DNA of 64,000 nucleotides from Oceanococcus sp. HetDA_MAG_MS8 (GTDB lineage Bacteria; Pseudomonadota; Gammaproteobacteria; Nevskiales; Oceanococcaceae), in NCBI GenBank assembly GCA_019192445.1, contig JAHCMK010000005.1, forward strand, positions 248,001-312,000, written 5' to 3'. The notes under the pieces were generated by a model, which ran no database searches, was not told the DNA's origin, and saw only the letters and a program-made list of their open reading frames with translations. The translations under genes and the position numbers were made by a program. This document shows, in pieces, positions 1 through 64,000 of the stretch (the stretch's first letter is position 1; every line of letters starts with the position of its first letter).

Positions 1-175
1 GATAAATGCAATAACGCAGCGAAGTCTATCTGGTTCCGTCGAGGCTGCGGTGACCATTTTGTGCCGCCTGAGTCTTTTGCTTGGTCCCGCGGCTCTGGTC
101 ATGCCGTGTGCTGTAGGGGCTTCGTGAGCCTGCCGATTTTGTTATGGTCGGGTCAGATTCAGCAGGAGACGGCGC

Positions 176-1453
176 ATGTTTGACGTGCCGGCATCATCCC
201 AAAGCGCCGTGTCCGGAATCCAGGCAGAGGATTACAACGCGGTCCGTCGGCAGAGCATGCGCTTAGTCGCTGAACTGTCGGCTGAAGACTGTGCGCTGCA
301 AAGCATGCCGGACGTGTCGCCCGCCAAATGGCATTTGGCTCACACCACATGGTTTTTTGAGACTTTTATCCTGCTGCCAAAGCTGCCGGGGTATAGCGCC
401 TTCCACCCGCAGTTTAACTACCTGTTCAACTCCTACTACGAAGCTGTGGGCCCGCGGCATGCGCGACCGCAGCGGGGCTTGCTCTCACGCCCCAGCCTGG
501 AGCAGGTGTTGGAGTATCGCCGCTATGTCGATGGCGCCATGCAGCAATGGTTGGCGCAGTGCTGCGCCGATGATTGGCCCTTGCTGCGTTTGGGCTTGGC
601 GCATGAGCAGCAGCACCAGGAGTTAATGCTGACCGACATCAAACATGTGTTGGCGCAGAACCCTCTGCAACCAGCTTATGCGCCGCCGGCCGACTCTGCG
701 CCCCAGCCTAGCCTGCCAGCTGCGCGGTGGTTGGAGCAGGGCGAGGGTCTGCACCTCATTGGTGTGAGCGAACCCGATGGGTTTTGCTTCGATAACGAAG
801 GACCGGCTCACCGTGTTTGGTTAAACGCCTACGCGCTAGCATCCAGGCCGGTGAGTCAAGGGGAATGGCTGGAGTTCATGGCGGATGGTGGCTACACCAC
901 CGCTAATTTATGGTTGTCGGACGGCTGGGCCTGGGTGCAGGCTGGCACGCGTCGCGCTCCACTGTATTGGTATCAGGATCAGGGTGAGTGGTGGCAGTTC
1001 ACTTTGCATGGTGCGCAGCGCGTCAACCCCGATCGGCCGGTGGCACATCTGAGCTTTTATGAAGCAGCGGCCTACGCTCTCTGGGCGGGAGCGCGGTTGC
1101 CGACGGAAGCCGAGTGGGAGGTGCTCGCAGCTCAGATCCTGCCCGCAGGAACCCTGCCGGGAGCTCCCTGTGATTCCGACTTCGAGAGTCAGTATGTGGC
1201 TGCGACCGCCTCATCGGATTGGCACGGCGGCGTATGGGAGTGGACCGCGTCCAGCTATGCTCCATACCCCGGTTTTCGCCCTCCGTCGGGGGCGCTGGGC
1301 GAATACAACGCGAAATTTATGGCTAGCCAAATGGTGCTGCGCGGGGCCTCCAGAGCGACACCGGCCGGGCATAGCCGGGTGAGCTATCGCAATTTCTTTT
1401 ACCCAGCACTGCAGTGGCAGTTCAGCGGATTGAGGTTGGCACGTGACATCTAA
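176..1453 (+). CDS. egtB: Ergothioneine biosynthesis sulfoxide synthase EgtB
   Basis: 425 residues. EgtB is the non-heme iron enzyme that joins a thiol donor to N-alpha-trimethylhistidine to give the sulfoxide intermediate of ergothioneine. The N-terminal half is a DinB-like four-helix domain. The likely iron ligands are His53 (in HLAH), His143 and His147 (in HEQQHQE), spaced as in known EgtB proteins. The C-terminal half is a formylglycine-generating-enzyme-like fold with GGVWEWTAS and the RGAS/SYRNFF end motif. The ATG at 176 has an AGGAG ribosome site about 8 bases upstream. It overlaps egtD by 11 bases, so the two are co-translated. No egtA, egtC or egtE is adjacent, so the thiol donor (cysteine or gamma-glutamylcysteine) cannot be decided from context. 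The family call is firm. Confidence 0.93.
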   Translation: MFDVPASSQSAVSGIQAEDYNAVRRQSMRLVAELSAEDCALQSMPDVSPAKWHLAHTTWFFETFILLPKLPGYSAFHPQFNYLFNSYYEAVGPRHARPQRGLLSRPSLEQVLEYRRYVDGAMQQWLAQCCADDWPLLRLGLAHEQQHQELMLTDIKHVLAQNPLQPAYAPPADSAPQPSLPAARWLEQGEGLHLIGVSEPDGFCFDNEGPAHRVWLNAYALASRPVSQGEWLEFMADGGYTTANLWLSDGWAWVQAGTRRAPLYWYQDQGEWWQFTLHGAQRVNPDRPVAHLSFYEAAAYALWAGARLPTEAEWEVLAAQILPAGTLPGAPCDSDFESQYVAATASSDWHGGVWEWTASSYAPYPGFRPPSGALGEYNAKFMASQMVLRGASRATPAGHSRVSYRNFFYPALQWQFSGLRLARDI

Positions 1454-2414
1454 TTCTTCAGCAAGCGCGGCCTACGATATTGCGCCGCGTCACGATGCAG
1501 CCCTCACTGCGGACATTGTCCGTGGCTTGCAGGCGGACCCGCCCAGGCTGGCGAGTAAATATTTTTACGACGCAAGAGGAGCGCGACTGTTTGAGCGCAT
1601 CTGTACCTTGCCCGAGTATTACCCCACCCGCTGTGAGCTAGAGATCCTCGAAGGCCAAGCCCTGGACATGGCGGCAGAACTCGGCGCCGGTATCGAAGTG
1701 GTGGAGCCGGGTAGCGGTGAGGGGGTGAAGATTCGTCATCTGCTGCGCGCTCTGGATGCACCGCATAGCTACCGGCCCATGGACGTCGCCGCAGAGCAAT
1801 TACATGAGGCCGCCAAAACCTTGGCTGCGGACTTCCCAAATCTCAGGATCAATCCTGTGGTTGGGGATTTTACCGCTGCGCTGAATCTAAAGCCCGTTGA
1901 TCACCCGCGGCTATTCTTTTTTCCGGGCTCGACCATTGGGAATTTTCCGCCACTTCAGGCGCAGGCCTTGCTTAAGCGCTGGGCAGATATGGCGGGCACC
2001 CAAGGCTATCTGCTCATTGGAGTGGATCTACGCAAAGACCCCGATGTTCTGCATGCCGCTTATAACGATAGCCAGGGCATCACCGCCGCGTTTAACCGCA
2101 ACATTCTGGCCCACGTCAACCGCTTGACTGGAGCGGACTTTGTGCCTGAATCCTGGGAGCATGAGGCCTTCTATTTGCCTGAGGAAGGGCAAATACAAAT
2201 GTGGCTGCGTAGTGCCAGCGCCCAGAAGGTGCGGTTCCCTGGGCATGCGCCTCTGACATTTGCTGCTGGCCAGGGAATACGCACCGAGTACTCCTGCAAA
2301 TACGATGTGGCCGAGTTCTCTAGGCTGGCAGAAGGGGCAAATTGGCAACTGCAGAAGGTATGGACCGACTCTCAGGATTACTTCAGTTTGCAGTTGTATC
2401 GTCGGGCAAGCTGA
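1443..2414 (+). CDS. egtD: L-histidine N-alpha-methyltransferase EgtD
   Basis: 323 residues, the usual EgtD length. It performs three SAM-dependent methylations of the histidine amino group to make hercynine, the substrate of EgtB. A glycine-rich SAM loop is seen as VEPGSGEGVKIRHLL, and the family signature FPGSTIGNF follows near the middle. The start is a GTG at 1443 inside the last codons of egtB, so translation is probably coupled. The 3' end overlaps the end of the convergent phzF-like gene by 32 bases. Egt pathway proteins are cytosolic. Confidence 0.94.
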   Translation: MTSNSSASAAYDIAPRHDAALTADIVRGLQADPPRLASKYFYDARGARLFERICTLPEYYPTRCELEILEGQALDMAAELGAGIEVVEPGSGEGVKIRHLLRALDAPHSYRPMDVAAEQLHEAAKTLAADFPNLRINPVVGDFTAALNLKPVDHPRLFFFPGSTIGNFPPLQAQALLKRWADMAGTQGYLLIGVDLRKDPDVLHAAYNDSQGITAAFNRNILAHVNRLTGADFVPESWEHEAFYLPEEGQIQMWLRSASAQKVRFPGHAPLTFAAGQGIRTEYSCKYDVAEFSRLAEGANWQLQKVWTDSQDYFSLQLYRRAS

Positions 2415-3198
2415 TACTTCCACGCAAATACAGCCTACAGTCGCCGCTGAGCAATACTCGGCTGCGCTGGGCATCTTTCCAGCTCAGCTCCAGCTCACCG
2501 CCACGTGCTGATAGCTGGCGGGCGTGCAGTTGCTCCTTGTGCAGCCGCGCCGACCAATACGGGAACAGGTCACAGTGCGCGGATCCGGTCACCGGATCTT
2601 CGTCAATGCCGTAGGCCGGAACGAAGTAACGGCTGACGAAATCGACGCTGCTCCCTGGCGCGGTAGCGATGACCCCATGGGGCCCAATACGGGTGAGTGG
2701 CTCCATGACTGGCTGTAATTGATGAACATCCGATTCCTGGGCGTAGACGCATATCCAATTCGCGCCACACAGAATCTGCTCGGGTTCGTGGTTCAGCCCT
2801 TGCAGCAAAGCGGGGGGTGGGGTGGCCGGCTGACTGGGGCGTGCCGGTAAGTCGATTTGAACACGTCCTCCTGGAGCAGCTTGGGCGTGTAACATGCCGC
2901 TGCGAGTGCTAAAGCTGATACTCGGTGCTTTCCAGCCCAGTTCATGCTGCAGCAGCCACGCCGTGGCTAGCGTTGCATGGCCGCAAAGCTCGACCTCAGA
3001 TTGCGGGGTAAACCAACACAGCTGAAAATCGGCGGTGCCGGAATCCGGCCAGAAAAAGGCGGTTTCGGAGAGGTTGTTCTCAGCCGCAATGCGCTGCATC
3101 AGCTCGGCATCCAGGGCTTGGCTGAGCGGCACCACAGCAGCGGGATTGCCCGCGAAAAGGGTGGAGGTGAAGGCGTCTATCTGGAACAGGCTTGGCAT
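2383..3198 (-). CDS. PhzF family isomerase-like protein
   Basis: 271 residues from the ATG at 3198. An upstream in-frame ATG at 3318 would add 40 residues with no family resemblance, so the shorter start is preferred. The protein begins with the typical PhzF N terminus (FQIDAFTSTLFAGNPAAVV). It keeps the catalytic glutamate at position 45 (NNLSETAFF) and the late motif DEDPVTGSAHC, so both diaminopimelate-epimerase-like halves are present. Family members isomerise small molecules such as the phenazine precursor DHHA. No other phenazine genes are near, so the substrate is unknown. It is convergent with egtD, overlapping by 32 bases. Confidence 0.88.
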   Translation of the reverse strand: MPSLFQIDAFTSTLFAGNPAAVVPLSQALDAELMQRIAAENNLSETAFFWPDSGTADFQLCWFTPQSEVELCGHATLATAWLLQHELGWKAPSISFSTRSGMLHAQAAPGGRVQIDLPARPSQPATPPPALLQGLNHEPEQILCGANWICVYAQESDVHQLQPVMEPLTRIGPHGVIATAPGSSVDFVSRYFVPAYGIDEDPVTGSAHCDLFPYWSARLHKEQLHARQLSARGGELELSWKDAQRSRVLLSGDCRLYLRGSISLPDDTTAN

Positions 3199-3356
3199 GG
3201 GCTTATGCTCCCATGCATGCTCGGATACTGCCAACTCCCCAGGGCCTTGGACCTGGCAAATGGCATTGCAATGCCGGTTCTTTAGGCAGTGCTGCAAGCG
3301 TTGTTTGCACAGTGGCACTATGGCCCCTGAAGACCTCAGCTTGAGAGGAAGCCAAG

Positions 3357-4562
3357 ATGACCTCGCGCCTAGGTGCTCCTGCAGTCTTGAATAAGATGGC
3401 CGCTCTCTTCCTGGACCGATCCGCTAGGGCTGTTCACCGGGTGTTCAAGGTAATGGCCTTGTCGGTGCTGCTGGCTATTTACAGCGGCTGCGCTGGTGGC
3501 GCCCAGCCATCCACCCACCAGGACTGGCTGGCGCCGACGGCGCAGCACTTGAGCTGGCAGCCTTGGGCCGATGTGCCTGATGCCCGTTCCCTGGCCCTGG
3601 GGCCCAATGGACATGTGTTCGTGGGCAATCGGCGAAAAAACAAAGTGTGGGTACTGCGCGATGCTAATGCCGATGGGCAGGCAGAGCAGCGCCAGGTTTT
3701 ACTCGACGATCTGGATATGCCCAACGGCATTGCCGTACTCGGTGATGATTTATTTGTAGCCACATTACGCCATGTGTGGCGTTACCCGGGTTTGGCCGCA
3801 AACCCGCAGGCAAATGTCGAAGCTCAGGCCATTCGGCAGTTACCGTCCGAGCGTCATCATGGTTGGCGCTATTTGGCTGCCGGGCCTCAGGGATGGCTTT
3901 ATCTGAGTATTGGAGCGCCCTGCAATGTGTGTCTGGAGCCTGGCTTTGCTCGCATCGAGCGTTTTCAAGCGGATGGCAGCCATGTTGAGCTCGTTGCGGA
4001 TGGCGTTCGTAACTCGGTAGGCCTGGCGTGGGACGACGCCGGTCGCCTGTGGTTCAGCGACAATGGGCGCGATTGGATGGGGGACGACCAACCGCCCTGT
4101 GAACTCAACCTACTCACGAAACCGGGCACCCACTTTGGATTTCCTTTTTGTCATGGAGGACAGGTACCGGACCCCAAATTCAACTCCCGTCCATGTCGCC
4201 AGTTCACCGCTCCGGCCTTGGCATTGCAGGCCCACGTGGCGCCGTTGGGCTTGGCTTTTCTGAACGCCGGTGATTTGGGTTTGGAAGGCCCCGGCTTGGT
4301 GGTTGCTGAGCATGGCTCCTGGAATCGAAGTACCAAGGTGGGCTACAGACTCATGTTGGCCACCCTAGAGCAGGGCGAGGTGCATGATTACAAACCTCTG
4401 GTTGAGGGATTCTTGCACCAGGATCGAGTCTTGGGCCGCCCTGTGGATGTGCTCCGCTTGTCTAGCTCGTCATTGCTCGTGTCAGATGATCATGCTGGAC
4501 GGATTTGGATATTGAGCCAGACCCAAAGCTCAGTGCAGAGCTCAGACACCGCGGCACACTGA
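3357..4562 (+). CDS. PQQ-type sugar/sorbosone dehydrogenase-like beta-propeller lipoprotein
   Basis: 401 residues from the ATG at 3357, which has GAGAGGAA six bases upstream. Later ATGs at 3396 and 3453 are possible. A hydrophobic segment ending at Cys45 (YSGC) looks like a lipoprotein signal, though Tyr at -3 is atypical and the n-region is long if the first ATG is used. The body matches the glucose/sorbosone dehydrogenase beta-propeller family: SLALGPNGHVFVGNR, a MPNGIA loop, GAPCNVC with two close cysteines, RNSVGLAW, WFSDNGRDWMGDD, and VAEHGSWNRS. The family uses PQQ in the periplasm to oxidise sugars or aldehydes, but many members are uncharacterised and no PQQ synthesis genes are visible here. 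Confidence 0.82.
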   Translation: MTSRLGAPAVLNKMAALFLDRSARAVHRVFKVMALSVLLAIYSGCAGGAQPSTHQDWLAPTAQHLSWQPWADVPDARSLALGPNGHVFVGNRRKNKVWVLRDANADGQAEQRQVLLDDLDMPNGIAVLGDDLFVATLRHVWRYPGLAANPQANVEAQAIRQLPSERHHGWRYLAAGPQGWLYLSIGAPCNVCLEPGFARIERFQADGSHVELVADGVRNSVGLAWDDAGRLWFSDNGRDWMGDDQPPCELNLLTKPGTHFGFPFCHGGQVPDPKFNSRPCRQFTAPALALQAHVAPLGLAFLNAGDLGLEGPGLVVAEHGSWNRSTKVGYRLMLATLEQGEVHDYKPLVEGFLHQDRVLGRPVDVLRLSSSSLLVSDDHAGRIWILSQTQSSVQSSDTAAH

Positions 4563-4669
4563 GCGGCATGGCACTACGAGCTCCGGTATGCTCCGGCATG
4601 CCAGGGGCGAGTGATTGCACCACAACGCAGCCTTAGTCATTTGGCATTTCGATTGTTCCAAGGATTGTC

Positions 4670-5986
4670 ATGAATCAGTTCCAGCTGCTGCGCCAGCGAC
4701 GTTTCGGGCCCTTTTTCGGGGTGCAGTTTCTGGGGGCATTCAATGACAATGTGTATCGCAATGCCTTAATTATTCTGATTGCCTTTGAACTCGCTCGTAC
4801 CGGGGGAGATGCCAGCTCTCACATCATGGTGAATGCGGCCGCGGGTTTATTCATTTTGCCCTTCTTCTTATTTTCGGCCACTGCAGGGCAAATCGCAGAC
4901 CGTTATGAAAAAGCTTGGCTGATTCGGCGCATCAAGTTTCTTGAGCTTGTCATCATGTCTTTGGCAGCGGTTGCCCTGCTGCTCAAGTCCTTATGGGTGC
5001 TTATTGCCTTGCTGTTTTTGATGGGAATGCAGTCCAGCATTTTTGGGCCGGTGAAGTACGCCATCCTGCCGCAGCATCTGGATAAAGATGAGCTGGTCGG
5101 CGGGAATGGCATGGTTGAGATGGGGACGTTTTTGGCGATTTTGCTAGGCACGGTGGTCGGTGGGCTGCTCATTGCCATAAGCGGCTACGGCCCCTTGTTG
5201 GTGGCCATAGCCGTCGTCGCGATCGCCTTAGCTGGATGGTGGGTGGCGCAGGGCGTACCCACGGCGAGCGCAGCTGCCCCAGAGCTTCGCATCCGTTGGA
5301 ATATCCTCGCAGCGACCTGGGCGAACTTGGGTTTGTTATGGCGCGACCCGGTGCAGTGGCTGACTGCCCTGGGTATTAGCTGGTTTTGGTTTTATGGCTC
5401 GACCTTACTCACCCAAATCCCGAACTTTACGCGGCTGAGTTTGAGCTCGAATGCACAGGTCGTGACGCTGTTGCTGACCACCTTTTCCCTAGGGATCGGT
5501 CTGGGGTCTTTGTTGGTTGAGGGCTTATCGCGCCGCCAAATTGTCCCGTGGGTTTGTCTACTCGGAGGGCTGGGTATGCTCGGCTTCGGCAGCTGGCTAC
5601 CCTGGCTGGCGAATGATTTTCCGGCGGCTGAGAGCCTGCGGACTGCGTCTGAGTTCATCGCAGTTGGCGGCTGGCCCATTTTGGCGGGGGTGCTCGGCTT
5701 AGGCATCGCCGGCGGTTTATACATCGTGCCCTTATTTGCATTGGTGCAGCGGCGCGCCCAGCTGGAGCACCGCGCTCAGGTCATTGCTGGGGTGAATATC
5801 CTCAACGCCCTGTTCATGGTGGCCTCAGCCCTCATCTCTGGCGCTTTACTGGGTAGTGGTTGGAGTATTCCGGAGTTGTTCGGCTTGGTCGCCGCGATTC
5901 ATGCGTTGGTGCTGCTGGGGTTGGCCTGGGCGCTTAAGGCTCAACTGGGTAGTTGGGCTGCTGTTCCAGAAACGCAGTTGTCCTAA
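4670..5986 (+). CDS. MFS transporter, LplT/lysophospholipid-transporter-like
   Basis: 438 residues with about 12 hydrophobic segments, an inner-membrane major facilitator. The N terminus (RFGPFFGVQFLGAFNDNVYRN) and the following segments, including QSSIFGPVKYAILPQ, are characteristic of the LplT branch, which flips lysophospholipids inward for re-acylation. In many proteobacteria this module is fused to an Aas-like acyltransferase and ligase. Here it is free-standing, and no acyltransferase partner is adjacent. Substrate assignment is by family only. Confidence 0.8.
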   Translation: MNQFQLLRQRRFGPFFGVQFLGAFNDNVYRNALIILIAFELARTGGDASSHIMVNAAAGLFILPFFLFSATAGQIADRYEKAWLIRRIKFLELVIMSLAAVALLLKSLWVLIALLFLMGMQSSIFGPVKYAILPQHLDKDELVGGNGMVEMGTFLAILLGTVVGGLLIAISGYGPLLVAIAVVAIALAGWWVAQGVPTASAAAPELRIRWNILAATWANLGLLWRDPVQWLTALGISWFWFYGSTLLTQIPNFTRLSLSSNAQVVTLLLTTFSLGIGLGSLLVEGLSRRQIVPWVCLLGGLGMLGFGSWLPWLANDFPAAESLRTASEFIAVGGWPILAGVLGLGIAGGLYIVPLFALVQRRAQLEHRAQVIAGVNILNALFMVASALISGALLGSGWSIPELFGLVAAIHALVLLGLAWALKAQLGSWAAVPETQLS

Positions 5987-6283
5987 ACTCCGGTGCTTCC
6001 GGACTGAGGGTGATTCAGCAGGGCCTCGTGATTAGGCTAAGCCACCACGCTTAAAAATGAGCTTGTCTGTGGTGGTCGCGTCGCTCTTTCAGCCTAGGCT
6101 GCTGCCGCGTAGTCAAGGGGACTTAAAACGACGCTGCTTGGACAGCTTCTCAAGCCCCCGAGGGCGCAACAGCTGCAGATGTGTGCTCGACGATCCCCAT
6201 TTGATTGTTATTCCATCACATTGACGGATCGTTGACGGTCCAACGGAAATAGTTGAGCTCCGTATTTACATGGAGTCAAGACT
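5987..6283. other. Non-coding gap before the pilus operon with repeat motifs
   Basis: 297 bases with no gene that I can support. It holds an inverted repeat CCACCAC (6042-6048) / GTGGTGG (6069-6075). It also has two direct copies of TTGACGG at 6220-6226 and 6231-6237, exactly 11 bases (one helical turn) apart. The second copy lies in the small inverted repeat CGTTG/CAACG (6229-6244). These could be activator or repressor half-sites for the Csu-type operon that starts at 6284. No well-spaced -10 element is obvious. Confidence 0.4.
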
Positions 6284-6769
6284 ATGACGCAGTTCCTACG
6301 CCGTCTGGTTCCGGTCTTGCTGCTGGGTTTGTGTTTAGCCGGTGCGCAGGCTCGCGCTGCGACGGCCACTGGTTCGATGGTTGTGAGCGCAACGGTTTTA
6401 TCGACCTGTTTAGTCGCCGTTTTGCCCATGGCCTTTGGCAACTACGACGCTACCGAAAACGATGCGCAAGCCGATGTCACCGTCACCTGCACCGGAACCA
6501 CGCCTTGGACCCTGGATATTGATGGTGGGGGCAGCGGCAGCATCAGTGCTAGAGAAATGACAGACGGCGGGAGTGAAACGCTGGGCTACCAGCTTTACAC
6601 CGACGCTGGGCGCACAACAGTTTTTGGTGACGGCGTAACAGGAGACACTGTTGCCGGAACGGGGACGGGTTTGGCTCAAACCGTGACTGTGTACGGGCGC
6701 GTGCCGGCCAGTCAGTTTCCTGCAGCCGGTGCCTACACCGATACCGTCACTGTGACGCTGACCTACTAG
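6284..6769 (+). CDS. Spore coat protein U domain pilus subunit (Csu type)
   Basis: 161 residues. The first 25 or so residues are a Sec signal peptide ending at AQARA. The mature part is one SCPU beta-sandwich domain: an early cysteine pair (STC and TVTC), the GGGSGSISARREM-like strand block (here GGGSGSISAREM), YQLYTDAGRTTVFGDG, and the C-terminal donor-like strand TDTVTVTLTY. Such proteins are the major or minor subunits of Csu-type archaic chaperone-usher pili, which mediate attachment to surfaces. It is the first gene of a four-gene operon and is followed after two bases by the chaperone gene. GGAG precedes the ATG. Confidence 0.88.
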   Translation: MTQFLRRLVPVLLLGLCLAGAQARAATATGSMVVSATVLSTCLVAVLPMAFGNYDATENDAQADVTVTCTGTTPWTLDIDGGGSGSISAREMTDGGSETLGYQLYTDAGRTTVFGDGVTGDTVAGTGTGLAQTVTVYGRVPASQFPAAGAYTDTVTVTLTY

Positions 6770-6771
6770 CC

Positions 6772-7476
6772 ATGTTGCCCCTGGGCAGAGGCTTTTTCGC
6801 CGTCGCTGCGCTGCTCACCGCTACCGGCGCGGTTCAAGCGGCCGACCTGCGTATCAGTCCGACCCGCTTGGGCTTTACAGCACAGCAAACCGTGCAAACC
6901 CTGACTTTGAGTAACCCAGGTGCGACTCCTGTGTTGGTGGAAACAGCAGCATTTGATTGGGCGACATCCCCGAAGTCGCTCAAAGCCACACGAGATTTGA
7001 TTGTGTCGCCGCCCATCGTTGAAGTTCCGCCGCAGGGGCAGGTACAGCTACGCATCGGTTTCCGGCCCAGTTCGCCGCCGCAAGGCGTTTGCGAGCTCAG
7101 TTACCGGTTGTGGGTCACCGAAGTGCTTCGCGCCCAGCAGGCTCAAGCTCCTTTGCGGCTGCGCACGCGAATCAGCCTGCCCGTTTTTCGGCAGGTTGGA
7201 GTGGGCTGCAAGCCTGAGCTCACATGGTCATGGAGCCCGGGACAGGTTGAGCTGAGTAACCAGGGCAATGGACATGCGCAACTACAAGAGCTGCTACTCG
7301 TGGATCATCGCCAGCAATGGCGGCTGCAGGCACCGCCTCTAGGCTATTTGCTGCCTGGCGAGCAATGGCAGCTGCGTTTGCCCGAGGACTGGCGTCCCGA
7401 TGCACAGGGCAAACCGGTGCTGCGTGCGCAATCCCGACAAGGGGCTGTAGAGGCGCAGCTGATTACCGCACCTTAG
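6772..7476 (+). CDS. Periplasmic pilus assembly chaperone (Csu type)
   Basis: 234 residues. A signal peptide (AALLTATGAVQA) is followed by the PapD-like immunoglobulin domain: LRISPTRLGF, LTLSNPGATPVLVETAAF, then the proline-rich VPPQGQVQLRIGFRP segment with the usual chaperone layout, and a second domain with a single ELTWSW strand start. These proteins hold subunits by donor-strand complementation in the periplasm until they are passed to the usher. The position between a subunit gene and the usher gene supports the role. Confidence 0.88.
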   Translation: MLPLGRGFFAVAALLTATGAVQAADLRISPTRLGFTAQQTVQTLTLSNPGATPVLVETAAFDWATSPKSLKATRDLIVSPPIVEVPPQGQVQLRIGFRPSSPPQGVCELSYRLWVTEVLRAQQAQAPLRLRTRISLPVFRQVGVGCKPELTWSWSPGQVELSNQGNGHAQLQELLLVDHRQQWRLQAPPLGYLLPGEQWQLRLPEDWRPDAQGKPVLRAQSRQGAVEAQLITAP

Positions 7477-7485
7477 GGCAATGCC

Positions 7486-9789
7486 GTGCGTCTCTCTGGC
7501 GGGGTGCTACTGGTGACCCTCATTCTGGCTGCTTCTAAGTCGTGGGCCTGTCCTGGTGGGGACTGCATCGGGGGCGACCCCACATGGGTGGAATTAGACC
7601 TCAACGGGCAGGCTTTAGGCTACGCACTGGTGCGCCGCTTCTCCCAACGCACGGGACTTTGGCTGGAAAGTAGTGCGGTTCAGGCTCAGCGGCAATTGTC
7701 TGATTTAGTCGGTGTGGTGCGCATGAGTGATGACGTGAGTTGGTCGTCATTGGAGTCCATGACGCCACTGACGTACAGCCTGGAGGGGGAACGGTTGCGA
7801 CTGCAGCTTCCGGTTCAGGCTTTCGATGCCCAAAGTCTCAGTGCCGGGCCTACACCGCAAAGTATTCCCCCCCAGCGCGGGCAGGGGTGGGTGTTGCACT
7901 ACGACAGTAATGTGAACTGGCAGGACTTTGGGCAAGGTCAAAGCACGGCCTCAACCTTGTTGGACCTTCAGCGTTTCCATCCTTTGGGCGTATTCAGGCA
8001 TCAGCAGTTGCTGCAGTTTGCCGAGCAAAGCCAGACGACGCGACTACAAAGTCAGTGGGTGCAGGAGCTATGGTCCAAGCAAAGCCTATTGACGGTGGGC
8101 GACCACCTAAGCGCTGCCGATGCCTTTGGACGCCAGTATCAACTTGGCGGTGTTCAGCTACGAAGAGCTTTAGAATTTACCCCCCTTAGATTGACCTTCC
8201 CCATCCCAGTGTTAGAGGGGCGGGCGGAATTGCCTTCCACCGTAGACCTCATCATCGACGGTGTACGTCAGCGCCAGTATCAAGTGCAGCCAGGCCCATT
8301 CGTAATCCGCGATGCGCCTCCGCTGAGTGGGAGTGGGCAGGCTCAGTTGCGGCTGCGCAATGCTTTGGGGGAAGAGGTTTTGCTCAATCGAGATCTGGTG
8401 ATCTTCCCGCAGTTGCTGCGGGCAGGGCTTCTCGACTACAGCCTCAGTCTGGGGGCTTTGCGTCAGGATGTGCTGCAGCAAAGCTTCGCATATTCAGGTC
8501 GACTGTTCGCGGCCAGCGCTCGCTACGCCTGGAGCAACACTCTGAACCTCTCGGCAACAGTGCATGCGCGTGAAAATGACCATAACTGGAATACAGGGCT
8601 GCTGATGCGACTTCCAGTACTGCCGGTATTGGCGCAGGCGGGTTGGGGGGGCTTCAACGAGGATGACCAGCGGGGCGATCTCATCAATTGGGGCTTGAAC
8701 ATGCAATACAGAAGCGTGCGCGCAAGTTGGTTGCAAGAGCAGCTACGTTTGCGCGAGCCAGGGCAAGCCGAACTGCCGTATCGCCGCCAGCAACGCGGAC
8801 AGCTGAGCTGGCGACGCGGATTGTGGAATGTGGGTGCAAGCTGGTTGCAGCGCGAATTCGTGAATCAGCCTCGCTTTCGCCGTCTAGGCCTGCGTACCGC
8901 GTGGACCTTACCCGGCGCCGCCGGTCAAATGTTATTCGAAGTCTTTGCGACCCAGGACGGTGATGCGGCCAGTGATGTGGGCGGGCGTTTGCAGTGGATT
9001 TGGTCTCCACGCGCTCACCGCTTTGTCTCGAGCTTTGTGCAAGATGACGGACAGGCTTCCGTGCTCTGGCAGCAGCAAAGGCCGAGTGAGTTAGGCCTCA
9101 ACTGGGGGGCGCAAGCCCAGCGTGATAGCCAGGGAGATGCCACTGTGGCCGTCCAGGCCGACCTCAACTCCAGTCGCTGGAGTTGGCGTGGTGGGTGGCG
9201 GGAAACGGCCGGTGGCCGCAATGTGAATATGGGCCTGCGCGGCAGTGTGGCCTGGGTGGGCCAGCGTCCGGTTATGGGGCGTAACCTCGGGCAAGCTTTT
9301 GCCGTTGTAGATCTGGGCGGCCTGTCCGAGGTATTGGTGTACCGAGACAATCAACCGGTGGCGCGTAGCGACCGGCGTGGCTTGGCATTGGTGGCGAATC
9401 TGAGGCCATATGAACCCAATCGTATTCATATCGATGCGGCAGCGATTCCCTTGGATCGTAGCTTGGCGGCGAGCACCCAGACTCTGCGCCCAGCACGTAC
9501 AGCGGGTTTGCTGGTGGATTTTGCCCCCGCGCAGCTGCGCAGCTTGCTCTTCAAGGTTGTTTATAAACCGGGTGCCGTAGTGGCGCCGGCTGGGGCCGAA
9601 GTGTGGCTAGACGGAGTTCGCCAGCCCGCAGGTTATTTGGGCAGTGCTGGCCAAGCCTATGCGGAGCTACCTGCAGGTTGGCAAGGGGGAGCGCAGCTGC
9701 GCTGGCCGCAGGGCGAATGTGAGTTGGTTTGGCCGCCTCTGCCAGCGACAAAGCCTGACCACAACCTCGGAGATGTGCTGTGTCGCTGA
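7486..9789 (+). CDS. Outer membrane usher protein (Csu-type pilus)
   Basis: 767 residues starting at a GTG (7486), with a signal peptide ending near SKSWA and a CPGGDC segment at the mature end. It has the usher layout: N-terminal domain, a long beta-barrel, a plug-like insertion (VDLIIDGVRQRQYQVQPGPFVIRDAP) and C-terminal domains (GTGAVVAP-like KPGAVVAPAGAEVWLDG). It forms the outer-membrane pore that polymerises subunits. The gene contains a C7 run (7867-7873) and a G7 run (8645-8651); both are in frame here. It overlaps the next subunit gene by 10 bases. Confidence 0.9.
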   Translation: MRLSGGVLLVTLILAASKSWACPGGDCIGGDPTWVELDLNGQALGYALVRRFSQRTGLWLESSAVQAQRQLSDLVGVVRMSDDVSWSSLESMTPLTYSLEGERLRLQLPVQAFDAQSLSAGPTPQSIPPQRGQGWVLHYDSNVNWQDFGQGQSTASTLLDLQRFHPLGVFRHQQLLQFAEQSQTTRLQSQWVQELWSKQSLLTVGDHLSAADAFGRQYQLGGVQLRRALEFTPLRLTFPIPVLEGRAELPSTVDLIIDGVRQRQYQVQPGPFVIRDAPPLSGSGQAQLRLRNALGEEVLLNRDLVIFPQLLRAGLLDYSLSLGALRQDVLQQSFAYSGRLFAASARYAWSNTLNLSATVHARENDHNWNTGLLMRLPVLPVLAQAGWGGFNEDDQRGDLINWGLNMQYRSVRASWLQEQLRLREPGQAELPYRRQQRGQLSWRRGLWNVGASWLQREFVNQPRFRRLGLRTAWTLPGAAGQMLFEVFATQDGDAASDVGGRLQWIWSPRAHRFVSSFVQDDGQASVLWQQQRPSELGLNWGAQAQRDSQGDATVAVQADLNSSRWSWRGGWRETAGGRNVNMGLRGSVAWVGQRPVMGRNLGQAFAVVDLGGLSEVLVYRDNQPVARSDRRGLALVANLRPYEPNRIHIDAAAIPLDRSLAASTQTLRPARTAGLLVDFAPAQLRSLLFKVVYKPGAVVAPAGAEVWLDGVRQPAGYLGSAGQAYAELPAGWQGGAQLRWPQGECELVWPPLPATKPDHNLGDVLCR

Positions 9790-10295
9790 GAATATCCCTC
9801 GTAACTATCAGTTTGTATTGCAGCCTCTATTGCGGAGCCGTGCAGGCTCAGGTTGGTTGCGGATTGGGCACTGTCACCTGTGCGGTCACCACATCAGGGC
9901 TGAGTTTCGGTAGCGCTTATGCGCCTTTTTCTGGCTCACCTGCCGACGCCGTGGCCGATGTGGATTTAACCTGCACCTTAGTGGGACTGCTTTCGGTATG
10001 CACGATCCCCTATAGCATTGAATTCGATACCGGAGGCAGCGGCAGTTACTCGGCTCGGGAAATGTCCAGCCTGGGTGATGTGCTGCAGTACAACCTCTAC
10101 ACCGACCCTGCGCGCAGCATTGTCTGGGGCGACGGAACGGGTGCCACTGGCACAGTGAGCGGAAGCGTGGACTTCAGTGCGCTTCTGGGCGCTGTACGCT
10201 CGGCCAATCATCCAGCCTACGGTCGTATCCCGGCGAATCAAGCGGTGGATGAAGGAGTCTATGCCGACACCCTCACGGTGACGGTGACCTACTGA
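9780..10295 (+). CDS. Spore coat protein U domain pilus subunit (second)
   Basis: 171 residues from a GTG at 9780 that overlaps the end of the usher gene. It has a signal peptide (SLYCGAVQA) and one SCPU domain with four cysteines, the GGSGSYSAREM block and YNLYTDPARSIVWGDG, and it ends in YADTLTVTVTY. It is clearly paralogous to the subunit at 6284. It sits where Csu operons usually place the two-domain tip adhesin, but only one domain is present. The 3' end overlaps the convergent rarD-like gene by seven bases. Confidence 0.86.
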   Translation: MSLRISLVTISLYCSLYCGAVQAQVGCGLGTVTCAVTTSGLSFGSAYAPFSGSPADAVADVDLTCTLVGLLSVCTIPYSIEFDTGGSGSYSAREMSSLGDVLQYNLYTDPARSIVWGDGTGATGTVSGSVDFSALLGAVRSANHPAYGRIPANQAVDEGVYADTLTVTVTY

Positions 10296-11212
10296 TCAGC
10301 GGCCAGTGGCGCGGTAGAGGCAGGGCGCGGCCGTTTGCGGAAGCGATGGACGCCATCCGCGGCGTATAGGGCCAAGGCTGTCCAAATGAGTGCGAAGCCC
10401 AGCAGACGGGAGCGGCTAAAGCTCTCTCCATAGATCGCGACGCCAATCAATAGCTGCAGGGTCGGGCCAATGTATTGCAACAGCCCCACGGTGGAGTAGT
10501 TAATACGTTGGGCACCATAGGCGAAGAGAATCAGAGGGATGGCTGTCACACCCCCGCCCAGGATGAGCAGGCCACTTTGCCACTGGGCGACTTGGCCGAA
10601 CTCCAATGTGCCTTGGCTCCAAAGCGCACAGATCGTCACCAGGGCAATCGGAGCCAGCATGCTGGCCTCAATTCCCAGGCCGGTGACAGAGCCCACCGGG
10701 GTGACCTTTCGCAGCAGGCCATAAATGGCAAAGCTGCTGGCGAGGCACAGCGCAATCCAAGGCGGGCGCCCATAATCGATTGTGAGCCAAGTGACGCCTA
10801 TGGCGGCGAGCCCCACCGCCAACCATTGCACCCGGTTGAGGCGTTCGCCCAAGATCAGGGTGCCCAGCATGATATTGACGATGGGGTTGATGAAGTAGCC
10901 TAGGCTGGCCTCAACGATATGGCCATTGTTGACCGACCAGATATACAACCACCAGTTGGCGCCAATAAAGAGGCTGGATAGCAATAAGTTGCGGCGTGTC
11001 CGTGGCTGGCTCAGGGCTTGCCGCCACCAGTAGCGCCCCTGGCTAATGAACAGCCAGCCGCCCACAAATAGGCAACACCAAATCAGGCGATGCGCCATGA
11101 TTTCTAAGGCGGGTACCGCTTGCAGCTGACGCCAATACAAGGGGAACAGGCCCCAGAGAGTAAAGGCGCCGGCAGCGGCTAACAGGCCGCGGCTGTGGGG
11201 GCTCAGAGGCAT
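10289..11212 (-). CDS. rarD: RarD-like EamA transporter
   Basis: 307 residues with about ten hydrophobic helices and two EamA repeats. Diagnostic segments are LWGLFPLYWRQL near the start, IGANWWLYIWSVNNGHIVEASLGYFINPI in the first half, and STVGLLQYIGPTLQLL in the second. RarD proteins are inner-membrane drug/metabolite permeases named for chloramphenicol sensitivity. The transported substrate is not established for the family. The gene lies 15 bases downstream of the acetyltransferase gene and is probably co-transcribed with it. Confidence 0.87.
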   Translation of the reverse strand: MPLSPHSRGLLAAAGAFTLWGLFPLYWRQLQAVPALEIMAHRLIWCCLFVGGWLFISQGRYWWRQALSQPRTRRNLLLSSLFIGANWWLYIWSVNNGHIVEASLGYFINPIVNIMLGTLILGERLNRVQWLAVGLAAIGVTWLTIDYGRPPWIALCLASSFAIYGLLRKVTPVGSVTGLGIEASMLAPIALVTICALWSQGTLEFGQVAQWQSGLLILGGGVTAIPLILFAYGAQRINYSTVGLLQYIGPTLQLLIGVAIYGESFSRSRLLGFALIWTALALYAADGVHRFRKRPRPASTAPLAADQ

Positions 11213-11227
11213 GGTGCTTGTGCCCGG

Positions 11228-11722
11228 CTAGGACCGTTGGGCAAGGGCTTCTAGCGCTGTGCCCGTTAAGCGCCAGGTGGTCCATTCGTCTTGAGCTTGA
11301 GCGCCCATGCGTTGATAGAAATCAATGGCGGGCCGATTCCAATCCAGCACGCTCCATTCCATGCGCCCGCAGCCGCGTTCACGGGCCAGCCCTGCGACGC
11401 TGCGAAACAAAGCGCTGCCAACACCATGCCCGCGATGGTCTGGCTTCACATAAAGATCCTCCAACCAGATCCCGGGCTTGGCGAGAAAGGTGGAGTAGTT
11501 GGGAAAGAACAAGGCAAAGCCGACCACAGTCTCATCATGCGACTGAGCCAGGATGACTTCGGCAGCTGGCGCGGGCCCAAACAAGGTTTGTTCCAAGGCG
11601 GCTGTGGTGGCGCGCACCGCTCCAGCCATGCGCTCATAGGTGGCGAGCTCTTGAATAAGGGCTAAGATCGCCGCGCAGTCTTCTGGCTCGGCGGCGCGTA
11701 ATTGGTAACGGGGTTCGCTCAC
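11228..11722 (-). CDS. GNAT acetyltransferase, diamine/thialysine (SSAT-like)
   Basis: 164 residues forming one GNAT domain. WLEDLYVKPDHRGHGVGSALF is the acetyl-CoA-binding motif A, and the following GRMEWSVLDWNRPAIDFYQRMGA block is typical of the spermidine/spermine and thialysine N-acetyltransferase branch rather than a generic GNAT. The enzyme would acetylate a primary amine of a small molecule. It is the first gene of a short minus-strand unit with rarD. A perfect 18-base palindrome lies 64 to 81 bases upstream of its start. Confidence 0.8.
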   Translation of the reverse strand: MSEPRYQLRAAEPEDCAAILALIQELATYERMAGAVRATTAALEQTLFGPAPAAEVILAQSHDETVVGFALFFPNYSTFLAKPGIWLEDLYVKPDHRGHGVGSALFRSVAGLARERGCGRMEWSVLDWNRPAIDFYQRMGAQAQDEWTTWRLTGTALEALAQRS

Positions 11723-11785
11723 TGCAGGTGCTCCGCGAAGGGGGTGATCAATGCTGCGCTAGGTTTCGCACGCGCGCGATGTGCA

Positions 11786-11803
11786 CAATGCGCCGGCGCA
11801 TTG
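11786..11803. promoter_or_regulatory. Perfect 18-bp palindrome upstream of the SSAT-like gene
   Basis: CAATGCGCC is followed directly by its reverse complement GGCGCATTG, with no spacer. It sits between the divergently transcribed acetyltransferase gene and the PAS-domain gene, a usual place for a dimeric repressor site. No cognate regulator is adjacent, so operator function is inferred. Confidence 0.45.
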
Positions 11804-11985
11804 CATGCAGACCCATGATCGCCGAGTGTCCACGCAGGCCTGGGCGCCGGAGCAGTCGAACCCGCGCCAAGCTGCAGCGGCGGGAGGGATGACGGCAATC
11901 ATTGAGGACTCTGAATTCGGTTGAAACTGTAGCTCCATGGGCGAGGCGCATTGTGACAGAACCGGCACCATCCCATAATCAGGGC

Positions 11986-13395
11986 ATGGAAAAACTGGCC
12001 ATACAGCCTCTTTACCGCGCGCTGGTTGAAAACGCGCAGGACGTATTAGGCGTGCTGACCCCTCAAGGCGTGGTGGTAACTGCGAGCCCGGCGCTACGCC
12101 GGGTACTACAACTGCACCCAGAACGACTGCAGGGACGCCACTGGGTAGACCGCGTTCACCCGGATGATCGCGCTGCCTACCGCCGCTGGCTTGATGCCTG
12201 CGCCGACGGCGATAGTCACCAAAGTTTGCAGGTGCGTGCCGGCCGCCCCGGCTTTTGGCGGACTCTGGTGATGTCCGGAGTGCGGGTGCATGAGGATGCC
12301 TACACAGACCGCATTGTCTTTTCGGCGCGTGACGCCACCGAAGAGGTTGCCGCCACCGCAGCGCTGGCAGAGCGCGAAGCGCGCTTTCGCAGTGCCTTTC
12401 ATGACGCCCCCATCGGCAAAGTGCTGTTGGATGCCCAGGGGCACATCCTGGACGCCAACCGCAGCTTTGCAGAGTTGGTGAACCGCTGGGCGAGCGAGCT
12501 GGAGGGTTTGGTTTTCCTTGAGCTATTAGCGGGTAGCCAGGGCTTTGATGAAATTGAACGCGGCTGGGAGCAGCTGCGTACAGGAGAGACTCCGGCTGAA
12601 TTGCCGCTGAGCTATGACCGTCGCGGCCGCATGGTGCATTTGCGCATCACCTTCGCCCTGGTTGGGGCGGAAGGTGAGGCCTTCGCGATGGCGCAGATAC
12701 TGGACCTGACAGCGCGCATTGAGGCCGAGAGAGCTCTGGAGCGCAATTTGGTGCAGCTGCGTCAGAGCCACGAGCGACTCCATGACATGGCCTGGATGGC
12801 TAGCCATGATCTGAAGGAGCCACTGCGCGGACTCGTGGGCAGTCTGCAGCTCATCGTGCGTCGGCATAAAGATGTGCTCAGTGAGACTGAGCGCAGCACT
12901 GCGCAGCAGGCAGTGGATCAGGCCAAACGTCTGCGCGCGCGCCTGGATGAGTTAGAAACGCAAGTCAGTGCCATGCAAGAGACGGCAGCGCCGCAGGAAA
13001 TGCTGGCTTTAGATGCGATCGTCGATGAATGGCAAGACGTTCACAGTCCAGATTTGCAGTCCCTGGGGGTGGCCTTAGACCGTACAGAACTGCCACAGGT
13101 ACGCGGCCAGGCCCGGCTTGGGGCCACTTTACAATCCTTATTAGATCAGTGTCTGGCCTGGATTCAGTCCGGCCAGATGCGGGGTGACCTGCGTATTCGT
13201 GGCAGTTGGTCCGGTGGGCACTGGCTGATTCGCGTCAGCGCTTTGGCCGAGCCCCTGGAGCAGCCACAAGCGTGGTTGGAGCCGGGCGGCAGCTTATTCA
13301 GCCTGCGCAGCGAAGCCCAGGAACGCGGCGCGGATCTGTTGTTGGAGCAGCCCGGTGAGGAGCGTTGTTTAAGTCTGCGCTTTCGTCCCGACTGA
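11986..13395 (+). CDS. PAS-PAS sensor protein with HisKA-like and degenerate ATPase region
   Basis: 469 residues from the ATG at 11986. A TTG at 11902 would add 28 residues without domain content. Two PAS domains (about 8-115 and 130-245) are followed by a dimerisation/phosphoacceptor segment with MASHDLKEPLRGLVGSL; the conserved histidine is residue 274. This motif is typical of phytochrome-type histidine kinases. The next 150 residues have the length and start of a HATPase domain (LPQVRGQARLGATLQSLLDQCL), but the N-box asparagine, the DxGxG box and the GTGLGL box are not present. No transmembrane helix is seen, so it should be cytosolic. It may be a pseudokinase or a phosphotransfer/scaffold protein. 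No response regulator gene is next to it. Confidence 0.72.
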   Translation: MEKLAIQPLYRALVENAQDVLGVLTPQGVVVTASPALRRVLQLHPERLQGRHWVDRVHPDDRAAYRRWLDACADGDSHQSLQVRAGRPGFWRTLVMSGVRVHEDAYTDRIVFSARDATEEVAATAALAEREARFRSAFHDAPIGKVLLDAQGHILDANRSFAELVNRWASELEGLVFLELLAGSQGFDEIERGWEQLRTGETPAELPLSYDRRGRMVHLRITFALVGAEGEAFAMAQILDLTARIEAERALERNLVQLRQSHERLHDMAWMASHDLKEPLRGLVGSLQLIVRRHKDVLSETERSTAQQAVDQAKRLRARLDELETQVSAMQETAAPQEMLALDAIVDEWQDVHSPDLQSLGVALDRTELPQVRGQARLGATLQSLLDQCLAWIQSGQMRGDLRIRGSWSGGHWLIRVSALAEPLEQPQAWLEPGGSLFSLRSEAQERGADLLLEQPGEERCLSLRFRPD

Positions 13396-13561
13396 GGTCG
13401 CAAGGCAGGCCGACGCCGATTGCCCGATAATAGCGAGCTTGGAATTGCTGGCCTGGCCTAGCAAGTCTAATTTTCTTTCGCCTATGACCCTGAAGGTTGA
13501 GGCCTTCGATCCGTCATGGCGATCCCTACTTTTGCCTTGATTTACGAGGGAGCGTCGTTCT

Positions 13562-14545
13562 ATGAAACAGCCCGTGCGCGTAGCCATCACCGGTGGCGCT
13601 GGTCAAATTGCTTATTCCCTGGCTTTCCGTATTGCTTCTGGAAGCATGTTGGGTCCGGACCAGCCGGTTATCTTGCAGTTGCTGGAAATTCCCCCGGCCA
13701 TGGGTGCGCTGGAAGGCGTTGTGATGGAGCTCAAAGACTGCGCCTTCCCACTGGTCGCTGACATTGTGGCCACCGATGATCCCAATGTGGCCTTTAAGGA
13801 TGCCGACTTTGCCTTGCTGGTTGGCGCGCGTCCTCGTGGCCCCGGTATGGAGCGCAAAGACTTGCTCGAAGCCAATGCGGCCATTTTCTCGGTGCAGGGT
13901 AAGGCTCTGAACGACCACGCTAGCCGAGATGTGAAAGTCTTGGTGGTGGGTAACCCAGCCAATACCAATGCCCTGATTGCTCGCGAAAATGCACCAGACT
14001 TGGATCCTCGCCAATTCACCGCAATGACGCGCCTGGACCACAACCGTGCCTTGGCCCAGTTGGCTGATAAGACCGGCAGCAGCGTCAACGATATTCAAAA
14101 CATGGTGATTTGGGGCAACCACAGCTCCACGCAGTATCCCGACCTGCACAAAACCACGGTCAAAGGCCAAGCGGCGCTGGAACTGGTTGACCAAGACTGG
14201 TACGCCGACACCTTTATTCCTACCGTGCAGCAGCGCGGCGCGGCCATTATCAAAGCCCGTGGAGCATCGTCGGCAGCCTCTGCAGCCTCTGCTGCTGTTG
14301 ATCACATGCGTGACTGGGCACTGGGCAGCAATGGTCAGTGGGTGAGCATGGCCGTGGCCTCTGATGGTTCCTACGACATTCCCGAAGGTGTGGTCTACAG
14401 CTACCCGTGTGTGTGCGAGGGTGGGAACTACACCATTGTGCAGGGTGTGGACGTCAATGACTTCAGCCGTGCACGGATGGATGCCACCAACACCGAGTTG
14501 CGCGAAGAGCGCGCTGCAGTGGAGCACCTCTTCCCTAAGGGCTAA
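13562..14545 (+). CDS. mdh: Malate dehydrogenase (NAD-dependent)
   Basis: 327 residues, the length of the MDH type 2 group found in many proteobacteria. It oxidises malate to oxaloacetate in the TCA cycle. The NAD-binding loop GGAGQI is at residues 11-16, substrate arginines lie in [19 protein letters not shown] is present, and the catalytic pair is Asp159 (MTRLDHNR) and His187 ([11 protein letters not shown]). GAGGGAG lies just upstream of the ATG. The gene stands alone and ends at a strong terminator. Confidence 0.96.
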
Positions 14546-14551
14546 ACGCAT

Positions 14552-14574
14552 CAGGTCTTTATCGATAAGACCTG
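14552..14574 (+). repeat. Hairpin just after mdh
   Basis: CAGGTCTT (14552-14559) pairs with AAGACCTG (14567-14574) around a 7-base loop, starting seven bases after the mdh stop codon. It has no U tract and precedes the true terminator. It may protect the 3' end of the mdh transcript. Confidence 0.5.
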
Positions 14575-14586
14575 GGCCTTACAAAG

Positions 14587-14623
14587 AAAGCTCGCGGCCG
14601 GTAGACGGTCGCGAGCTTTTTTT
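14587..14623 (+). terminator. Rho-independent terminator of mdh
   Basis: AAAGCTCGCG (14587-14596) pairs with CGCGAGCTTT (14610-14619), with further CCG/CGG pairing inside. A run of seven T follows the GC-rich stem. Position 40 bases after the mdh stop fits. Confidence 0.88.
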
Positions 14624-15190
14624 GGTTCATCGCACTTTGGCGGGACATGAGTTTAGGTCTGCCGAACTTGATGGCTTGAGTATCTGTCCTCGTCGTAGGT
14701 CATCAGATGGGCACTAGCCAGTTCTGCAGATAAAAGACAGAACGTCGTTGCTGCGCTCGCAGGCGTGGGGCGTATTGGTCACTTAGCGCCGTTCGTTCCT
14801 CGCGCCGCTGCGCGGTGCCCTCCGGCGTCTTGCGCTTTGTGTGGCCGGCTTGACGCGACGTCGTGTCGCGGCAAGCCTCAATCGGCCGTCCATGGCCGAT
14901 TGACCACAGCCGCTGCAAGACGCCTACGGCGCTCCGAAATACGGCCCTAAGGGACCAACACACCCCACCTGCCACCACCGGCTCTTCGAAGAGCCTCATC
15001 CTCAGATGCTTGATGTCGGGCAAGATCGAGCCTAGTGAGGCCAGACGGAGCTGCCGAACAAAGATCATCGGATCAATCCACACTGTTCCGCGAAGAACGT
15101 TTTTTTTGCTTGGCCAAGAGTGTGAAGTTCTGCCAGCCCCACAGTGCGGGGGCGAGTCAGAACTTGGCTGGGGTCAGGCCGAGCTATGTG
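14624..15190. other. Long non-coding interval with palindromes between mdh and ptsI
   Basis: About 570 bases without a supportable gene; the short open frames here lack ribosome sites and domain resemblance. It contains the branched palindrome at 14782-14951, a perfect 16-base palindrome GGCTCTTCGAAGAGCC (14980-14995), and an inverted repeat AAGTTCTG (15125-15132) / CAGAACTT (15158-15165) just past the ptsI stop, which could close the minus-strand PTS transcript although no U tract follows it. Confidence 0.6.
14782..14951. repeat. 170-bp branched palindrome
   Basis: Outer imperfect arms begin CTTAG(C)GCCG on the left (from 14782) and end with the complementary CGGCCCTAAG on the right. A perfect 10-base stem GGCGTCTTGC (14824-14833) / GCAAGACGCC (14915-14924) comes next, then TGTGG (14840-14844) / CCACA (14904-14908). 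Inside are two side-by-side hairpins: 14847-14859 with 14865-14877 (12 of 13 paired) and CAATCGGCC (14879-14887) with GGCCGATTG (14894-14902). The same fold is possible in RNA from either strand or as a DNA cruciform. Confidence 0.75.
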
Positions 15191-16915
15191 CTACCCCACC
15201 AGCGATCCCAGGTCGCCGGCGTAGCCGTTGACGGCCAAGTGTTGGATGCGCGCGGCGAGCTCCCCCAGGTTGGAATCCAGCACAATGCGCTTAATCTCCA
15301 AGATGCTCGAGGGATGCATGGAGTATTCGCGTAAACCCAATGCGAGTAGCAACCGCGTATAGCGCGCATCACCTGCCATCTCCCCACACATGGACACGGG
15401 AATGCCAGCGCTGTGGCCGGCTTCAATGGTCATGGCAATCAATTGCAGCACGGCCGGGTGGAGTGGGTCGTAGAGATAATTGACCTCATCATCCACGCGG
15501 TCGATGGCCAGGGTGTACTGAATCAGGTCATTGGTACCAATGGAAAAGAAATCGCAATGCTGGGCGAGTTGATGCGCTGCCAAAGCGGCAGCGGGGACCT
15601 CGATCATGGCGCCTACGGCGATGTCCTTATCGAACTTCACATCGCGTGCTGCTAATTCCTGCATAACCTCCTGAATCAACGCCCGGGAGCGGAGTAATTC
15701 GTCCACATTGGAGATCATCGGCAGCATCAATTTGATGGTCCCGTAGGCGGAAGCGCGGAGCAGGGCGCGGAGCTGCGTGCGAAACAGCTCTTCTTCCTTT
15801 AAGCACAGCCGGATGGCCCTTAAACCCAGTGCGGGGTTATTCGGTGTAGGCCCGGCAATTCGGCCCGAGTCCACTTGCTTATCTGCGCCTACATCCAAGG
15901 TGCGGATCGTGACTGGTCCCGATACCGCCTGAATCACGTTGACATAGGCCTCGAACTGCTCGGCTTCCGTTGGCAGCTCCGTGCGGTTCATGTACAGGAA
16001 TTCTGTGCGATACAAGCCAACGCCAGTGGCGCCTACCCCATGCGCATGTGCGGTGTCGGCGGGCAGTTCGATATTGCATTGCAATGTAATTGGCGTGCCA
16101 TCTTGGGTGACGGCGTCCACATCGCGCAGCTTGTCCAACATGCTGCGAAACCGCGCGTCGGCCGCTGCACGCTCTTCAAATTCCTGGCGTTCTTCCGGAG
16201 TGGGTAAGGCAATGGCTTCACCGGCCTGCCCATCCACCAGAATCAGCGCGCCCTCACTCACGGCAGACTCTGCACCGTGAACGCCGACGATCGCCGGAAC
16301 CCCTAAGCTACGCGCAAGAATCGCTGTATGCGACAGCGGCCCACCAAACTCGGTAATAAAGCCGCCAATTCCTTGCTTTTGCAGCAAAATCACATCTGCG
16401 GGTGTGATGTCATCTGCGACCACCACGGGCGCAGCAGCTGAGTTTGGTAGGCCGGAGGGCGGAAGACCAGCATCGGCCTGGCTGAGCAAGCGTTGAATGC
16501 GCGCTACTACATGCTCGACATCGTCTTGGCGGCTACGCAGGTAGGCATCGTCCATGGCGTCGAAGACGGCTACCAGTTGCTCGCACTGCTGCTGTAAGGC
16601 CCATTCCGCATTGACCTGTTCTGCCTGGATCAGGTCGGTTACCGCAGACGAGAAAGCGCGGTCATCCAGCATCAACAGGTGAGCATCGATAAATGAAGCA
16701 ATCTCTTTGGGAGTGTCCGCTGGAATGTCTTCACGAATAGCCGACAGCTGCTGACGCGCTGTTTCTCGCGCGGCGTTGTAGCGTGCGCACTCAGCTGTGA
16801 GTTCAGCGGGGGCCACATGCCGCTTCTCTACCGGTGCTGAGCGCCCGTGTAGCTTGTGCGCCGGGCCCATGGCAATGCCACGGGAGACGCCAATGCCCCG
16901 TAGCGCGATACTCAT
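15191..16915 (-). CDS. ptsI: PTS enzyme I (phosphoenolpyruvate-protein phosphotransferase)
   Basis: 574 residues, the standard length for enzyme I. It takes phosphate from PEP and passes it to HPr. The swivelling domain carries the active histidine, His196 in GGPLSHTAILARS. The PEP-binding barrel holds RTEFLYMNR, the LDVGADKQ segment and SMCGEMAGD with the catalytic cysteine. There is no N-terminal GAF domain, so it is the ordinary EI rather than the GAF-bearing PtsP. Its start overlaps the ptsH stop by four bases. It is the last gene of the rpoN-PTS cluster. Confidence 0.95.
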   Translation of the reverse strand: MSIALRGIGVSRGIAMGPAHKLHGRSAPVEKRHVAPAELTAECARYNAARETARQQLSAIREDIPADTPKEIASFIDAHLLMLDDRAFSSAVTDLIQAEQVNAEWALQQQCEQLVAVFDAMDDAYLRSRQDDVEHVVARIQRLLSQADAGLPPSGLPNSAAAPVVVADDITPADVILLQKQGIGGFITEFGGPLSHTAILARSLGVPAIVGVHGAESAVSEGALILVDGQAGEAIALPTPEERQEFEERAAADARFRSMLDKLRDVDAVTQDGTPITLQCNIELPADTAHAHGVGATGVGLYRTEFLYMNRTELPTEAEQFEAYVNVIQAVSGPVTIRTLDVGADKQVDSGRIAGPTPNNPALGLRAIRLCLKEEELFRTQLRALLRASAYGTIKLMLPMISNVDELLRSRALIQEVMQELAARDVKFDKDIAVGAMIEVPAAALAAHQLAQHCDFFSIGTNDLIQYTLAIDRVDDEVNYLYDPLHPAVLQLIAMTIEAGHSAGIPVSMCGEMAGDARYTRLLLALGLREYSMHPSSILEIKRIVLDSNLGELAARIQHLAVNGYAGDLGSLVG

Positions 16916-17193
16916 GCCTCTTCTCCGAATCGATCCTCCACCAGGGCTTGAATGGCATCCAGAGCCGCCTGGGCATCGCTGCCGTCGGCTTCCACCACCA
17001 ATTCAGTACCCTGAGCTGCGGCGAGCATCAAAATGCCCATCATGCTCTTGGCATTCACCGAGCGCTTGGTGGTGCGCAAAGTAATGACGCTGTCGAAGTG
17101 CGACGCGGTTTGGACCAGGCGCGCGGCGGCGCGGGCATGCAGGCCAAGTTTGTTGCAGATGGTCAGTTCACGGCTGTGCGGGGAGGAACTCAT
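16912..17193 (-). CDS. ptsH: HPr phosphocarrier protein
   Basis: 93 residues. The phosphorylated histidine is His19 in NKLGLHARAA. Ser50 in NAKSMMGIL occupies the regulatory serine position that HPr kinase modifies. It accepts phosphate from enzyme I and passes it to EIIA proteins. It overlaps the EIIA gene and ptsI by four bases on each side, which indicates coupled translation. The presence of hprK in the same cluster makes the intact serine site meaningful. Confidence 0.95.
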   Translation of the reverse strand: MSSSPHSRELTICNKLGLHARAAARLVQTASHFDSVITLRTTKRSVNAKSMMGILMLAAAQGTELVVEADGSDAQAALDAIQALVEDRFGEEA

Positions 17194-17588
17194 ACGGGGC
17201 GGGGCTCACAGGCGAGGATGCCGCGCTGGCCCCCTTCGACGGCAGCGGTGGCCAGATCATCGAGGGACAACTGCGGATAATTGTAGATTTTGAACAACAT
17301 CGGTAGGTTCAGGCCGGCAACCACGCGGCTGTTCACACAGCCAGCAATATGGTTGGCGATATTGCTGGGAGTGGAGCCGAAGGCGTCGGTGAGTACCAGC
17401 ACTCCTTGACCCTCATTCAGCTTTTTAATCAGTTGTTCACCCTGCACGATCAAAGGTTGAGTGTCGTTCACGCGCCGGACCTCCAGCACTTCAGTGCGTA
17501 GCGGCAGGTTTCCCAGCACCTCGGTTACGGTGTCGAGCAGGGTTTGGCTGAGCTTGCCATGGGTGACAAGTAAGACCGCAACACTCAT
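17190..17588 (-). CDS. PTS EIIA component, mannose/fructose family
   Basis: 132 residues, a free EIIA domain of the mannose superfamily. The active histidine is His10 in LLVTHGKLS, and LTDAFGSTPSNIA is the second family motif. In complete PTSs this domain feeds EIIB, EIIC and EIID, none of which is here. In betaproteobacteria and some gammaproteobacteria a lone copy sits between rapZ and ptsH and is thought to be regulatory. It starts one base after the rapZ stop codon and overlaps ptsH by four bases. Confidence 0.9.
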   Translation of the reverse strand: MSVAVLLVTHGKLSQTLLDTVTEVLGNLPLRTEVLEVRRVNDTQPLIVQGEQLIKKLNEGQGVLVLTDAFGSTPSNIANHIAGCVNSRVVAGLNLPMLFKIYNYPQLSLDDLATAAVEGGQRGILACEPRPV

Positions 17589-17589
17589 T

Positions 17590-18483
17590 TCAAGGTAACT
17601 CCGTATGTCGCACGCTAACCATGGGGAAGTCGGCGCCGAGGGCTAGTGCGACTTCTTCTGCTAGAAAAACTGATCGGTGTTGGCCACCCGTGCAGCCAAT
17701 GCCCACCGTCAGATAATGCCGATTCTGCGCGGCGTAATGGGGTATCCAGCGGCGCAAAAAATGGAGGATGTCCTCGCGCATTTGCATCACCTCGGGTTGG
17801 TCGCGCAGCCAGGCCTGCACCGCGGGGTCGCGGCCGGTGCCGCTCCGCAGCTCCGGCGCCCAATGGGGGTTTGGCAGGCAGCGTACGTCGAAAACCAAAT
17901 CCAAACCCTTGGGCGCACCATGTTTGAAGCCAAAGGAGCGCACGACCGTGGCCAAATTCAGGCCGGGGCTATTGTCCGGACTCAGGGTGGTGCGGATCAG
18001 CTCCCGCAACTCGTGCAAGTTGGTATCGCTGGTATCCAGGGTGATATCGGCAATCTGCGCCACCGGGTCCAATAGTTGTTGCTCGGAGCGCAGTGCTTCG
18101 CCCAGATCATGATCTGGGCCGGTTAAGGGGTGCTTGCGCCGTGTTTCCGAGAAGCGGCGAATGAGTACATCAAAGGAGGCCGTCAGGTACAACAAGCGAA
18201 CCGAGTGACTAGAGCGTGCTCGGGCTTGCTGTAAATACTCGGGAAAGGCGCGCACATCGTCGGCGCTGGCGCGCGCATCAATCCCCACAGCAATGCGCTG
18301 GTATCGCGCGTCGTTGCCGGCCAGGCTCGCCGGATCTAGGTTGGCGGCCAGGGCGAGCGGGAGATTATCGATACAAAAGTAATCCAGGTCTTCCAGCATA
18401 TCCAGCGCCACTGATTTGCCGGCGCCGGATAGGCCAGAGACAAAGACGAGATCGAGTAATGGACTCACGGGGTCCTTTTCCAT
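17590..18483 (-). CDS. rapZ: RNase adapter / P-loop protein RapZ
   Basis: 297 residues from the ATG at 18483; an ATG at 18516 would add 11 residues without family resemblance. The Walker A motif GLSGAGKS is at residues 17-24, followed by ALDMLEDLDYFCIDNLP. The C-terminal domain has SFGFKHGAPKGLDLVFDVRCLPNPHW and the GCTGGQHRSV loop. RapZ binds small RNAs and guides RNase E in control of amino-sugar synthesis in enterics. The start lies inside the 3' end of hprK, giving a 19-base overlap. Confidence 0.94.
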   Translation of the reverse strand: MEKDPVSPLLDLVFVSGLSGAGKSVALDMLEDLDYFCIDNLPLALAANLDPASLAGNDARYQRIAVGIDARASADDVRAFPEYLQQARARSSHSVRLLYLTASFDVLIRRFSETRRKHPLTGPDHDLGEALRSEQQLLDPVAQIADITLDTSDTNLHELRELIRTTLSPDNSPGLNLATVVRSFGFKHGAPKGLDLVFDVRCLPNPHWAPELRSGTGRDPAVQAWLRDQPEVMQMREDILHFLRRWIPHYAAQNRHYLTVGIGCTGGQHRSVFLAEEVALALGADFPMVSVRHTELP

Positions 18484-18926
18484 GCTTGCAGTCGCTCCGG
18501 TCCAAGCCGACAGCATAGCTCGATCACCGCGCTGTGGTTGGCCCCTGTGGGCAAATGCAAGGTGGGAATGGCATGGCCCAGAACCTCGGTGAACCGAAGT
18601 TCAGGGATGGTGCACTGGGGCGGGGAGTGCTGGAGTTCAACCAGCCAGCCGATGGTTTGAGCTTGTGCGGTCCAGGCTTTGGGGCCGAAAGCCTGCTGCA
18701 CATCCACAATGCCAACGCCGCGCAGGGCGAGTTGCGGTTTGTGAGCAGACGGTGACTGCCCCTGCAATGCTTGGTGTTGGGAGCTTAAGATCACACAATC
18801 GTCAGCAACCAATCCATGCCCGCGCTCGAGCAGATGAAGACATTGCCAGCTCTTGCCAGCGCCGGGCTCACCACGCAACAAAACCCCTGTGCTGTGCACC
18901 CGGCAGAGACTGCCGTGAACGTCCAC
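18465..18926 (-). CDS. hprK: HPr kinase/phosphorylase, short catalytic-domain form
   Basis: 153 residues from a GTG at 18926; a stop codon lies eight codons upstream, and no other start codon fits. The Walker A motif GEPGAGKS is at residues 19-26, then GLVADDCVIL and the HprK signature LRGVGIVDV. The usual N-terminal domain of about 130 residues found in Firmicutes and in long proteobacterial HprK is missing, so this resembles the short alphaproteobacterial form. It would phosphorylate and dephosphorylate Ser50 of the HPr encoded two genes downstream. It overlaps rapZ. Confidence 0.85.
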   Translation of the reverse strand: MDVHGSLCRVHSTGVLLRGEPGAGKSWQCLHLLERGHGLVADDCVILSSQHQALQGQSPSAHKPQLALRGVGIVDVQQAFGPKAWTAQAQTIGWLVELQHSPPQCTIPELRFTEVLGHAIPTLHLPTGANHSAVIELCCRLGPERLQAWKRTP

Positions 18927-18959
18927 GCTATGTGTCTGGGACCGTCGCTATTAACCGCT

Positions 18960-19421
18960 TTAGTCGCCTACCGGCTTGGAAGCGAGTACCGCATAGAGCG
19001 ACTCAGCATCGCTAGCTTCGCGCATTTTGCCGACCACACTATCATCCTGGCAAAGCTCGGCAATGGCCGCCAGAGTTTGCAGGTGAAGCTGGGTTGCTTC
19101 TTTGGGAACGATCAGCCCGAACAAGAGGTCGACGCCTTTGCGGTCAACGGATTCAAAGTCGATGGGGGCGGGAAGTTTGATGACTGCACCGACGGCTTGG
19201 TCCAGCCCGGAAATGCGGCCGTGTGGGATGCCTACACCCGAACCCAGGCCTGTGCTGCCAAGCTTTTCCCGGTTGACTAAAGCGGTGAAGATCTCCCGAG
19301 CGTCCAAATCCTCGGTGGCTTGGGCCAGGATATTGGCCAGCTCTTCCAGGGCCCGCTTCTTACTACTCACCTCGCTAGCGATGTGGACGGAGGAGGCTGA
19401 AATAATGTCTGCCAGTGTCAT
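18960..19421 (-). CDS. ptsN: PTS EIIA(Ntr) regulatory protein PtsN
   Basis: 153 residues of the EIIA fructose/Ntr fold. The active histidine is His67 in SGVGIPHGRI. It receives phosphate via HPr and, in its known relatives, controls potassium uptake and other targets by binding partner proteins. It lies downstream of hpf, separated by a hairpin with a U-rich tail that may lower read-through, and 33 bases upstream of hprK. Confidence 0.94.
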   Translation of the reverse strand: MTLADIISASSVHIASEVSSKKRALEELANILAQATEDLDAREIFTALVNREKLGSTGLGSGVGIPHGRISGLDQAVGAVIKLPAPIDFESVDRKGVDLLFGLIVPKEATQLHLQTLAAIAELCQDDSVVGKMREASDAESLYAVLASKPVGD

Positions 19422-19435
19422 GTGTGTCTAAGGTC

Positions 19436-19472
19436 CCCAAAAACGAAAGCGGCGGGCTTACTGCCCGCCGCT
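19436..19472 (-). terminator. Terminator/attenuator between hpf and ptsN
   Basis: AGCGGCGGGC (19448-19457) pairs perfectly with GCCCGCCGCT (19463-19472) around a five-base loop. Read on the minus strand the stem is followed by TTTCGTTTTT. It lies between two same-strand genes, so it probably makes transcription of the PTS genes partial relative to rpoN-hpf. Confidence 0.8.
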
Positions 19473-19498
19473 GATGGATGTCTGCGCAAGCGCAGCTC

Positions 19499-19831
19499 CT
19501 ATTGTACTAGTTGATCGGCTGCGGCTTTGATACCGCTGCGCGCGTGGTGGTCTTTGTGCCGCTCTTTGTACTTGGCGGTTTGCCGATCTAGTTTGTCCAC
19601 GAGCTTATCGATGGCCGTATACATGTTCTCTGCGGTGGCGGCGGCGTGTAGATTCGCTCCGCGCGCATGTAGGGTGGCTTCGGCCTTGTGATGCTGGCGC
19701 TCAACCGTCAGCACAACGTTGGCGTCGATCATGTCATCGGAGTGGCGTTCAATACGACCTAGCTTGTCGATAACAAAGTTACGCAGCGGGTCGGTGAGGT
19801 CCACATGATGGCCCGTGATATTCAAATTCAT
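19499..19831 (-). CDS. hpf: Ribosome hibernation promoting factor, short form
   Basis: 110 residues of the RaiA/HPF family: MNLNITGHHVDLTDPLRNFV, the KLGRIERH segment and the EATLHARGANLHAAATAENMYTAID core. The short C terminus places it with the HPF/YhbH group that promotes 100S ribosome dimers in stationary phase. Its position directly after rpoN is the classical one. A structured 100-base gap separates it from rpoN. Confidence 0.94.
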   Translation of the reverse strand: MNLNITGHHVDLTDPLRNFVIDKLGRIERHSDDMIDANVVLTVERQHHKAEATLHARGANLHAAATAENMYTAIDKLVDKLDRQTAKYKERHKDHHARSGIKAAADQLVQ

Positions 19832-19863
19832 ACAAAGACTCCTCTCGGCAATCCTGATGTGCC

Positions 19864-19926
19864 CATGTTGTAGGACCGCAATGGTCGCAACATGTTCACG
19901 TGATACCTGAGCGCGGTTCGCTCAGG
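19864..19926. repeat. Two hairpins in the rpoN-hpf gap
   Basis: CCTGAGCG (19906-19913) pairs with CGCTCAGG (19919-19926) immediately after the rpoN stop. CATGTTG (19864-19870) pairs with CAACATG (19888-19894), with an inner GACC/GGTC stem. Neither has a U tract, so RNA processing or stability is more likely than termination. Confidence 0.6.
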
Positions 19927-19929
19927 GTG

Positions 19930-21384
19930 TCAGGCGCGGACCCGGCGTTCGTGCGTGGGCGCAATGCCCAGAGTGTCTCGATATTTTGCGACGGTTCGGC
20001 GGGCCACCTGCACACCCTCGTCGTGCAACATTTGTACCAGACGGGAGTCGCTCAGGGGCTTCGCCGGATTCTCGGCCGACACGAAGCGCTTGATCATGGC
20101 CTGAATAGCAGTAGCTGAGCAGCTTCCCCCTTCCGTTGTCCCAACGGAGCTTGAAAAGAAGTACTTGAGCTCGAAGAGGCCACGTGGCGTATGCATGTAC
20201 TTGCTGGCCGTTGCTCGGGATACCGTTGATTCGTGCAACCCGAGGCGGTCAGCGATGTCCCGCAACACCAGCGGCTTCATCGCCTCAGGTCCATATTCCA
20301 GAAAACCACGCTGGAGGTCAACGATCTCCTGTCCCACCCGCAGCAGAGTCTCGTTTCGGCTGCGTAGCGCATGCAGAAAATGGCGTGCTTCCGCGAGATG
20401 GCTCTTGAGCGTCTGCTGCTCCGGGCTGCCATCGCCGCGCTTCAGATAGGACTGATAGGTGCTATTGATACGAATCTTTGGCGCAATTTCCGGGTTGAGT
20501 AAAGCCTCCCAACGGCCGCTGCGCTTACGCACGAAGAGGTCCGGGGAGACATATTGATTGGAGTGGTCTTGGAAGGGGGCGCCGGGATGCGGTTGCAGGG
20601 AGCGTATGAGGTGCAGCGCCAAGTCCACCTGCTCTTCGCTGGCCTGCAACCGTTTGCTCAGCGAACGCAGTGGAATTTGGGTGATGTCCTGCAGGTGCTG
20701 GCTCACAATGCGTTGAGCGATATCACGCTCGGGACATGCGGGTACGCCCTGCAATTGGAGTTGCAGGCACTCACGCAGATCGCGCGCCGCCACGCCGATC
20801 GGGTCACAGCTCTGCAACTGAGCGAGTACTCCATCAACCTCAGCGGGGCTAAGTTCGCAGTCGCTGCAGATGGTGTCCCGTAGCTCGACATAGTCGAGGA
20901 TGTAACCACGCTCATCCAGTCCATCAATGAGGTAAGCACAGGCACTGCGCTGAGTCGAGTCCAAAGGCAGCAGCCGCGCCTGATTCAGCAAATGATCTTG
21001 CAGGTCCGGTGTGCTGGTCATGGAGGCTTGGCGGTAGTCCTGCAAGGCCTGTTGCGCCTCTGGGTCATCACTACTGCCGCTGTAAACATCGTTCCAGCTG
21101 AAGTCTTCGCCGGGGTCGTCTGGGATGGCCTCGGAGGTGTCGTTGGCCTGTTTAAGCTCGCCGGCATTCTCCGCGGCGCTAGTCGTAGGCTCGTCTGTGG
21201 TGGGCTCTGGGCTATCGACCTCGGCTTCGGCCTCTTCGGGCTCGAGCATCACATTCGAATCCAAGGCCTGCTGAATCTCCGTTTGCAGGTCCAAGGACGC
21301 CATTTGCAGCAGCCGAATGGCTTGCTGCAGGGCAGGAGTCATCGAGAGGCTCTGGCCCAGCTTCAGGCTCAGGACATTCTTCAT
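19930..21384 (-). CDS. rpoN: RNA polymerase sigma-54 factor
   Basis: 484 residues, typical for RpoN. Region I is glutamine/leucine-rich (KLGQSLSMTPALQQAIRLLQ), followed by an acidic region II (about 50-115) and the core-binding region. The DNA-binding domain has a helix-turn-helix (LGLHESTVSRATASKYM), and the RpoN box ARRTVAKYRD is near the C terminus. It recognises -24/-12 promoters and needs AAA activators. lptB, commonly upstream of rpoN, is not here; trmL is instead. Confidence 0.97.
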   Translation of the reverse strand: MKNVLSLKLGQSLSMTPALQQAIRLLQMASLDLQTEIQQALDSNVMLEPEEAEAEVDSPEPTTDEPTTSAAENAGELKQANDTSEAIPDDPGEDFSWNDVYSGSSDDPEAQQALQDYRQASMTSTPDLQDHLLNQARLLPLDSTQRSACAYLIDGLDERGYILDYVELRDTICSDCELSPAEVDGVLAQLQSCDPIGVAARDLRECLQLQLQGVPACPERDIAQRIVSQHLQDITQIPLRSLSKRLQASEEQVDLALHLIRSLQPHPGAPFQDHSNQYVSPDLFVRKRSGRWEALLNPEIAPKIRINSTYQSYLKRGDGSPEQQTLKSHLAEARHFLHALRSRNETLLRVGQEIVDLQRGFLEYGPEAMKPLVLRDIADRLGLHESTVSRATASKYMHTPRGLFELKYFFSSSVGTTEGGSCSATAIQAMIKRFVSAENPAKPLSDSRLVQMLHDEGVQVARRTVAKYRDTLGIAPTHERRVRA

Positions 21385-21497
21385 GGCGTTGCAATCACAG
21401 GCCGGATCAATTCCATTTCAAAGCAAATCTGTGCCAGGTGGCGCTGAAATAAGGGCTACATGTGCGGCTCATTTCAGTGCCTTCCCAACTGGCAAGA

Positions 21498-21980
21498 TTA
21501 TTGCATCGCGCCGACAAAATCACACTGCCGCCAGGCTTCGTAGACGAACACCGCTGTGGCGTTGGCCAAGTTAAGGCTGCGCGAACCCTCTACCATCGGC
21601 AGTCTTAATCGCTGCTGGGCGGGGTAGGCTTCCCGAAAATCGGGCGGTAGTCCGCGGGTTTCGGAGCCCATGACCAGCATGTCTCCTGGCTCAAACTGCA
21701 CTTGGGTTGGGGGGCGACTCGCGTGTTTGGTGGTCAGAAAAATGCGCTCTTCGCGCACCTCTGGCGTGGCCTCGCGGAGGCAGGACCAATCCCGATGAAC
21801 CCGTACCTTGACGAATTCGTGATAGTCCAAACCGGCGCGGCGCAGGCGCTTGTCATCCAGAATAAAACCCAGGGGCTGCACCAAATGCAGCTGGGCTCCC
21901 ACATTGGCGCATAGGCGGATGATGTTGCCCGTGTTCCCTGGGATTTCTGGTGCATAAAGCACCACGTGCAGCCAGCTCAT
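21498..21980 (-). CDS. trmL: tRNA (cytidine/uridine-34 2'-O)-methyltransferase TrmL
   Basis: 160 residues of the SpoU/SPOUT knot family. Motifs are ALYAPEIPGNTGNIIRLC-like (VLYAPEIPGNTGNI), the MVMGSETRGLPP motif 2 and LRLPMVEGSRSLNLANATAVFVYEAWRQ motif 3. It methylates the wobble nucleotide of two tRNA-Leu isoacceptors in E. coli. The ATG overlaps the stop of the preceding membrane protein gene (ATGA). Confidence 0.94.
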   Translation of the reverse strand: MSWLHVVLYAPEIPGNTGNIIRLCANVGAQLHLVQPLGFILDDKRLRRAGLDYHEFVKVRVHRDWSCLREATPEVREERIFLTTKHASRPPTQVQFEPGDMLVMGSETRGLPPDFREAYPAQQRLRLPMVEGSRSLNLANATAVFVYEAWRQCDFVGAMQ

Positions 21981-22312
21981 GCGCCCAGAGCCAAGGCAAC
22001 CAGGGCCAGGCTGGCGAAGGCATGGATCACCATGACCGGCCGCGGGAACTCTCCCTGCTTATGGCGCGCCCCAAAGAGCATGGCCCCGCTAGCAATCACG
22101 ACGACAACCGCAATGACTTCGGGGTTGCTCCAGGGGCCTTCGCGGCGATAGAGCAAAGCCAAACTGGCGAGCAATAGGCCCCCTGCGATAGCGTGCAGCA
22201 AAACCAAGCCTTGTGAGGGCGTCAGGGATCGCGCCAACCAACGTGGCCACAAGGCCATTCCGCTGAGCAGCCCAAGTGCGATCAGTAGCCACCACCAAAC
22301 TGTGTCGATCAT
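21977..22312 (-). CDS. Small multi-pass membrane protein, function unknown
   Basis: 111 residues from the ATG at 22312, which overlaps the stop codon of the M16 protease gene (ATGA). Four hydrophobic segments are visible: WWWLLIALGLLSGMALW, GLVLLHAIAGGLLLASLALL, VIAVVVVIASGAMLFGA and PVMVIHAFASLALVALALGA. I do not recognise the family. Coupled overlaps on both sides tie its expression to the protease and trmL. A longer reading from 22399 lies inside the protease gene and is not favoured. Confidence 0.7.
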   Translation of the reverse strand: MIDTVWWWLLIALGLLSGMALWPRWLARSLTPSQGLVLLHAIAGGLLLASLALLYRREGPWSNPEVIAVVVVIASGAMLFGARHKQGEFPRPVMVIHAFASLALVALALGA

Positions 22313-25056
22313 GGCACCTGATCCAAATGTTGAATCTTGATGCCGGGCAGTTTGCGCAGATCCGGGAGTATTTTGCTGATGTCTCCAACGATCACCCATT
22401 GCAGCTGCCCAGCAAAAAAGTGCTGTTTGGCGGCTTCTTCCACCTCTGGTGGTGCTAAGGCTTGGAGCCGCTGCGGGAGCTTGGCCAAATAGTCTGCAGG
22501 GCGCTGCCGCTGAATTTGGCTGAGCAGCGATGCGGCGACCTGAGCCGTCGTCTCATGCTGTCCGGGCAGGCGCAGGGCACGGTTGCGGGCCGCCCTGCGT
22601 AGCTCCTCATCGCCGACGGTCCCGGTTTTTTGCATGCGCCGAATCTCGGCTTGAATCTCCGCCACTGCAGCTGCGGTGTAGGGAGTTTGAACGCGGGTGT
22701 AGTTCACCCAAGGCTGCTGAGCCTGGGTGCCGACGATGGCGCTGCGCGCTCCATAGCTCCAGGATTTGTCTTCTCTGAGGTTCATATTCAGCCTCGAGGT
22801 GAATAGCCCGCCATAGAGGGTGTTGGCCATGCTCAAAGCTAAATCACTTTGCGGAGTCTCCGGGGGCAATAAATGGCCTGCCAGGATGAGCGATTGGGGA
22901 GCGCCAGGTCGGTCGAGTAGGTAAATATGAGCCGCTTGCGCCATTGCGACTTCAGGCAATTCGGGGAAGGGGGCCGCTGCTTCAGCGGGTGACCATGAGA
23001 GCAGGGCCTGGGGCAGCCGTTCGCGCACCTGGTCGATGGTCCACGGTCCTACGATGAGCAAGGTGGAATCCTGCGGGTGCAGCATGCGCGCGGCGTGCCT
23101 TGCGAGGTCTTGGGTGCTGAGCTGCGCGACAGACTCGGGGTAGCCACTACCGGTCAGTGGTTGGGCGTAGGGATGGTCTTCTCCAAACAACAGAGGTGGC
23201 AAGGTGCGCAGCCCCAAGGAGAAGGGGCTGGCTCGCTCCTGCTCAATGCCTGCTAGCTGCAGATTCCGGCGACGCTCAAGCTCGGCGCTGGAGAATTGCG
23301 GCTGGGTTAATAAGGCGCTAAACCACTGCAGAGGTTGATCCTCCCAGCCGGCAAGCGCGGAGAGGCTGAGCTCAAAATGGTCTAGTTCGGCGCGGCTGCC
23401 GATGCTGGCCCCATTGGCCTCCAGGGCCCGCGCCAACTCTAAAGCGTCCAGATCGCCTGCGGATTCGTCCAGGACATCCATCATCAAGGTGCCCAGCCCG
23501 GCCTGACCTTGAGGGTCTGCAGCTGTGCCACCGCGCCGGGTCCAGCGAAACTCAGTGACGGGAGCCTCAGCTAAGTGCGCCACAACAACCTGCATTCCGT
23601 TCTTCAGGGTGATGGCGTCGGTGTCAGGTAGTTTGAGCGAGGGGGCCTCGTCCACCGTGGGCAGGGCACTTCGATCTGCGTCCACCGCGGCGACCTCATG
23701 AGCCTGTTCAGGCACAACCGATACGGTGAGATGACCTGCATCGGTCCACTTTTTTAACGCAGTTTGCAGCTGTTCGCGGCTTAAGTCGCGCAGCCAGGCC
23801 AGCTCCTGGCGCCACATGTCCGGGTCGCCGGCAAGTACCGCAGCCGATGCTAATTGATCGGATTTGCCGCCGAAGCCGCCCACTTGTTCTAGCCCCCGCA
23901 CGACGCCGGCATAGAGACTGCGCTGAACGCGCTCTAACTCAGCCGGGCGCGGGCCCTCCTGGCGCAGGCGCTGCAATTCAGCATCAAGAATGGCCTCAAC
24001 CCGTGCTGGGTCGGCCTCAGGCTTGATAGTAGCGATTAAGTACAGTTGAGAGCCCAGTTCACCCGGGGAAAAGTAGGCTCCGGCGCTGGTGGCAAGCTGT
24101 TCTTGGTAGACCAATCGCTCGTAGAGTCTGGAGCTTTTTCCACCGCCGAGAATTTGTGCGGCCACCTGCAAGGCGACGGCATCTTGGGTGTAGTTGGCGG
24201 CGACGTTGTAAACCCGGTAAATCCGCGGCTGCGGCACTTGGTCGACCACACTGGCTCGGCGATTGTCAGCCATGGGCGCTTCCCAGCGCTGCGGGCGTTG
24301 CAGCTGGGGGCCGGCGGGAATAGCACCAAAGTAGTGCTCTACGCGCTCCCGCGCCAATTCAGCAGTCACGTCGCCCGCGATGACAATGGTGGCATTGGCG
24401 GCGCCATACCAGGTGCGAAACCAGTCTTGAACGTCCTCCATGCTGGCCGAATTGAGATCTGCCATGGAGCCTATGGTGGTCCAAGAGTAAGGATGCCCTT
24501 CGGGGTAGGACAGCTCCGGGATCATGTCCCAGACCTTGGCATAGGGTTCATTGCCGCGTTGCCGTTTTTCGTTCTGAACAACACCGCGCTGCTCATCCAG
24601 TTTGTCTTGAGTCACCGCTCCGAGCAGATGCCCCATGCGGTCAGACTCCAGCCACAACAATCGATCCAGCGCCGTTGTAGGAACGTTGGCAAAGTAGTTG
24701 GTGCGGTCGCGGTTGGTGGTGCCGTTGAGGTTGGTGGCACCCACTTCTTCCAAGGGGCGGAAGAATTCATCGTCGTAGTTTTCGCTGCCATTGAACATCA
24801 AATGTTCGAAGAGGTGGGCAAAACCTGTGCGTCCCTCAGGCTCGTTCTTGGAGCCTACGTGGTACCAAACGTTGACCGCGACGATGGGGCTACGGTGGTC
24901 CTCGTGCACGATGACCCGCAGGCCATTGTCTAGCCGGAACTCGGTGTAATCCAAGCTTGGCAATGGCCAGTCTGTTGTGGATTGCGTTGGAATCAGGCTG
25001 CAGGCGAGCAGACAGGCGGGCAGCAACAGCAACAACAAATGGGTGCGCACAGACAT
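22309..25056 (-). CDS. M16 family zinc metallopeptidase lipoprotein
   Basis: 915 residues. A leucine-rich signal ends at a lipobox (LLAC, Cys19; Cys15 is an alternative), so it is probably anchored in an envelope membrane. The inverted zinc motif HLFEH is at residues 81-85, with the distal glutamate region following. Two M16 repeats are present (about 35-460 and 480-900); the second lacks the zinc motif, as is usual for the inactive half of pitrilysin-like pairs. Its cleavage target is unknown. It heads a three-gene unit with translational overlaps. Confidence 0.9.
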   Translation of the reverse strand: MSVRTHLLLLLLPACLLACSLIPTQSTTDWPLPSLDYTEFRLDNGLRVIVHEDHRSPIVAVNVWYHVGSKNEPEGRTGFAHLFEHLMFNGSENYDDEFFRPLEEVGATNLNGTTNRDRTNYFANVPTTALDRLLWLESDRMGHLLGAVTQDKLDEQRGVVQNEKRQRGNEPYAKVWDMIPELSYPEGHPYSWTTIGSMADLNSASMEDVQDWFRTWYGAANATIVIAGDVTAELARERVEHYFGAIPAGPQLQRPQRWEAPMADNRRASVVDQVPQPRIYRVYNVAANYTQDAVALQVAAQILGGGKSSRLYERLVYQEQLATSAGAYFSPGELGSQLYLIATIKPEADPARVEAILDAELQRLRQEGPRPAELERVQRSLYAGVVRGLEQVGGFGGKSDQLASAAVLAGDPDMWRQELAWLRDLSREQLQTALKKWTDAGHLTVSVVPEQAHEVAAVDADRSALPTVDEAPSLKLPDTDAITLKNGMQVVVAHLAEAPVTEFRWTRRGGTAADPQGQAGLGTLMMDVLDESAGDLDALELARALEANGASIGSRAELDHFELSLSALAGWEDQPLQWFSALLTQPQFSSAELERRRNLQLAGIEQERASPFSLGLRTLPPLLFGEDHPYAQPLTGSGYPESVAQLSTQDLARHAARMLHPQDSTLLIVGPWTIDQVRERLPQALLSWSPAEAAAPFPELPEVAMAQAAHIYLLDRPGAPQSLILAGHLLPPETPQSDLALSMANTLYGGLFTSRLNMNLREDKSWSYGARSAIVGTQAQQPWVNYTRVQTPYTAAAVAEIQAEIRRMQKTGTVGDEELRRAARNRALRLPGQHETTAQVAASLLSQIQRQRPADYLAKLPQRLQALAPPEVEEAAKQHFFAGQLQWVIVGDISKILPDLRKLPGIKIQHLDQVP

Positions 25057-25143
25057 AATGCAGTCATATCCAGTGAACGAGCCCAGCAGATTACGCGCTA
25101 CCGCGTCTGAATTCAGACTTTGGGCCGGTTTTGGAGGACCACA

Positions 25144-26739
25144 ATGACAAATTTATGGATTGACCTGCACCGCAGATTCGCATCTTGCTTGCTGTGGGTG
25201 GCAGCGAGTCTGGCTATGGGCTGCTCCCAAGAGCCTTCAGTGCAGCCTACAAAGGCTGCCAGTCAGGCGGAGACACAAGCCGAAATCGCATGGTTCAAAG
25301 GCACAGTCGAAGAAGCCTTCGCTCATGCTGCTGCCAATCGCAAGCCACTATTTCTGTATTGGGGGGCGACCTGGTGCCCACCATGTAATCAGCTCAAATC
25401 CACGGTCTTTACGCGACCGGATTTCGTGGCCCAAACCCAGCGGTATGTGGCCTTTCGCTTGGACGGTGACGATCCGGCCGCACAGCGTTGGGCTGCGCAT
25501 TTTGGTGCCATGGGCTACCCCACGCTGATCGTATTTGATGCCCAAGGGCAGGAGCGCACCCGCTTATCTAGCGGCATGCAATTGGAGCGCTACGCCCAAG
25601 TCTTAGAAACCGCGCCACAGTCGCGTGATCTGAGCACCTTAATAGCGCTCTGGCGGCAGCAGCGTTTGGCGGACTGGTCGGCTGCTGATTGGGAGCAAGT
25701 GGCCTACTACCCCTGGGGCGCTGAACCTCATGGGCTGCTGGAGGACGCCGAGCGCAAGTCGTTCTTCGCCGAACTGCATGCGGCGCAGTCCGTTCCCACA
25801 CCCGCCTTGGACCGACGGCTGCTCTTGTTATGGGCAACGGAGGTTCTGCGCGCTAGTGAACCGGAGCCTTTGCTGCAGGGCCGCAAGGGCCAATTCCGCG
25901 AGGAGCTGCGAGCCATACTGAGCAACCCAGCCGAGTGGCAGGCCAGCCTGGATTGGCTGCAATATTCTGGCGTTGATTGGATTGCCGCCATTAGTTCCTC
26001 AGACGAGCAGCGTAAGTCGCTGCTGGCAGAGCTGCAGTCTGTGATGGAGCAGGTGTGGTCGGATGAGAATTACAGTTTAAAAACGCGTCTGCTCACCTTG
26101 CGCAGCCGCTTGGATGCGGCGGCACTCAATTACCCTCAGCAGCCACCTGCCGCGCCGCTGGTAGCACTGGTTGAACGGCGGACGGCGCAGATTACGGAGC
26201 AGGCGCAGACGCCTTATGAGCGCCAGTCTCTGATGTACAACGCGGCTTGGTATTTGCGCGAGGTGGGTCAAAGCTCAGCCGCCGCAGAATTACTGCAGTC
26301 CGAGTTGGAGACGGCAGTCGCCCCTCATTACTACATGAGTTATCTGGGGCGTTTCGCCCAGGACCAGGGAGATATCCAAGAGGCGCTGAACTGGTACCAG
26401 CGAGCATTTGTACAGGCGCATGGGTCGGCGACACGGATGCAATGGGGTTTGGCCTATTTACAGTCTTTGCTGGAGCTGGCCCCTGCGGATGAGCCGCGTA
26501 TTTACGTCGCCTTGGAATCGCTGCAGCAGATTGCCCAGGAGGCACCGAATAGCCTGTATCAGCGTAGCCGGGTGCGTTTGCAGCGTCTGCAAACCCCGCT
26601 GGCGCAGTGGACGCAGGCGAGCAAGCGTCGTCGTGAAGTTCTGGCTGAGGGGCGGCAGCAATGGCAGGCGGTGTGCGAGCAGCTGGAGGCGAGTTCCGCC
26701 GCGGCGCAAACCTGCGCAGCTTTTTGGCCCAGTACTTAG
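25144..26739 (+). CDS. Thioredoxin-fold lipoprotein with C-terminal helical (TPR-like) region
   Basis: 531 residues from the ATG at 25144, which has GGAGG eight bases upstream; a TTG at 25120 is less likely. Lipobox SLAMGC gives lipid-modified Cys27. The thioredoxin domain (about 45-155) holds WGATWCPPCNQLKSTVF with a CPPC active site at 78-81 and the cis-proline segment MGYPTLIVFD. The remaining 370 residues are helical with a tetratricopeptide-like part (YLRQVGQ-type repeats and GDIQEALNWYQRAF). It probably acts as a periplasm-facing disulfide reductase, in the DsbD/TlpA-like sense. The partner is unknown. Confidence 0.8.
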   Translation: MTNLWIDLHRRFASCLLWVAASLAMGCSQEPSVQPTKAASQAETQAEIAWFKGTVEEAFAHAAANRKPLFLYWGATWCPPCNQLKSTVFTRPDFVAQTQRYVAFRLDGDDPAAQRWAAHFGAMGYPTLIVFDAQGQERTRLSSGMQLERYAQVLETAPQSRDLSTLIALWRQQRLADWSAADWEQVAYYPWGAEPHGLLEDAERKSFFAELHAAQSVPTPALDRRLLLLWATEVLRASEPEPLLQGRKGQFREELRAILSNPAEWQASLDWLQYSGVDWIAAISSSDEQRKSLLAELQSVMEQVWSDENYSLKTRLLTLRSRLDAAALNYPQQPPAAPLVALVERRTAQITEQAQTPYERQSLMYNAAWYLREVGQSSAAAELLQSELETAVAPHYYMSYLGRFAQDQGDIQEALNWYQRAFVQAHGSATRMQWGLAYLQSLLELAPADEPRIYVALESLQQIAQEAPNSLYQRSRVRLQRLQTPLAQWTQASKRRREVLAEGRQQWQAVCEQLEASSAAAQTCAAFWPST

Positions 26740-26749
26740 GGGAGGGCTG

Positions 26750-27325
26750 ATGCGTTTATTGGACACGGGTTGGCTGACGGGGGTCCGTCGCTGTGCATCT
26801 CCGAATGTAGATGCGCGGCCGGATCCCGAGGACCTGAGCTTGCTGGTACTGCACTGCATTGCTTTGCCCCCGCGTCAGTACTCCGGTCATGCGGTGCGCC
26901 AGCTGTTCTGTAACCAGCTGAATACCCAGGAACACCCTTACTTCGCAGGCTTAGAAGGTGTGAGGGTGAGCGCGCACCTATTTATTCGGCGTCAGGGCAG
27001 CATCTGGCAATTCGCTGCCTTGCGCGATCGGGCTTGGCACGCCGGCCAGTCGATGTGGCAGGGCCGAGAACGCTGCAACGATTATTCGATTGGAATCGAG
27101 CTGGAAGGCTCCGACGACCGGCCCTACACCCAGGCGCAGTATCGTCAACTCCGGCGGCTGATTCCGATCATCCGCCGCCGATACCCAGCGATCAGTGCGG
27201 AAAATATCGTTGGTCATGAGCATATTGCGCCTGGACGCAAGACGGACCCCGGCCCAGGCTTTGATTGGCGCCGCTTATGGCGTGATGTGGCGGCCAGCGA
27301 GGCGCCAGCGCGTCAACGGCGCTAG
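26750..27325 (+). CDS. ampD: 1,6-anhydro-N-acetylmuramyl-L-alanine amidase AmpD
   Basis: 191 residues. The ATG at 26750 follows GGGGAGGG by a few bases. The open frame runs upstream into the previous gene, but that part is not related. Zinc ligands are seen in LLVLHCI and GHEHIAPGRKTDPGPGFDW; the central WHAGQSMWQGRERCNDYSIGIELEG is the AmpD signature. It is the cytosolic amidase that cuts the peptide from anhydromuropeptides in cell-wall recycling. It lies 10 bases after the thioredoxin gene. Confidence 0.95.
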   Translation: MRLLDTGWLTGVRRCASPNVDARPDPEDLSLLVLHCIALPPRQYSGHAVRQLFCNQLNTQEHPYFAGLEGVRVSAHLFIRRQGSIWQFAALRDRAWHAGQSMWQGRERCNDYSIGIELEGSDDRPYTQAQYRQLRRLIPIIRRRYPAISAENIVGHEHIAPGRKTDPGPGFDWRRLWRDVAASEAPARQRR

Positions 27326-27351
27326 ATCAGCGGCTGGAGCCCGAAGGTCGC

Positions 27352-28014
27352 TCAGGAGACCCAAGCGCGCAGCAAGGGCTCCAACAGCATGAGGCTCAAG
27401 GCAGCCGCGCCCACATAACTCAGCATCACGGCGAGCCCAGCGCTTAAGCGGCCCGGCCAGGGGGCTTGGCCCGCGGCCTGCCATGCCATACAGGTAGCTG
27501 CGCCTAGCCAGGCTTCTGCCGGCAGTATGTACAGCGCGGTGCCAGCAACGCCCGTGACACCTTGCGGCGCCCAGATTTGCAAATGCGGGGCAGCGAGCTC
27601 AGCCAAGCCGAAGATGACCAGAGCCCAGCCGGCTGCACGGAGCGCCGCCCCAGCCTGAGCAGGACGGGCCAAGTGCAGGCAGACAAACAGTGGGATCACC
27701 CACATCAGGCCCATGTAAATCGGTACGGCGCCCACGTACGGTACGCCATGCGGCATGAAGCGCAGTACTCCGGCACTGCTGCTCAGCCACCAATCTGGCA
27801 GGATCATCAAGGCCGACAGGGGCAGCAAAAATAGCCACAACTGAAAGGCACGAGACGCGCCGACGAACTGGGTGAACAAGGCCATGGCAATGGAGTAGCC
27901 GACCACGAGCCCCAGCAATAACTGCCCATAGGGCAGTGGCTGCCACCACAGTGCCAGCCCACAGAACACCCCAAACGCTGTATGAAAGGCCCAAAGCTGG
28001 GCATGGCTCAGCAT
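27352..28014 (-). CDS. Multi-pass membrane protein, function unknown
   Basis: 220 residues with six or seven hydrophobic helices. The central segment MPHGVPYVGAVPIYMGLMWVIPLFVCLHLA is distinctive and carries few charges. I do not recognise a characterised family. Its ATG overlaps the rdgC stop by one base, so it is probably co-transcribed with rdgC. It is convergent with ampD, 26 bases away. Confidence 0.7.
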   Translation of the reverse strand: MLSHAQLWAFHTAFGVFCGLALWWQPLPYGQLLLGLVVGYSIAMALFTQFVGASRAFQLWLFLLPLSALMILPDWWLSSSAGVLRFMPHGVPYVGAVPIYMGLMWVIPLFVCLHLARPAQAGAALRAAGWALVIFGLAELAAPHLQIWAPQGVTGVAGTALYILPAEAWLGAATCMAWQAAGQAPWPGRLSAGLAVMLSYVGAAALSLMLLEPLLRAWVS

Positions 28015-28937
28015 CAGGCGGCCTCTGCGGAGAGGCTAGGGCCGCGCAGTCCCAACTCTGCCCCCAGTTCTCGCAGCATGTCGTGAAGCAGCGCGGTCAT
28101 GAGCCGCATGTCAGTTTCAAAGGCTAGCTGCGGATCGTCATCACGCACGGAGTCGTCTTCAGCTTGTGTTTCCAGCAAGCGCAGACGTTTGATCTGCAGA
28201 TTATCGGCAAGCACCATGCTTAAACGATCATCCCAACATAGCCCAAGTTTTGTGGCCCGTTTTCCCTGATCCAGGTGGCGCTTGAGTTCGTTGGCCGAGC
28301 CTACGGGCAGGCGGCTATAACGAATGGTCGCGCGCTGCGGGTCACTGCCCTGGACTTCAGCCTCATCATCGAGGGTGAAGTGGCCAGCGGCCTCGCCCCG
28401 ACCTAACCATTCGGTTAACAGCGTTTGTACCCCAACTTCGGTGTCCGGAAGGATGATGCGCGGCAGCATGGGGGCATGCTCACGGAGCAACTCCACCAGT
28501 TTTTCAGCCTGACCCTGGGAGGCTGCGTCCACCACCAGCCAGCCATGCTCGCTATCCAACCAGGCGCGAATAGACTTTTGCACCACAAAAGCCTGAGGTA
28601 GCAGCCGGGCGCGAATATCCTCCTTCATTTCCTGCTTTTGCTTGCGGCCCGGTTTGTAGCCCCGCTGCTGGGCATGCTCTTCCACTTTCTCGGCCAGCTC
28701 TTGATTAATCACGCTGGCGGGTAGCAGGCGCTGACGCTCGCCAAAGCGCAAAAACATGTGCCGGTCAAAGCCCTCCACCAGGCGCCCGTCGCTGAGCACC
28801 GGTAACCAGCCCTGCGTGTGCTCCATGGCACCGGGCACATTTTGCAGGGGGTGGGCCGCGAGTGCTGTTTCCAGTTCGGCAGGGGGTAGCGAGAAGCTCT
28901 CCGTAAACTGGAATAGGCAGAGATTTTTAAACCACAT
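28014..28937 (-). CDS. rdgC: Recombination-associated protein RdgC
   Basis: 307 residues from the ATG at 28937, giving the family N terminus MWFKNLCLFQF; an ATG two codons upstream is equally possible. Conserved blocks include NQELAEKVEEHAQQRGYKPGRKQKQEMKEDI and ADNLQIKRLRLL. RdgC forms a ring around double-stranded DNA and limits RecA-mediated recombination. It is divergent from the ECF sigma gene. Confidence 0.95.
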   Translation of the reverse strand: MWFKNLCLFQFTESFSLPPAELETALAAHPLQNVPGAMEHTQGWLPVLSDGRLVEGFDRHMFLRFGERQRLLPASVINQELAEKVEEHAQQRGYKPGRKQKQEMKEDIRARLLPQAFVVQKSIRAWLDSEHGWLVVDAASQGQAEKLVELLREHAPMLPRIILPDTEVGVQTLLTEWLGRGEAAGHFTLDDEAEVQGSDPQRATIRYSRLPVGSANELKRHLDQGKRATKLGLCWDDRLSMVLADNLQIKRLRLLETQAEDDSVRDDDPQLAFETDMRLMTALLHDMLRELGAELGLRGPSLSAEAA

Positions 28938-29068
28938 AGTCATGCAGGGCTCGAAGCGGCCGCAGATCATAGCAATCGCGTGCTGGCTTGGCGGTCTGGC
29001 TACAGCGTGGCAGTATCAAAAAAAATGACAAGGCTGCGCTGCGGCGAGACGGCCTGCGGAGGATACAA

Positions 29069-29641
29069 ATGGATGATGAAGGCTTGACGCAACAAGGATC
29101 TGGCGCGTTGTACGCGGCGATGTACGAGGAGCTCAAGCGCTGCGCGAGGCGCGAACGACGCAAGCTCATTGCTGGACAAACCTTGGCGACCACCGCACTG
29201 GTCAATGAGGCCTATTTGAAGTTGGCCAGCCACCAAGGCTACGAAAACCGCCAGCATTTTTTGATGACAGCGGCTCAGGCCATGCGCCAAGTCTTGGTGG
29301 ATAATGCCCGGGCGCACATGGCTAATAAGCGTGGAGGCGGCGTCAAACCCTTGTCCTTGGATGCCACCGCGTTTCCGCATGAAATTGCGGCGCAAGACGA
29401 CGCCGATGCGGATACTTTGGTTGCGCTAGACACGGTGTTGGAGCAACTGCGCGACAAGCATCCTCGCTTAGTGGCCCTGGTGGAGTGTCGCTATTTTGCC
29501 GGCTTTAACGACGAAGAGACAGCTGCTGCCTTGGGCGTGACCTCGCGTACTTTGCGTCGCGACTGGATCAAGGTGCGTGCCTTACTGCACGACAAGCTTA
29601 AGGCGACGTGGACCGGGCCAATAGAGGATGCGTCGGGCTGA
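29069..29641 (+). CDS. ECF-type RNA polymerase sigma factor (kinase-associated group)
   Basis: 190 residues from the ATG at 29069, preceded by CGGAGG at a good distance. Region 2 is ELKRCARRERRKLIAGQTLATTALVNEAYLKLA, and region 4 holds the EETAAALGVTSRTLRRDWIKVRALL helix-turn-helix. The length and the ALVNEAYLKL motif match the ECF group that is found beside serine/threonine kinase genes. No anti-sigma factor gene is adjacent. The gene is convergent with the kinase gene and overlaps it by 44 bases. Confidence 0.88.
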   Translation: MDDEGLTQQGSGALYAAMYEELKRCARRERRKLIAGQTLATTALVNEAYLKLASHQGYENRQHFLMTAAQAMRQVLVDNARAHMANKRGGGVKPLSLDATAFPHEIAAQDDADADTLVALDTVLEQLRDKHPRLVALVECRYFAGFNDEETAAALGVTSRTLRRDWIKVRALLHDKLKATWTGPIEDASG

Positions 29642-32225
29642 GGACTCGGCGCAGGCTGGTTTGGGCGTCCAAACGCTCTTGCTGCGCCACTCTTTGTTGA
29701 CCTAAACGCTCCAGGTATTCGGCCCGCTTGAGCTGGAGCATGGCAATGCTGAAATGCTCTGGAGCTCGGGCGGCCGACTTTTCTTCTATGGCTAACTCGA
29801 TTTGAGTTAAGGCTCCTGCCCAATCTGCCTGCCGCCCTAAGCGATGCGCGAGGGCCTCGCGCAGGTGGGCGGCATGATTCTCACCGCGCTTGCCACGAGC
29901 CTTGAGCTTATTGATGGCCGCAAGCGCGGGCGCTGGCGGACCGGCAGCAACCGCGGGCGCTTCGATGATGTGCTGCAAGCCCTGGCAAACATTCACCCAA
30001 ATGCTTTGCGTGGAATAAAAGTCTGTGGGCAGCTCTGCCACTGCCGCTGCTGCGGCTGCGGTGTGATCTGTGAGGTACAGCAAGCGGGCGAGATTACAGC
30101 TAGCGGACGCATGGAGATTAGATCCGGCCCCGGCATACCGACTCGCCATCCATTGGCTTTGCTCCAGCAAGGTGCGAGCGTCCTCTAATTCTCCGTTAAT
30201 CCAATGAGTGATGCCAAGGTTTTTGAGTAATACGGCTTGCGCTGCAGACGCTCCATAGAGCTTAGAGCGCAGATCCAATGCGCTGCTCAGGCGCTGCTGC
30301 GCCTCCAAGGGGCGCCCGGCACGTAAGGCAAATGCGCCCCAGTTAGTGAGTAGGTTCAAGGCGTCTGGAGACTGCTCTTCTCCTAATGCCTGGTAGATGG
30401 CATAGCCTTGTTCGGAGCTATGTAGGGCCGCACCGAGATTACCGGCGTAGTAATGAGCAACGGCCAAATTCACCCACAGGGTTGCGGTCTCTGGATGCTT
30501 GTCCCCCAAGTATTTGCGGGCATGAACTAAGCCTTGTTTGAGACGCTCCACGGCGGCGGCTTCATTACCGCGGGCACGCTCTAGCTGAGACTCTAGCGTG
30601 GCCAAAGAGAGCAACAGATGGCGCTGAATCATCGGTGCTTGGCTGTAGACCTCGCGCACCATGGCAATGTGCTCGGCGGTGGCCTCAAGGTCTCGATCCC
30701 GAAAGCTGAGATGCGCTTTATTCAGTGCAATGTCGGCTTGCAGGCTGGGCGGGAGTGCGCGCAGGTTTAGCGTATCGACTCGGCTTAAGATGCCGCGTGC
30801 TCCAGCGTAATCCTCGGCATGCAGTAGTTGCGAGCTCAGCATGCTCCACAAGGTGGCGGCCGTCAGTGGGTCCTGGGCGACGCGGGCCTCGGCGGCGGTG
30901 CTGGCGCGCTCAAACAGGGCGCGTGTTTGAGCCGGGTCGGAGCGCTCGGCCGAGTTGGTCAGAATCTCACTAAATGCATTGCGCAGGCTCTGCATGCGTT
31001 GCAGCTCCAGGCGCGCGACGTCGCGCTCTTGCAGGGCCAGCCGAGCCTGCCAACTGGTCGCCAATAGACCCACAAAAATCGCCATGACGACGCCAGCTGC
31101 AGCGCTGGCAATCAGACGGTTGCGGCGCAGAAAGTGGGCGAAGTAATCCCAGCGGCCTGGCTCCCGGGCCAAAACCGGAAAGTCCTTGCGAAACCGGTCC
31201 AAGTCTGCCCGCAGGTCCGTCACGCTGGCGTAACGCTGAACCGGGCGCTTCTGCAGAGCTTTTAGGCAGATAGCGTCCAAGGCTGGTGACACCATCGTGC
31301 CCGGCTGAAGGCTGCTAGGGCTGGGCGGTATTTGGTGCTGAACGCGGTCAATCAGCACCGGGATGGGCGCCCCCTCCAGGTCCAGAGGAGGGTGGCCGCT
31401 GAGCAGTTTGTACAGGATGGCGCCCAGGGCATACACGTCTGTGGCGGTGCTCACAGGTTCACCGAGCATCTGCTCTGGGGCTGCGTAGTTGGGCGTTGCC
31501 AAGGCTTGGGTTTTGTCGGCGGTATGCAGCGCGGTGAGAAGTTTGGCAATGCCAAAATCCAAAAGTTTGGCTCGGCCGCGCTCGTCCACCAGCACATTGG
31601 AGGGCTTAAGGTCGCGGTGAATTACCAGTTGGCTATGCGCATAAGCCACCGCATCCAGGACCTGCTCGAAAACCGGCAGGATCTCCTGCTGGGATCGGCC
31701 ATGTGCCCACTGATCGAGGGGAGTTCCATCAACCAGCTCCATCACCATCCATGGGTGGCCTTGATCATCCACACCGCCATCGAGTAGCTGTGCAATATGC
31801 GGATGAGCTAAAGCAGCCAGGATTTGTCGTTCCCGCTGCATGCGTTCGCTGTTGGCAGGATCGGCGGTGTGCAACCTCTTGAGCGCGGCCTGCATTTGAT
31901 ATTGGCCATCGGCCCGCTCGACCAAGAACACCTCGCCCATGCCGCCTTGGCCCAGCTTGCGCACCACTTTCCAGGCGCCAATCGCTTGCCCAATGAGGCT
32001 GGATGTAGGTAGCGATGTGGGACTACGCGCAGCGACCGAGCGGGGTTGCAGAAATTGCGTCGGGTCTAAATCCAATTCCAGCATGGGCTGAATTGCGGCC
32101 CAGAGCGGTGTGTTGTCAGCGCATATCCGCCTTGCGGACTGCAGCCTTTGCGGCGCAGGCAGATCAATGACCGCATCTAATACGCGATCAATCTCGTCTT
32201 CGCTGACTTGGCTGCTGTCTGCCAT
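29598..32225 (-). CDS. Ser/Thr protein kinase with TPR-rich sensor region
   Basis: 875 residues. The Hanks-type kinase domain (about 85-345) is complete: G-loop LGQGGMG (91-97), catalytic lysine Lys116 in AALKR, HRDLKPSN with Asp205, and DFG at 223-225. One transmembrane helix lies near 371-393. The C-terminal 470 residues are tetratricopeptide-like (ATLWVNLAVAHYYAGNLGAALHSSEQGYAIYQALGE and similar), and should face the periplasm. It likely signals to the neighbouring ECF sigma factor. The overlap with that gene's 3' end is on the opposite strand. Confidence 0.9.
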   Translation of the reverse strand: MADSSQVSEDEIDRVLDAVIDLPAPQRLQSARRICADNTPLWAAIQPMLELDLDPTQFLQPRSVAARSPTSLPTSSLIGQAIGAWKVVRKLGQGGMGEVFLVERADGQYQMQAALKRLHTADPANSERMQRERQILAALAHPHIAQLLDGGVDDQGHPWMVMELVDGTPLDQWAHGRSQQEILPVFEQVLDAVAYAHSQLVIHRDLKPSNVLVDERGRAKLLDFGIAKLLTALHTADKTQALATPNYAAPEQMLGEPVSTATDVYALGAILYKLLSGHPPLDLEGAPIPVLIDRVQHQIPPSPSSLQPGTMVSPALDAICLKALQKRPVQRYASVTDLRADLDRFRKDFPVLAREPGRWDYFAHFLRRNRLIASAAAGVVMAIFVGLLATSWQARLALQERDVARLELQRMQSLRNAFSEILTNSAERSDPAQTRALFERASTAAEARVAQDPLTAATLWSMLSSQLLHAEDYAGARGILSRVDTLNLRALPPSLQADIALNKAHLSFRDRDLEATAEHIAMVREVYSQAPMIQRHLLLSLATLESQLERARGNEAAAVERLKQGLVHARKYLGDKHPETATLWVNLAVAHYYAGNLGAALHSSEQGYAIYQALGEEQSPDALNLLTNWGAFALRAGRPLEAQQRLSSALDLRSKLYGASAAQAVLLKNLGITHWINGELEDARTLLEQSQWMASRYAGAGSNLHASASCNLARLLYLTDHTAAAAAAVAELPTDFYSTQSIWVNVCQGLQHIIEAPAVAAGPPAPALAAINKLKARGKRGENHAAHLREALAHRLGRQADWAGALTQIELAIEEKSAARAPEHFSIAMLQLKRAEYLERLGQQRVAQQERLDAQTSLRRVLSPTHPLLARSTSP

Positions 32226-32431
32226 GGATGCGCCCTCCGCCGGCCTTTGGCATTGCCGATGTCCGCTTTTGCCCAGTGATTACGAATGTAGGGAGTATGC
32301 GGGCGCTTTGAGCGATTCAACAAGGCTGCCCCCACCCCATTGAGCGAATGGCGGAATCAGATATTGCTGTTCGCTCCATCCGGGCAAAAGCGGAGGGTGA
32401 TAAACCCTGCACCCCTGATTCAGGGGTTTGT

Positions 32432-32460
32432 GGCGGGTCCGTCGGGCCCGCCGCCTTTTT
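32432..32460 (+). terminator. Rho-independent terminator without an upstream gene
   Basis: GGCGGG(T)CC pairs with GG(C)CCGCC around a three-base loop (32432-32452), then GCC and five T. The only plus-strand gene upstream ends at 29641, about 2.8 kb away, so the transcript it ends must begin within this gap. Confidence 0.75.
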
Positions 32461-32507
32461 GTTGCTTAAGGATTGCGTACACTTCAGGGCCTTTTTGACT
32501 GATCTGG

Positions 32508-32524
32508 CTACGCCGCCGGCGTAG
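32508..32524. promoter_or_regulatory. 17-bp palindrome ahead of nitronate monooxygenase
   Basis: CTACGCCG, one central base, CGGCGTAG. The centre lies about 28 bases before the start codon of the gene at 32544. It is a possible operator or a leader hairpin; no adjacent regulator is seen. Confidence 0.45.
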
Positions 32525-32543
32525 ATTGACGGAGACATAGATC

Positions 32544-33506
32544 ATGGCCTTAACCCAGCCTTGGGCTTCACGCCTACGCTTGCCCGCCGTGGCTGCACCG
32601 CTGTTCATTATTTCTAACCCGGATTCGGTTCTCGCCCAGTGCAAGGCGGGCATTGTGGGCTCTTTCCCTGCGCTCAATGCCAGACCGGCTGAACAGTTAG
32701 ATGAGTGGTTGGCTCAGATCACAGAAGAGCTGCGCGCCCACGATGCGGCAAACCCGGATCAACCAGCGGCGCCGTTCGCGGTGAACCAAATCGTCCACCG
32801 CTCCAATGATCGCCTAGAGCATGATTTGGAAATGTGCGTGAAGTACAAAGTTCCCATCGTGATCACCTCCTTGGGGGCCCGGCCAGAAGTGTTTGAGGCC
32901 GTGCACAGTTATGGCGGCGTTGTTTTTCATGATGTGATCAACGATCAGTTTGCGCGCAAGGCCATCGATAAAGGGGCCGACGGCATCATCGCTGTTGCGG
33001 CTGGCGCTGGTGGACATGCGGGTACTTGGTCGCCTTTTGCGCTGGTTCAGGAAATTCGCAGTTGGTTTGATGGGCCGCTGCTGCTCTCGGGCTGTATCGC
33101 GCGTGGAGATTCCATCTTGGCGGCCCAAGCGATGGGCGCGGATCTGGCGTACATCGGCTCGCCCTTCATTGCGACCAAAGAGGCGCGAGCTGCCGAGGCT
33201 TACAAACAAGCGGTGGTCGATGGGGGTGCTGCCGACATCGTCTATTCCAGCCTGTTTACTGGAGTGAACGGTAACTACCTGCGCTCCTCTATTGAAGCGG
33301 CTGGTTTAGACCCGGACAATCTGCCCGAGGGCGACGTGTCGCAGATGGACTTTGGCTCTAGCGGCAAACCCACCAAAGCTTGGCGCGATATTTGGGGCTG
33401 CGGGCAGGGCATTGGCGCTGTGGACCAAATCCCTAGCGCGGCTGGATTAATCGACCGCCTTGAGGGCGAGTACCGGGCCGCTCGCGAGCGCTTGCTGGGC
33501 CAGTAG
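32544..33506 (+). CDS. Nitronate monooxygenase (2-nitropropane dioxygenase family)
   Basis: 320 residues. FMN-dependent TIM barrel with LPAVAAPLFIISNPDSVLAQ at the start, IVITSLGARPEVF, the phosphate-binding ADGIIAVAAGAGGHAG and LLLSGCIARGDSILAAQAMGADLAYIGSPFIAT. Family enzymes oxidise nitronates such as propionate 3-nitronate; some relatives are enoyl reductases. GGAGA precedes the ATG. A terminator and a palindrome occupy its leader. Confidence 0.9.
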   Translation: MALTQPWASRLRLPAVAAPLFIISNPDSVLAQCKAGIVGSFPALNARPAEQLDEWLAQITEELRAHDAANPDQPAAPFAVNQIVHRSNDRLEHDLEMCVKYKVPIVITSLGARPEVFEAVHSYGGVVFHDVINDQFARKAIDKGADGIIAVAAGAGGHAGTWSPFALVQEIRSWFDGPLLLSGCIARGDSILAAQAMGADLAYIGSPFIATKEARAAEAYKQAVVDGGAADIVYSSLFTGVNGNYLRSSIEAAGLDPDNLPEGDVSQMDFGSSGKPTKAWRDIWGCGQGIGAVDQIPSAAGLIDRLEGEYRAARERLLGQ

Positions 33507-33530
33507 TGTCGCTCCTGAAAAAGCAGTAGT

Positions 33531-33555
33531 GGACAGGGTCTTTTTGGCCCTGTCC
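33531..33555. terminator. Hairpin after nitronate monooxygenase
   Basis: GGACAGGG (33531-33538) pairs with CCCTGTCC (33548-33555). The T run lies in the loop, not after the stem, so it is an atypical terminator. A second perfect stem GCAGCGCA/TGCGCTGC follows at 33604-33624. Both sit in the convergent gap to the yqiA-like gene. Confidence 0.45.
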
Positions 33556-33665
33556 CACAAGCTTGGGCTGCAGATCATTGTCGATCTGAGCTCGAAGTGA
33601 TGGGCAGCGCAAAGCCTGCGCTGCGCTCATTGCTACAGACTGCTACTTGCGTGCTGATGGGGCCG

Positions 33666-34259
33666 TCAAGCCTGGCTACGACCAAGTAATTCGGCGACCT
33701 CATCGCGAAGCACCGAGCCAAACTCCGCGCGGTGGCCCCAGGGCAATACGCGGTGGCTGATATCGAATGTGGCGCATGCATCGATGGTAGGCTGGGGTGG
33801 CACCACATCATCATGACGACCGATCAAGACTCTGAGTTGCTGCGCCGGTAGCGTAGCCAGGGGCGCAGGTGGGAAGTCCTCGACTCGGATGGGCTGCGGC
33901 CACGGTAGTGGATCGCCGCTGCGGTGGTCGACCTGGTCTGGCGGCGCAGATGTTGCCAACGCGGCCGGAGCCAACACCGGGTTCAGAGCCAACACCTGCA
34001 ATTGCGGATGACGCGCAAGTGCATGCAGAGCCTGCCAGCCGCCCATAGAGCTGCCGAGAATGGCGACACGCTCAGCGTCCTCACCCAGCTGTTGTATCCA
34101 GCGGTCGATAGCCTGCACCGATTCCACAAAAAACTGCGGGCGGTAGTCCGGGCGCAGCACACGGTGGGTCTGCCCGAAATGCTGCTCAAGAAACTGCCCA
34201 GTGTCACTGTTACCACTGGAACCTAGCCCATGCAGATAGAGTAGGGCGACGGTCGTCAT
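33666..34259 (-). CDS. YqiA/YcfP-type alpha/beta-fold hydrolase
   Basis: 197 residues. It begins with VALLYLHGLGSSG, the oxyanion-hole region of the YqiA group, and has the nucleophile elbow GSSMGG. IGRHDDVVPPQ supplies the acidic residue and HRVLPWGHRAEF the C-terminal histidine region. Known members are cytosolic esterases. Its start codon lies only 14 bases from the start codon of the divergent glnE. I see no clear ribosome site. Confidence 0.82.
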   Translation of the reverse strand: MTTVALLYLHGLGSSGNSDTGQFLEQHFGQTHRVLRPDYRPQFFVESVQAIDRWIQQLGEDAERVAILGSSMGGWQALHALARHPQLQVLALNPVLAPAALATSAPPDQVDHRSGDPLPWPQPIRVEDFPPAPLATLPAQQLRVLIGRHDDVVPPQPTIDACATFDISHRVLPWGHRAEFGSVLRDEVAELLGRSQA

Positions 34260-34273
34260 AAGGATGTACGCAG

Positions 34274-36988
34274 ATGCAAGACAGCCCGGATTATCGCCTT
34301 GACCTAGCCGCGCTGCCCAGCGCTTTACGCGAGCGTAGCCTCGAACTGCTGGCAGCGCTGGGCGAGTCCGCGGAATCTGCGCAGGCTCAGCCGCTGCTGC
34401 GTTGTTTGCTGGCCAGCCGCTTTGTCAGTGATTGGGCGCGTCGCAACCCGGCGGAGTTTCCAGCCTTGATGACGGCTGCTGCAGCGCCTTCGCCGCCGCC
34501 GCAGGACGATGCAGGCCTGCGCCGTTACCGCAATCGAGAGATGGTTCGGCTTGCCTGCGGTCAGGTGCTGGGTCGCTACACGCCGGCGCAGATCGTGGAG
34601 GCCTTAAGCCGGCTGGCTGATCAGAGCATTGCCACAATGGTCGACTACCACTGGCAGCAGCTTTGCGCCAAGAAAGGTCAGCCTGTGGACGCGCGGGGCC
34701 GGCCCATTCAACCGCTGGTCTTTGCGCTCGGCAAGCTTGGCGGTTCGGAGCTGAACTTCTCATCGGATGTGGATTTGGTCTTTGCCCATAGCGCCACAGC
34801 CGCGGCCCATTCGGTGGCTGTAGAGCCATTGATGGCCAAACTGGTTCAGCGGGTGACGCGGGCCCTATCCGAGCCTATGGAGGATGGCTTTGTGTTTAGG
34901 GTGGACTTGCGGTTGCGGCCGTTTGGTAGCCAGGGCGCCCCGAGTTTTTCCCTGGCTGCGCTGGACAGTTACTTTGAGACTCACGCGCGGGACTGGGAGC
35001 GCTATGCCTGGCAGAAGGCGCGCTGTGTGGCCGGTGATGTCGAGGTGGGGGAGAGTTGGCTAGAGGGCCTCACTCCCTTCATTTATCGACGTTATATCGA
35101 TTTTGGCCAGCTCGCCGCCCTGAAACAAATGAAGGACGATATCGATGCCGATGTGCGGCATAAGGGCCGTGAGCAAGATATCAAGCGGGGTTGGGGTGGA
35201 ATCCGCGAAATGGAGTTCACAGTTCAAGCCCTGCAGCTGATTCATGGCGGCGCTCGGCCAAGCTTGCAGCAACGTAGTTTGATTCTGGCGCTCACGGCCC
35301 TGCATGCAGAAGAGCTGGTTGACACCTCTTTCGCCCAGGAATGGGCGCAGCATTATTGGTTTTTGCGCCACGTGGAGAACTGCTGGCAGGCTGTCGCCGA
35401 TGCCCAGTCTCATGTACTGCCCTTAGAAGAAGAGGCTCGGCAGCGTCTGCTTGCGGCCTTGGGTTACTCCCGCTGGGGCGAGTTTGAGGCTGCCCTGCAG
35501 GCGGTGCGAAGTCGGGTGCGGAGTCATTTCCTAGAGCTATTCACGCCGGTTGAAGACGCCCCCCTTCCCAAGCCTATGCAAGAGCTCATGGTCGCCTTGG
35601 AGAGCGACGATGAGCCGTCATGGCCGGCTCCATTTGCAGATTTGCGCGCAGAACTAGAAGCGCTGAAGCTGGCAGCCCAGCGTCGATTTCGTGATGCGGA
35701 CGCGCAGACGGAGGCTTTTGAGTTAGCCCTGCGCCTGCTGGATCAAGCCCCAGATGACGCCACCGGACGCCGAGTGCTGGCGCTGGTGACGGCGATTTGC
35801 GGGCGCCCCCAGTATCTGAGCTTGTTACGCAAGCATCCGGAGGCGCGCCGCGAACTACTCTGGCTTTGCCAGCACAGCGGAACCATTGCTGCCGAGCTGG
35901 TTCAGCATCCGTCCTTATTGGTGGAACTATGCGATGTTCGCACCCTCTATGCTCCGCCAACCCGCGAGGCACTGCGCCAACATATCCAAAGGCAGATCAG
36001 TGCCTGCGACACGGAGGATGATGAGGCGGTATTGGAGCAGCTGCGGAGGATTCGGCATGCTGTGGGCTTGCGCATTGCCGCGGCTGATGTGGCGCATGCC
36101 TTGCCGCTGATGCGCGTGTCGGACCAGCTCACTGAGTTGGCCGAAGAGGTTGTTCGCGCGGCCTTGCATTGGGCCCAGGCGCGTATGCGCCAGCGTTGGC
36201 CCAAGCTGGGCGCTTTACCATTTGCCGTCGTGGCCTACGGCAAATTAGGCGGGATGGAGCTGTCCTACAGCTCAGATTTGGACTTGGTCTTCGTATACCG
36301 CGACGGGCCTATTCCGGGTGTGGACCAAGACCCGCAATTGTTCTTTACGCGACTTGCGCAAAAACTCATCTCTGCCCTGGCCACGCAAACTGCGGCAGGT
36401 CGCTGTTATGAGGTGGACATGCGTTTGCGCCCGAATGGCAATGCTGGCTTATTGGTGACGTCGTTGTCGGCCTTTGCCCGTTACCAGCAAGAGTCGGCAT
36501 GGACCTGGGAGCACCAGGCCTTGGTGCGTGCCCGCCCCATCGTAGGGCAGGCTGAGGTGATTGCGAGTTTTAATGAGCTGCGCCTGGACATTCTGGGCCG
36601 GCGTCGAGATCACGCAGCATTGCTCCAAGATATTCAGGACATGCGTGCACGCATGCTCAAAGACAAGCCCATCACCAAGGACTTCGATGACAAGCAGTCA
36701 CCTGGAGGGCTGGTCGATATCGAGTTCTATTCCCAGTGGTTGGTATTAGCCCATGCTGCGCAGTGGCCGGCACTGTCGCGCTTTGGCGATGTGTTACGCA
36801 TTCTAGAGTCGGCGGCTGCCGCCGACCTCATCGAGCCCGATACCGCCGACACTTTGGCGCAGCGCTACCGCCTACTGCGTGAACGAATCCATGCGCAATC
36901 CTTGCAGAGCCCGGAGCAAGCGCAGCAGCAATTGCCAGCGCTGCCCTTGCTGCAGAGCTTTTTTGGTCGCCAAGCATCGACGAGCTAA
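34274..36988 (+). CDS. glnE: Glutamine synthetase adenylyltransferase/deadenylyltransferase GlnE
   Basis: 904 residues, slightly shorter than the E. coli enzyme (946). Two nucleotidyltransferase domains are present, each with the family acidic motif: GGSELNFSSDVDLVF in the N-terminal deadenylylase half and GGMELSYSSDLDLVF in the C-terminal adenylylase half. RRYIDFGQLAALKQMKDDID and VDIEFYSQWLVLAHA are further conserved blocks. It controls glutamine synthetase in response to PII. AAGGA lies upstream of the ATG. Confidence 0.96.
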   Translation: MQDSPDYRLDLAALPSALRERSLELLAALGESAESAQAQPLLRCLLASRFVSDWARRNPAEFPALMTAAAAPSPPPQDDAGLRRYRNREMVRLACGQVLGRYTPAQIVEALSRLADQSIATMVDYHWQQLCAKKGQPVDARGRPIQPLVFALGKLGGSELNFSSDVDLVFAHSATAAAHSVAVEPLMAKLVQRVTRALSEPMEDGFVFRVDLRLRPFGSQGAPSFSLAALDSYFETHARDWERYAWQKARCVAGDVEVGESWLEGLTPFIYRRYIDFGQLAALKQMKDDIDADVRHKGREQDIKRGWGGIREMEFTVQALQLIHGGARPSLQQRSLILALTALHAEELVDTSFAQEWAQHYWFLRHVENCWQAVADAQSHVLPLEEEARQRLLAALGYSRWGEFEAALQAVRSRVRSHFLELFTPVEDAPLPKPMQELMVALESDDEPSWPAPFADLRAELEALKLAAQRRFRDADAQTEAFELALRLLDQAPDDATGRRVLALVTAICGRPQYLSLLRKHPEARRELLWLCQHSGTIAAELVQHPSLLVELCDVRTLYAPPTREALRQHIQRQISACDTEDDEAVLEQLRRIRHAVGLRIAAADVAHALPLMRVSDQLTELAEEVVRAALHWAQARMRQRWPKLGALPFAVVAYGKLGGMELSYSSDLDLVFVYRDGPIPGVDQDPQLFFTRLAQKLISALATQTAAGRCYEVDMRLRPNGNAGLLVTSLSAFARYQQESAWTWEHQALVRARPIVGQAEVIASFNELRLDILGRRRDHAALLQDIQDMRARMLKDKPITKDFDDKQSPGGLVDIEFYSQWLVLAHAAQWPALSRFGDVLRILESAAAADLIEPDTADTLAQRYRLLRERIHAQSLQSPEQAQQQLPALPLLQSFFGRQASTS

Positions 36989-37234
36989 CGCGGTGTGTAC
37001 CGCCGGATGAGCCACTGGCCATAGCGGCGCAGGCAAAGTTTGGTGTAGCCGCTTAGCCAGCAGCGCTGCGGTGGGCAGGCCTTTCACGTGGCTGCCATCT
37101 TTGTCCTCCAAGCTATCCCTGTAGTTGCTTTTGGGCCATGGCTTGGCAGCGGCTCATGGTGGAACATCACTGTGCCTATCACTCAGATGTGGCGCGCCAC
37201 GCTGCGGTCTGAACTTCAGTTGGGAGAAGCTTGT

Positions 37235-38419
37235 ATGGCGCGTCGCGTCTTATTGCTGCACAACACGCCCAAAGCCAGGCGTTACTTTCGCACGCTGCAG
37301 TCCGGCATCGATGAGCTGGATATCCATACGGCAGCTATTGGTATTCGTTGGCAGGGGGCGGCCAACTGTTTGCCAGCGGCGTGTGTGGATGAGGTGTGTG
37401 ACTACACCATGCGCCGCAAGTGGGCACGCGAGCGAATTCCGTCTTGGCGGCTGCGCGCGCTTGAGCACAGTCATCGGCGTGTGGCGCGTTGGCACATCAA
37501 TGACGTATGGCGACGGATCGAGTCCCTGAAGCCCGATGCCGTCGCTGTGTGGGGAGGGCAGTCAGTCGATGTGGCCTCAGCACTATTCGCAGCGGATCGT
37601 CTAGGCGTAGAGCGCTATATCTTTGAGTGCGGATTGTTGCCGAATACCACCACTTGCGACCCGGTGGGGGTCAACGCAGATAATTCCATTCCTCAGGACC
37701 CGCAGTTTTACGCGCGCTATAACAAGTCCGCCGCCTGGCCCCAGAATTTATTGCCAAGACCATCTAGGCGTCGCGTTGACGCCGCGCAGCGCCTGCCCAA
37801 ACGTTATCTCTTTATTCCTCTGCAAGTGCGCTTGGATAGCCAGGTACTTTTGTATTCCCCCTGGATTCGCAACATGCGCCATTTGGTGCAGGTGGTCTTG
37901 GAAGCCGCCCGTGATGGTTTGCAGCACAGTGATGTGGAGCTGGTTTTCAAACGTCACCCGAGTTGCACCCAGGATTACGCCGACCTCGAGCGCCTGTTCC
38001 AGGCCTTGGGCTGCGCACGATTTGCAGATGGCAATAGCACGCAAGAGCTGATCGATCACGCCTTGGGCGTGGTGACCATCAACTCTACGGTGGGCTTGGA
38101 AAGTGTGTTGCTGAACCGGCCGGTGATGACGCTCGGACGCGCCTGCTACGCCATTCCCGGGGTGGCGGCGCAGGCCCGAAGCGTTGCGGAGCTTGCGCAA
38201 TGGATGCGTATGGCTGACGCCGGTGAGCTGCCTGCCGCGACTCACCGCGAAGCCTTTATCAACTATTTGCTGAATGATTACTGCATTCCCGCACACCATA
38301 AGGCGCCCACTCAGGAGCATTTCCGCCGCTTGAGCGAGCGATTGAAACAGCATCCTGGAGCCAGGCGGCGCGCGCAGCCCGCAGCTCAACGCTGGCAATG
38401 GAGTTGGAACCTTGGCTGA
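37235..38419 (+). CDS. Capsule/Kdo-transferase-like polysaccharide synthesis protein
   Basis: 394 residues from the ATG at 37235, which has GGGAGA upstream. The open frame extends 49 codons further up without family resemblance. The C-terminal half resembles the capsule polysaccharide synthesis (KpsC/KpsS-like) domain: YLFIPLQVRLDSQVLLYSPW, VELVFKRHP, VVTINSTVGLESVLLNRPVMTLG. This group includes beta-Kdo transferases, fitting a place in an LPS region. The substrate here is not known. It overlaps the next GT9 gene by eight bases. Confidence 0.75.
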   Translation: MARRVLLLHNTPKARRYFRTLQSGIDELDIHTAAIGIRWQGAANCLPAACVDEVCDYTMRRKWARERIPSWRLRALEHSHRRVARWHINDVWRRIESLKPDAVAVWGGQSVDVASALFAADRLGVERYIFECGLLPNTTTCDPVGVNADNSIPQDPQFYARYNKSAAWPQNLLPRPSRRRVDAAQRLPKRYLFIPLQVRLDSQVLLYSPWIRNMRHLVQVVLEAARDGLQHSDVELVFKRHPSCTQDYADLERLFQALGCARFADGNSTQELIDHALGVVTINSTVGLESVLLNRPVMTLGRACYAIPGVAAQARSVAELAQWMRMADAGELPAATHREAFINYLLNDYCIPAHHKAPTQEHFRRLSERLKQHPGARRRAQPAAQRWQWSWNLG

Positions 38420-39473
38420 GGCACCGCGCCATATTTGCTTGCTGCGTTTGTCAGCTTTGGGCGACGTCACCCACATGCTGCCGGTGGTGCATAGCTTGCG
38501 TAAGCATTGGCCGCAGACTCGCATCACTTGGATCATCGGGAAGCATGAGCACCGCTTAATGCAGGCCTTAGCCGATGTGGAATTCCTGGTGTTGGATAAG
38601 GCTGCCGGATGGCGAGGCTACCGGCAGCTCTACGCACAGTTGGCTGGACGGCGTTTTGACCTGCTGCTGCTCATGCAGGTGAGCATGCGGGCTCATATTG
38701 CCAGTCTAGGGGTACGCGCCCAGCGCCGAATTGGCTATGACGCGGTGCGAGGGCGAGACCTGCATGGCCTGTTTGTAGACGAGCGTATTCCGTTCATTGA
38801 TCGCCAGCATGTGCTTGAAGCCCAATTGGGGTTCTTGCGCTATCTCGGGCTGCCGGAGCCTGTACTGAGTTGGTCTATCCCCATTAGCGACGCTGAGCGG
38901 CAGTGGGCCGCTGACAAACTTCCAGGTACGCAGCCCACATTACTGCTGGCTCCGGCCTCTAGCGTGGCTCTGCGCAATTGGAGCGTAAAAGGCTACTCAG
39001 GGCTGGTGGATTATGCGCTGGAGGAACTCGGTCTGCGCGTCGTGATTTGTGGTGGGCCCAGCGCCGGTGAGCGGCAGCTAGCCGATCGCATTCTGGCTGA
39101 ATGTCGGAGTCAACAGTCCCCCCTGGATTTGGTCGGTCAGGACACCTTGCCGCAGCTTTTAGCGCTGATGGAACGCAGTACGGTGGTGGTGGGACCGGAC
39201 TCTGGTCCAGCGCATATGGCTGCGCTGGCCGGAACGCCAGCGATTGGTTTGTATGGTTTGAGTAACCCGCAGCGTTGCGGGCCTTATCGTTGGCGTCAAT
39301 ACTGCGTAGACGCCTATCCACGCGCCTTGCAGGCGGTGATGGCGAAGTCGGTGGAGCAGGTGCCCTGGGGAACGCGGGTGGAGTCCGAGCAGGCCATGGC
39401 CTGCATCACTGTGGAGGAAGTCTGCGCGCGTCTGCGGCAAGTCTGTACCGCGCGCTTAGCAGGCGCCGCCTAA
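38412..39473 (+). CDS. Glycosyltransferase family 9 (heptosyltransferase-like)
   Basis: 353 residues starting at a TTG (38412) that overlaps the preceding stop codon. ICLLRLSALGDVTHMLPVV is the GT9 N terminus; the acceptor-side region and the donor-binding block GPDSGPAHMAALAGTPAIGLYGLSNPQRCGP follow. GT9 enzymes transfer ADP-heptose to the LPS inner core. It most resembles heptosyltransferase I in layout, but the sugar cannot be fixed from sequence alone. Confidence 0.86.
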   Translation: MAEAPRHICLLRLSALGDVTHMLPVVHSLRKHWPQTRITWIIGKHEHRLMQALADVEFLVLDKAAGWRGYRQLYAQLAGRRFDLLLLMQVSMRAHIASLGVRAQRRIGYDAVRGRDLHGLFVDERIPFIDRQHVLEAQLGFLRYLGLPEPVLSWSIPISDAERQWAADKLPGTQPTLLLAPASSVALRNWSVKGYSGLVDYALEELGLRVVICGGPSAGERQLADRILAECRSQQSPLDLVGQDTLPQLLALMERSTVVVGPDSGPAHMAALAGTPAIGLYGLSNPQRCGPYRWRQYCVDAYPRALQAVMAKSVEQVPWGTRVESEQAMACITVEEVCARLRQVCTARLAGAA

Positions 39474-39479
39474 TCCGTA

Positions 39480-40523
39480 CTAGCCATGGCCTGCGGTGGA
39501 TAGGCTGAGTTGTTGCCAGGCCTGCTGCACCTCAGCGACGGAGATGTCGGCCATGCTTTGCGAAGATGCCTGCAGGGGAATGACCGCAGCGGGGCCCGTA
39601 TAGGGTTGCCACAGTGCCGGGTCCTTGTCGGCAAAAAGGACCACCGTCGGGCATCCGGCGGCAGCTGCCGCGTGGGCAGGGCCGGTATCTACACTGATGA
39701 GGCCTTGGGCTTTCTCCAGCAGCGCCAGCAGTCGGGGTATGGGCAAATCGCGGGCGAGGTTATGCACTCTGGGATGGTTGCAGGCCGCGCTCAAGCGATC
39801 GATGTATTCGGCTTCTTCAGGCGACCCACAAAACAGCACCTGGGCCTGTGGGTGCTGGGTGCAGAGCCATTGCGCCACGGCGACCCAATAGTCGTCCGGC
39901 CAAAATTTAGGGTTGCTCTGACGTTCGGCGCGACCGCGCCGCATGGTGCGTTTGTTGCCGGGCTGAATCAGCAGCAGCTCGGCCTGCTGCCAGCCACGAG
40001 CCTGCACCCATTGCTGAAAATCCTCGCGGGCCGCGCCGGAGGCCGGTAGCCAACCCTGGTGGGTGTAGGTATGGGCAATACCCGGCTCCCAGCGCTGCCC
40101 ATAGCATAGGCAGGCTAAACGCAACCATCGCTGCACCCAGTGCTCTCCCGCCTGGATGGGCAGATCTCCGGCCCAAAACATCTCATCGGGGCCATAGCCG
40201 GCGCGCTCGACCAGCCAACGTGACTTGGGCTCGGTTTCGCAGATGATTACCGGCCTGGGGTGCTGGGTTTTGAGCCATTGGACGAGCTCTTGCTGGCTGC
40301 GATTGAAAAGATAAGGCGTCTTGCGGCTGCTGAGTAGGTGCAGCTGGTTGACCGAGTCCACGCCCGATAGCAAGGGCTTGGTCCAGCCTCCAGATCCAAT
40401 AATGTCCACCGGCGCGCCCGTGGTTGCGGCCAACCAGTTGAGCATGGGGACGAGCATGACCATGTCGCCCAAGGCGCCAAAGCGCATGACAATGGGGGCA
40501 TCGGTGGAAGCAAAGGGCAGCAT
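39480..40523 (-). CDS. Glycosyltransferase family 9, second copy
   Basis: 347 residues. The N terminus APIVMRFGALGDMVMLVPMLNWL and the late ISVDTGPAHAAAAAGCPTVVLFADKDPALWQPY block place it in GT9. It is distinct from its neighbour at 38412 and convergent with it, six bases between stop codons. A role in LPS core assembly is inferred from location. It is divergent from the GT2 gene. Confidence 0.84.
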   Translation of the reverse strand: MLPFASTDAPIVMRFGALGDMVMLVPMLNWLAATTGAPVDIIGSGGWTKPLLSGVDSVNQLHLLSSRKTPYLFNRSQQELVQWLKTQHPRPVIICETEPKSRWLVERAGYGPDEMFWAGDLPIQAGEHWVQRWLRLACLCYGQRWEPGIAHTYTHQGWLPASGAAREDFQQWVQARGWQQAELLLIQPGNKRTMRRGRAERQSNPKFWPDDYWVAVAQWLCTQHPQAQVLFCGSPEEAEYIDRLSAACNHPRVHNLARDLPIPRLLALLEKAQGLISVDTGPAHAAAAAGCPTVVLFADKDPALWQPYTGPAAVIPLQASSQSMADISVAEVQQAWQQLSLSTAGHG

Positions 40524-40891
40524 CGACTAAAGGGCTTTGCAGGCAAAAGTAAGGCGCACAGTATGCATGGCCAGGCTGTCATCGTTGTGTTGGCCAGCGG
40601 CCCGATAACCAGGGCGAGCGTAGTTCTAGCGGTAACTGCTGCGGGCGCTGCTTGGGCTGCCTCAGGGCTGAACATAGGCGAGTTTGTTTCAGGTTTGCGC
40701 CGGACCAGCCGCGCCGGACCAGCCCCGCTGGAACAGCCCCGAAGCCCAGGCCACGTCAGCAAGCAGCGTTAGTCGTGGGATACTACGATCTCAGGGGCTT
40801 TGTTGATTATCCAGCGCAGCTTGCATCCGCTGAGCTTGCTTGTGTTGGTGCACAAGGCTCTGATCGCAGCCACAGACCCAGCAACCTTCTT
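40524..40891. other. Divergent gap with a triple 14-bp tandem repeat
   Basis: 368 bases between the second GT9 gene and the GT2 gene. No gene is supported; open frames here lack ribosome sites. It must hold promoters for both directions. Three tandem 14-base units are at 40697-40710, 40711-40724 and 40725-40738; the first two are identical (GCGCCGGACCAGCC) and the third has diverged. Confidence 0.55.
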
Positions 40892-41740
40892 ATGCAGACC
40901 TCTACCAGCCCTCAGCAGATTGGCGTGGTGATTACCACTTACAACGCGCCGCTCTGGTTAGAAAAGGTGCTCATCGGCTATGAGCAGCAAACCGACACCC
41001 ACTTCAAGGTGTTTGTGGCTGATGACGGTTCTGGGCCGGAGACGGCCGCGCTTATCGAGCGTTTTCAAGGCCGGCGCAAGCTCTCAATTGTTCATGTTTG
41101 GCATGAGGACCAGGGCTTTAGGAAGTGCCAAATCCTGAATAAAGTGATTGCGCAGACGGATTGTGATTACCTGATCTTTACCGACGGGGACTGCATTCCA
41201 GAGCCCGACTTTGTGGCGACCCATCGCCGTCTTGCCAAGCCCGGCTGGTTTCTGTCTGGGGGCTATATCAAGCTCACCATGCCGGTGTCTGAGCAGATTA
41301 GCGAAGAGGATATCTGCGCAGGGCGCTGCTTTGATGCTGATTGGTTGGTGGCTCAGGGGCAGCCGCGCAACCGTCGCTTATGGAAGTTGACGCGCTCCAC
41401 ATTCTGGAAAACTTGGCTGAACCGCCTCACTCCGGCCAATGCCAGTTGGAATGGAATGAACAGCTCTACCTGGACCGAGGACCTCAAAGCCGTGAATGGC
41501 TTTAACGAGGACATGCAGTACGGTGGCCTGGACCGTGAGCTGGGTGAGCGCTTGTGGAATTATGGCCATCAATCCCAGCAAATTCGCTACAGCACCGTGT
41601 GTCTGCACCTCGATCATGCCCGGGGTTATTCCAAGGCCCATATTCGCGCGCGCAACGACGCCATTCGTAAGGCGGTCAAAAAGAACAAAACGGTGCGTGC
41701 GGCGAATGGCATCCACAAGCTGCAAGACAGCACAGCATGA
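40892..41740 (+). CDS. Glycosyltransferase family 2
   Basis: 282 residues from the ATG at 40892; the frame is open 80 codons further upstream, but that part is not related. IGVVITTYNAPLWLEKVL starts the GT-A fold, FVADDGSG binds the nucleotide, and IFTDGDCIP is the DxD-type metal motif. A GGLDRELGERLWNYG block resembles the C-terminal domain of galactosyltransferase-like GT2 enzymes. It overlaps the GT4 gene by four bases (ATGA). Confidence 0.87.
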   Translation: MQTSTSPQQIGVVITTYNAPLWLEKVLIGYEQQTDTHFKVFVADDGSGPETAALIERFQGRRKLSIVHVWHEDQGFRKCQILNKVIAQTDCDYLIFTDGDCIPEPDFVATHRRLAKPGWFLSGGYIKLTMPVSEQISEEDICAGRCFDADWLVAQGQPRNRRLWKLTRSTFWKTWLNRLTPANASWNGMNSSTWTEDLKAVNGFNEDMQYGGLDRELGERLWNYGHQSQQIRYSTVCLHLDHARGYSKAHIRARNDAIRKAVKKNKTVRAANGIHKLQDSTA

Positions 41741-42906
41741 GCACGGAGCAGCCCGCCCGCCAACGCATCTTGGTGGTGGTGCACTCGCTGAAGATGGGGG
41801 GCATGGAGAGGGTGGCCGTGGACCTGGCGGATGCGCTGGCGCGCGCCGGTCACGACAGTCACCTCATGACCTGTCGCACACGACCTCGGGTTTTGGCGCC
41901 GCGCGAGCCCGCTGTGCAGATCCACGTACACGACAAGATCCGTCGCTTATGGGCTTCGGGCCTGGGTGGGCTGTTCTTCCTGCTGTCACGCCTACTGCTA
42001 GGCGTGCTGATTCCGAAATCGCATTTTATGTGGGTGGGCTGGTGGTCTGGCTTGGTGCTGCGTGCCCATGTGCGCGCTTTGGAAAAAGAGTTCGGGCGCT
42101 TCGATCAGATTATTTTTCGCGGGGTCGGCACTTTCAAAACTTTTTGGGGTTGGCGCGACCCCCGGCTGCGCTATGTGTTGGAAAACATTGTTCAGGATCG
42201 TCAGGCAGCTTGGTTTCATCGCGTGGAGGCCCGTTTGCTGTATCACCGGCGGCACCTGGTTGCGGTGAGTACAGGTGTGGCGGAGTCGGCACAAAGCTTC
42301 TTTGACAAATACAAGGCTCAGCCCGCTAGTTTGCGGGTGATTACCAACTATTGCGCAGCGGAGGAGATTTATCAGCAGTCCTTGGTGGCAGAGCCAGACC
42401 TTCCCTCGCGCCCCTATATCTTGAATGTGGCGAGGTTGGTGCCGCAAAAAGGGCAGGAGCGCCTGCTCCGAGCCTATGCCCAAGCACAGCCAGCTGAGGA
42501 TTTGGTCATCGTCGGTGATGGCCCCTTGCGTCAAAAGCTACACGCCCTGGCGCGGGACTTGGGTGTGGCAGAACGAGTGATTTTCGCGGGCCAGCGGCAA
42601 AACCCTTATCCCTGGATGCGGCAGGCACGCCTCTTCGTGCTCAGCTCGATATACGAGGGCTTGGGGGTGGTGTTAACCGAGGCTCTGGCCTGCGGCACGC
42701 CACTTTTGGCTGTCGACTGCCCTGGGGGCGTCCGCGATGTTTTTCACGGCCCTTTGCGAGCCTGGCTGGTGGCCGACTCGGAGCAGGCCTTGGCCCAGGG
42801 CCTACGGGAGCGGCTGCAACAGCCGCGAGAAGCGGTAGACCCGGCTTGGCTAGAGCCGTTTTCGGAAGGCGCCGTGGTTAAGGAATATCTGAACGGCCCC
42901 GCTTAG
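41737..42906 (+). CDS. Glycosyltransferase family 4
   Basis: 389 residues of GT-B fold. VHSLKMGGMERVAVDLADAL is the N-terminal acceptor-side motif, and LNVARLVPQKGQERLLRAY then SSIYEGLGVVLTEALACGTPLLAVDCPGG is the C-terminal donor site with the EX7E pattern. It is translationally coupled to the GT2 gene and likely extends the LPS core or O-chain. The donor sugar is not assigned. Confidence 0.9.
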   Translation: MSTEQPARQRILVVVHSLKMGGMERVAVDLADALARAGHDSHLMTCRTRPRVLAPREPAVQIHVHDKIRRLWASGLGGLFFLLSRLLLGVLIPKSHFMWVGWWSGLVLRAHVRALEKEFGRFDQIIFRGVGTFKTFWGWRDPRLRYVLENIVQDRQAAWFHRVEARLLYHRRHLVAVSTGVAESAQSFFDKYKAQPASLRVITNYCAAEEIYQQSLVAEPDLPSRPYILNVARLVPQKGQERLLRAYAQAQPAEDLVIVGDGPLRQKLHALARDLGVAERVIFAGQRQNPYPWMRQARLFVLSSIYEGLGVVLTEALACGTPLLAVDCPGGVRDVFHGPLRAWLVADSEQALAQGLRERLQQPREAVDPAWLEPFSEGAVVKEYLNGPA

Positions 42907-43007
42907 GCGGGGACAGAGTGGCTCAGCACAAGCTACCATTACGGGTTTAAGGAAACCCTGGTGTGGCGACGGCCCGCACTAGCTGAGCACCGGTAGAAGA
43001 GAGAGTC

Positions 43008-43940
43008 ATGGCACTTACGACGATGGCGGACCGCGACGGCCTCATTTGGTACGACGGCAAGATGGTGGAATGGCGCGATGCCACCACCCATGTTTTGACG
43101 CACACGCTGCACTACGGGGCGGGTGTCTTTGAGGGTGTGCGCGCCTATGCAACGCCCCAGGGAGCCGCGATCTTTCGCCTACAAGAACACACCGACCGAC
43201 TGTTCAACTCGGCCAAGATTCTGGGGATGGAGATTCCCTTCACCAAGGATGAGGTGAATGCGGCGCAGATTGCTGCCGTGCGAGACAACAAGCTCGAGTC
43301 GGCCTACATGCGTCCTATGGCCTTCTACGGCTCTGAAGGGATGGGGCTGCGGGCCGACAATTTGCAAGTCCACCTCATTGTGGCTGCCTGGACTTGGGGG
43401 ACTTATTTGGGCGACGAGAGCATGGAACGCGGCATCCGCATTCGCACCAGCTCCTACGCTCGGCATCACCCCAACGTCACCATGTGCCGAGCCAAAGCCA
43501 ACGGCAACTACATTAACTCCATGCTGGCTTTGAATGAGGCGCTGCGTGATGGCTACGACGAGGCATTGCTCCTGGACGTAGACGGCTATGTGGCCGAGGG
43601 CTCCGGTGAGAACATTTTTATGGTGGTCGACGGCAAGCTGTATACGCCCACCTTACTTTCCGCCCTGGACGGGATTACCCGCCGCACCATTTTCACTCTG
43701 GCTGAAGAAGCCGGCATTGAAGTGCTGGAAAAACGCATCACCCGCGACGAGCTCTATGTGGCGGATGAGGCTTTCTTTACTGGAACCGCTGCAGAAGTCA
43801 CGCCGATCCGAGAAGTGGACGGGCGCACCATTGGCAGTGGCGCCCGTGGCCCTGTCACAACCCAATTACAGCAGCGCTATTTCGACATAGTGAAAGGGCA
43901 GACCGACGATTACGCGCACTGGCGTACCGTTGTCGCCTAA
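43008..43940 (+). CDS. ilvE: Branched-chain amino acid aminotransferase IlvE
   Basis: 310 residues of the class IV PLP fold. The PLP lysine is Lys163 in RAKANGNYINS. THTLHYGAGVFEGVRAY near the start and GSGENIFMV are class IV signatures; EAFFTGTAAEVTPIREVDGR is the BCAT C-terminal block. It performs the last step of leucine, isoleucine and valine synthesis. It has its own 100-base upstream gap and precedes the DUF6165 gene by 11 bases. Confidence 0.95.
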   Translation: MALTTMADRDGLIWYDGKMVEWRDATTHVLTHTLHYGAGVFEGVRAYATPQGAAIFRLQEHTDRLFNSAKILGMEIPFTKDEVNAAQIAAVRDNKLESAYMRPMAFYGSEGMGLRADNLQVHLIVAAWTWGTYLGDESMERGIRIRTSSYARHHPNVTMCRAKANGNYINSMLALNEALRDGYDEALLLDVDGYVAEGSGENIFMVVDGKLYTPTLLSALDGITRRTIFTLAEEAGIEVLEKRITRDELYVADEAFFTGTAAEVTPIREVDGRTIGSGARGPVTTQLQQRYFDIVKGQTDDYAHWRTVVA

Positions 43941-43951
43941 GGAGTACTCCC

Positions 43952-44344
43952 ATGGATCAACTGATGGCCCCGGTATCACCGGGCGAACTGCTGGACAAGA
44001 TCACCATTTTGGAGATTAAGTCCGAGCGCATCTCCGACCCGCAAAAAAACGCCAATGTGCGTACAGAGCTGAATTTGCTCAATGCCATTTGGGCTGAAGG
44101 TGTGCCTGCGGAGATTGACCTCAGTGCTCAGCGTGCGGCGCTCAAAGCCGTGAATGAGAAGCTTTGGGTGATTGAAGACGATATTCGTGAGGAAGAGCGC
44201 GCCAAACGCTTCGAACAACGCTTTATCGATTTGGCGCGCAGCGTATATGTCACCAATGACGAACGAGCACGGATTAAAAAAGAAATCAATCTAGCCCTGG
44301 GCTCGGTCATCGTCGAAGAAAAGTCCTACTCAGATTACGCCTAG
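43952..44344 (+). CDS. DUF6165 family protein, function unknown
   Basis: 130 residues, mostly helical and charged, no signal or membrane segment. I recognise it as a DUF6165-type protein by MAPVSPGELLDKITILEIKSERI, the LWVIEDDIREEERAKRF segment and the ARSVYVTNDERARIKKEINL end. No biochemical role is known to me. Family members often lie in LPS or capsule regions. Here it sits between ilvE and kdkA, with gaps of 11 and 9 bases, so it is likely co-transcribed with kdkA. Confidence 0.75.
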   Translation: MDQLMAPVSPGELLDKITILEIKSERISDPQKNANVRTELNLLNAIWAEGVPAEIDLSAQRAALKAVNEKLWVIEDDIREEERAKRFEQRFIDLARSVYVTNDERARIKKEINLALGSVIVEEKSYSDYA

Positions 44345-44353
44345 GTCCGCGCG

Positions 44354-45058
44354 GTGTCCGCTAGCGTTCACCGCCAGCTGGGCGACTGTGAGCTGCTTTT
44401 CGATCCGCAGCTTTGGGCCGAGCCTGATGTCGCGCTGGTAGACCCTCAGTATTGGCAGCAAGCGCGCAGCGCCGGTGAGGGGCGAGGCTCTGCGCGGTTG
44501 GTGCAGGGGCCGGCCGGGGAGTCATGGGTGCTGCGCGAGTTTTTGCGCGGCGGCTTGCCGGGGCGCTTGGTGCGTCGCCGATATGCCTGGCCGGGCCTGC
44601 GCCGCACCCGCCCCTGGCGTGAGTTCCATCTGCTTCAGAACATGGTCGAAGAAGGGCTTCCTGTGCCGCGGCCGGTCGCAGTCGCCGTATGGCGGCAGCC
44701 ACTGAGTTATCGGGGTAGTTTGCTGATGCAGGCTGTAGAGCGCAGTCAGTCCCTGGCCGACTGTTTGCAGCGTGGCCTTTGGCGGGAGGCCGACACTCAG
44801 GCCTTGGACGCTCTATTGGATCGCTTTGCGTGGGCGGGGTATTGGCATGCTGACCTCAACGCACGCAATGTACTGCGGGATGACCAAGGCCAACTCTGGT
44901 TGATTGATTGGGACCGTGGCCGGGCCCAGCAACCAGCGGCGCGTTGTCGTCAAAATCGCGCGAGATTGCTGCGCTCGCTGCATAAAATTGCCACCAATGA
45001 GAATTGGTCGGGGGTGAATTTAAGCGGTTTGGAGACCATCCTGACCCCGTTTACATGA
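44354..45058 (+). CDS. kdkA: 3-deoxy-D-manno-octulosonic acid kinase KdkA
   Basis: 234 residues from a GTG at 44354. It has the small LPS-kinase fold (InaA/WaaP-like): WVLREFLRGGLPGRLVRRRYAW, REFHLLQNMVEEGLPVPRPVA, the catalytic GYWHADLNARNVL and the DFG-like LIDWDRGR. KdkA phosphorylates the single Kdo of the inner core using ATP, on the cytosolic face. lpxL and waaA lie immediately beyond, which supports the call. Confidence 0.9.
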   Translation: MSASVHRQLGDCELLFDPQLWAEPDVALVDPQYWQQARSAGEGRGSARLVQGPAGESWVLREFLRGGLPGRLVRRRYAWPGLRRTRPWREFHLLQNMVEEGLPVPRPVAVAVWRQPLSYRGSLLMQAVERSQSLADCLQRGLWREADTQALDALLDRFAWAGYWHADLNARNVLRDDQGQLWLIDWDRGRAQQPAARCRQNRARLLRSLHKIATNENWSGVNLSGLETILTPFT

Positions 45059-45116
45059 GACGCTCTCCAGCCACATGTGGATGCGTAGATGGGGCTAAGC
45101 GATGCAGCCTGCCGCC

Positions 45117-46052
45117 TTAATTCCGATAGAGGTCCTCACCCGGCAGCCCCTTGAACTTACGGTGCATCCAGAGGTACTGCTCGGGTTTTACACGGATGGC
45201 GTCTTCGAAGAGTTTGTTGGTCTGGGCGGCATCGGCTTCATCATCTCCGCTGGGGATGCCAGGCATCGCGGGTTGCAGCACCAGACGCCATAAAGGCCCG
45301 CCATCGGGATGTTGCTCGCGGTACATGAAGAACGGCACTACCGGCGCGCCTGTCATCCTCGCGAGGCGGCTGGTGGCAATGTTAGTGATGGCGGGATGGC
45401 CGAAGAAGGGCAGCACCGCACTAAATTTCATCCGTCGGCTTTGGTCTGGTGCGTACCACACAATTTTGCCGGCTTTGAGCGCGCGCAGCATCCCACGGAC
45501 ATCATTGAAGGGGATCGTTTGTACGTCCGCGTGAGTATCTCGGCCATGCTGCATCACAGTGCGAAAGACTGGATTGCGATGTGGTTTATACATGGCCGTG
45601 ACCGGAAACTCCTGGGATAGGATGCGCGTCGCCAGTTCCAAGGATGTGAGGTGTGCGCTAAGTAAGATAACCCCGCTGCCTTGATCCATTGCGGCGCGCA
45701 GATGTTCGGCACCTTCGATACGCGTGCGGCCGTGCAAGCTGCGCGGGCTGGCCCACCAGCACAACATCACCTCCACCATGCCCATTCCGACCGCAGCAAA
45801 GTGGTCGCGAATCATGCGTTGGCGTTGCTCTGCACTCAGTTCTGGAAAGCAGATCTCCAAGTTCACCTGAGTAATGCGGCGCCGTCGCGGCAATAGGTAG
45901 TAAGCCAATCGGCCAAGGCCCGCCCCCACGGCTAAAAAGCTACGAAGAGGAAGTAAGGCCAGTAAACGCAATAGGCCCACGACCAGCCAACTTGGCCAGT
46001 GGCGCGGATGCCACAAGGATTCAGAATCTCGGCTCACGGTAGGCTTGGGCAT
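45117..46052 (-). CDS. lpxL: Lipid A acyltransferase (LpxL/HtrB family)
   Basis: 311 residues from the ATG at 46052, near the length of E. coli LpxL. An upstream ATG at 46157 lies inside waaA and would add 35 unrelated residues. A single N-terminal membrane anchor (SWLVVGLLRLLALLPLRSFLAV) is followed by the HX4E catalytic motif in SAHLTSLELA, then GKIVWYAPDQSRRMKF and the PFFG block. It adds a secondary acyl chain to Kdo-lipid A. The start codon is nine bases from that of the divergent waaA. Confidence 0.9.
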   Translation of the reverse strand: MPKPTVSRDSESLWHPRHWPSWLVVGLLRLLALLPLRSFLAVGAGLGRLAYYLLPRRRRITQVNLEICFPELSAEQRQRMIRDHFAAVGMGMVEVMLCWWASPRSLHGRTRIEGAEHLRAAMDQGSGVILLSAHLTSLELATRILSQEFPVTAMYKPHRNPVFRTVMQHGRDTHADVQTIPFNDVRGMLRALKAGKIVWYAPDQSRRMKFSAVLPFFGHPAITNIATSRLARMTGAPVVPFFMYREQHPDGGPLWRLVLQPAMPGIPSGDDEADAAQTNKLFEDAIRVKPEQYLWMHRKFKGLPGEDLYRN

Positions 46053-46061
46053 AATCTGGGG
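46050..46061 (+). promoter_or_regulatory. Candidate -10 element giving a leaderless waaA transcript
   Basis: CATAAT (46050-46055) matches five of six bases of the sigma-70 -10 consensus, and six bases separate it from the waaA ATG, so +1 would fall on the A of the start codon. It also contains the lpxL start codon on the other strand. No good -35 is visible. Confidence 0.35.
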
Positions 46062-47315
46062 ATGCGACTGTACCCCATCCTGGCACCAATTTTGGGCCCA
46101 CTGGCCCTGCTGGCTCTGCGCTGGCTGGCGCGACGCGAGCCTGAATGGCGACATCATATGCCCCAGCGACGCGGAGAGCTTCCCGTGGTCGGCAACGCGC
46201 CGCTATGGGTGCATGCGGCCTCGGTTGGCGAGGTGCGCTCGGCTTTAGCATTGGTACGGGCATTGCGTCAGCAATACCCGCGGCGCCCCTTCTTGCTGAC
46301 AGCCTTTACGCCAACCGGGATGGCGGCCTGGCAGGCTGCAAAGATTCCTAGGGCCACGGTCGCAGCATGGCCTATTGACCATGGTCCGTGGGTGCGCCGC
46401 GCTTTGGACCGGGTGCGGCCCCAGCTACTCCTGATTATCGAAACGGAAATATGGCCGCAAATGCTGCTTGCTGCACACCAGCGTCAGATTCCCGTGGTGT
46501 TTGTGAGTGCCAGGGTGCGGGCGAGTAGTGTGCGCGGCTGGAAGCGTTGGCTGGGTGCGGGGTTGATGCGTCGCTGCCTGGGGCCGGTGGCTTTACTGAG
46601 TGCGCAAACGCCGGCCGATGCAAAACGTTTTAGCCAGCTGGGGGCACAGCGGGTGGCAGCCCTGGGGAGCTTAAAATGGGATCTCGCGGCGCCTGCGCCC
46701 CAGCCCGCATGGGCGGACTGCTTAGCCAGTGTCTGTACCGGGCGGCCCGTGTGGTTGGCGGCCAGTACGCACCCCGGTGAAGAGGAGCAAGTGCTTAAAG
46801 CCCACCGGAGCTTGCGGAGAGACTGGCCGCAGGCGCTGTTGATTTTGGCACCAAGACATCCTCGCCGGGCTGCGGAGGTCACGCAGTTGGCGCAGCAGCA
46901 GGGCCTCAGCGTGGTGCGACGTTCCACCAAGCAGGCGCCGGAAGCCGCGGCGGTGTGGCTGCTGGATACTTTGGGCGAGCTGCAAGCCGTCTTTGATCAG
47001 GTCAAGGTGGTGTTCATGGGGGGATCCTTAGTGCCTATTGGCGGCCACAACTTGCTAGAGCCCGCCCGCGCGCGCTGCGCCATCATCACCGGCCCGCATT
47101 GGCGTAATGCCGAGGACGTAGGACAGGCCTTGCAAGACGCGCAAGCTTGGCTGCCTATTGAACAGGGGGGCGAGCTACCCAAGGTGATTGCTGAGCTATG
47201 GCAAAGCCCGCAGCGCGTGACTCAATTGGGGCGGGATGCTCAGGCCGTACAGCAGGCTGGAAGCGGCGCCCAATCACGCATCGTGCAGGCTTTGCGCCCT
47301 TGGCTAGATAACTAA
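46062..47315 (+). CDS. waaA: Kdo transferase WaaA
   Basis: 417 residues from the ATG at 46062. The N-terminal membrane anchor (RLYPILAPILGPLALLAL) precedes the GT-B catalytic domains with WVHAASVGEVRSALALVRAL and the TAFTPTGMAAWQ block, then VFMGGSLVPIGGHNLLEPA. It transfers Kdo from CMP-Kdo to lipid IVA at the inner membrane. The adjacent KdkA suggests the single-Kdo version, as in Haemophilus. No usable ribosome site precedes the ATG (GGGG is immediately adjacent). Confidence 0.95.
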   Translation: MRLYPILAPILGPLALLALRWLARREPEWRHHMPQRRGELPVVGNAPLWVHAASVGEVRSALALVRALRQQYPRRPFLLTAFTPTGMAAWQAAKIPRATVAAWPIDHGPWVRRALDRVRPQLLLIIETEIWPQMLLAAHQRQIPVVFVSARVRASSVRGWKRWLGAGLMRRCLGPVALLSAQTPADAKRFSQLGAQRVAALGSLKWDLAAPAPQPAWADCLASVCTGRPVWLAASTHPGEEEQVLKAHRSLRRDWPQALLILAPRHPRRAAEVTQLAQQQGLSVVRRSTKQAPEAAAVWLLDTLGELQAVFDQVKVVFMGGSLVPIGGHNLLEPARARCAIITGPHWRNAEDVGQALQDAQAWLPIEQGGELPKVIAELWQSPQRVTQLGRDAQAVQQAGSGAQSRIVQALRPWLDN

Positions 47316-47399
47316 ACCCGCGTACAGCAGCCGACAACTGTGGATGCGGCCTGCTGCGTGAGTGGCGACCACGCCGATGGCAAGCTTAGGCGCGGTGGT

Positions 47400-48725
47400 T
47401 TAGCTCGAGAGCAGGGCGTCGATACGCTGTAAATCCTCGAAATTCAGGTCGCCTGTGGCTTGTTCTAAGCGCAGCAGGGAGAGCAAATAGTCGTATTGCG
47501 CGCGGGCGAGGTCGCGTTTGGCGCGAAACAACTCGCGCTCAGCGTCTAGCAGGTCCACATTGGTCCGCGTGCCGACTTCCAGGCCGGCTTGTACTGCGTC
47601 GCGGGCACTTTGTGCCGAGCGTACGGCTTGCTCCAAGGCTTCCACGCGTGCCCAGCCGGTCACGACTCCGTCATAAGCGTCGCGGGTCAATTGCTCCACT
47701 TCACGCCGGGTGCGTTCGGCGCGAGCGACCGCGGCAATATGCTCTGCATTGGCTTGCTGGAAGCGTGCGCGATTGCCGCCTCCGGCAAATAATGGAAGGC
47801 TGGCCTGTAGCGAAATGGTCGAAATCTCCGCTGCGCGGCCGAACTGCGCATCGGTATTGTCAATGGAGTTGTGCTGCGCCACCAAACTGAGCTGAGGCAG
47901 AAAAGCAGCGCGAGCCGCCTTCTTTTCCTGACGCGCCAGTTCGGCGTTTTTCTCGGCGGTGAGTAGGTCCAAATTATGTTCCAGGGCTTGCTCGACCCAA
48001 GTCTGCGGGTCGCCCGGAGCCGGTGATTGGTCTAGCCGCTGATCTTGTAGCTGGGCCGGGGTCGCTGGCGCCATGCCTGTGAGGTTGCGTAAGGCTTGGG
48101 TGCGTGAGCGTAGCTCAGCAGCTGCGGCCAACTCGCCGGAGCGCGCCAAGTCGTAGCGCGCTTGCGCCTCTTGCTTATCGGTAATGGCTGCCAAGCCCAC
48201 TTCGTAACGCACCTCGGCTTGCTCCAGGGCGCGGCCGATTGCACTCAATTCGGCGCGCGAAAAGCCCAAATTATCTTTGGCCGCCAGCCAATCGAAATAG
48301 GCTGTTGCCAGCCGCACGATGAGGTCTTGCTCCGCGAGTGCGGTGCTGGCCATGGCGATGGCGAGTTGATCGTCGACCTGCGCATAGCGCGCGAAGGCTG
48401 CGGCATCAAAAATGGGTTGTTCCAAGCGCAGCCCATAGTTGGTGTTATTCGCGAAGACCGTGGCTTCTTGAATAACCACGTTACCGGTCGTGGTTTCATC
48501 GCGTTCCCGGGTGAAGCTGCCGGTGGCCTGGAGCTGCGGCAATATCCCGGAGCGTAAGCTTCCGGCCTGGGCACGTTGCGCATCGGCTGAAGCGCGCGCT
48601 GCAGCGACAATGGGGTCGGCATCCTGTGCTAAGTCGTATAGGTCGAGCAACTGACCGCTGAATGCTGGGTGAGAAAAGGCTGTCGCTGCGCACACAGCAG
48701 CGATCCCGGCGGATCGAAACAACAT
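47400..48725 (-). CDS. tolC: TolC-family outer membrane efflux protein
   Basis: 441 residues. A signal peptide ends near AFSHPAFS, followed by two outer membrane efflux protein repeats with long coiled-coil stretches: LYDLAQDADPIVAAARASADAQ, LRLEQPIFDAAAFARYAQV, and DLLDAERELFRAKRDLARAQYDYLLSLLRL near the end. It forms the trimeric outer-membrane channel for type I secretion and RND pumps. No pump or membrane-fusion gene is adjacent. The symbol rests on the family, not proof of orthology. Confidence 0.88.
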   Translation of the reverse strand: MLFRSAGIAAVCAATAFSHPAFSGQLLDLYDLAQDADPIVAAARASADAQRAQAGSLRSGILPQLQATGSFTRERDETTTGNVVIQEATVFANNTNYGLRLEQPIFDAAAFARYAQVDDQLAIAMASTALAEQDLIVRLATAYFDWLAAKDNLGFSRAELSAIGRALEQAEVRYEVGLAAITDKQEAQARYDLARSGELAAAAELRSRTQALRNLTGMAPATPAQLQDQRLDQSPAPGDPQTWVEQALEHNLDLLTAEKNAELARQEKKAARAAFLPQLSLVAQHNSIDNTDAQFGRAAEISTISLQASLPLFAGGGNRARFQQANAEHIAAVARAERTRREVEQLTRDAYDGVVTGWARVEALEQAVRSAQSARDAVQAGLEVGTRTNVDLLDAERELFRAKRDLARAQYDYLLSLLRLEQATGDLNFEDLQRIDALLSS

Positions 48726-48841
48726 ACAGGGGCTCCAACAGGCGGCAAGTGTCCAGGGGCGAGTTTACCGTGTTCGCTCCATTGCACTGCCATCCATAGG
48801 TCTTGGTCGCGATGAATGAAGAAAAAAGTTCGTTCAGGGGT

Positions 48842-48870
48842 TTGACAAACGTTCTGTACCCCGGAACAAT
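48842..48870 (+). promoter_or_regulatory. Sigma-70 promoter of the tRNA-tuf operon
   Basis: Perfect -35 TTGACA (48842-48847), 17-base spacer, -10 AACAAT (48865-48870; four of six matches). An A-rich tract (GAAGAAAAAAG) upstream resembles an UP element, and a GC-rich discriminator follows. This is the expected layout for a stable-RNA promoter; +1 would be about six bases before tRNA-Tyr. Confidence 0.75.
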
Positions 48871-48882
48871 ACGCGGCTTCCC

Positions 48883-48967
48883 GGAGGGATGCCCGAGCGG
48901 TCAAAGGGAGCAGACTGTAAATCTGCCGGCTATGCCTTCGAAGGTTCGAATCCTTCTCCCTCCACCA
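48883..48967 (+). tRNA. tRNA-Tyr (anticodon GTA)
   Basis: 85 bases with encoded CCA. Acceptor stem GGAGGGA/TCCCTCC, D-loop with GAGCGGTCAAAGGGAGC, anticodon loop CTGTAAA (GTA), a long variable arm as expected for class II tRNA-Tyr, and GGTTCGAATCC in the T arm. Confidence 0.97.
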
Positions 48968-48980
48968 AATAATGCCTTTC

Positions 48981-49054
<74 letters not shown>

Positions 49055-49098
49055 ATTGAACGCGAACGCTTAAAGCACGCAGGTAGTTTCGACAACGT

Positions 49099-49174
49099 GC
49101 CCAAATAGCTCAGTCGGTAGAGCACTTTCTTGGTAAGGAAGAGGTCGCCGGTTCGATTCCGGCTTTGGGCACCA
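49099..49174 (+). tRNA. tRNA-Thr (anticodon GGT)
   Basis: 76 bases with encoded CCA. Acceptor stem GCCCAAA/TTTGGGC, anticodon loop TTGGTAA (GGT), T arm CGGTTCGATTCCG. The Tyr-Gly-Thr-tuf order equals the classical tufB operon. No terminator separates it from tuf. Confidence 0.97.
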
Positions 49175-49344
49175 CGGATCAAAAGGCCGTCGCCCCTTCC
49201 GGGCTACGGTCGTTTGTGTTGGAAGCAGCGAGCGATGGAGGGCGGGCCTCAGGTCTGTCAGCCGCAGCGTTTGGCGGGGTGAGCTGGATACAGCAATCCC
49301 CGATGTTTTTCACAATTTGTAGTCTTGATAGAGGACCATGAAGC

Positions 49345-50535
49345 ATGGCCAAGGAAAAGTTTGAACGCACCAAGCCGCACGTTAACGTGGGGACGATTGG
49401 TCACGTGGACCATGGAAAGACGACGCTGACGGCGGCGCTGACGGTGGTGCAGGGTAAGAAGTTTGGTGGTGAGCTGCGTGCTTATGACCAGATTGACAAT
49501 GCTCCTGAAGAGAAAGCGCGTGGTATCACCATTGCGACGGCGCACGTGGAGTACGAATCGGAAGGTCGTCACTACGCGCACGTGGATTGCCCCGGACACG
49601 CTGACTATGTGAAGAACATGATCACCGGTGCGGCGCAGATGGACGGCGCGATTTTGGTGTGCTCTGCAGCCGATGGCCCCATGCCCCAAACCCGCGAGCA
49701 CATTTTGCTGGCGCGTCAGGTGGGTGTGCCCTACATCGTGGTGTTCCTGAACAAGGCCGACATGGTCGATGACGAGGAGCTGCTGGAGCTGGTGGAGATG
49801 GAAGTGCGCGATCTTCTGTCCACCTACGACTTCCCCGGCGACGACACGCCGATCATCACCGGTTCTGCGCTGAAAGCGCTGGAAGGTGACGAGTCCGAAA
49901 TTGGCTCCCAAGCCATCGAGAAGCTGATCGAAGCCCTGGACACCTACATTCCTGAGCCTGAGCGCGCCATCGACGGCGACTTCATCATGCCTGTGGAAGA
50001 CGTGTTCTCGATTTCTGGTCGCGGTACCGTGGCCACGGGTCGTGTTGAGCGCGGCATTGTGAAGGTGGGTGAAGAAGTCGAAATTATCGGCATCAAAGAC
50101 ACCGCCAAGACCACCGTGACCGGTGTGGAAATGTTCCGCAAGCTGCTGGACGAAGGCCGCGCTGGTGACAACGTCGGTATTCTGCTGCGTGGCACCAAGC
50201 GTGAAGATATTGAGCGTGGTCAGGTTCTGGCCAAGCCCGGTAGCATCAATCCGCACACCAAGTTTGAAGCTGAGGTGTACGTGCTGAAGAAGGAAGAGGG
50301 TGGTCGTCACACGCCATTCTTCAATGGCTACCGTCCGCAGTTCTACTTCCGCACCACCGACGTGACCGGTGCTGTGGAATTGCCAGAAGGCACCGAGATG
50401 GTGATGCCTGGTGACAACGTGAACGTGAAGATCGAGCTGATTGCTCCGATCGCCATGGATGACGGCCTGCGTTTCGCGATTCGCGAAGGCGGTCGTACTG
50501 TTGGCGCCGGCGTCGTCGCCAAGATCATCGAGTAA
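49345..50535 (+). CDS. tuf: Elongation factor Tu
   Basis: 396 residues, standard length. The GTPase motifs [16 protein letters not shown] and NKADM are present, followed by the two beta-barrel domains. It delivers aminoacyl-tRNA to the ribosome. The spacer after tRNA-Thr is 170 bases and GAGGA precedes the start. It is the only tuf in the window; the right edge cuts off before a second copy beyond fusA could be seen. Confidence 0.98.
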
Positions 50536-50576
50536 TCGAGATCGGGTCACGCCGTCAGCCGCAGGGCTGGCGGCGC

Positions 50577-50606
50577 TTGATCAACGGCCGCGAACTTTGC
50601 TAACAT
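50577..50606 (+). promoter_or_regulatory. Candidate promoter for tRNA-Trp-secE-nusG, overlapping the tuf terminator
   Basis: TTGATC (50577-50582), 18-base spacer, TAACAT (50601-50606) with a TG dinucleotide one base upstream (extended -10). It lies in the stem-loop that ends tuf, giving a start about 35 bases before tRNA-Trp. A promoter is needed here because a terminator precedes the tRNA. Confidence 0.45.
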
Positions 50607-50620
50607 TCGCGGCCTTTTTG
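50586..50620 (+). terminator. Rho-independent terminator of tuf
   Basis: GGCCGCGAA (50586-50594) pairs perfectly with TTCGCGGCC (50606-50614), then five T. It lies 50 bases past the tuf stop. Confidence 0.9.
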
Positions 50621-50645
50621 TTTGCTGCGTAAATCGCAGACGTGT

Positions 50646-50721
50646 AGGGCAGTAGCTCAATTGGTAGAGCGGCGGTCTCCAAAACCGCAGGTTGGGGGTT
50701 CGAGACCCTCCTGCCCTGCCA
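50646..50721 (+). tRNA. tRNA-Trp (anticodon CCA)
   Basis: 76 bases with encoded CCA. Acceptor stem AGGGCAG/CTGCCCT, anticodon loop CTCCAAA (CCA), T arm GGGGTTCGAGACCCTC. It directly precedes secE, an arrangement common in gammaproteobacteria. Confidence 0.97.
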
Positions 50722-50763
50722 CCTTAATGTTTGAAAACCCGGACAGGCAGAGTCGATACATTC

Positions 50764-51144
50764 ATGAGTGCGCATTCCGAGGCCACGAGCAGCACCCGCG
50801 ACACCGCATTGTTGTGGTTGGCGGTTGCCATACTCGCGGCCAGTATCACGGGTTTTTACTGGTTCGAATCCGATTTTAACGTCCTCGTGCGCGTGCTGGC
50901 TATGCTGGCCGGCGGTGCGGTGGCCGTGTTGGTGGCTTTGCAATCGCGGCCAGGACAGGCAGCCTGGGCGGTGGTTCGTGAGTCGCGAACCGAAGTCCGC
51001 AAGGTGGTATGGCCAACCCGCAAAGAAACCACACAAACCACGGCCATCATTTTGATCGTGGTTCTCATTTTGGGAATGGTGCTCTGGGGCGTCGACAGTT
51101 TGCTGCTGTTGGGCCTGCAGATTCTCACCGGTCGCGGGGCCTGA
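50764..51144 (+). CDS. secE: Preprotein translocase subunit SecE
   Basis: 126 residues from the ATG at 50764. Three hydrophobic segments are present, the long gammaproteobacterial form, with the conserved cytosolic helix [17 protein letters not shown] before the last. SecE is part of the SecYEG channel. nusG follows after one base. Confidence 0.95.
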
Positions 51145-51145
51145 T

Positions 51146-51679
51146 ATGGCTATGCGTTGGTACGTTGTGCACGCCTACTCTCAGTATGAGAAGAAGGTAA
51201 AGCAAGGTCTCGAAGACCGCATTAAGCGGGCGGGCTTAGAAGATAAATTTGGCGAGATCTTGGTCCCAACCGAAGAGGTGGTTGAGCTGCGCGATGGCGT
51301 GAAGCGAACCACCGAGCGGAAGTTCTTCCCCGGTTATGTCCTTGTGCAAATGGACCTGGACGATGAGAGCTGGCACTTGGTGAAGTCTGTTCCCAAGGTC
51401 ATGGGCTTTATCGGTGGCACTGCTGATCGACCGGCTCCAATCACCGAGAAAGAGGCGCAGGCCATCATGGCGCGCGTCGAGGATAGCGATGAAGCGCCGC
51501 GGCCCAAAACGCTGTTCGACCCTGGTCAGAGCGTTCGGGTTTTGGACGGCCCATTCGCCGACTTCACCGGGGTGGTGGAAGAGGCCAACTACGAGAAAAG
51601 TCGTCTGCGCGTTTCTGTAGTGATCTTCGGTCGATCGACACCGGTGGAACTCGACTTCAATCAAGTCGAAAAAGTTTAA
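51146..51679 (+). CDS. nusG: Transcription termination/antitermination factor NusG
   Basis: 177 residues. NGN domain ([20 protein letters not shown] ... [13 protein letters not shown]) followed by the KOW domain ([20 protein letters not shown]). It binds RNA polymerase and links it to Rho or the ribosome. An alternative ATG two codons downstream cannot be excluded. Confidence 0.97.
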
Positions 51680-51749
51680 CTAGCGGTCGCCGTATTGGCG
51701 GCTGCTCATCACTGGGGAGGTGGTCAAAACCACCGCTGGTACCCGCTAG
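51680..51749 (+). promoter_or_regulatory. Candidate L1-binding leader before rplK
   Basis: Outer stem CTAGCGG (51680-51686) / CCGCTAG (51743-51749) encloses a GGTGGT/ACCACC hairpin (51719-51734). It occupies nearly the entire 79-base nusG-rplK gap, ending next to the ribosome site AGGAG. In other gammaproteobacteria ribosomal protein L1 represses rplKA by binding here; I infer the same. Confidence 0.5.
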
Positions 51750-51758
51750 GAGTAAAAC

Positions 51759-52187
51759 ATGGCAAAGAAAGTCAGCGCCTACATTAAGCTGCAAGTGAAG
51801 GCTGGTCAGGCCAACCCCTCGCCACCTGTAGGCCCAGCCTTGGGTCAGCATGGTGTGAACATCATGGAATTCTGTAAGGCCTTTAACGCCCAGACGCAGT
51901 CCATGGAAGCGGGTCTACCGGTCCCCGTTGTGATCACGGTCTATGCCGATCGCAGCTTCACCTTTATTACCAAGACGCCCCCGGCTTCGATTTTGCTGAA
52001 GAAAGCGGCTGGTATCAAATCTGGTAGTGCGACCCCGAACACCAAGAAGGTGGGCAAGGTTACGCGCGCACAGCTTGAGGAAATTGCCAACGCCAAGATG
52101 CCTGATCTGAATGCGGGCAGTCTGGATGCGGCTGTAAACATTATTGCTGGTAGTGCCCGTAGCATGGGCCTGGAAGTGGAGGGCTAA
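51759..52187 (+). CDS. rplK: 50S ribosomal protein L11
   Basis: 142 residues, the standard length. N terminus [24 protein letters not shown] and the C-terminal RNA-binding GTARSMG-like end ([12 protein letters not shown]) are typical. It binds the GTPase-associated centre of 23S rRNA. TAGGAG precedes the ATG. Confidence 0.98.
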
Positions 52188-52190
52188 GAC

Positions 52191-52895
52191 ATGGCGAAGT
52201 TGAGTAAGCGGATGCAGAAAATTCGCGAAGTCGTCGGTGACCGTCGTTCTTTGCCCGCCCTAGAAGCTCTGGAGCTGCTGAAAACTGCAGCGTCGGCAAA
52301 ATTCACCGAGTCGGTCGATCTGTCCGTCAATCTCGGCGTTGATGCGCGTAAATCGGATCAAGCCGTCCGCGGAAGCACCGTCCTGCCGCATGGCACCGGG
52401 AAGTCGATTAAGGTTGCCGTGTTTGCCCAGGGCCCCAATGCAGATGCTGCTAAAGAAGCTGGTGCAGACGCTGTTGGCATGGAAGACCTGGCCGAGGAAA
52501 TGAAGGGTGGGAACCTGGATTTCGATGTTGTCATCGCAGCTCCTGACGCGATGCGCGTGGTGGGTATGCTGGGTAAGGTTCTTGGCCCACGTGGCCTCAT
52601 GCCCAACCCAAAAGTTGGGACGGTGACTCCAGATGTTGCTGGCGCGGTCAAGAACTTCAAGTCTGGTCAGGCACGTTACCGCACCGATAAAGCAGGCATC
52701 GTTCATTGTGCGATCGGTTCCGCAGCCTTCGACGCGCAGTCGCTGATGGAAAACCTGAATGCGGTCGTCGGCGATCTGCGCAAGGCTAAACCGAATGCGG
52801 CCAAAGGCGTTTACCTGAAGAAAATTACCGTGTCGACCACGATGGGGCCGGGCATCACTGTGGATGTCTCGTCTATTCCATCGGCTACGGTGTAA
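52191..52895 (+). CDS. rplA: 50S ribosomal protein L1
   Basis: 234 residues. [13 protein letters not shown] start, [16 protein letters not shown]-type motif ([19 protein letters not shown]) and the [10 protein letters not shown] end. It is the largest protein of the L1 stalk and probably the repressor of its own operon. It follows rplK after three bases. Confidence 0.98.
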
Positions 52896-52899
52896 ACCG

Positions 52900-53112
52900 A
52901 ATCGTACTGGGTCGGTGGCTGCCGGCCCAGTCAGTGCTTTGCGACGTGGCACGCGTGCCGCGCCGTCAAAGACCGCAGGCGCCCGCAAGGGCTTAATCGA
53001 TCGCAAGGTCAGCCCGCGTAGAGGGCGCAAGGGAGGTCATACGATCTTCTGCGTGCCGCAAGGAGCGAGTCCCTGACCGGATTCGTATTTCGTAACCCAC
53101 CTTCCGAGGGAA
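52900..53112 (+). promoter_or_regulatory. rplJ (L10) operon leader
   Basis: The 219-base rplA-rplJ gap has several GC-rich stems and the segment AGCCCGCGTAGAGGGCG followed by GCAAGG elements, resembling the conserved L10-leader core. L10-L7/L12 binds this leader in other gammaproteobacteria to repress rplJL translation. A promoter for rplJ may also lie here, but I cannot place it. Confidence 0.65.
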
Positions 53113-53114
53113 GA

Positions 53115-53642
53115 ATGGCTCTCAATCTCGAAGACAAGAAAGCCCTCGTTGCGGAGGTCAACACGGTAGCTGCTGACGGCCTGTCGGCTGTAGTTGCTGA
53201 ATACCGTGGTTTGACAGCCGGCCAGATGACCGAATTACGTGCCAAGGCACGTGAAGGCGGCGCCTGGCTCAAGGTTGTCAAGAACTCGCTGGCTAAGCGC
53301 GCGACCCAAGGCACTGAATTTGAGTGTCTGGATCCTGCTTTAGTTGGCCCGGTCATTTTGGCGTTTTCGCTGGAAGATCCGGGGGCAGCAGCCCGAGTCA
53401 TTAAAGACTTCGCCAAGAGCAATGAACAGCTCAAGGTGACGGCGGTTTCAGTTGGCGGGCAGTTGTTGCCGGCTACTGACATCGAGCGTCTGTCTAGTCT
53501 GCCCACACGTGAGCAGGCGCTGGCCATCCTGGCCGGGACCATCCAGGCCCCGATCGGCAAGCTGGCGCGCACGCTCAACGAGGTGCCGGCCAAGACAGCG
53601 CGCGTTATCGCCGCAATCCGCGACCAGAAACAGGCAGCCTGA
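53115..53642 (+). CDS. rplJ: 50S ribosomal protein L10
   Basis: 175 residues. N-terminal rRNA-binding part with VAEYRGLTAGQMTELRAKAR and VVKNSLAKRA; the C-terminal helix binds L7/L12 dimers. GAGGGAAG precedes the ATG. It is the stalk base and translational repressor. Confidence 0.97.
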   Translation: MALNLEDKKALVAEVNTVAADGLSAVVAEYRGLTAGQMTELRAKAREGGAWLKVVKNSLAKRATQGTEFECLDPALVGPVILAFSLEDPGAAARVIKDFAKSNEQLKVTAVSVGGQLLPATDIERLSSLPTREQALAILAGTIQAPIGKLARTLNEVPAKTARVIAAIRDQKQAA

Positions 53643-53696
53643 TCCAGGCTGCACCCAGGGTTCAAGACTTAAATAATCGCAAAGGAAATTATTCCA

Positions 53697-54077
53697 ATGG
53701 CAATGACCAAAGAAGATATCCTCGAAGCTATCGCCGAAATGTCCGTGATGGACGTCGTCGAGCTGGTTTCGATGATGGAAGAAAAGTTCGGCGTTTCTGC
53801 AGCTGCTCCGGTGGCTGTGGCTGCAGCCGGTGGTGCTGGCGGTGAAGCCGCTGCTGCTGAAGAAAAGACCGAGTTCGACGTCGTTATGGCGAGCTTCGGT
53901 GACAACAAGGTTGCAGTGATTAAGGCAATCCGCGGCGTGACCGGCCTGGGCTTGAAAGAAGCCAAAGACCTGGTTGAAAGCGCTCCTTCCACTGTTAAGG
54001 AAGCTGTCGCCAAAGATGAAGCCGAGGACATCAAGAAGCAGCTTGAGGAAGCCGGCGCCAAGATTGAACTTAAGTAA
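53697..54077 (+). CDS. rplL: 50S ribosomal protein L7/L12
   Basis: 126 residues. N-terminal dimerisation domain, alanine-rich hinge (about 35-57) and the C-terminal factor-binding domain with [38 protein letters not shown]-type sequence. It recruits translational GTPases. AAAGGAAA precedes the ATG. Confidence 0.98.
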
Positions 54078-54090
54078 GAGCAACATTGCA

Positions 54091-54170
54091 GCAGGTGAGT
54101 ATTACTCACCTGCGTTGCCTGACCGGCTTGCCGGTCCTGGGCTGGGGGGCGTTGTGCCCCTCAGCCTTTT
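54091..54170 (+). terminator. Attenuator-like triple hairpin between rplL and rpoB
   Basis: Three stems in a row: GCAGGTGAGT/ACTCACCTGC (54091-54113), GACCGGC/GCCGGTC (54121-54136), and GGCTGGGGGGC/GCCCCTCAGCC (54140-54166), the last followed by TTTT. In enterics this spacer holds a partial terminator and an RNase III site. The same function is inferred: less rpoBC than ribosomal-protein mRNA. Confidence 0.75.
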
Positions 54171-54231
54171 CGTGTTTGTGGTGGCATCGTCCTGTGATGC
54201 TGCCAGCGTACTTCCCTAAGAGGTTCCCTCG

Positions 54232-57200
54232 ATGAGCTATTCCTTCACCGAGAAAAAGCGCATCCGCAAGGATTTTGGCAAGCGCTCTACGCCATTGCCG
54301 TTGCCCTTCCTGCTCGCTACGCAGATCGATTCCTACCGGCAGTTTCTGCAGGCAGGGCTGTCTCACCGGTCGCGTAAAGCTGTGGGCTTGCACGGTGCTT
54401 TGAGTTCGGTGTTTCCCATGCAGAGCTATTCCGGCAGCGCCGAGATGGAGTATGTCTCCTATCGTCTTGGCGAGCCGGTGTTTGACGAGAAGGAATGCCG
54501 CATTCGCAGCATGACCTTCGCCGCGGCTTTGCGGGTCAAAGTTCGCCTTGTCATTTACGACAAGGAGTCCAAGGAAAAGCGTGTCAAGGATGTGCGCGAA
54601 CAAGAGGTCTATTTAGGCGAGCTGCCTTTGATGACCGACAACGGCACCTTCATCATTAATGGTACCGAGCGCGTCATCGTCTCCCAGCTGCATCGTAGCC
54701 CGGGCGTGTTCTTCGATCATGACAAAGGCAAGAGCCACTCTAGTGGCATGCTGCTGTACTCCGCTCGCGTGATCCCCTACCGTGGGTCTTGGTTGGACTT
54801 TGAGTTCGACCCCAAAGATCTGCTGTACGTACGTATTGACCGTCGGCGCAAACTGCCGGTGACGATTCTGCTCCGTGCCTTGGGCATGGGCGACGAAGAG
54901 ATTCTTGAGCGTTACCACGAGTTCAATCACTTCCAATTGCTCAATGACGGCGCCGAACTGGAGCTGATTCCTGAGCGTCTGCGTGGTGAGCAGGCTGCTT
55001 TTGACATCAAGATCGGTGATGAGGTCTTGGTTGAAGAGGGTAAGCGGGTTACGGCTCGGCACATTAAGAAGCTGTCCGAGGCTGGTCTTAAGGCTTTGGT
55101 TGTTCCCGATGCCTACCTGCTTGGTAAATCTTCTGCTCGCAATATCGTCGACCCAGAGACGGGCGAAGTGTTGTTGGCGGCAAATGAGGTTGTCGGTGAA
55201 GAGCATTTGGCGTCCTTGCGCGCTGCCAAGGTGACCGACCTGCCTTTGTTGTTCACCAATGACTTAGATCGTGGTCCTTACATCTCCGAGACCTTGCGCC
55301 AGGACCCCACAAGCACCCGTCTTGAGGCCTTGGTTGAGATTTACCGGATGATGCGTCCAGGCGAGCCGCCGACTAAAGAGGCCGCCGAAGCGCTATTCGA
55401 GAACTTGTTCTTCAAAGACGACCGCTACGACTTGTCCGCCGTCGGTCGCATGAAGTTCAACCGCCGTTTGAATCGGGATGATGTCACCGGACCCGGTGTA
55501 CTCTCCAACGATGACATCCTGGCGGTGATCCAAGAACTCATCAATATTCGTAATGGCATCGGGATTACCGATGACATCGACCACTTGGGGAACCGCCGCG
55601 TACGCAGCGTCGGCGAAATGGCTGAGAACGCTTTCCGTACCGGCTTGGTTCGCGTGGAACGGGCAGTCCGTGAGCGCCTTGCACTGGCCGACTCCGAAGG
55701 TTTGGTACCCCAAGATCTGATCAACGCTAAACCGGTTGCGGCGGCGATTAAGGAATTCTTTGGTTCCAGCCAGCTGTCGCAGTTCATGGACCAAAACAAC
55801 CCCCTATCCGAGGTCACGCACAAGCGGCGGGTCTCGGCGCTGGGCCCAGGTGGCTTGACGCGTGAGCGTGCGGGCTTTGAGGTGCGCGACGTGCACCCCA
55901 CGCACTACGGTCGTATTTGCCCGATTGAAACGCCGGAAGGACCGAACATTGGTCTGATTAACTCGCTGTCCGTCTACGCGCGAACCAACGATTACGGTTT
56001 CTTAGAAACGCCGTATCGTAAGGTTGTTGATGGCTGTGTGACCGACGAGATTGAGTACCTCTCCGCTATTGAAGAAGGTCGTTTCGTGATCGCCCAGGCT
56101 AACGCAGACCTGGATGAAGACGGCCGTTTTCTTGAGGAGCTGGTCTCCTGCCGCCATCAAAACGAATTTACGCTGACGGCGCCGGATACCATCCATTACA
56201 TGGACGTGTCGCCGAAGCAGATCGTGTCCGTGGCGGCGTCCTTGGTGCCCTTCCTAGAGCACGATGACGCCAACCGCGCGCTGATGGGCGCCAACATGCA
56301 GCGCCAAGCCGTGCCTTGTTTGCGCGCGCAAAAGCCGCTGGTTGGCACCGGCATGGAGCGCCGCGTGGCGGTGGACTCCGGTGTGGCCATTACGGCGAAG
56401 CGTGGCGGTGTGGTCGATAAGGTTGACGCCTCGCGTATCGTGATTCGTGTGAACGATGACGAGACTGCGGCTGGTGAACCAGGCGTCGACATCTACAACA
56501 TGGTGAAGTACACCCGCTCCAACCAAAACACCTGCATCAACCAACGCCCATTAGTGAAGCCTGGTGATGTGGTTGCACGCGGTGATGTGGTGGCCGATGG
56601 TCCTTCCACGGATATGGGTGAGCTGGCTCTAGGTCAGAACATGCTTGTGGCCTTCATGCCCTGGAATGGCTACAACTTCGAGGACTCCATTTTGGTGTCT
56701 GAGAAGGTGGTTCGTGAAGATCGCTTCACCACCATTCACATCGAAGAACTCAGCTGCTTGGCGCGGGAAACCAAACTGGGTAGCGAAGAGATCACCCAAG
56801 ACATTCCTAATGTGAACGAATCGGCCCTGCGCAAGCTGGACGAGTCGGGTGTGGTCTACATTGGCGCCGATGTAAAGCCGGGCGACATCCTTGTGGGTAA
56901 AGTCACGCCTAAGGGTGAAACCCAGCTCACACCCGAAGAGAAGCTCCTGCGGGCGATCTTTGGTGAGAAGGCCTCCGATGTGAAGGACACCTCTTTGCGC
57001 GTGCCGTCTTCCATGGAAGGCACCGTGATTGATGTGCGTGTGTTCACCCGCGAAGGCGTGGATAAAGACGCGCGCGCATTGGCAATTGAAGAAGCCGAGC
57101 TCAAGCAGGTGCGTAAAGACCTGGAAGACGAGCTGCGGATTTTCGAAGGCGATATTTACGGCCGTGCGCGTAAGCTGCTGGAAGGGCAGGTTGCCGATGG

Positions 57201-58317
57201 TGGTCCTAAGCGCTTGAAGGCCGGCTCTGAAATCAGCGCCGATTACCTGGATGGCTTAGAGCCAGAGAAGTACTTCGACATTCGCCTGCGCGAAGATGAA
57301 GCGCAAAACGACCTCGAAGCTCTGGCCAAGCAGCTCAAAGAGCAGCGCGCCAACTTCGAGAAACGCTTCACCGCTAAGAAGCAGAAGATTGCCCAAGGCG
57401 ATGATCTGCCTCCTGGTGTGTTGAAGATGGTGAAGGTCTACCTGGCTGTGAAGCGTCGCATTCAGCCTGGGGACAAGATGGCCGGCCGTCACGGTAACAA
57501 GGGTGTGATCTCGCAGATTGCCCCCATCGAAGATATGCCGTACACCGCCGATGGCACCTCTGCCGACATCGTCTTGAACCCACTGGGCGTGCCGTCGCGG
57601 ATGAACATTGGTCAGGTGCTCGAAACGCATTTGGGCTGGGCCGCTAAGGGTGTTGGTCTGCGTATTGAGGAAATGCTCCAGGCGCAGCGCAAGGTTGCGG
57701 CCAAAGAGATCCGGGCATTCTTAAGCGACCTGTATGCCACTGGTGAAGCACCGGCCATGGAAGTTGATTCCCTGACCGACGACGAGATCATCGAGCTGGC
57801 CAAAAACCTGCAAGACGGTTTGCCAACGGCCACGCCTGTGTTCGACGGGGCGACCGAGGGTGAAATCAAGGCGCTGCTCGCTAAGGCTGGATTGCCGGAT
57901 AGTGGTCAAACCCAATTGTTCGATGGTCGCACCGGTGAGGCCTTCGAGCGTGAGGTGACCATGGGCTATATGTACATGCTCAAACTCAATCACTTGGTGG
58001 ATGACAAGATGCATGCCCGTTCCACCGGCCCTTACTCCTTGGTGACTCAACAGCCACTGGGTGGTAAGGCGCAGAACGGCGGCCAGCGCTTTGGTGAGAT
58101 GGAGGTCTGGGCTCTTGAGGCTTATGGCGCCAGCTACACCCTGCAGGAAATGCTGACGGTGAAGTCGGATGACACCCAAGGCCGCACGCGCATGTACAAA
58201 TCTATTGTGGATGGTGACCATCAGATGGATGCGGGCATGCCTGAATCCTTTAATGTGTTGGTCAAAGAAATTCGCGCCCTGGGCCTGAACATCGAACTCG
58301 AAACCGACGACGAGTAA
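54232..58317 (+). CDS. rpoB: RNA polymerase beta subunit
   Basis: 1361 residues. The rifampicin region reads [17 protein letters not shown] then [14 protein letters not shown], with wild-type residues at the E. coli 516, 526 and 531 positions. The GRHGNKGV and active-site [13 protein letters not shown] blocks are present. GAGG precedes the start. rpoC follows after 21 bases. Confidence 0.99.
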
Positions 58318-58338
58318 GGGCCAGACTGAGGAATACCT

Positions 58339-61300
58339 ATGAAAGATTTACTGAATCTTCTCAAGCAAGGCGACGAGCAAGAGCACTTCGACGCTATCAA
58401 AATCGGTCTGGCATCACCGGAGACCATCCGTAGTTGGTCTTTTGGTGAGGTCAAGAAGCCGGAAACCATTAACTACCGCACCTTCAAGCCTGAGCGTGAT
58501 GGCTTGTTCTGCGCCAAGATCTTTGGCCCCATCAAGGACTACGAATGCTTGTGCGGTAAGTACAAGCGTCTGAAGCACCGCGGTGTTGTTTGTGAGAAGT
58601 GTGGCGTGGAAGTCACGCTGGCGCGGGTTCGTCGCGAGCGCATGGCGCATATCGATTTAGCCTGCCCCATTGCGCACATTTGGTTTTTAAAGTCGCTGCC
58701 ATCCCGGATTGGCCTGCTGATGGATATGCCGCTGCGTGCGATCGAGCGTGTGCTGTACTTCGAGGGCTACGTGGTCATCGACCCTGGCATGACGCCCTTG
58801 GAGCGCGGCCAGCTGATGACCGAAGAGGACTACCTCGAGGCCATTGAAGAGCACGGCGATGACTTTGATGCCCGCATGGGTGCCGAAGCCGTCTACGAAT
58901 TGCTCAAGAGTCTGGACCTTGAGGGTGAGGCACGCCAGCTGCGCGAAGACATGGCCGCCACCGGCTCGGAAACCAAGATCAAACGTCTTGGTAAGCGCTT
59001 GAAGCTGATTGAGTCCTTCATGAGCTCCGGCAACAAGCCCGAGTGGATGATTCTGACCGTGTTGCCAGTGCTGCCACCGGATCTGCGCCCCTTGGTGCCA
59101 TTGGATGGCGGCCGCTTTGCGACCTCCGACCTCAACGATCTGTATCGCCGGGTGATCAACCGCAACAACCGCCTCAAGCGTTTGTTGGAGCTGGCGGCGC
59201 CAGAAATCATCGTGCGCAACGAAAAGCGCATGCTGCAGGAATCGGTGGACGCGCTGATTGATAACGGCCGCCGTGGTCGGGCCATTACGGGCTCGAACAA
59301 GCGTCCGCTGAAGTCGCTGGCCGACATGATCAAAGGCAAGCAAGGGCGCTTCCGGCAGAACCTGCTGGGTAAGCGGGTGGATTACTCCGGTCGTTCCGTG
59401 ATTGTGGTGGGCCCGACCCTGCGGTTGCACCAATGTGGTCTGCCCAAGAAAATGGCGTTGGAGCTGTTCAAGCCCTTCGTCTACTCCCGCTTACAGCGTG
59501 ATGGCCTGGCTACCACTATCAAAGCGGCCAAGAAAATGGTCGAGAGGGAAGAGGGCGAAGTCTGGGATATCCTGGAGCAGTGCATCCGTGAACACCCGGT
59601 GATGCTCAACCGTGCGCCAACCCTGCACCGTTTGGGTATCCAGGCCTTTGAGCCTACCCTGATTGAAGGGAAAGCGATCCAGCTGCACCCACTGGTATGT
59701 ACCGCATTCAACGCCGACTTCGACGGCGACCAAATGGCTGTGCACGTGCCGCTGTCGCTGGAAGCTCAGTTGGAGGCGCGCGTCTTGATGATGGCGTCCA
59801 ACAACATTTTGTCGCCAGCCAGCGGTGACCCCATCATCGTGCCTTCGCAGGACGTGGTGTTGGGTCTATATTGGATGACCCGCGAGCGCATCAACGGCAA
59901 GGGCGAGGGTATGGTGTTCTCTGACGTGGCTGAGCTTCACCGGGCTTATGAGTCTGGCGAGGTACAGCTACAGTCCAAGGTCCATGTGCGCCTCACCGAG
60001 TACGCCAAAGATGATTCGGGCGAGCTGGTGGGTACCACATCTCGCGTAGAGACCACTGTGGGCCGCGCGCTGATCAGTGAAATTCTGCCGAAGGGCCTGC
60101 CGTTCTCCTTGGTCAACACCGAGCTGAAGAAAAAAGCCATCTCCAAGGTCATCAACGCAGCTTACCGTCAGGTCGGTTTGAAAGAGACCGTGGTGTTTGC
60201 TGACCAGCTCATGTACATGGGCTTCCGTCATTCCACCCGCGCCGGTGTGTCTATCGGTATTAACGATATGACTATCCCGGCTGAAAAGACGGCGATTTTG
60301 GATGCGGCCGAAGCCGAGGTGAAGGACATCGATAGCCAGTACTCCTCGGGTTTGGTGACCCAGGGTGAGCGCTACAACAAGGTGATCGACATCTGGTCGC
60401 GGGCCAACGATCGCATTGCGCGGGCCATGATGGACCAGCTCGGTAAAGACACCGTTGTCGACGCCGAAGGCAAGGAAGCTGTTCAAGACTCCTTTAACTC
60501 CATCTTCATGATGGCCGACTCCGGTGCGCGGGGTTCGGCGGCGCAGATTCGCCAGCTGGCGGGTATGCGTGGTCTGATGGCCAAGCCGGACGGCTCCATT
60601 ATTGAGACGCCGATCACCGCAAACTTCCGCGAGGGTCTGGACGTTCTGCAGTACTTTATTAGTACGCACGGCGCACGGAAGGGCTTGGCAGATACTGCGT
60701 TGAAGACGGCTAACTCGGGTTATCTGACCCGCCGTTTGGTGGACGTGTCCCAAGACGTGGTTATCACCACGCAGGATTGCGGCACCGAGGAAGGCTTGGT
60801 AATGACCCCCATCGTCGAAGGCGGTGATGTGGTCGAGGCCCTGCGTGAGCGCGTGCTGGGTCGTACCATTGCGCGCGACCTGTACTACCCCGGTAAAGAT
60901 GAGATTCTCTTTGAGGCCGGCACGCTGATTGATGAAGCTGTGGCCGACCGCTTAGAAGAAGAGTCCATCGATGAAATCGTGGTCCGCTCGCCGATCACTT
61001 GCGCCAACATGCATGGCGTTTGCCGCACTTGCTACGGCCGTGACTTGGCCCGTGGGCACCTGGTCAACATTGGTGAGTCCGTGGGTGTGATTGCCGCGCA
61101 ATCCATCGGTGAGCCGGGTACCCAGCTCACCATGCGGACCTTCCACGTGGGTGGGGCCGCTTCGCGGTCTGCCGCTGCCGATGGTGTGGTTGTGAAGTCC
61201 AGTGGTGTACTGAAGCTGCATAACCTGAAGACCGTGGAACACGGTGGTAGCCGTGAGCAAGGTGCCGACTTTGAAGTTGCGGTCTCGCGGTCGGGTGAAA

Positions 61301-62571
61301 TTGGCGTGATTGATGCCAATGGCCGCGAGCGGGAGCGCTACAAGATTCCTTATGGTGCACAGATCCTGCTGCATGACGGCCAGTCGGTCGAGGCAGGAAC
61401 GCAGGTAGCCAAATGGGATCCACACACCCACCCCATCGTTACCGAAGTGGCGGGTCGGGTGAAGTTTGTGGACTTCCAAGATGACGTGTCGGTTGAAAAA
61501 CAAATCGACGACGTTACGGGCGTCGAGACGCTGATCGTCAAGGACGTGAAGGGTCGCTCCAGTGCCGGCAAGGATTTGCGTCCGCAAATTAAGCTGGTCG
61601 ATGCTGACGACAACGAGCTGCACTTCCCTGGCACCGAAATGGCTGCGGTCTACACCTTGCCAGCTCGCGCTATTGTGACAGTGCAGGACGGCTCCGAAGT
61701 GTTGGTGGGTGACGTGGTCGCCCGCATTCCCCAGGAATCGTCCAAGACCCGTGACATCACCGGTGGTCTGCCCCGAGTGGCCGACCTCTTTGAGGCTCGT
61801 AAGCCCAAAGAGCCGGCGATTCTGGCCGAAGCCACCGGTACCATTGGTTTTGGTGTTGGCACCAAAGGCAAGCAACGTATCAAGATCGTCGGCGAAGACG
61901 GTGAAGTGGAATTGTTGGTGCCGAAGTGGCGTCAGATTGGGGTGTTCGAAGGGGAAACCGTCGAAAAGGGCGAGATCATCTCCGATGGTGAGCGCTCCCC
62001 ACACGACATCTTGCGTCTACAGGGTGTGGCCAAGTTGGCAGAGTACCTGGTGAAGGAAATCCAGGATGTATACCGGCTCCAGGGCGTACGCATCAATGAC
62101 AAGCACATTGAGGTCATCACCCGGCAGATGCTGCGTAAGGTTGAGATCACCGAGCCCGGTGACACTAGCTTCCTGCGCGGTGAGCAGGTGGAAATCACTG
62201 CGGTACGGGAAGCCAACGCCAAAGTGAAGGCCGAGGACGGTATGCCAGCGAAGTTCGAGCGCATGCTTCTTGGTATTACCAAAGCATCGCTGTCTACGGA
62301 GTCCTTTATCTCTGCGGCCTCCTTCCAGGAGACTACACGGGTGCTGACCGAGGCCTCTGTACGAGGGTCTCGCGACGACTTGCGTGGCCTGAAGGAAAAC
62401 GTGATTGTTGGTCGCCTCATTCCGGCCGGAACGGGGTTGTCCTTCCACGAACAGCGCAAGCGCAATCGCCGTGATGCATTGTTGGAGATGGAGGCGCCGG
62501 CAGGTGCAGCCAATGCCGACGACGTAGAAGCCGCGGAGGCGACTACCGTGTCTGGTGACGACGACAACTAA
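58339..62571 (+). CDS. rpoC: RNA polymerase beta' subunit
   Basis: 1410 residues. The N-terminal zinc ribbon ([20 protein letters not shown]), the catalytic [12 protein letters not shown] magnesium site, the second zinc site with CRTCYGRD, and the trigger-loop region ([16 protein letters not shown]) are intact. It ends with an acidic tail. An inverted repeat lies just after the stop. Confidence 0.99.
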
Positions 62572-62579
62572 GGTGCGCC

Positions 62580-62608
62580 GGCCTGGGGAGTGTTTCGCTT
62601 CCCAGGCC
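62580..62608 (+). terminator. Hairpin after rpoC
   Basis: GGCCTGGGGAG (62580-62590) pairs with CTTCCCAGGCC (62598-62608), starting nine bases past the rpoC stop. A small GCTTC/GAAGC stem follows. No U tract is present, so it is either a weak or Rho-assisted terminator or a 3'-end stabiliser. Confidence 0.6.
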
Positions 62609-62647
62609 GCTTCCATGTGAAGCAGCATCGCAAAACGCAGCATGTCC

Positions 62648-62677
62648 TTGACAGGGCCTGTGTTTCACAGTTATATT
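62648..62677 (+). promoter_or_regulatory. Sigma-70 promoter of the rpsL-rpsG-fusA operon
   Basis: Perfect -35 TTGACA (62648-62653), 18-base spacer, -10 TATATT (62672-62677; five of six). +1 is expected near 62684, about 57 bases before the rpsL GTG. The best promoter match in the window. Confidence 0.85.
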
Positions 62678-62690
62678 TCTATGTCTTTGT

Positions 62691-62720
62691 ACACCCTGGT
62701 TGTTCCGGGGTGTCTTTTTT
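62691..62720 (+). terminator. Terminator-like hairpin in the rpsL leader
   Basis: ACACCC (62691-62696) pairs with GGGTGT (62708-62713), then C and six T. It starts seven or so bases after the predicted +1 and ends 20 bases before the start codon, so it could attenuate the str operon. Confidence 0.6.
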
Positions 62721-62740
62721 GGAACTCAGGGAATTTACGA

Positions 62741-63115
62741 GTGCCCACCATTAATCAGCTGGTGCGCAAAGGGCGCACAGACAAGCCGGTCAAGAACAAG
62801 GTGCCGGCTCTGGAAGCCTGCCCGCAGAAACGCGGCGTTTGCACACGCGTGTACACCACCACGCCTAAGAAGCCAAACTCGGCTTTGCGGAAGGTGGCCC
62901 GTGTGCGTTTGACCAACGGCTACGAAGTAACGAGCTACATCGGCGGTGAAGGCCACAACCTTCAAGAGCACTCCGTGGTTCTTATTCGCGGCGGTCGTGT
63001 AAAGGACTTGCCCGGTGTGCGTTACCACACCGTACGCGGATCCTTGGATACCAGCGGCGTGGAATCACGTCGTCAAGGTCGTTCCAAATACGGCGCTAAG
63101 CGTCCGAAGAAATAA
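62741..63115 (+). CDS. rpsL: 30S ribosomal protein S12
   Basis: 124 residues from a GTG at 62741, exactly the E. coli length and N terminus ([11 protein letters not shown]). Frames opening at 62642 are leader sequence. Both streptomycin-relevant lysines are wild type ([12 protein letters not shown] and [12 protein letters not shown]). It sits at the decoding centre. A GGGA element lies about 10 bases upstream. Confidence 0.97.
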
Positions 63116-63127
63116 GAGTTTAGAGCT

Positions 63128-63601
63128 ATGCCACGTCGTCGCGAGATACAACCCCGTCAGCCCCTTCCCGATCCGAAGTTCAAATCGGTGGAGCTGGCGA
63201 AGTTCATTAACATGATCATGTTCAGCGGTAAAAAATCGACTGCTGAAGGTATCGTTTACGGTGCGCTCGATCGCATCGTCGACAAGCAGGGTGCTGAGGA
63301 TCCTTTGCAGTTCCTGGATGCCGCCATGGACAACGTGCGTCCCATCGTTGAGGTGAAGTCCCGTCGCGTCGGTGGTGCAACCTATCAGGTGCCCGTTGAA
63401 GTGCGTGCGTCCCGTCGCAACACCCTGGCTATGCGTTGGCTGATCGACGCCGCGCGTCGCCGTGGTGAGAAAACCATGGCCGATCGGTTGGCTGGTGAGC
63501 TGATGGACGCGGCTGAAAGCCGTGGCGCGGCAGTGAAGAAGCGCGAAGACACGCACCGGATGGCTGAGGCCAATAAGGCCTTCTCCCACTTCCGCTGGTA
63601 A
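63128..63601 (+). CDS. rpsG: 30S ribosomal protein S7
   Basis: 157 residues. [18 protein letters not shown]-type start, [10 protein letters not shown], and the [16 protein letters not shown] block are typical. It nucleates the 30S head. In enterics S7 represses its own operon. It starts 12 bases after rpsL. Confidence 0.98.
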
Positions 63602-63768
63602 GAAATCGCACCTCGGCTACTGCGCTTGGCATCTCGATCATCGGCGGTGCTCGAATTCCTCATGTATGTGCCTATACACTGCGGTTTCTGCGCTCCGGCG
63701 ATGGTCGACCTGCATGCGCTCGTAACGCCGAGGAGCGATTTCTCACTCTATAAATAGGTCAAAATCTC

Positions 63769-64000
63769 GTGGCACGCAGTACTCCGATTGAGCGGTATCG
63801 GAACATCGGTATCATGGCGCACATTGACGCCGGTAAGACCACGACGACTGAGCGCGTTTTGTTCTATACAGGCGTCTCACACAAGATGGGTGAAGTCCAT
63901 GACGGCGCTGCCGTCATGGACTGGATGGAACAAGAGCAAGAGCGGGGCATCACCATCACCTCAGCTGCGACCACCTGCTTCTGGCAGGGTATGGAGAAGC
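63769..64000 (+). CDS. fusA: Elongation factor G, 5' part
   Basis: Partial: 77 codons, then the window ends. The start is a GTG at 63769 giving [20 protein letters not shown], then the P-loop [13 protein letters not shown], the switch I region [20 protein letters not shown]. It drives ribosome translocation. The 167-base gap after rpsG is longer than in most str operons and has no clear terminator. A perfect 12-base inverted repeat lies at 63895-63921. Confidence 0.97.

Follow-up and report, generated by a model that had tools for sequence, protein, structure and literature searches.

The gap between mdh and ptsI in the 64,000-nucleotide stretch of DNA analysed here (the window) contains a large nested palindrome at 14782-14951, which raises the question of whether it is a dispersed repeat, a structured RNA or a protein-binding nucleoid DNA site, the three readings offered by the first-pass annotation. 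The palindrome proved to be real and far beyond chance, and the outer arms, stems and inner hairpins described for it were all found. The perfect 10-bp stem was recovered as annotated, with 14824-14833 (GGCGTCTTGC) pairing with 14915-14924 (GCAAGACGCC), and the two inner hairpins were present at 14847-14877 and 14878-14903. The outer imperfect arms also exist, although their real reach of about 14769-14964 goes beyond the span of 14782-14951 assigned to them. A further 16-bp palindrome reported at 14980-14995 (GGCTCTTCGAAGAGCC) was perfect in the window but imperfect in two sister copies, and was therefore given no weight. The terminator placed after mdh was borne out by a stem at 14590-14596/14610-14616 followed by a T-run at 14617-14623. 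Folding of the RNA of both strands produced a nested and ordered structure on plus and minus, with minimum free energies of -94.3 (plus) and -99.3 (minus) kcal/mol for the palindrome and z-scores of -7.3 (plus) and -7.8 (minus) against dinucleotide shuffles, none of the 200 shuffles being as good. The features of the locus are as follows.

14590..14623, plus strand: intrinsic terminator of mdh, seen in the sequence; the 476-bp repeated unit begins directly 3' of it
14624..15099, no strand assigned: repeated unit of ~476 bp, with homologues at two further genome sites (82.7-85.0% identity)
14769..14964, minus strand (RNA sense): branched palindromic element with arms at 14769-14793 and 14940-14964, delimited by alignment of copies
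14798..14933, minus strand: core of the element, matched by covariance model R1 at 141.6 bits
14805..14815, minus strand: CCGCGCAGCGG, a side hairpin close to the RNA 3' end that comparison of copies shows to be conserved
14812-14939, minus strand: match to Rfam RF01731 (TwoAYGGAY), 55.6 bits, gathering threshold 43
14824..14833, minus strand: perfect 10-bp stem, 3' arm, pairing with 14915-14924
14847..14877, minus strand: hairpin 1, the 3' hairpin of the RNA, with loop ACACGACGU, in which CGA replaces the GGA of most relatives
14878..14903, minus strand: hairpin 2, the 5' hairpin of the RNA, with loop AUGGAC, canonical GGA retained
14915..14924, minus strand: perfect 10-bp stem, 5' arm, pairing with 14824-14833

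A search of the own and related genomes with the palindrome revealed multi-copy dispersal. About 18 related places, including the window palindrome itself, were found in the own genome, most of them at 80-94% identity, and diverged copies occurred in all four family genomes examined, which rules out a single-copy or locus-specific palindrome. The longer unit of ~476 bp (14624-15099) was common to three genome places including the window, and the homology of the other own-genome copies was limited to the branched element of ~196 bp. Within the order, covariance model R1 detected the element in 26 of 85 genomes, belonging to 10 of 21 genera; broader sampling gave 16 of 369 genomes for the class and 19 of 398 for the phylum, every match lying inside the same class. 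Most element-bearing genomes carried several copies apiece, and the hosts came from many families of gammaproteobacteria, with Pseudomonas, Enterobacteriaceae-like genomes and Guyparkeria among them. Guyparkeria sp. SCN-R1 (G241) carries the element, Guyparkeria alone being confirmed among the 80 loci examined in a loose pattern search of contigs. One genome group matched a plasmid-borne repeat of Pseudomonas antarctica, and another host group was regarded as Enterobacteriaceae-like because its relA is ~80% identical to that of E. coli. The window sequence gave no match when searched among plasmids and phages, and a hairpin-pattern search of viral contigs was likewise negative. Two copies (L065/L069 and L067/L070) occupy orthologous places in two neighbouring-genus species (G002 and G003), one of them rearranged in G002; copies can thus persist across speciation.

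The first-pass annotation had recognised no known family, which was mistaken, as the minus strand exceeds the gathering threshold of RF01731. The same model exceeded its gathering score at 14 own-genome places and also in other genera, and did so in none of 14 control genomes. The window copy displays the TwoAYGGAY trait of neighbouring paired hairpins that share a stem, and its apical loops read AUGGAC in hairpin 2 and ACGAC in hairpin 1. Apart from TwoAYGGAY and tRNA, the Rfam scan of the window returned no family above threshold; a cluster of four tRNA genes lies at 48883-50718. The RNA fold is already known to Rfam. In the open-licence literature we found no account in which the TwoAYGGAY fold appears as a repeat that is dispersed, paired and insertion-like and lies at the 3' ends of genes.

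Covariation was assessed over 31 aligned element cores from the family of the window genome. It was strong: double compensatory changes with pairing kept were found at 33 of 44 base pairs, and the covariation score was 0.430, compared with 0.137 for shuffled alignments and at most 0.095 with slid partners, none of 500 shuffles being as good. The branched element is under selection for a fold. The non-Watson-Crick pairs further indicated a strand, with 206 G.U against 57 A.C among the aligned pairs in the minus-strand sense. When one arm was compared with the reverse complement of the other, an alignment-neutral test that treats both strands alike, the GU:AC ratio was 284:147 and the loci divided 71:25 (p=3e-6). 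Since copies within one genome are related, the count per genome is the fairest figure, and it stood at 28:2 in favour of the minus strand (30 genomes), the alignment used having been fitted to a model that gives G.U a mild scoring advantage. This bias points to either a minus-strand RNA or a single-strand DNA substrate and fits both alike. Two of the three initial readings were supported: the palindrome is a dispersed repeat with non-autonomous behaviour, and covariation and wobble bias mark it as belonging to a structured-RNA family. No evidence came to light for the third, a protein-binding nucleoid DNA site. We prefer, with moderate confidence, to explain the window palindrome as one copy of a MITE/REPIN-like intergenic repeat that is dispersed and non-autonomous, and whose transcript from the minus strand would fold as a TwoAYGGAY-type RNA.

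The history of the locus was traced in the sister species G001, where mdh and ptsI are convergent and separated by 229 bp without the element, as against 645 bp in the window genome. The absence at this orthologous site makes insertion of the ~476-bp unit (14624-15099) at the mdh T-run probable; with one sister genome compared, insertion in the window lineage appears likelier than loss in G001. The unit begins immediately 3' of the T-run of the mdh terminator, and the sister copy L025 likewise follows a terminator T-run. Its ends form an imperfect terminal inverted repeat (GGTTCATCGC / CGTTCTTCGC, 8 of 10 bases) and are imperfect in the sister copies, and it is flanked by T-runs (T7 at 14617-14623 and T8 at 15100-15107) that are of low complexity and merely compatible with target duplication. 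Insertion of the repeat appears to take place immediately past the ends of genes. RAYT/REP mobilisation was considered and rejected, because a Y1_Tnp match was missing from 16 of the 26 element-bearing genomes of the order, with a negative association, so that this transposase is dispensable. No mobilising gene other than the Y1 transposase and no parent transposon was found.

These observations bear on the main rival to the RNA/CsrA reading, a single-strand DNA substrate. The repeat would then be purely selfish DNA: a single-strand-specific transposase would act on its branched hairpins and recognise the loop GGA, which would not be a CsrA site. Dispersal, REPIN-like pairing and the lack of an element at the orthologous site of the sister species agree with such an origin, and G.T wobble on one DNA strand would mimic the G.U bias. 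It is nevertheless rather unlikely, given that the usual candidate, a Y1 (HUH, RAYT-type) transposase, is absent from those 16 of 26 genomes and negatively associated, that no other mobilising gene came to light, and that the loop sequence is a close match to the CsrA consensus.

Copies were frequently arranged in head-to-head pairs: in the RNA sense, the two-copy loci comprised 53 head-to-head, 2 tail-to-tail and 1 tandem arrangement. Beside the window copy, a search with filters off detected no decayed second copy. Inspection of the spacers of paired copies disclosed no shared promoter, an AT-rich centre in G169 and no common box. The pairs had several further peculiarities. A pair in G169 lies inside a giant inverted repeat of ~700 bp with long terminal arms, and the ends of the giant repeats (G169 L238, L252, L275-L281) carry a AAAGAAAGTAACCAAAGAAAG-like sequence, one frame of which reads KESNQRK. 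Motifs of this type may underlie spurious hypothetical proteins, and no paper containing the KESNQRK string was found in the open-licence literature. At Guyparkeria-like loci (L237 1261-1500, L240 1636-1879 and L253 1636-1867), the head-to-head spacer carries an inverted pair, GTGGGAGCG...CGCTCCCAC, which resembles Pseudomonas REP elements and was apparently inserted within the head-to-head pair. Pairs in the own genome (L079, L080, L082) and in G001 (L058, L062), the two species of the genus, combine two distinct subtypes, A and B, facing opposite ways, as if these travel together.

Gene context was taken from a simple ORF caller with element-overlapping ORFs excluded, the calls being approximate and a source of error, and among 119 loci it was convergent at 50, codirectional at 66 and divergent at 3, a near-absence from divergent gaps. 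Within ~330 bp, terminators pointed toward the element at 30 of 127 loci and away from it at 12 of 127. Single copies in codirectional contexts were antisense to their neighbours in 25 cases versus 12, a tendency that lends no support to readthrough as a source of GGA-strand expression. Siting at 3' ends, the rarity of divergent gaps and the excess of inward-pointing terminators would also suit a (bi)directional transcription-ending or mRNA-stabilising structure downstream of genes, with the GGA loops incidental. However, a tail-to-tail bias is expected of any harm-avoiding repeat, and that of other Pseudomonas repeats, those of P. fluorescens, has been explained as the least harmful location (PMC2718517). 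At the window, moreover, the mdh terminator precedes the element, which itself is without a terminator tract, and the loop GGA, needless for termination, is the best conserved part; a role at 3' ends is therefore improbable as the explanation. A functionless chance or mutational palindrome, its arms kept complementary by template-switch repair, is scarcely credible, for although template switching can produce paired changes in palindromes, the fold is kept across numerous families of gammaproteobacteria in which the stems are entirely replaced and the loops stay the same, strand-neutral repair predicts no wobble bias, and the covariation was unequalled in 500 shuffles and far lower in the slid controls.

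The conserved loops suggest a partner for the predicted RNA. GGA was present in the hairpin 2 loop of 139 of 150 copies and in the hairpin 1 loop of 123, and the hairpin 1 loop has CGA in 26 of the 150, as in the window copy. The loop GGA or GA columns carry 1.9-2.0 bits while the stems are replaced wholesale, and in the most distant genera all 25 copies have GGA in both loops. CGA is the only common variant of the hairpin 1 loop, and no copy among the 150 lacks GGA in both loops (~2 expected by chance, not significant). Among the loop sequences, CAGGACG and CAGGAUG occur most often; both match the CsrB repeat, CAGGA(U/A/C)G, and also the core of the SELEX consensus for CsrA, RUACARGGAUGU, in which GGA lies in hairpin loops (PMC7652899). 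The own genome has one csrA, the gene for this global regulator. Judged from these motifs, CsrA/RsmA is a likely partner of the predicted element RNA. The CsrA SELEX hairpins mostly have at most 4 contiguous pairs (PMC7652899), whereas the stems of the element are long, which counts against this partner. Having kept GGA in just one loop of the two, the window copy is probably a weakened one. No paper linking such repeats to CsrA was found in the open-licence literature.

Under the preferred explanation of a dispersed repeat with a TwoAYGGAY-type transcript, a transposase acting in trans would have made the insertion at the mdh terminator T-run. The GGA strand would be transcribed, at the window copy via readthrough from ptsI, a route proposed because no promoter was found, the search near this copy having been for sigma-70-like sequences. 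That negative promoter result counts against GGA-strand transcription at this copy. A CsrA/RsmA dimer could bridge the two adjacent GGA-loop hairpins, and with binding across both the transcripts may serve as 3'-UTR binding sites or decoys. More tentatively, the repeat could be a widespread gammaproteobacterial mobile-like element that spreads CsrA/RsmA sites, its copies jointly buffering CsrA or wiring genes into the Csr network. TwoAYGGAY has so far been an orphan motif with a suggested CsrA link, and dispersed, insertion-like, often head-to-head members with RNA-strand selection give it a natural history, and culturable hosts (Pseudomonas, Guyparkeria and Enterobacteriaceae) offer many copies for tests. 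If CsrA binding is true, this would be a mobile-like element distributing the sites of a post-transcriptional regulator.

The element shares features with several known systems. Like MITEs, it is short, non-coding and multi-copy, with a ~476-bp unit bearing short, imperfect terminal inverted repeats and T-runs at both ends; in contrast to MITEs, it contains a conserved RNA-like structure, and no parent transposon was found for it. With REPIN/BIME and the Pseudomonas repeats R0, R2, R178 and R200 it has in common a non-autonomous, intergenic nature, inverted pairs and a tail-to-tail bias (PMC2718517), and the family may overlap the P. fluorescens repeats R178 and R200; it differs from REPIN/BIME in its branched fold of ~200 bp in place of a short hairpin and, in the order examined, in its independence of the Y1 transposase. 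The sponge RNAs CsrB/CsrC and RsmX/Y/Z resemble it in their CAGGAYG-type GGA loop motifs and occurrence in gammaproteobacteria, whereas the element has two GGA hairpins, long stems, many dispersed copies and no recognised promoter or terminator of its own. TwoAYGGAY (Weinberg et al. 2010) was proposed as CsrA-binding on motif grounds (PMC4333381); the accessible part of its published record reports it from gammaproteobacteria, Clostridiales and the human gut, and that part does not describe dispersed multi-copy, head-to-head, gene-3'-end or sister-species presence/absence traits. The window copy departs from RF01731 in having GGA in one loop only and in lower stems that fit the Rfam model poorly, and the repeat as a whole agrees with this family in a minus-strand score over threshold and in paired adjacent hairpins with GGA loops on one stem.
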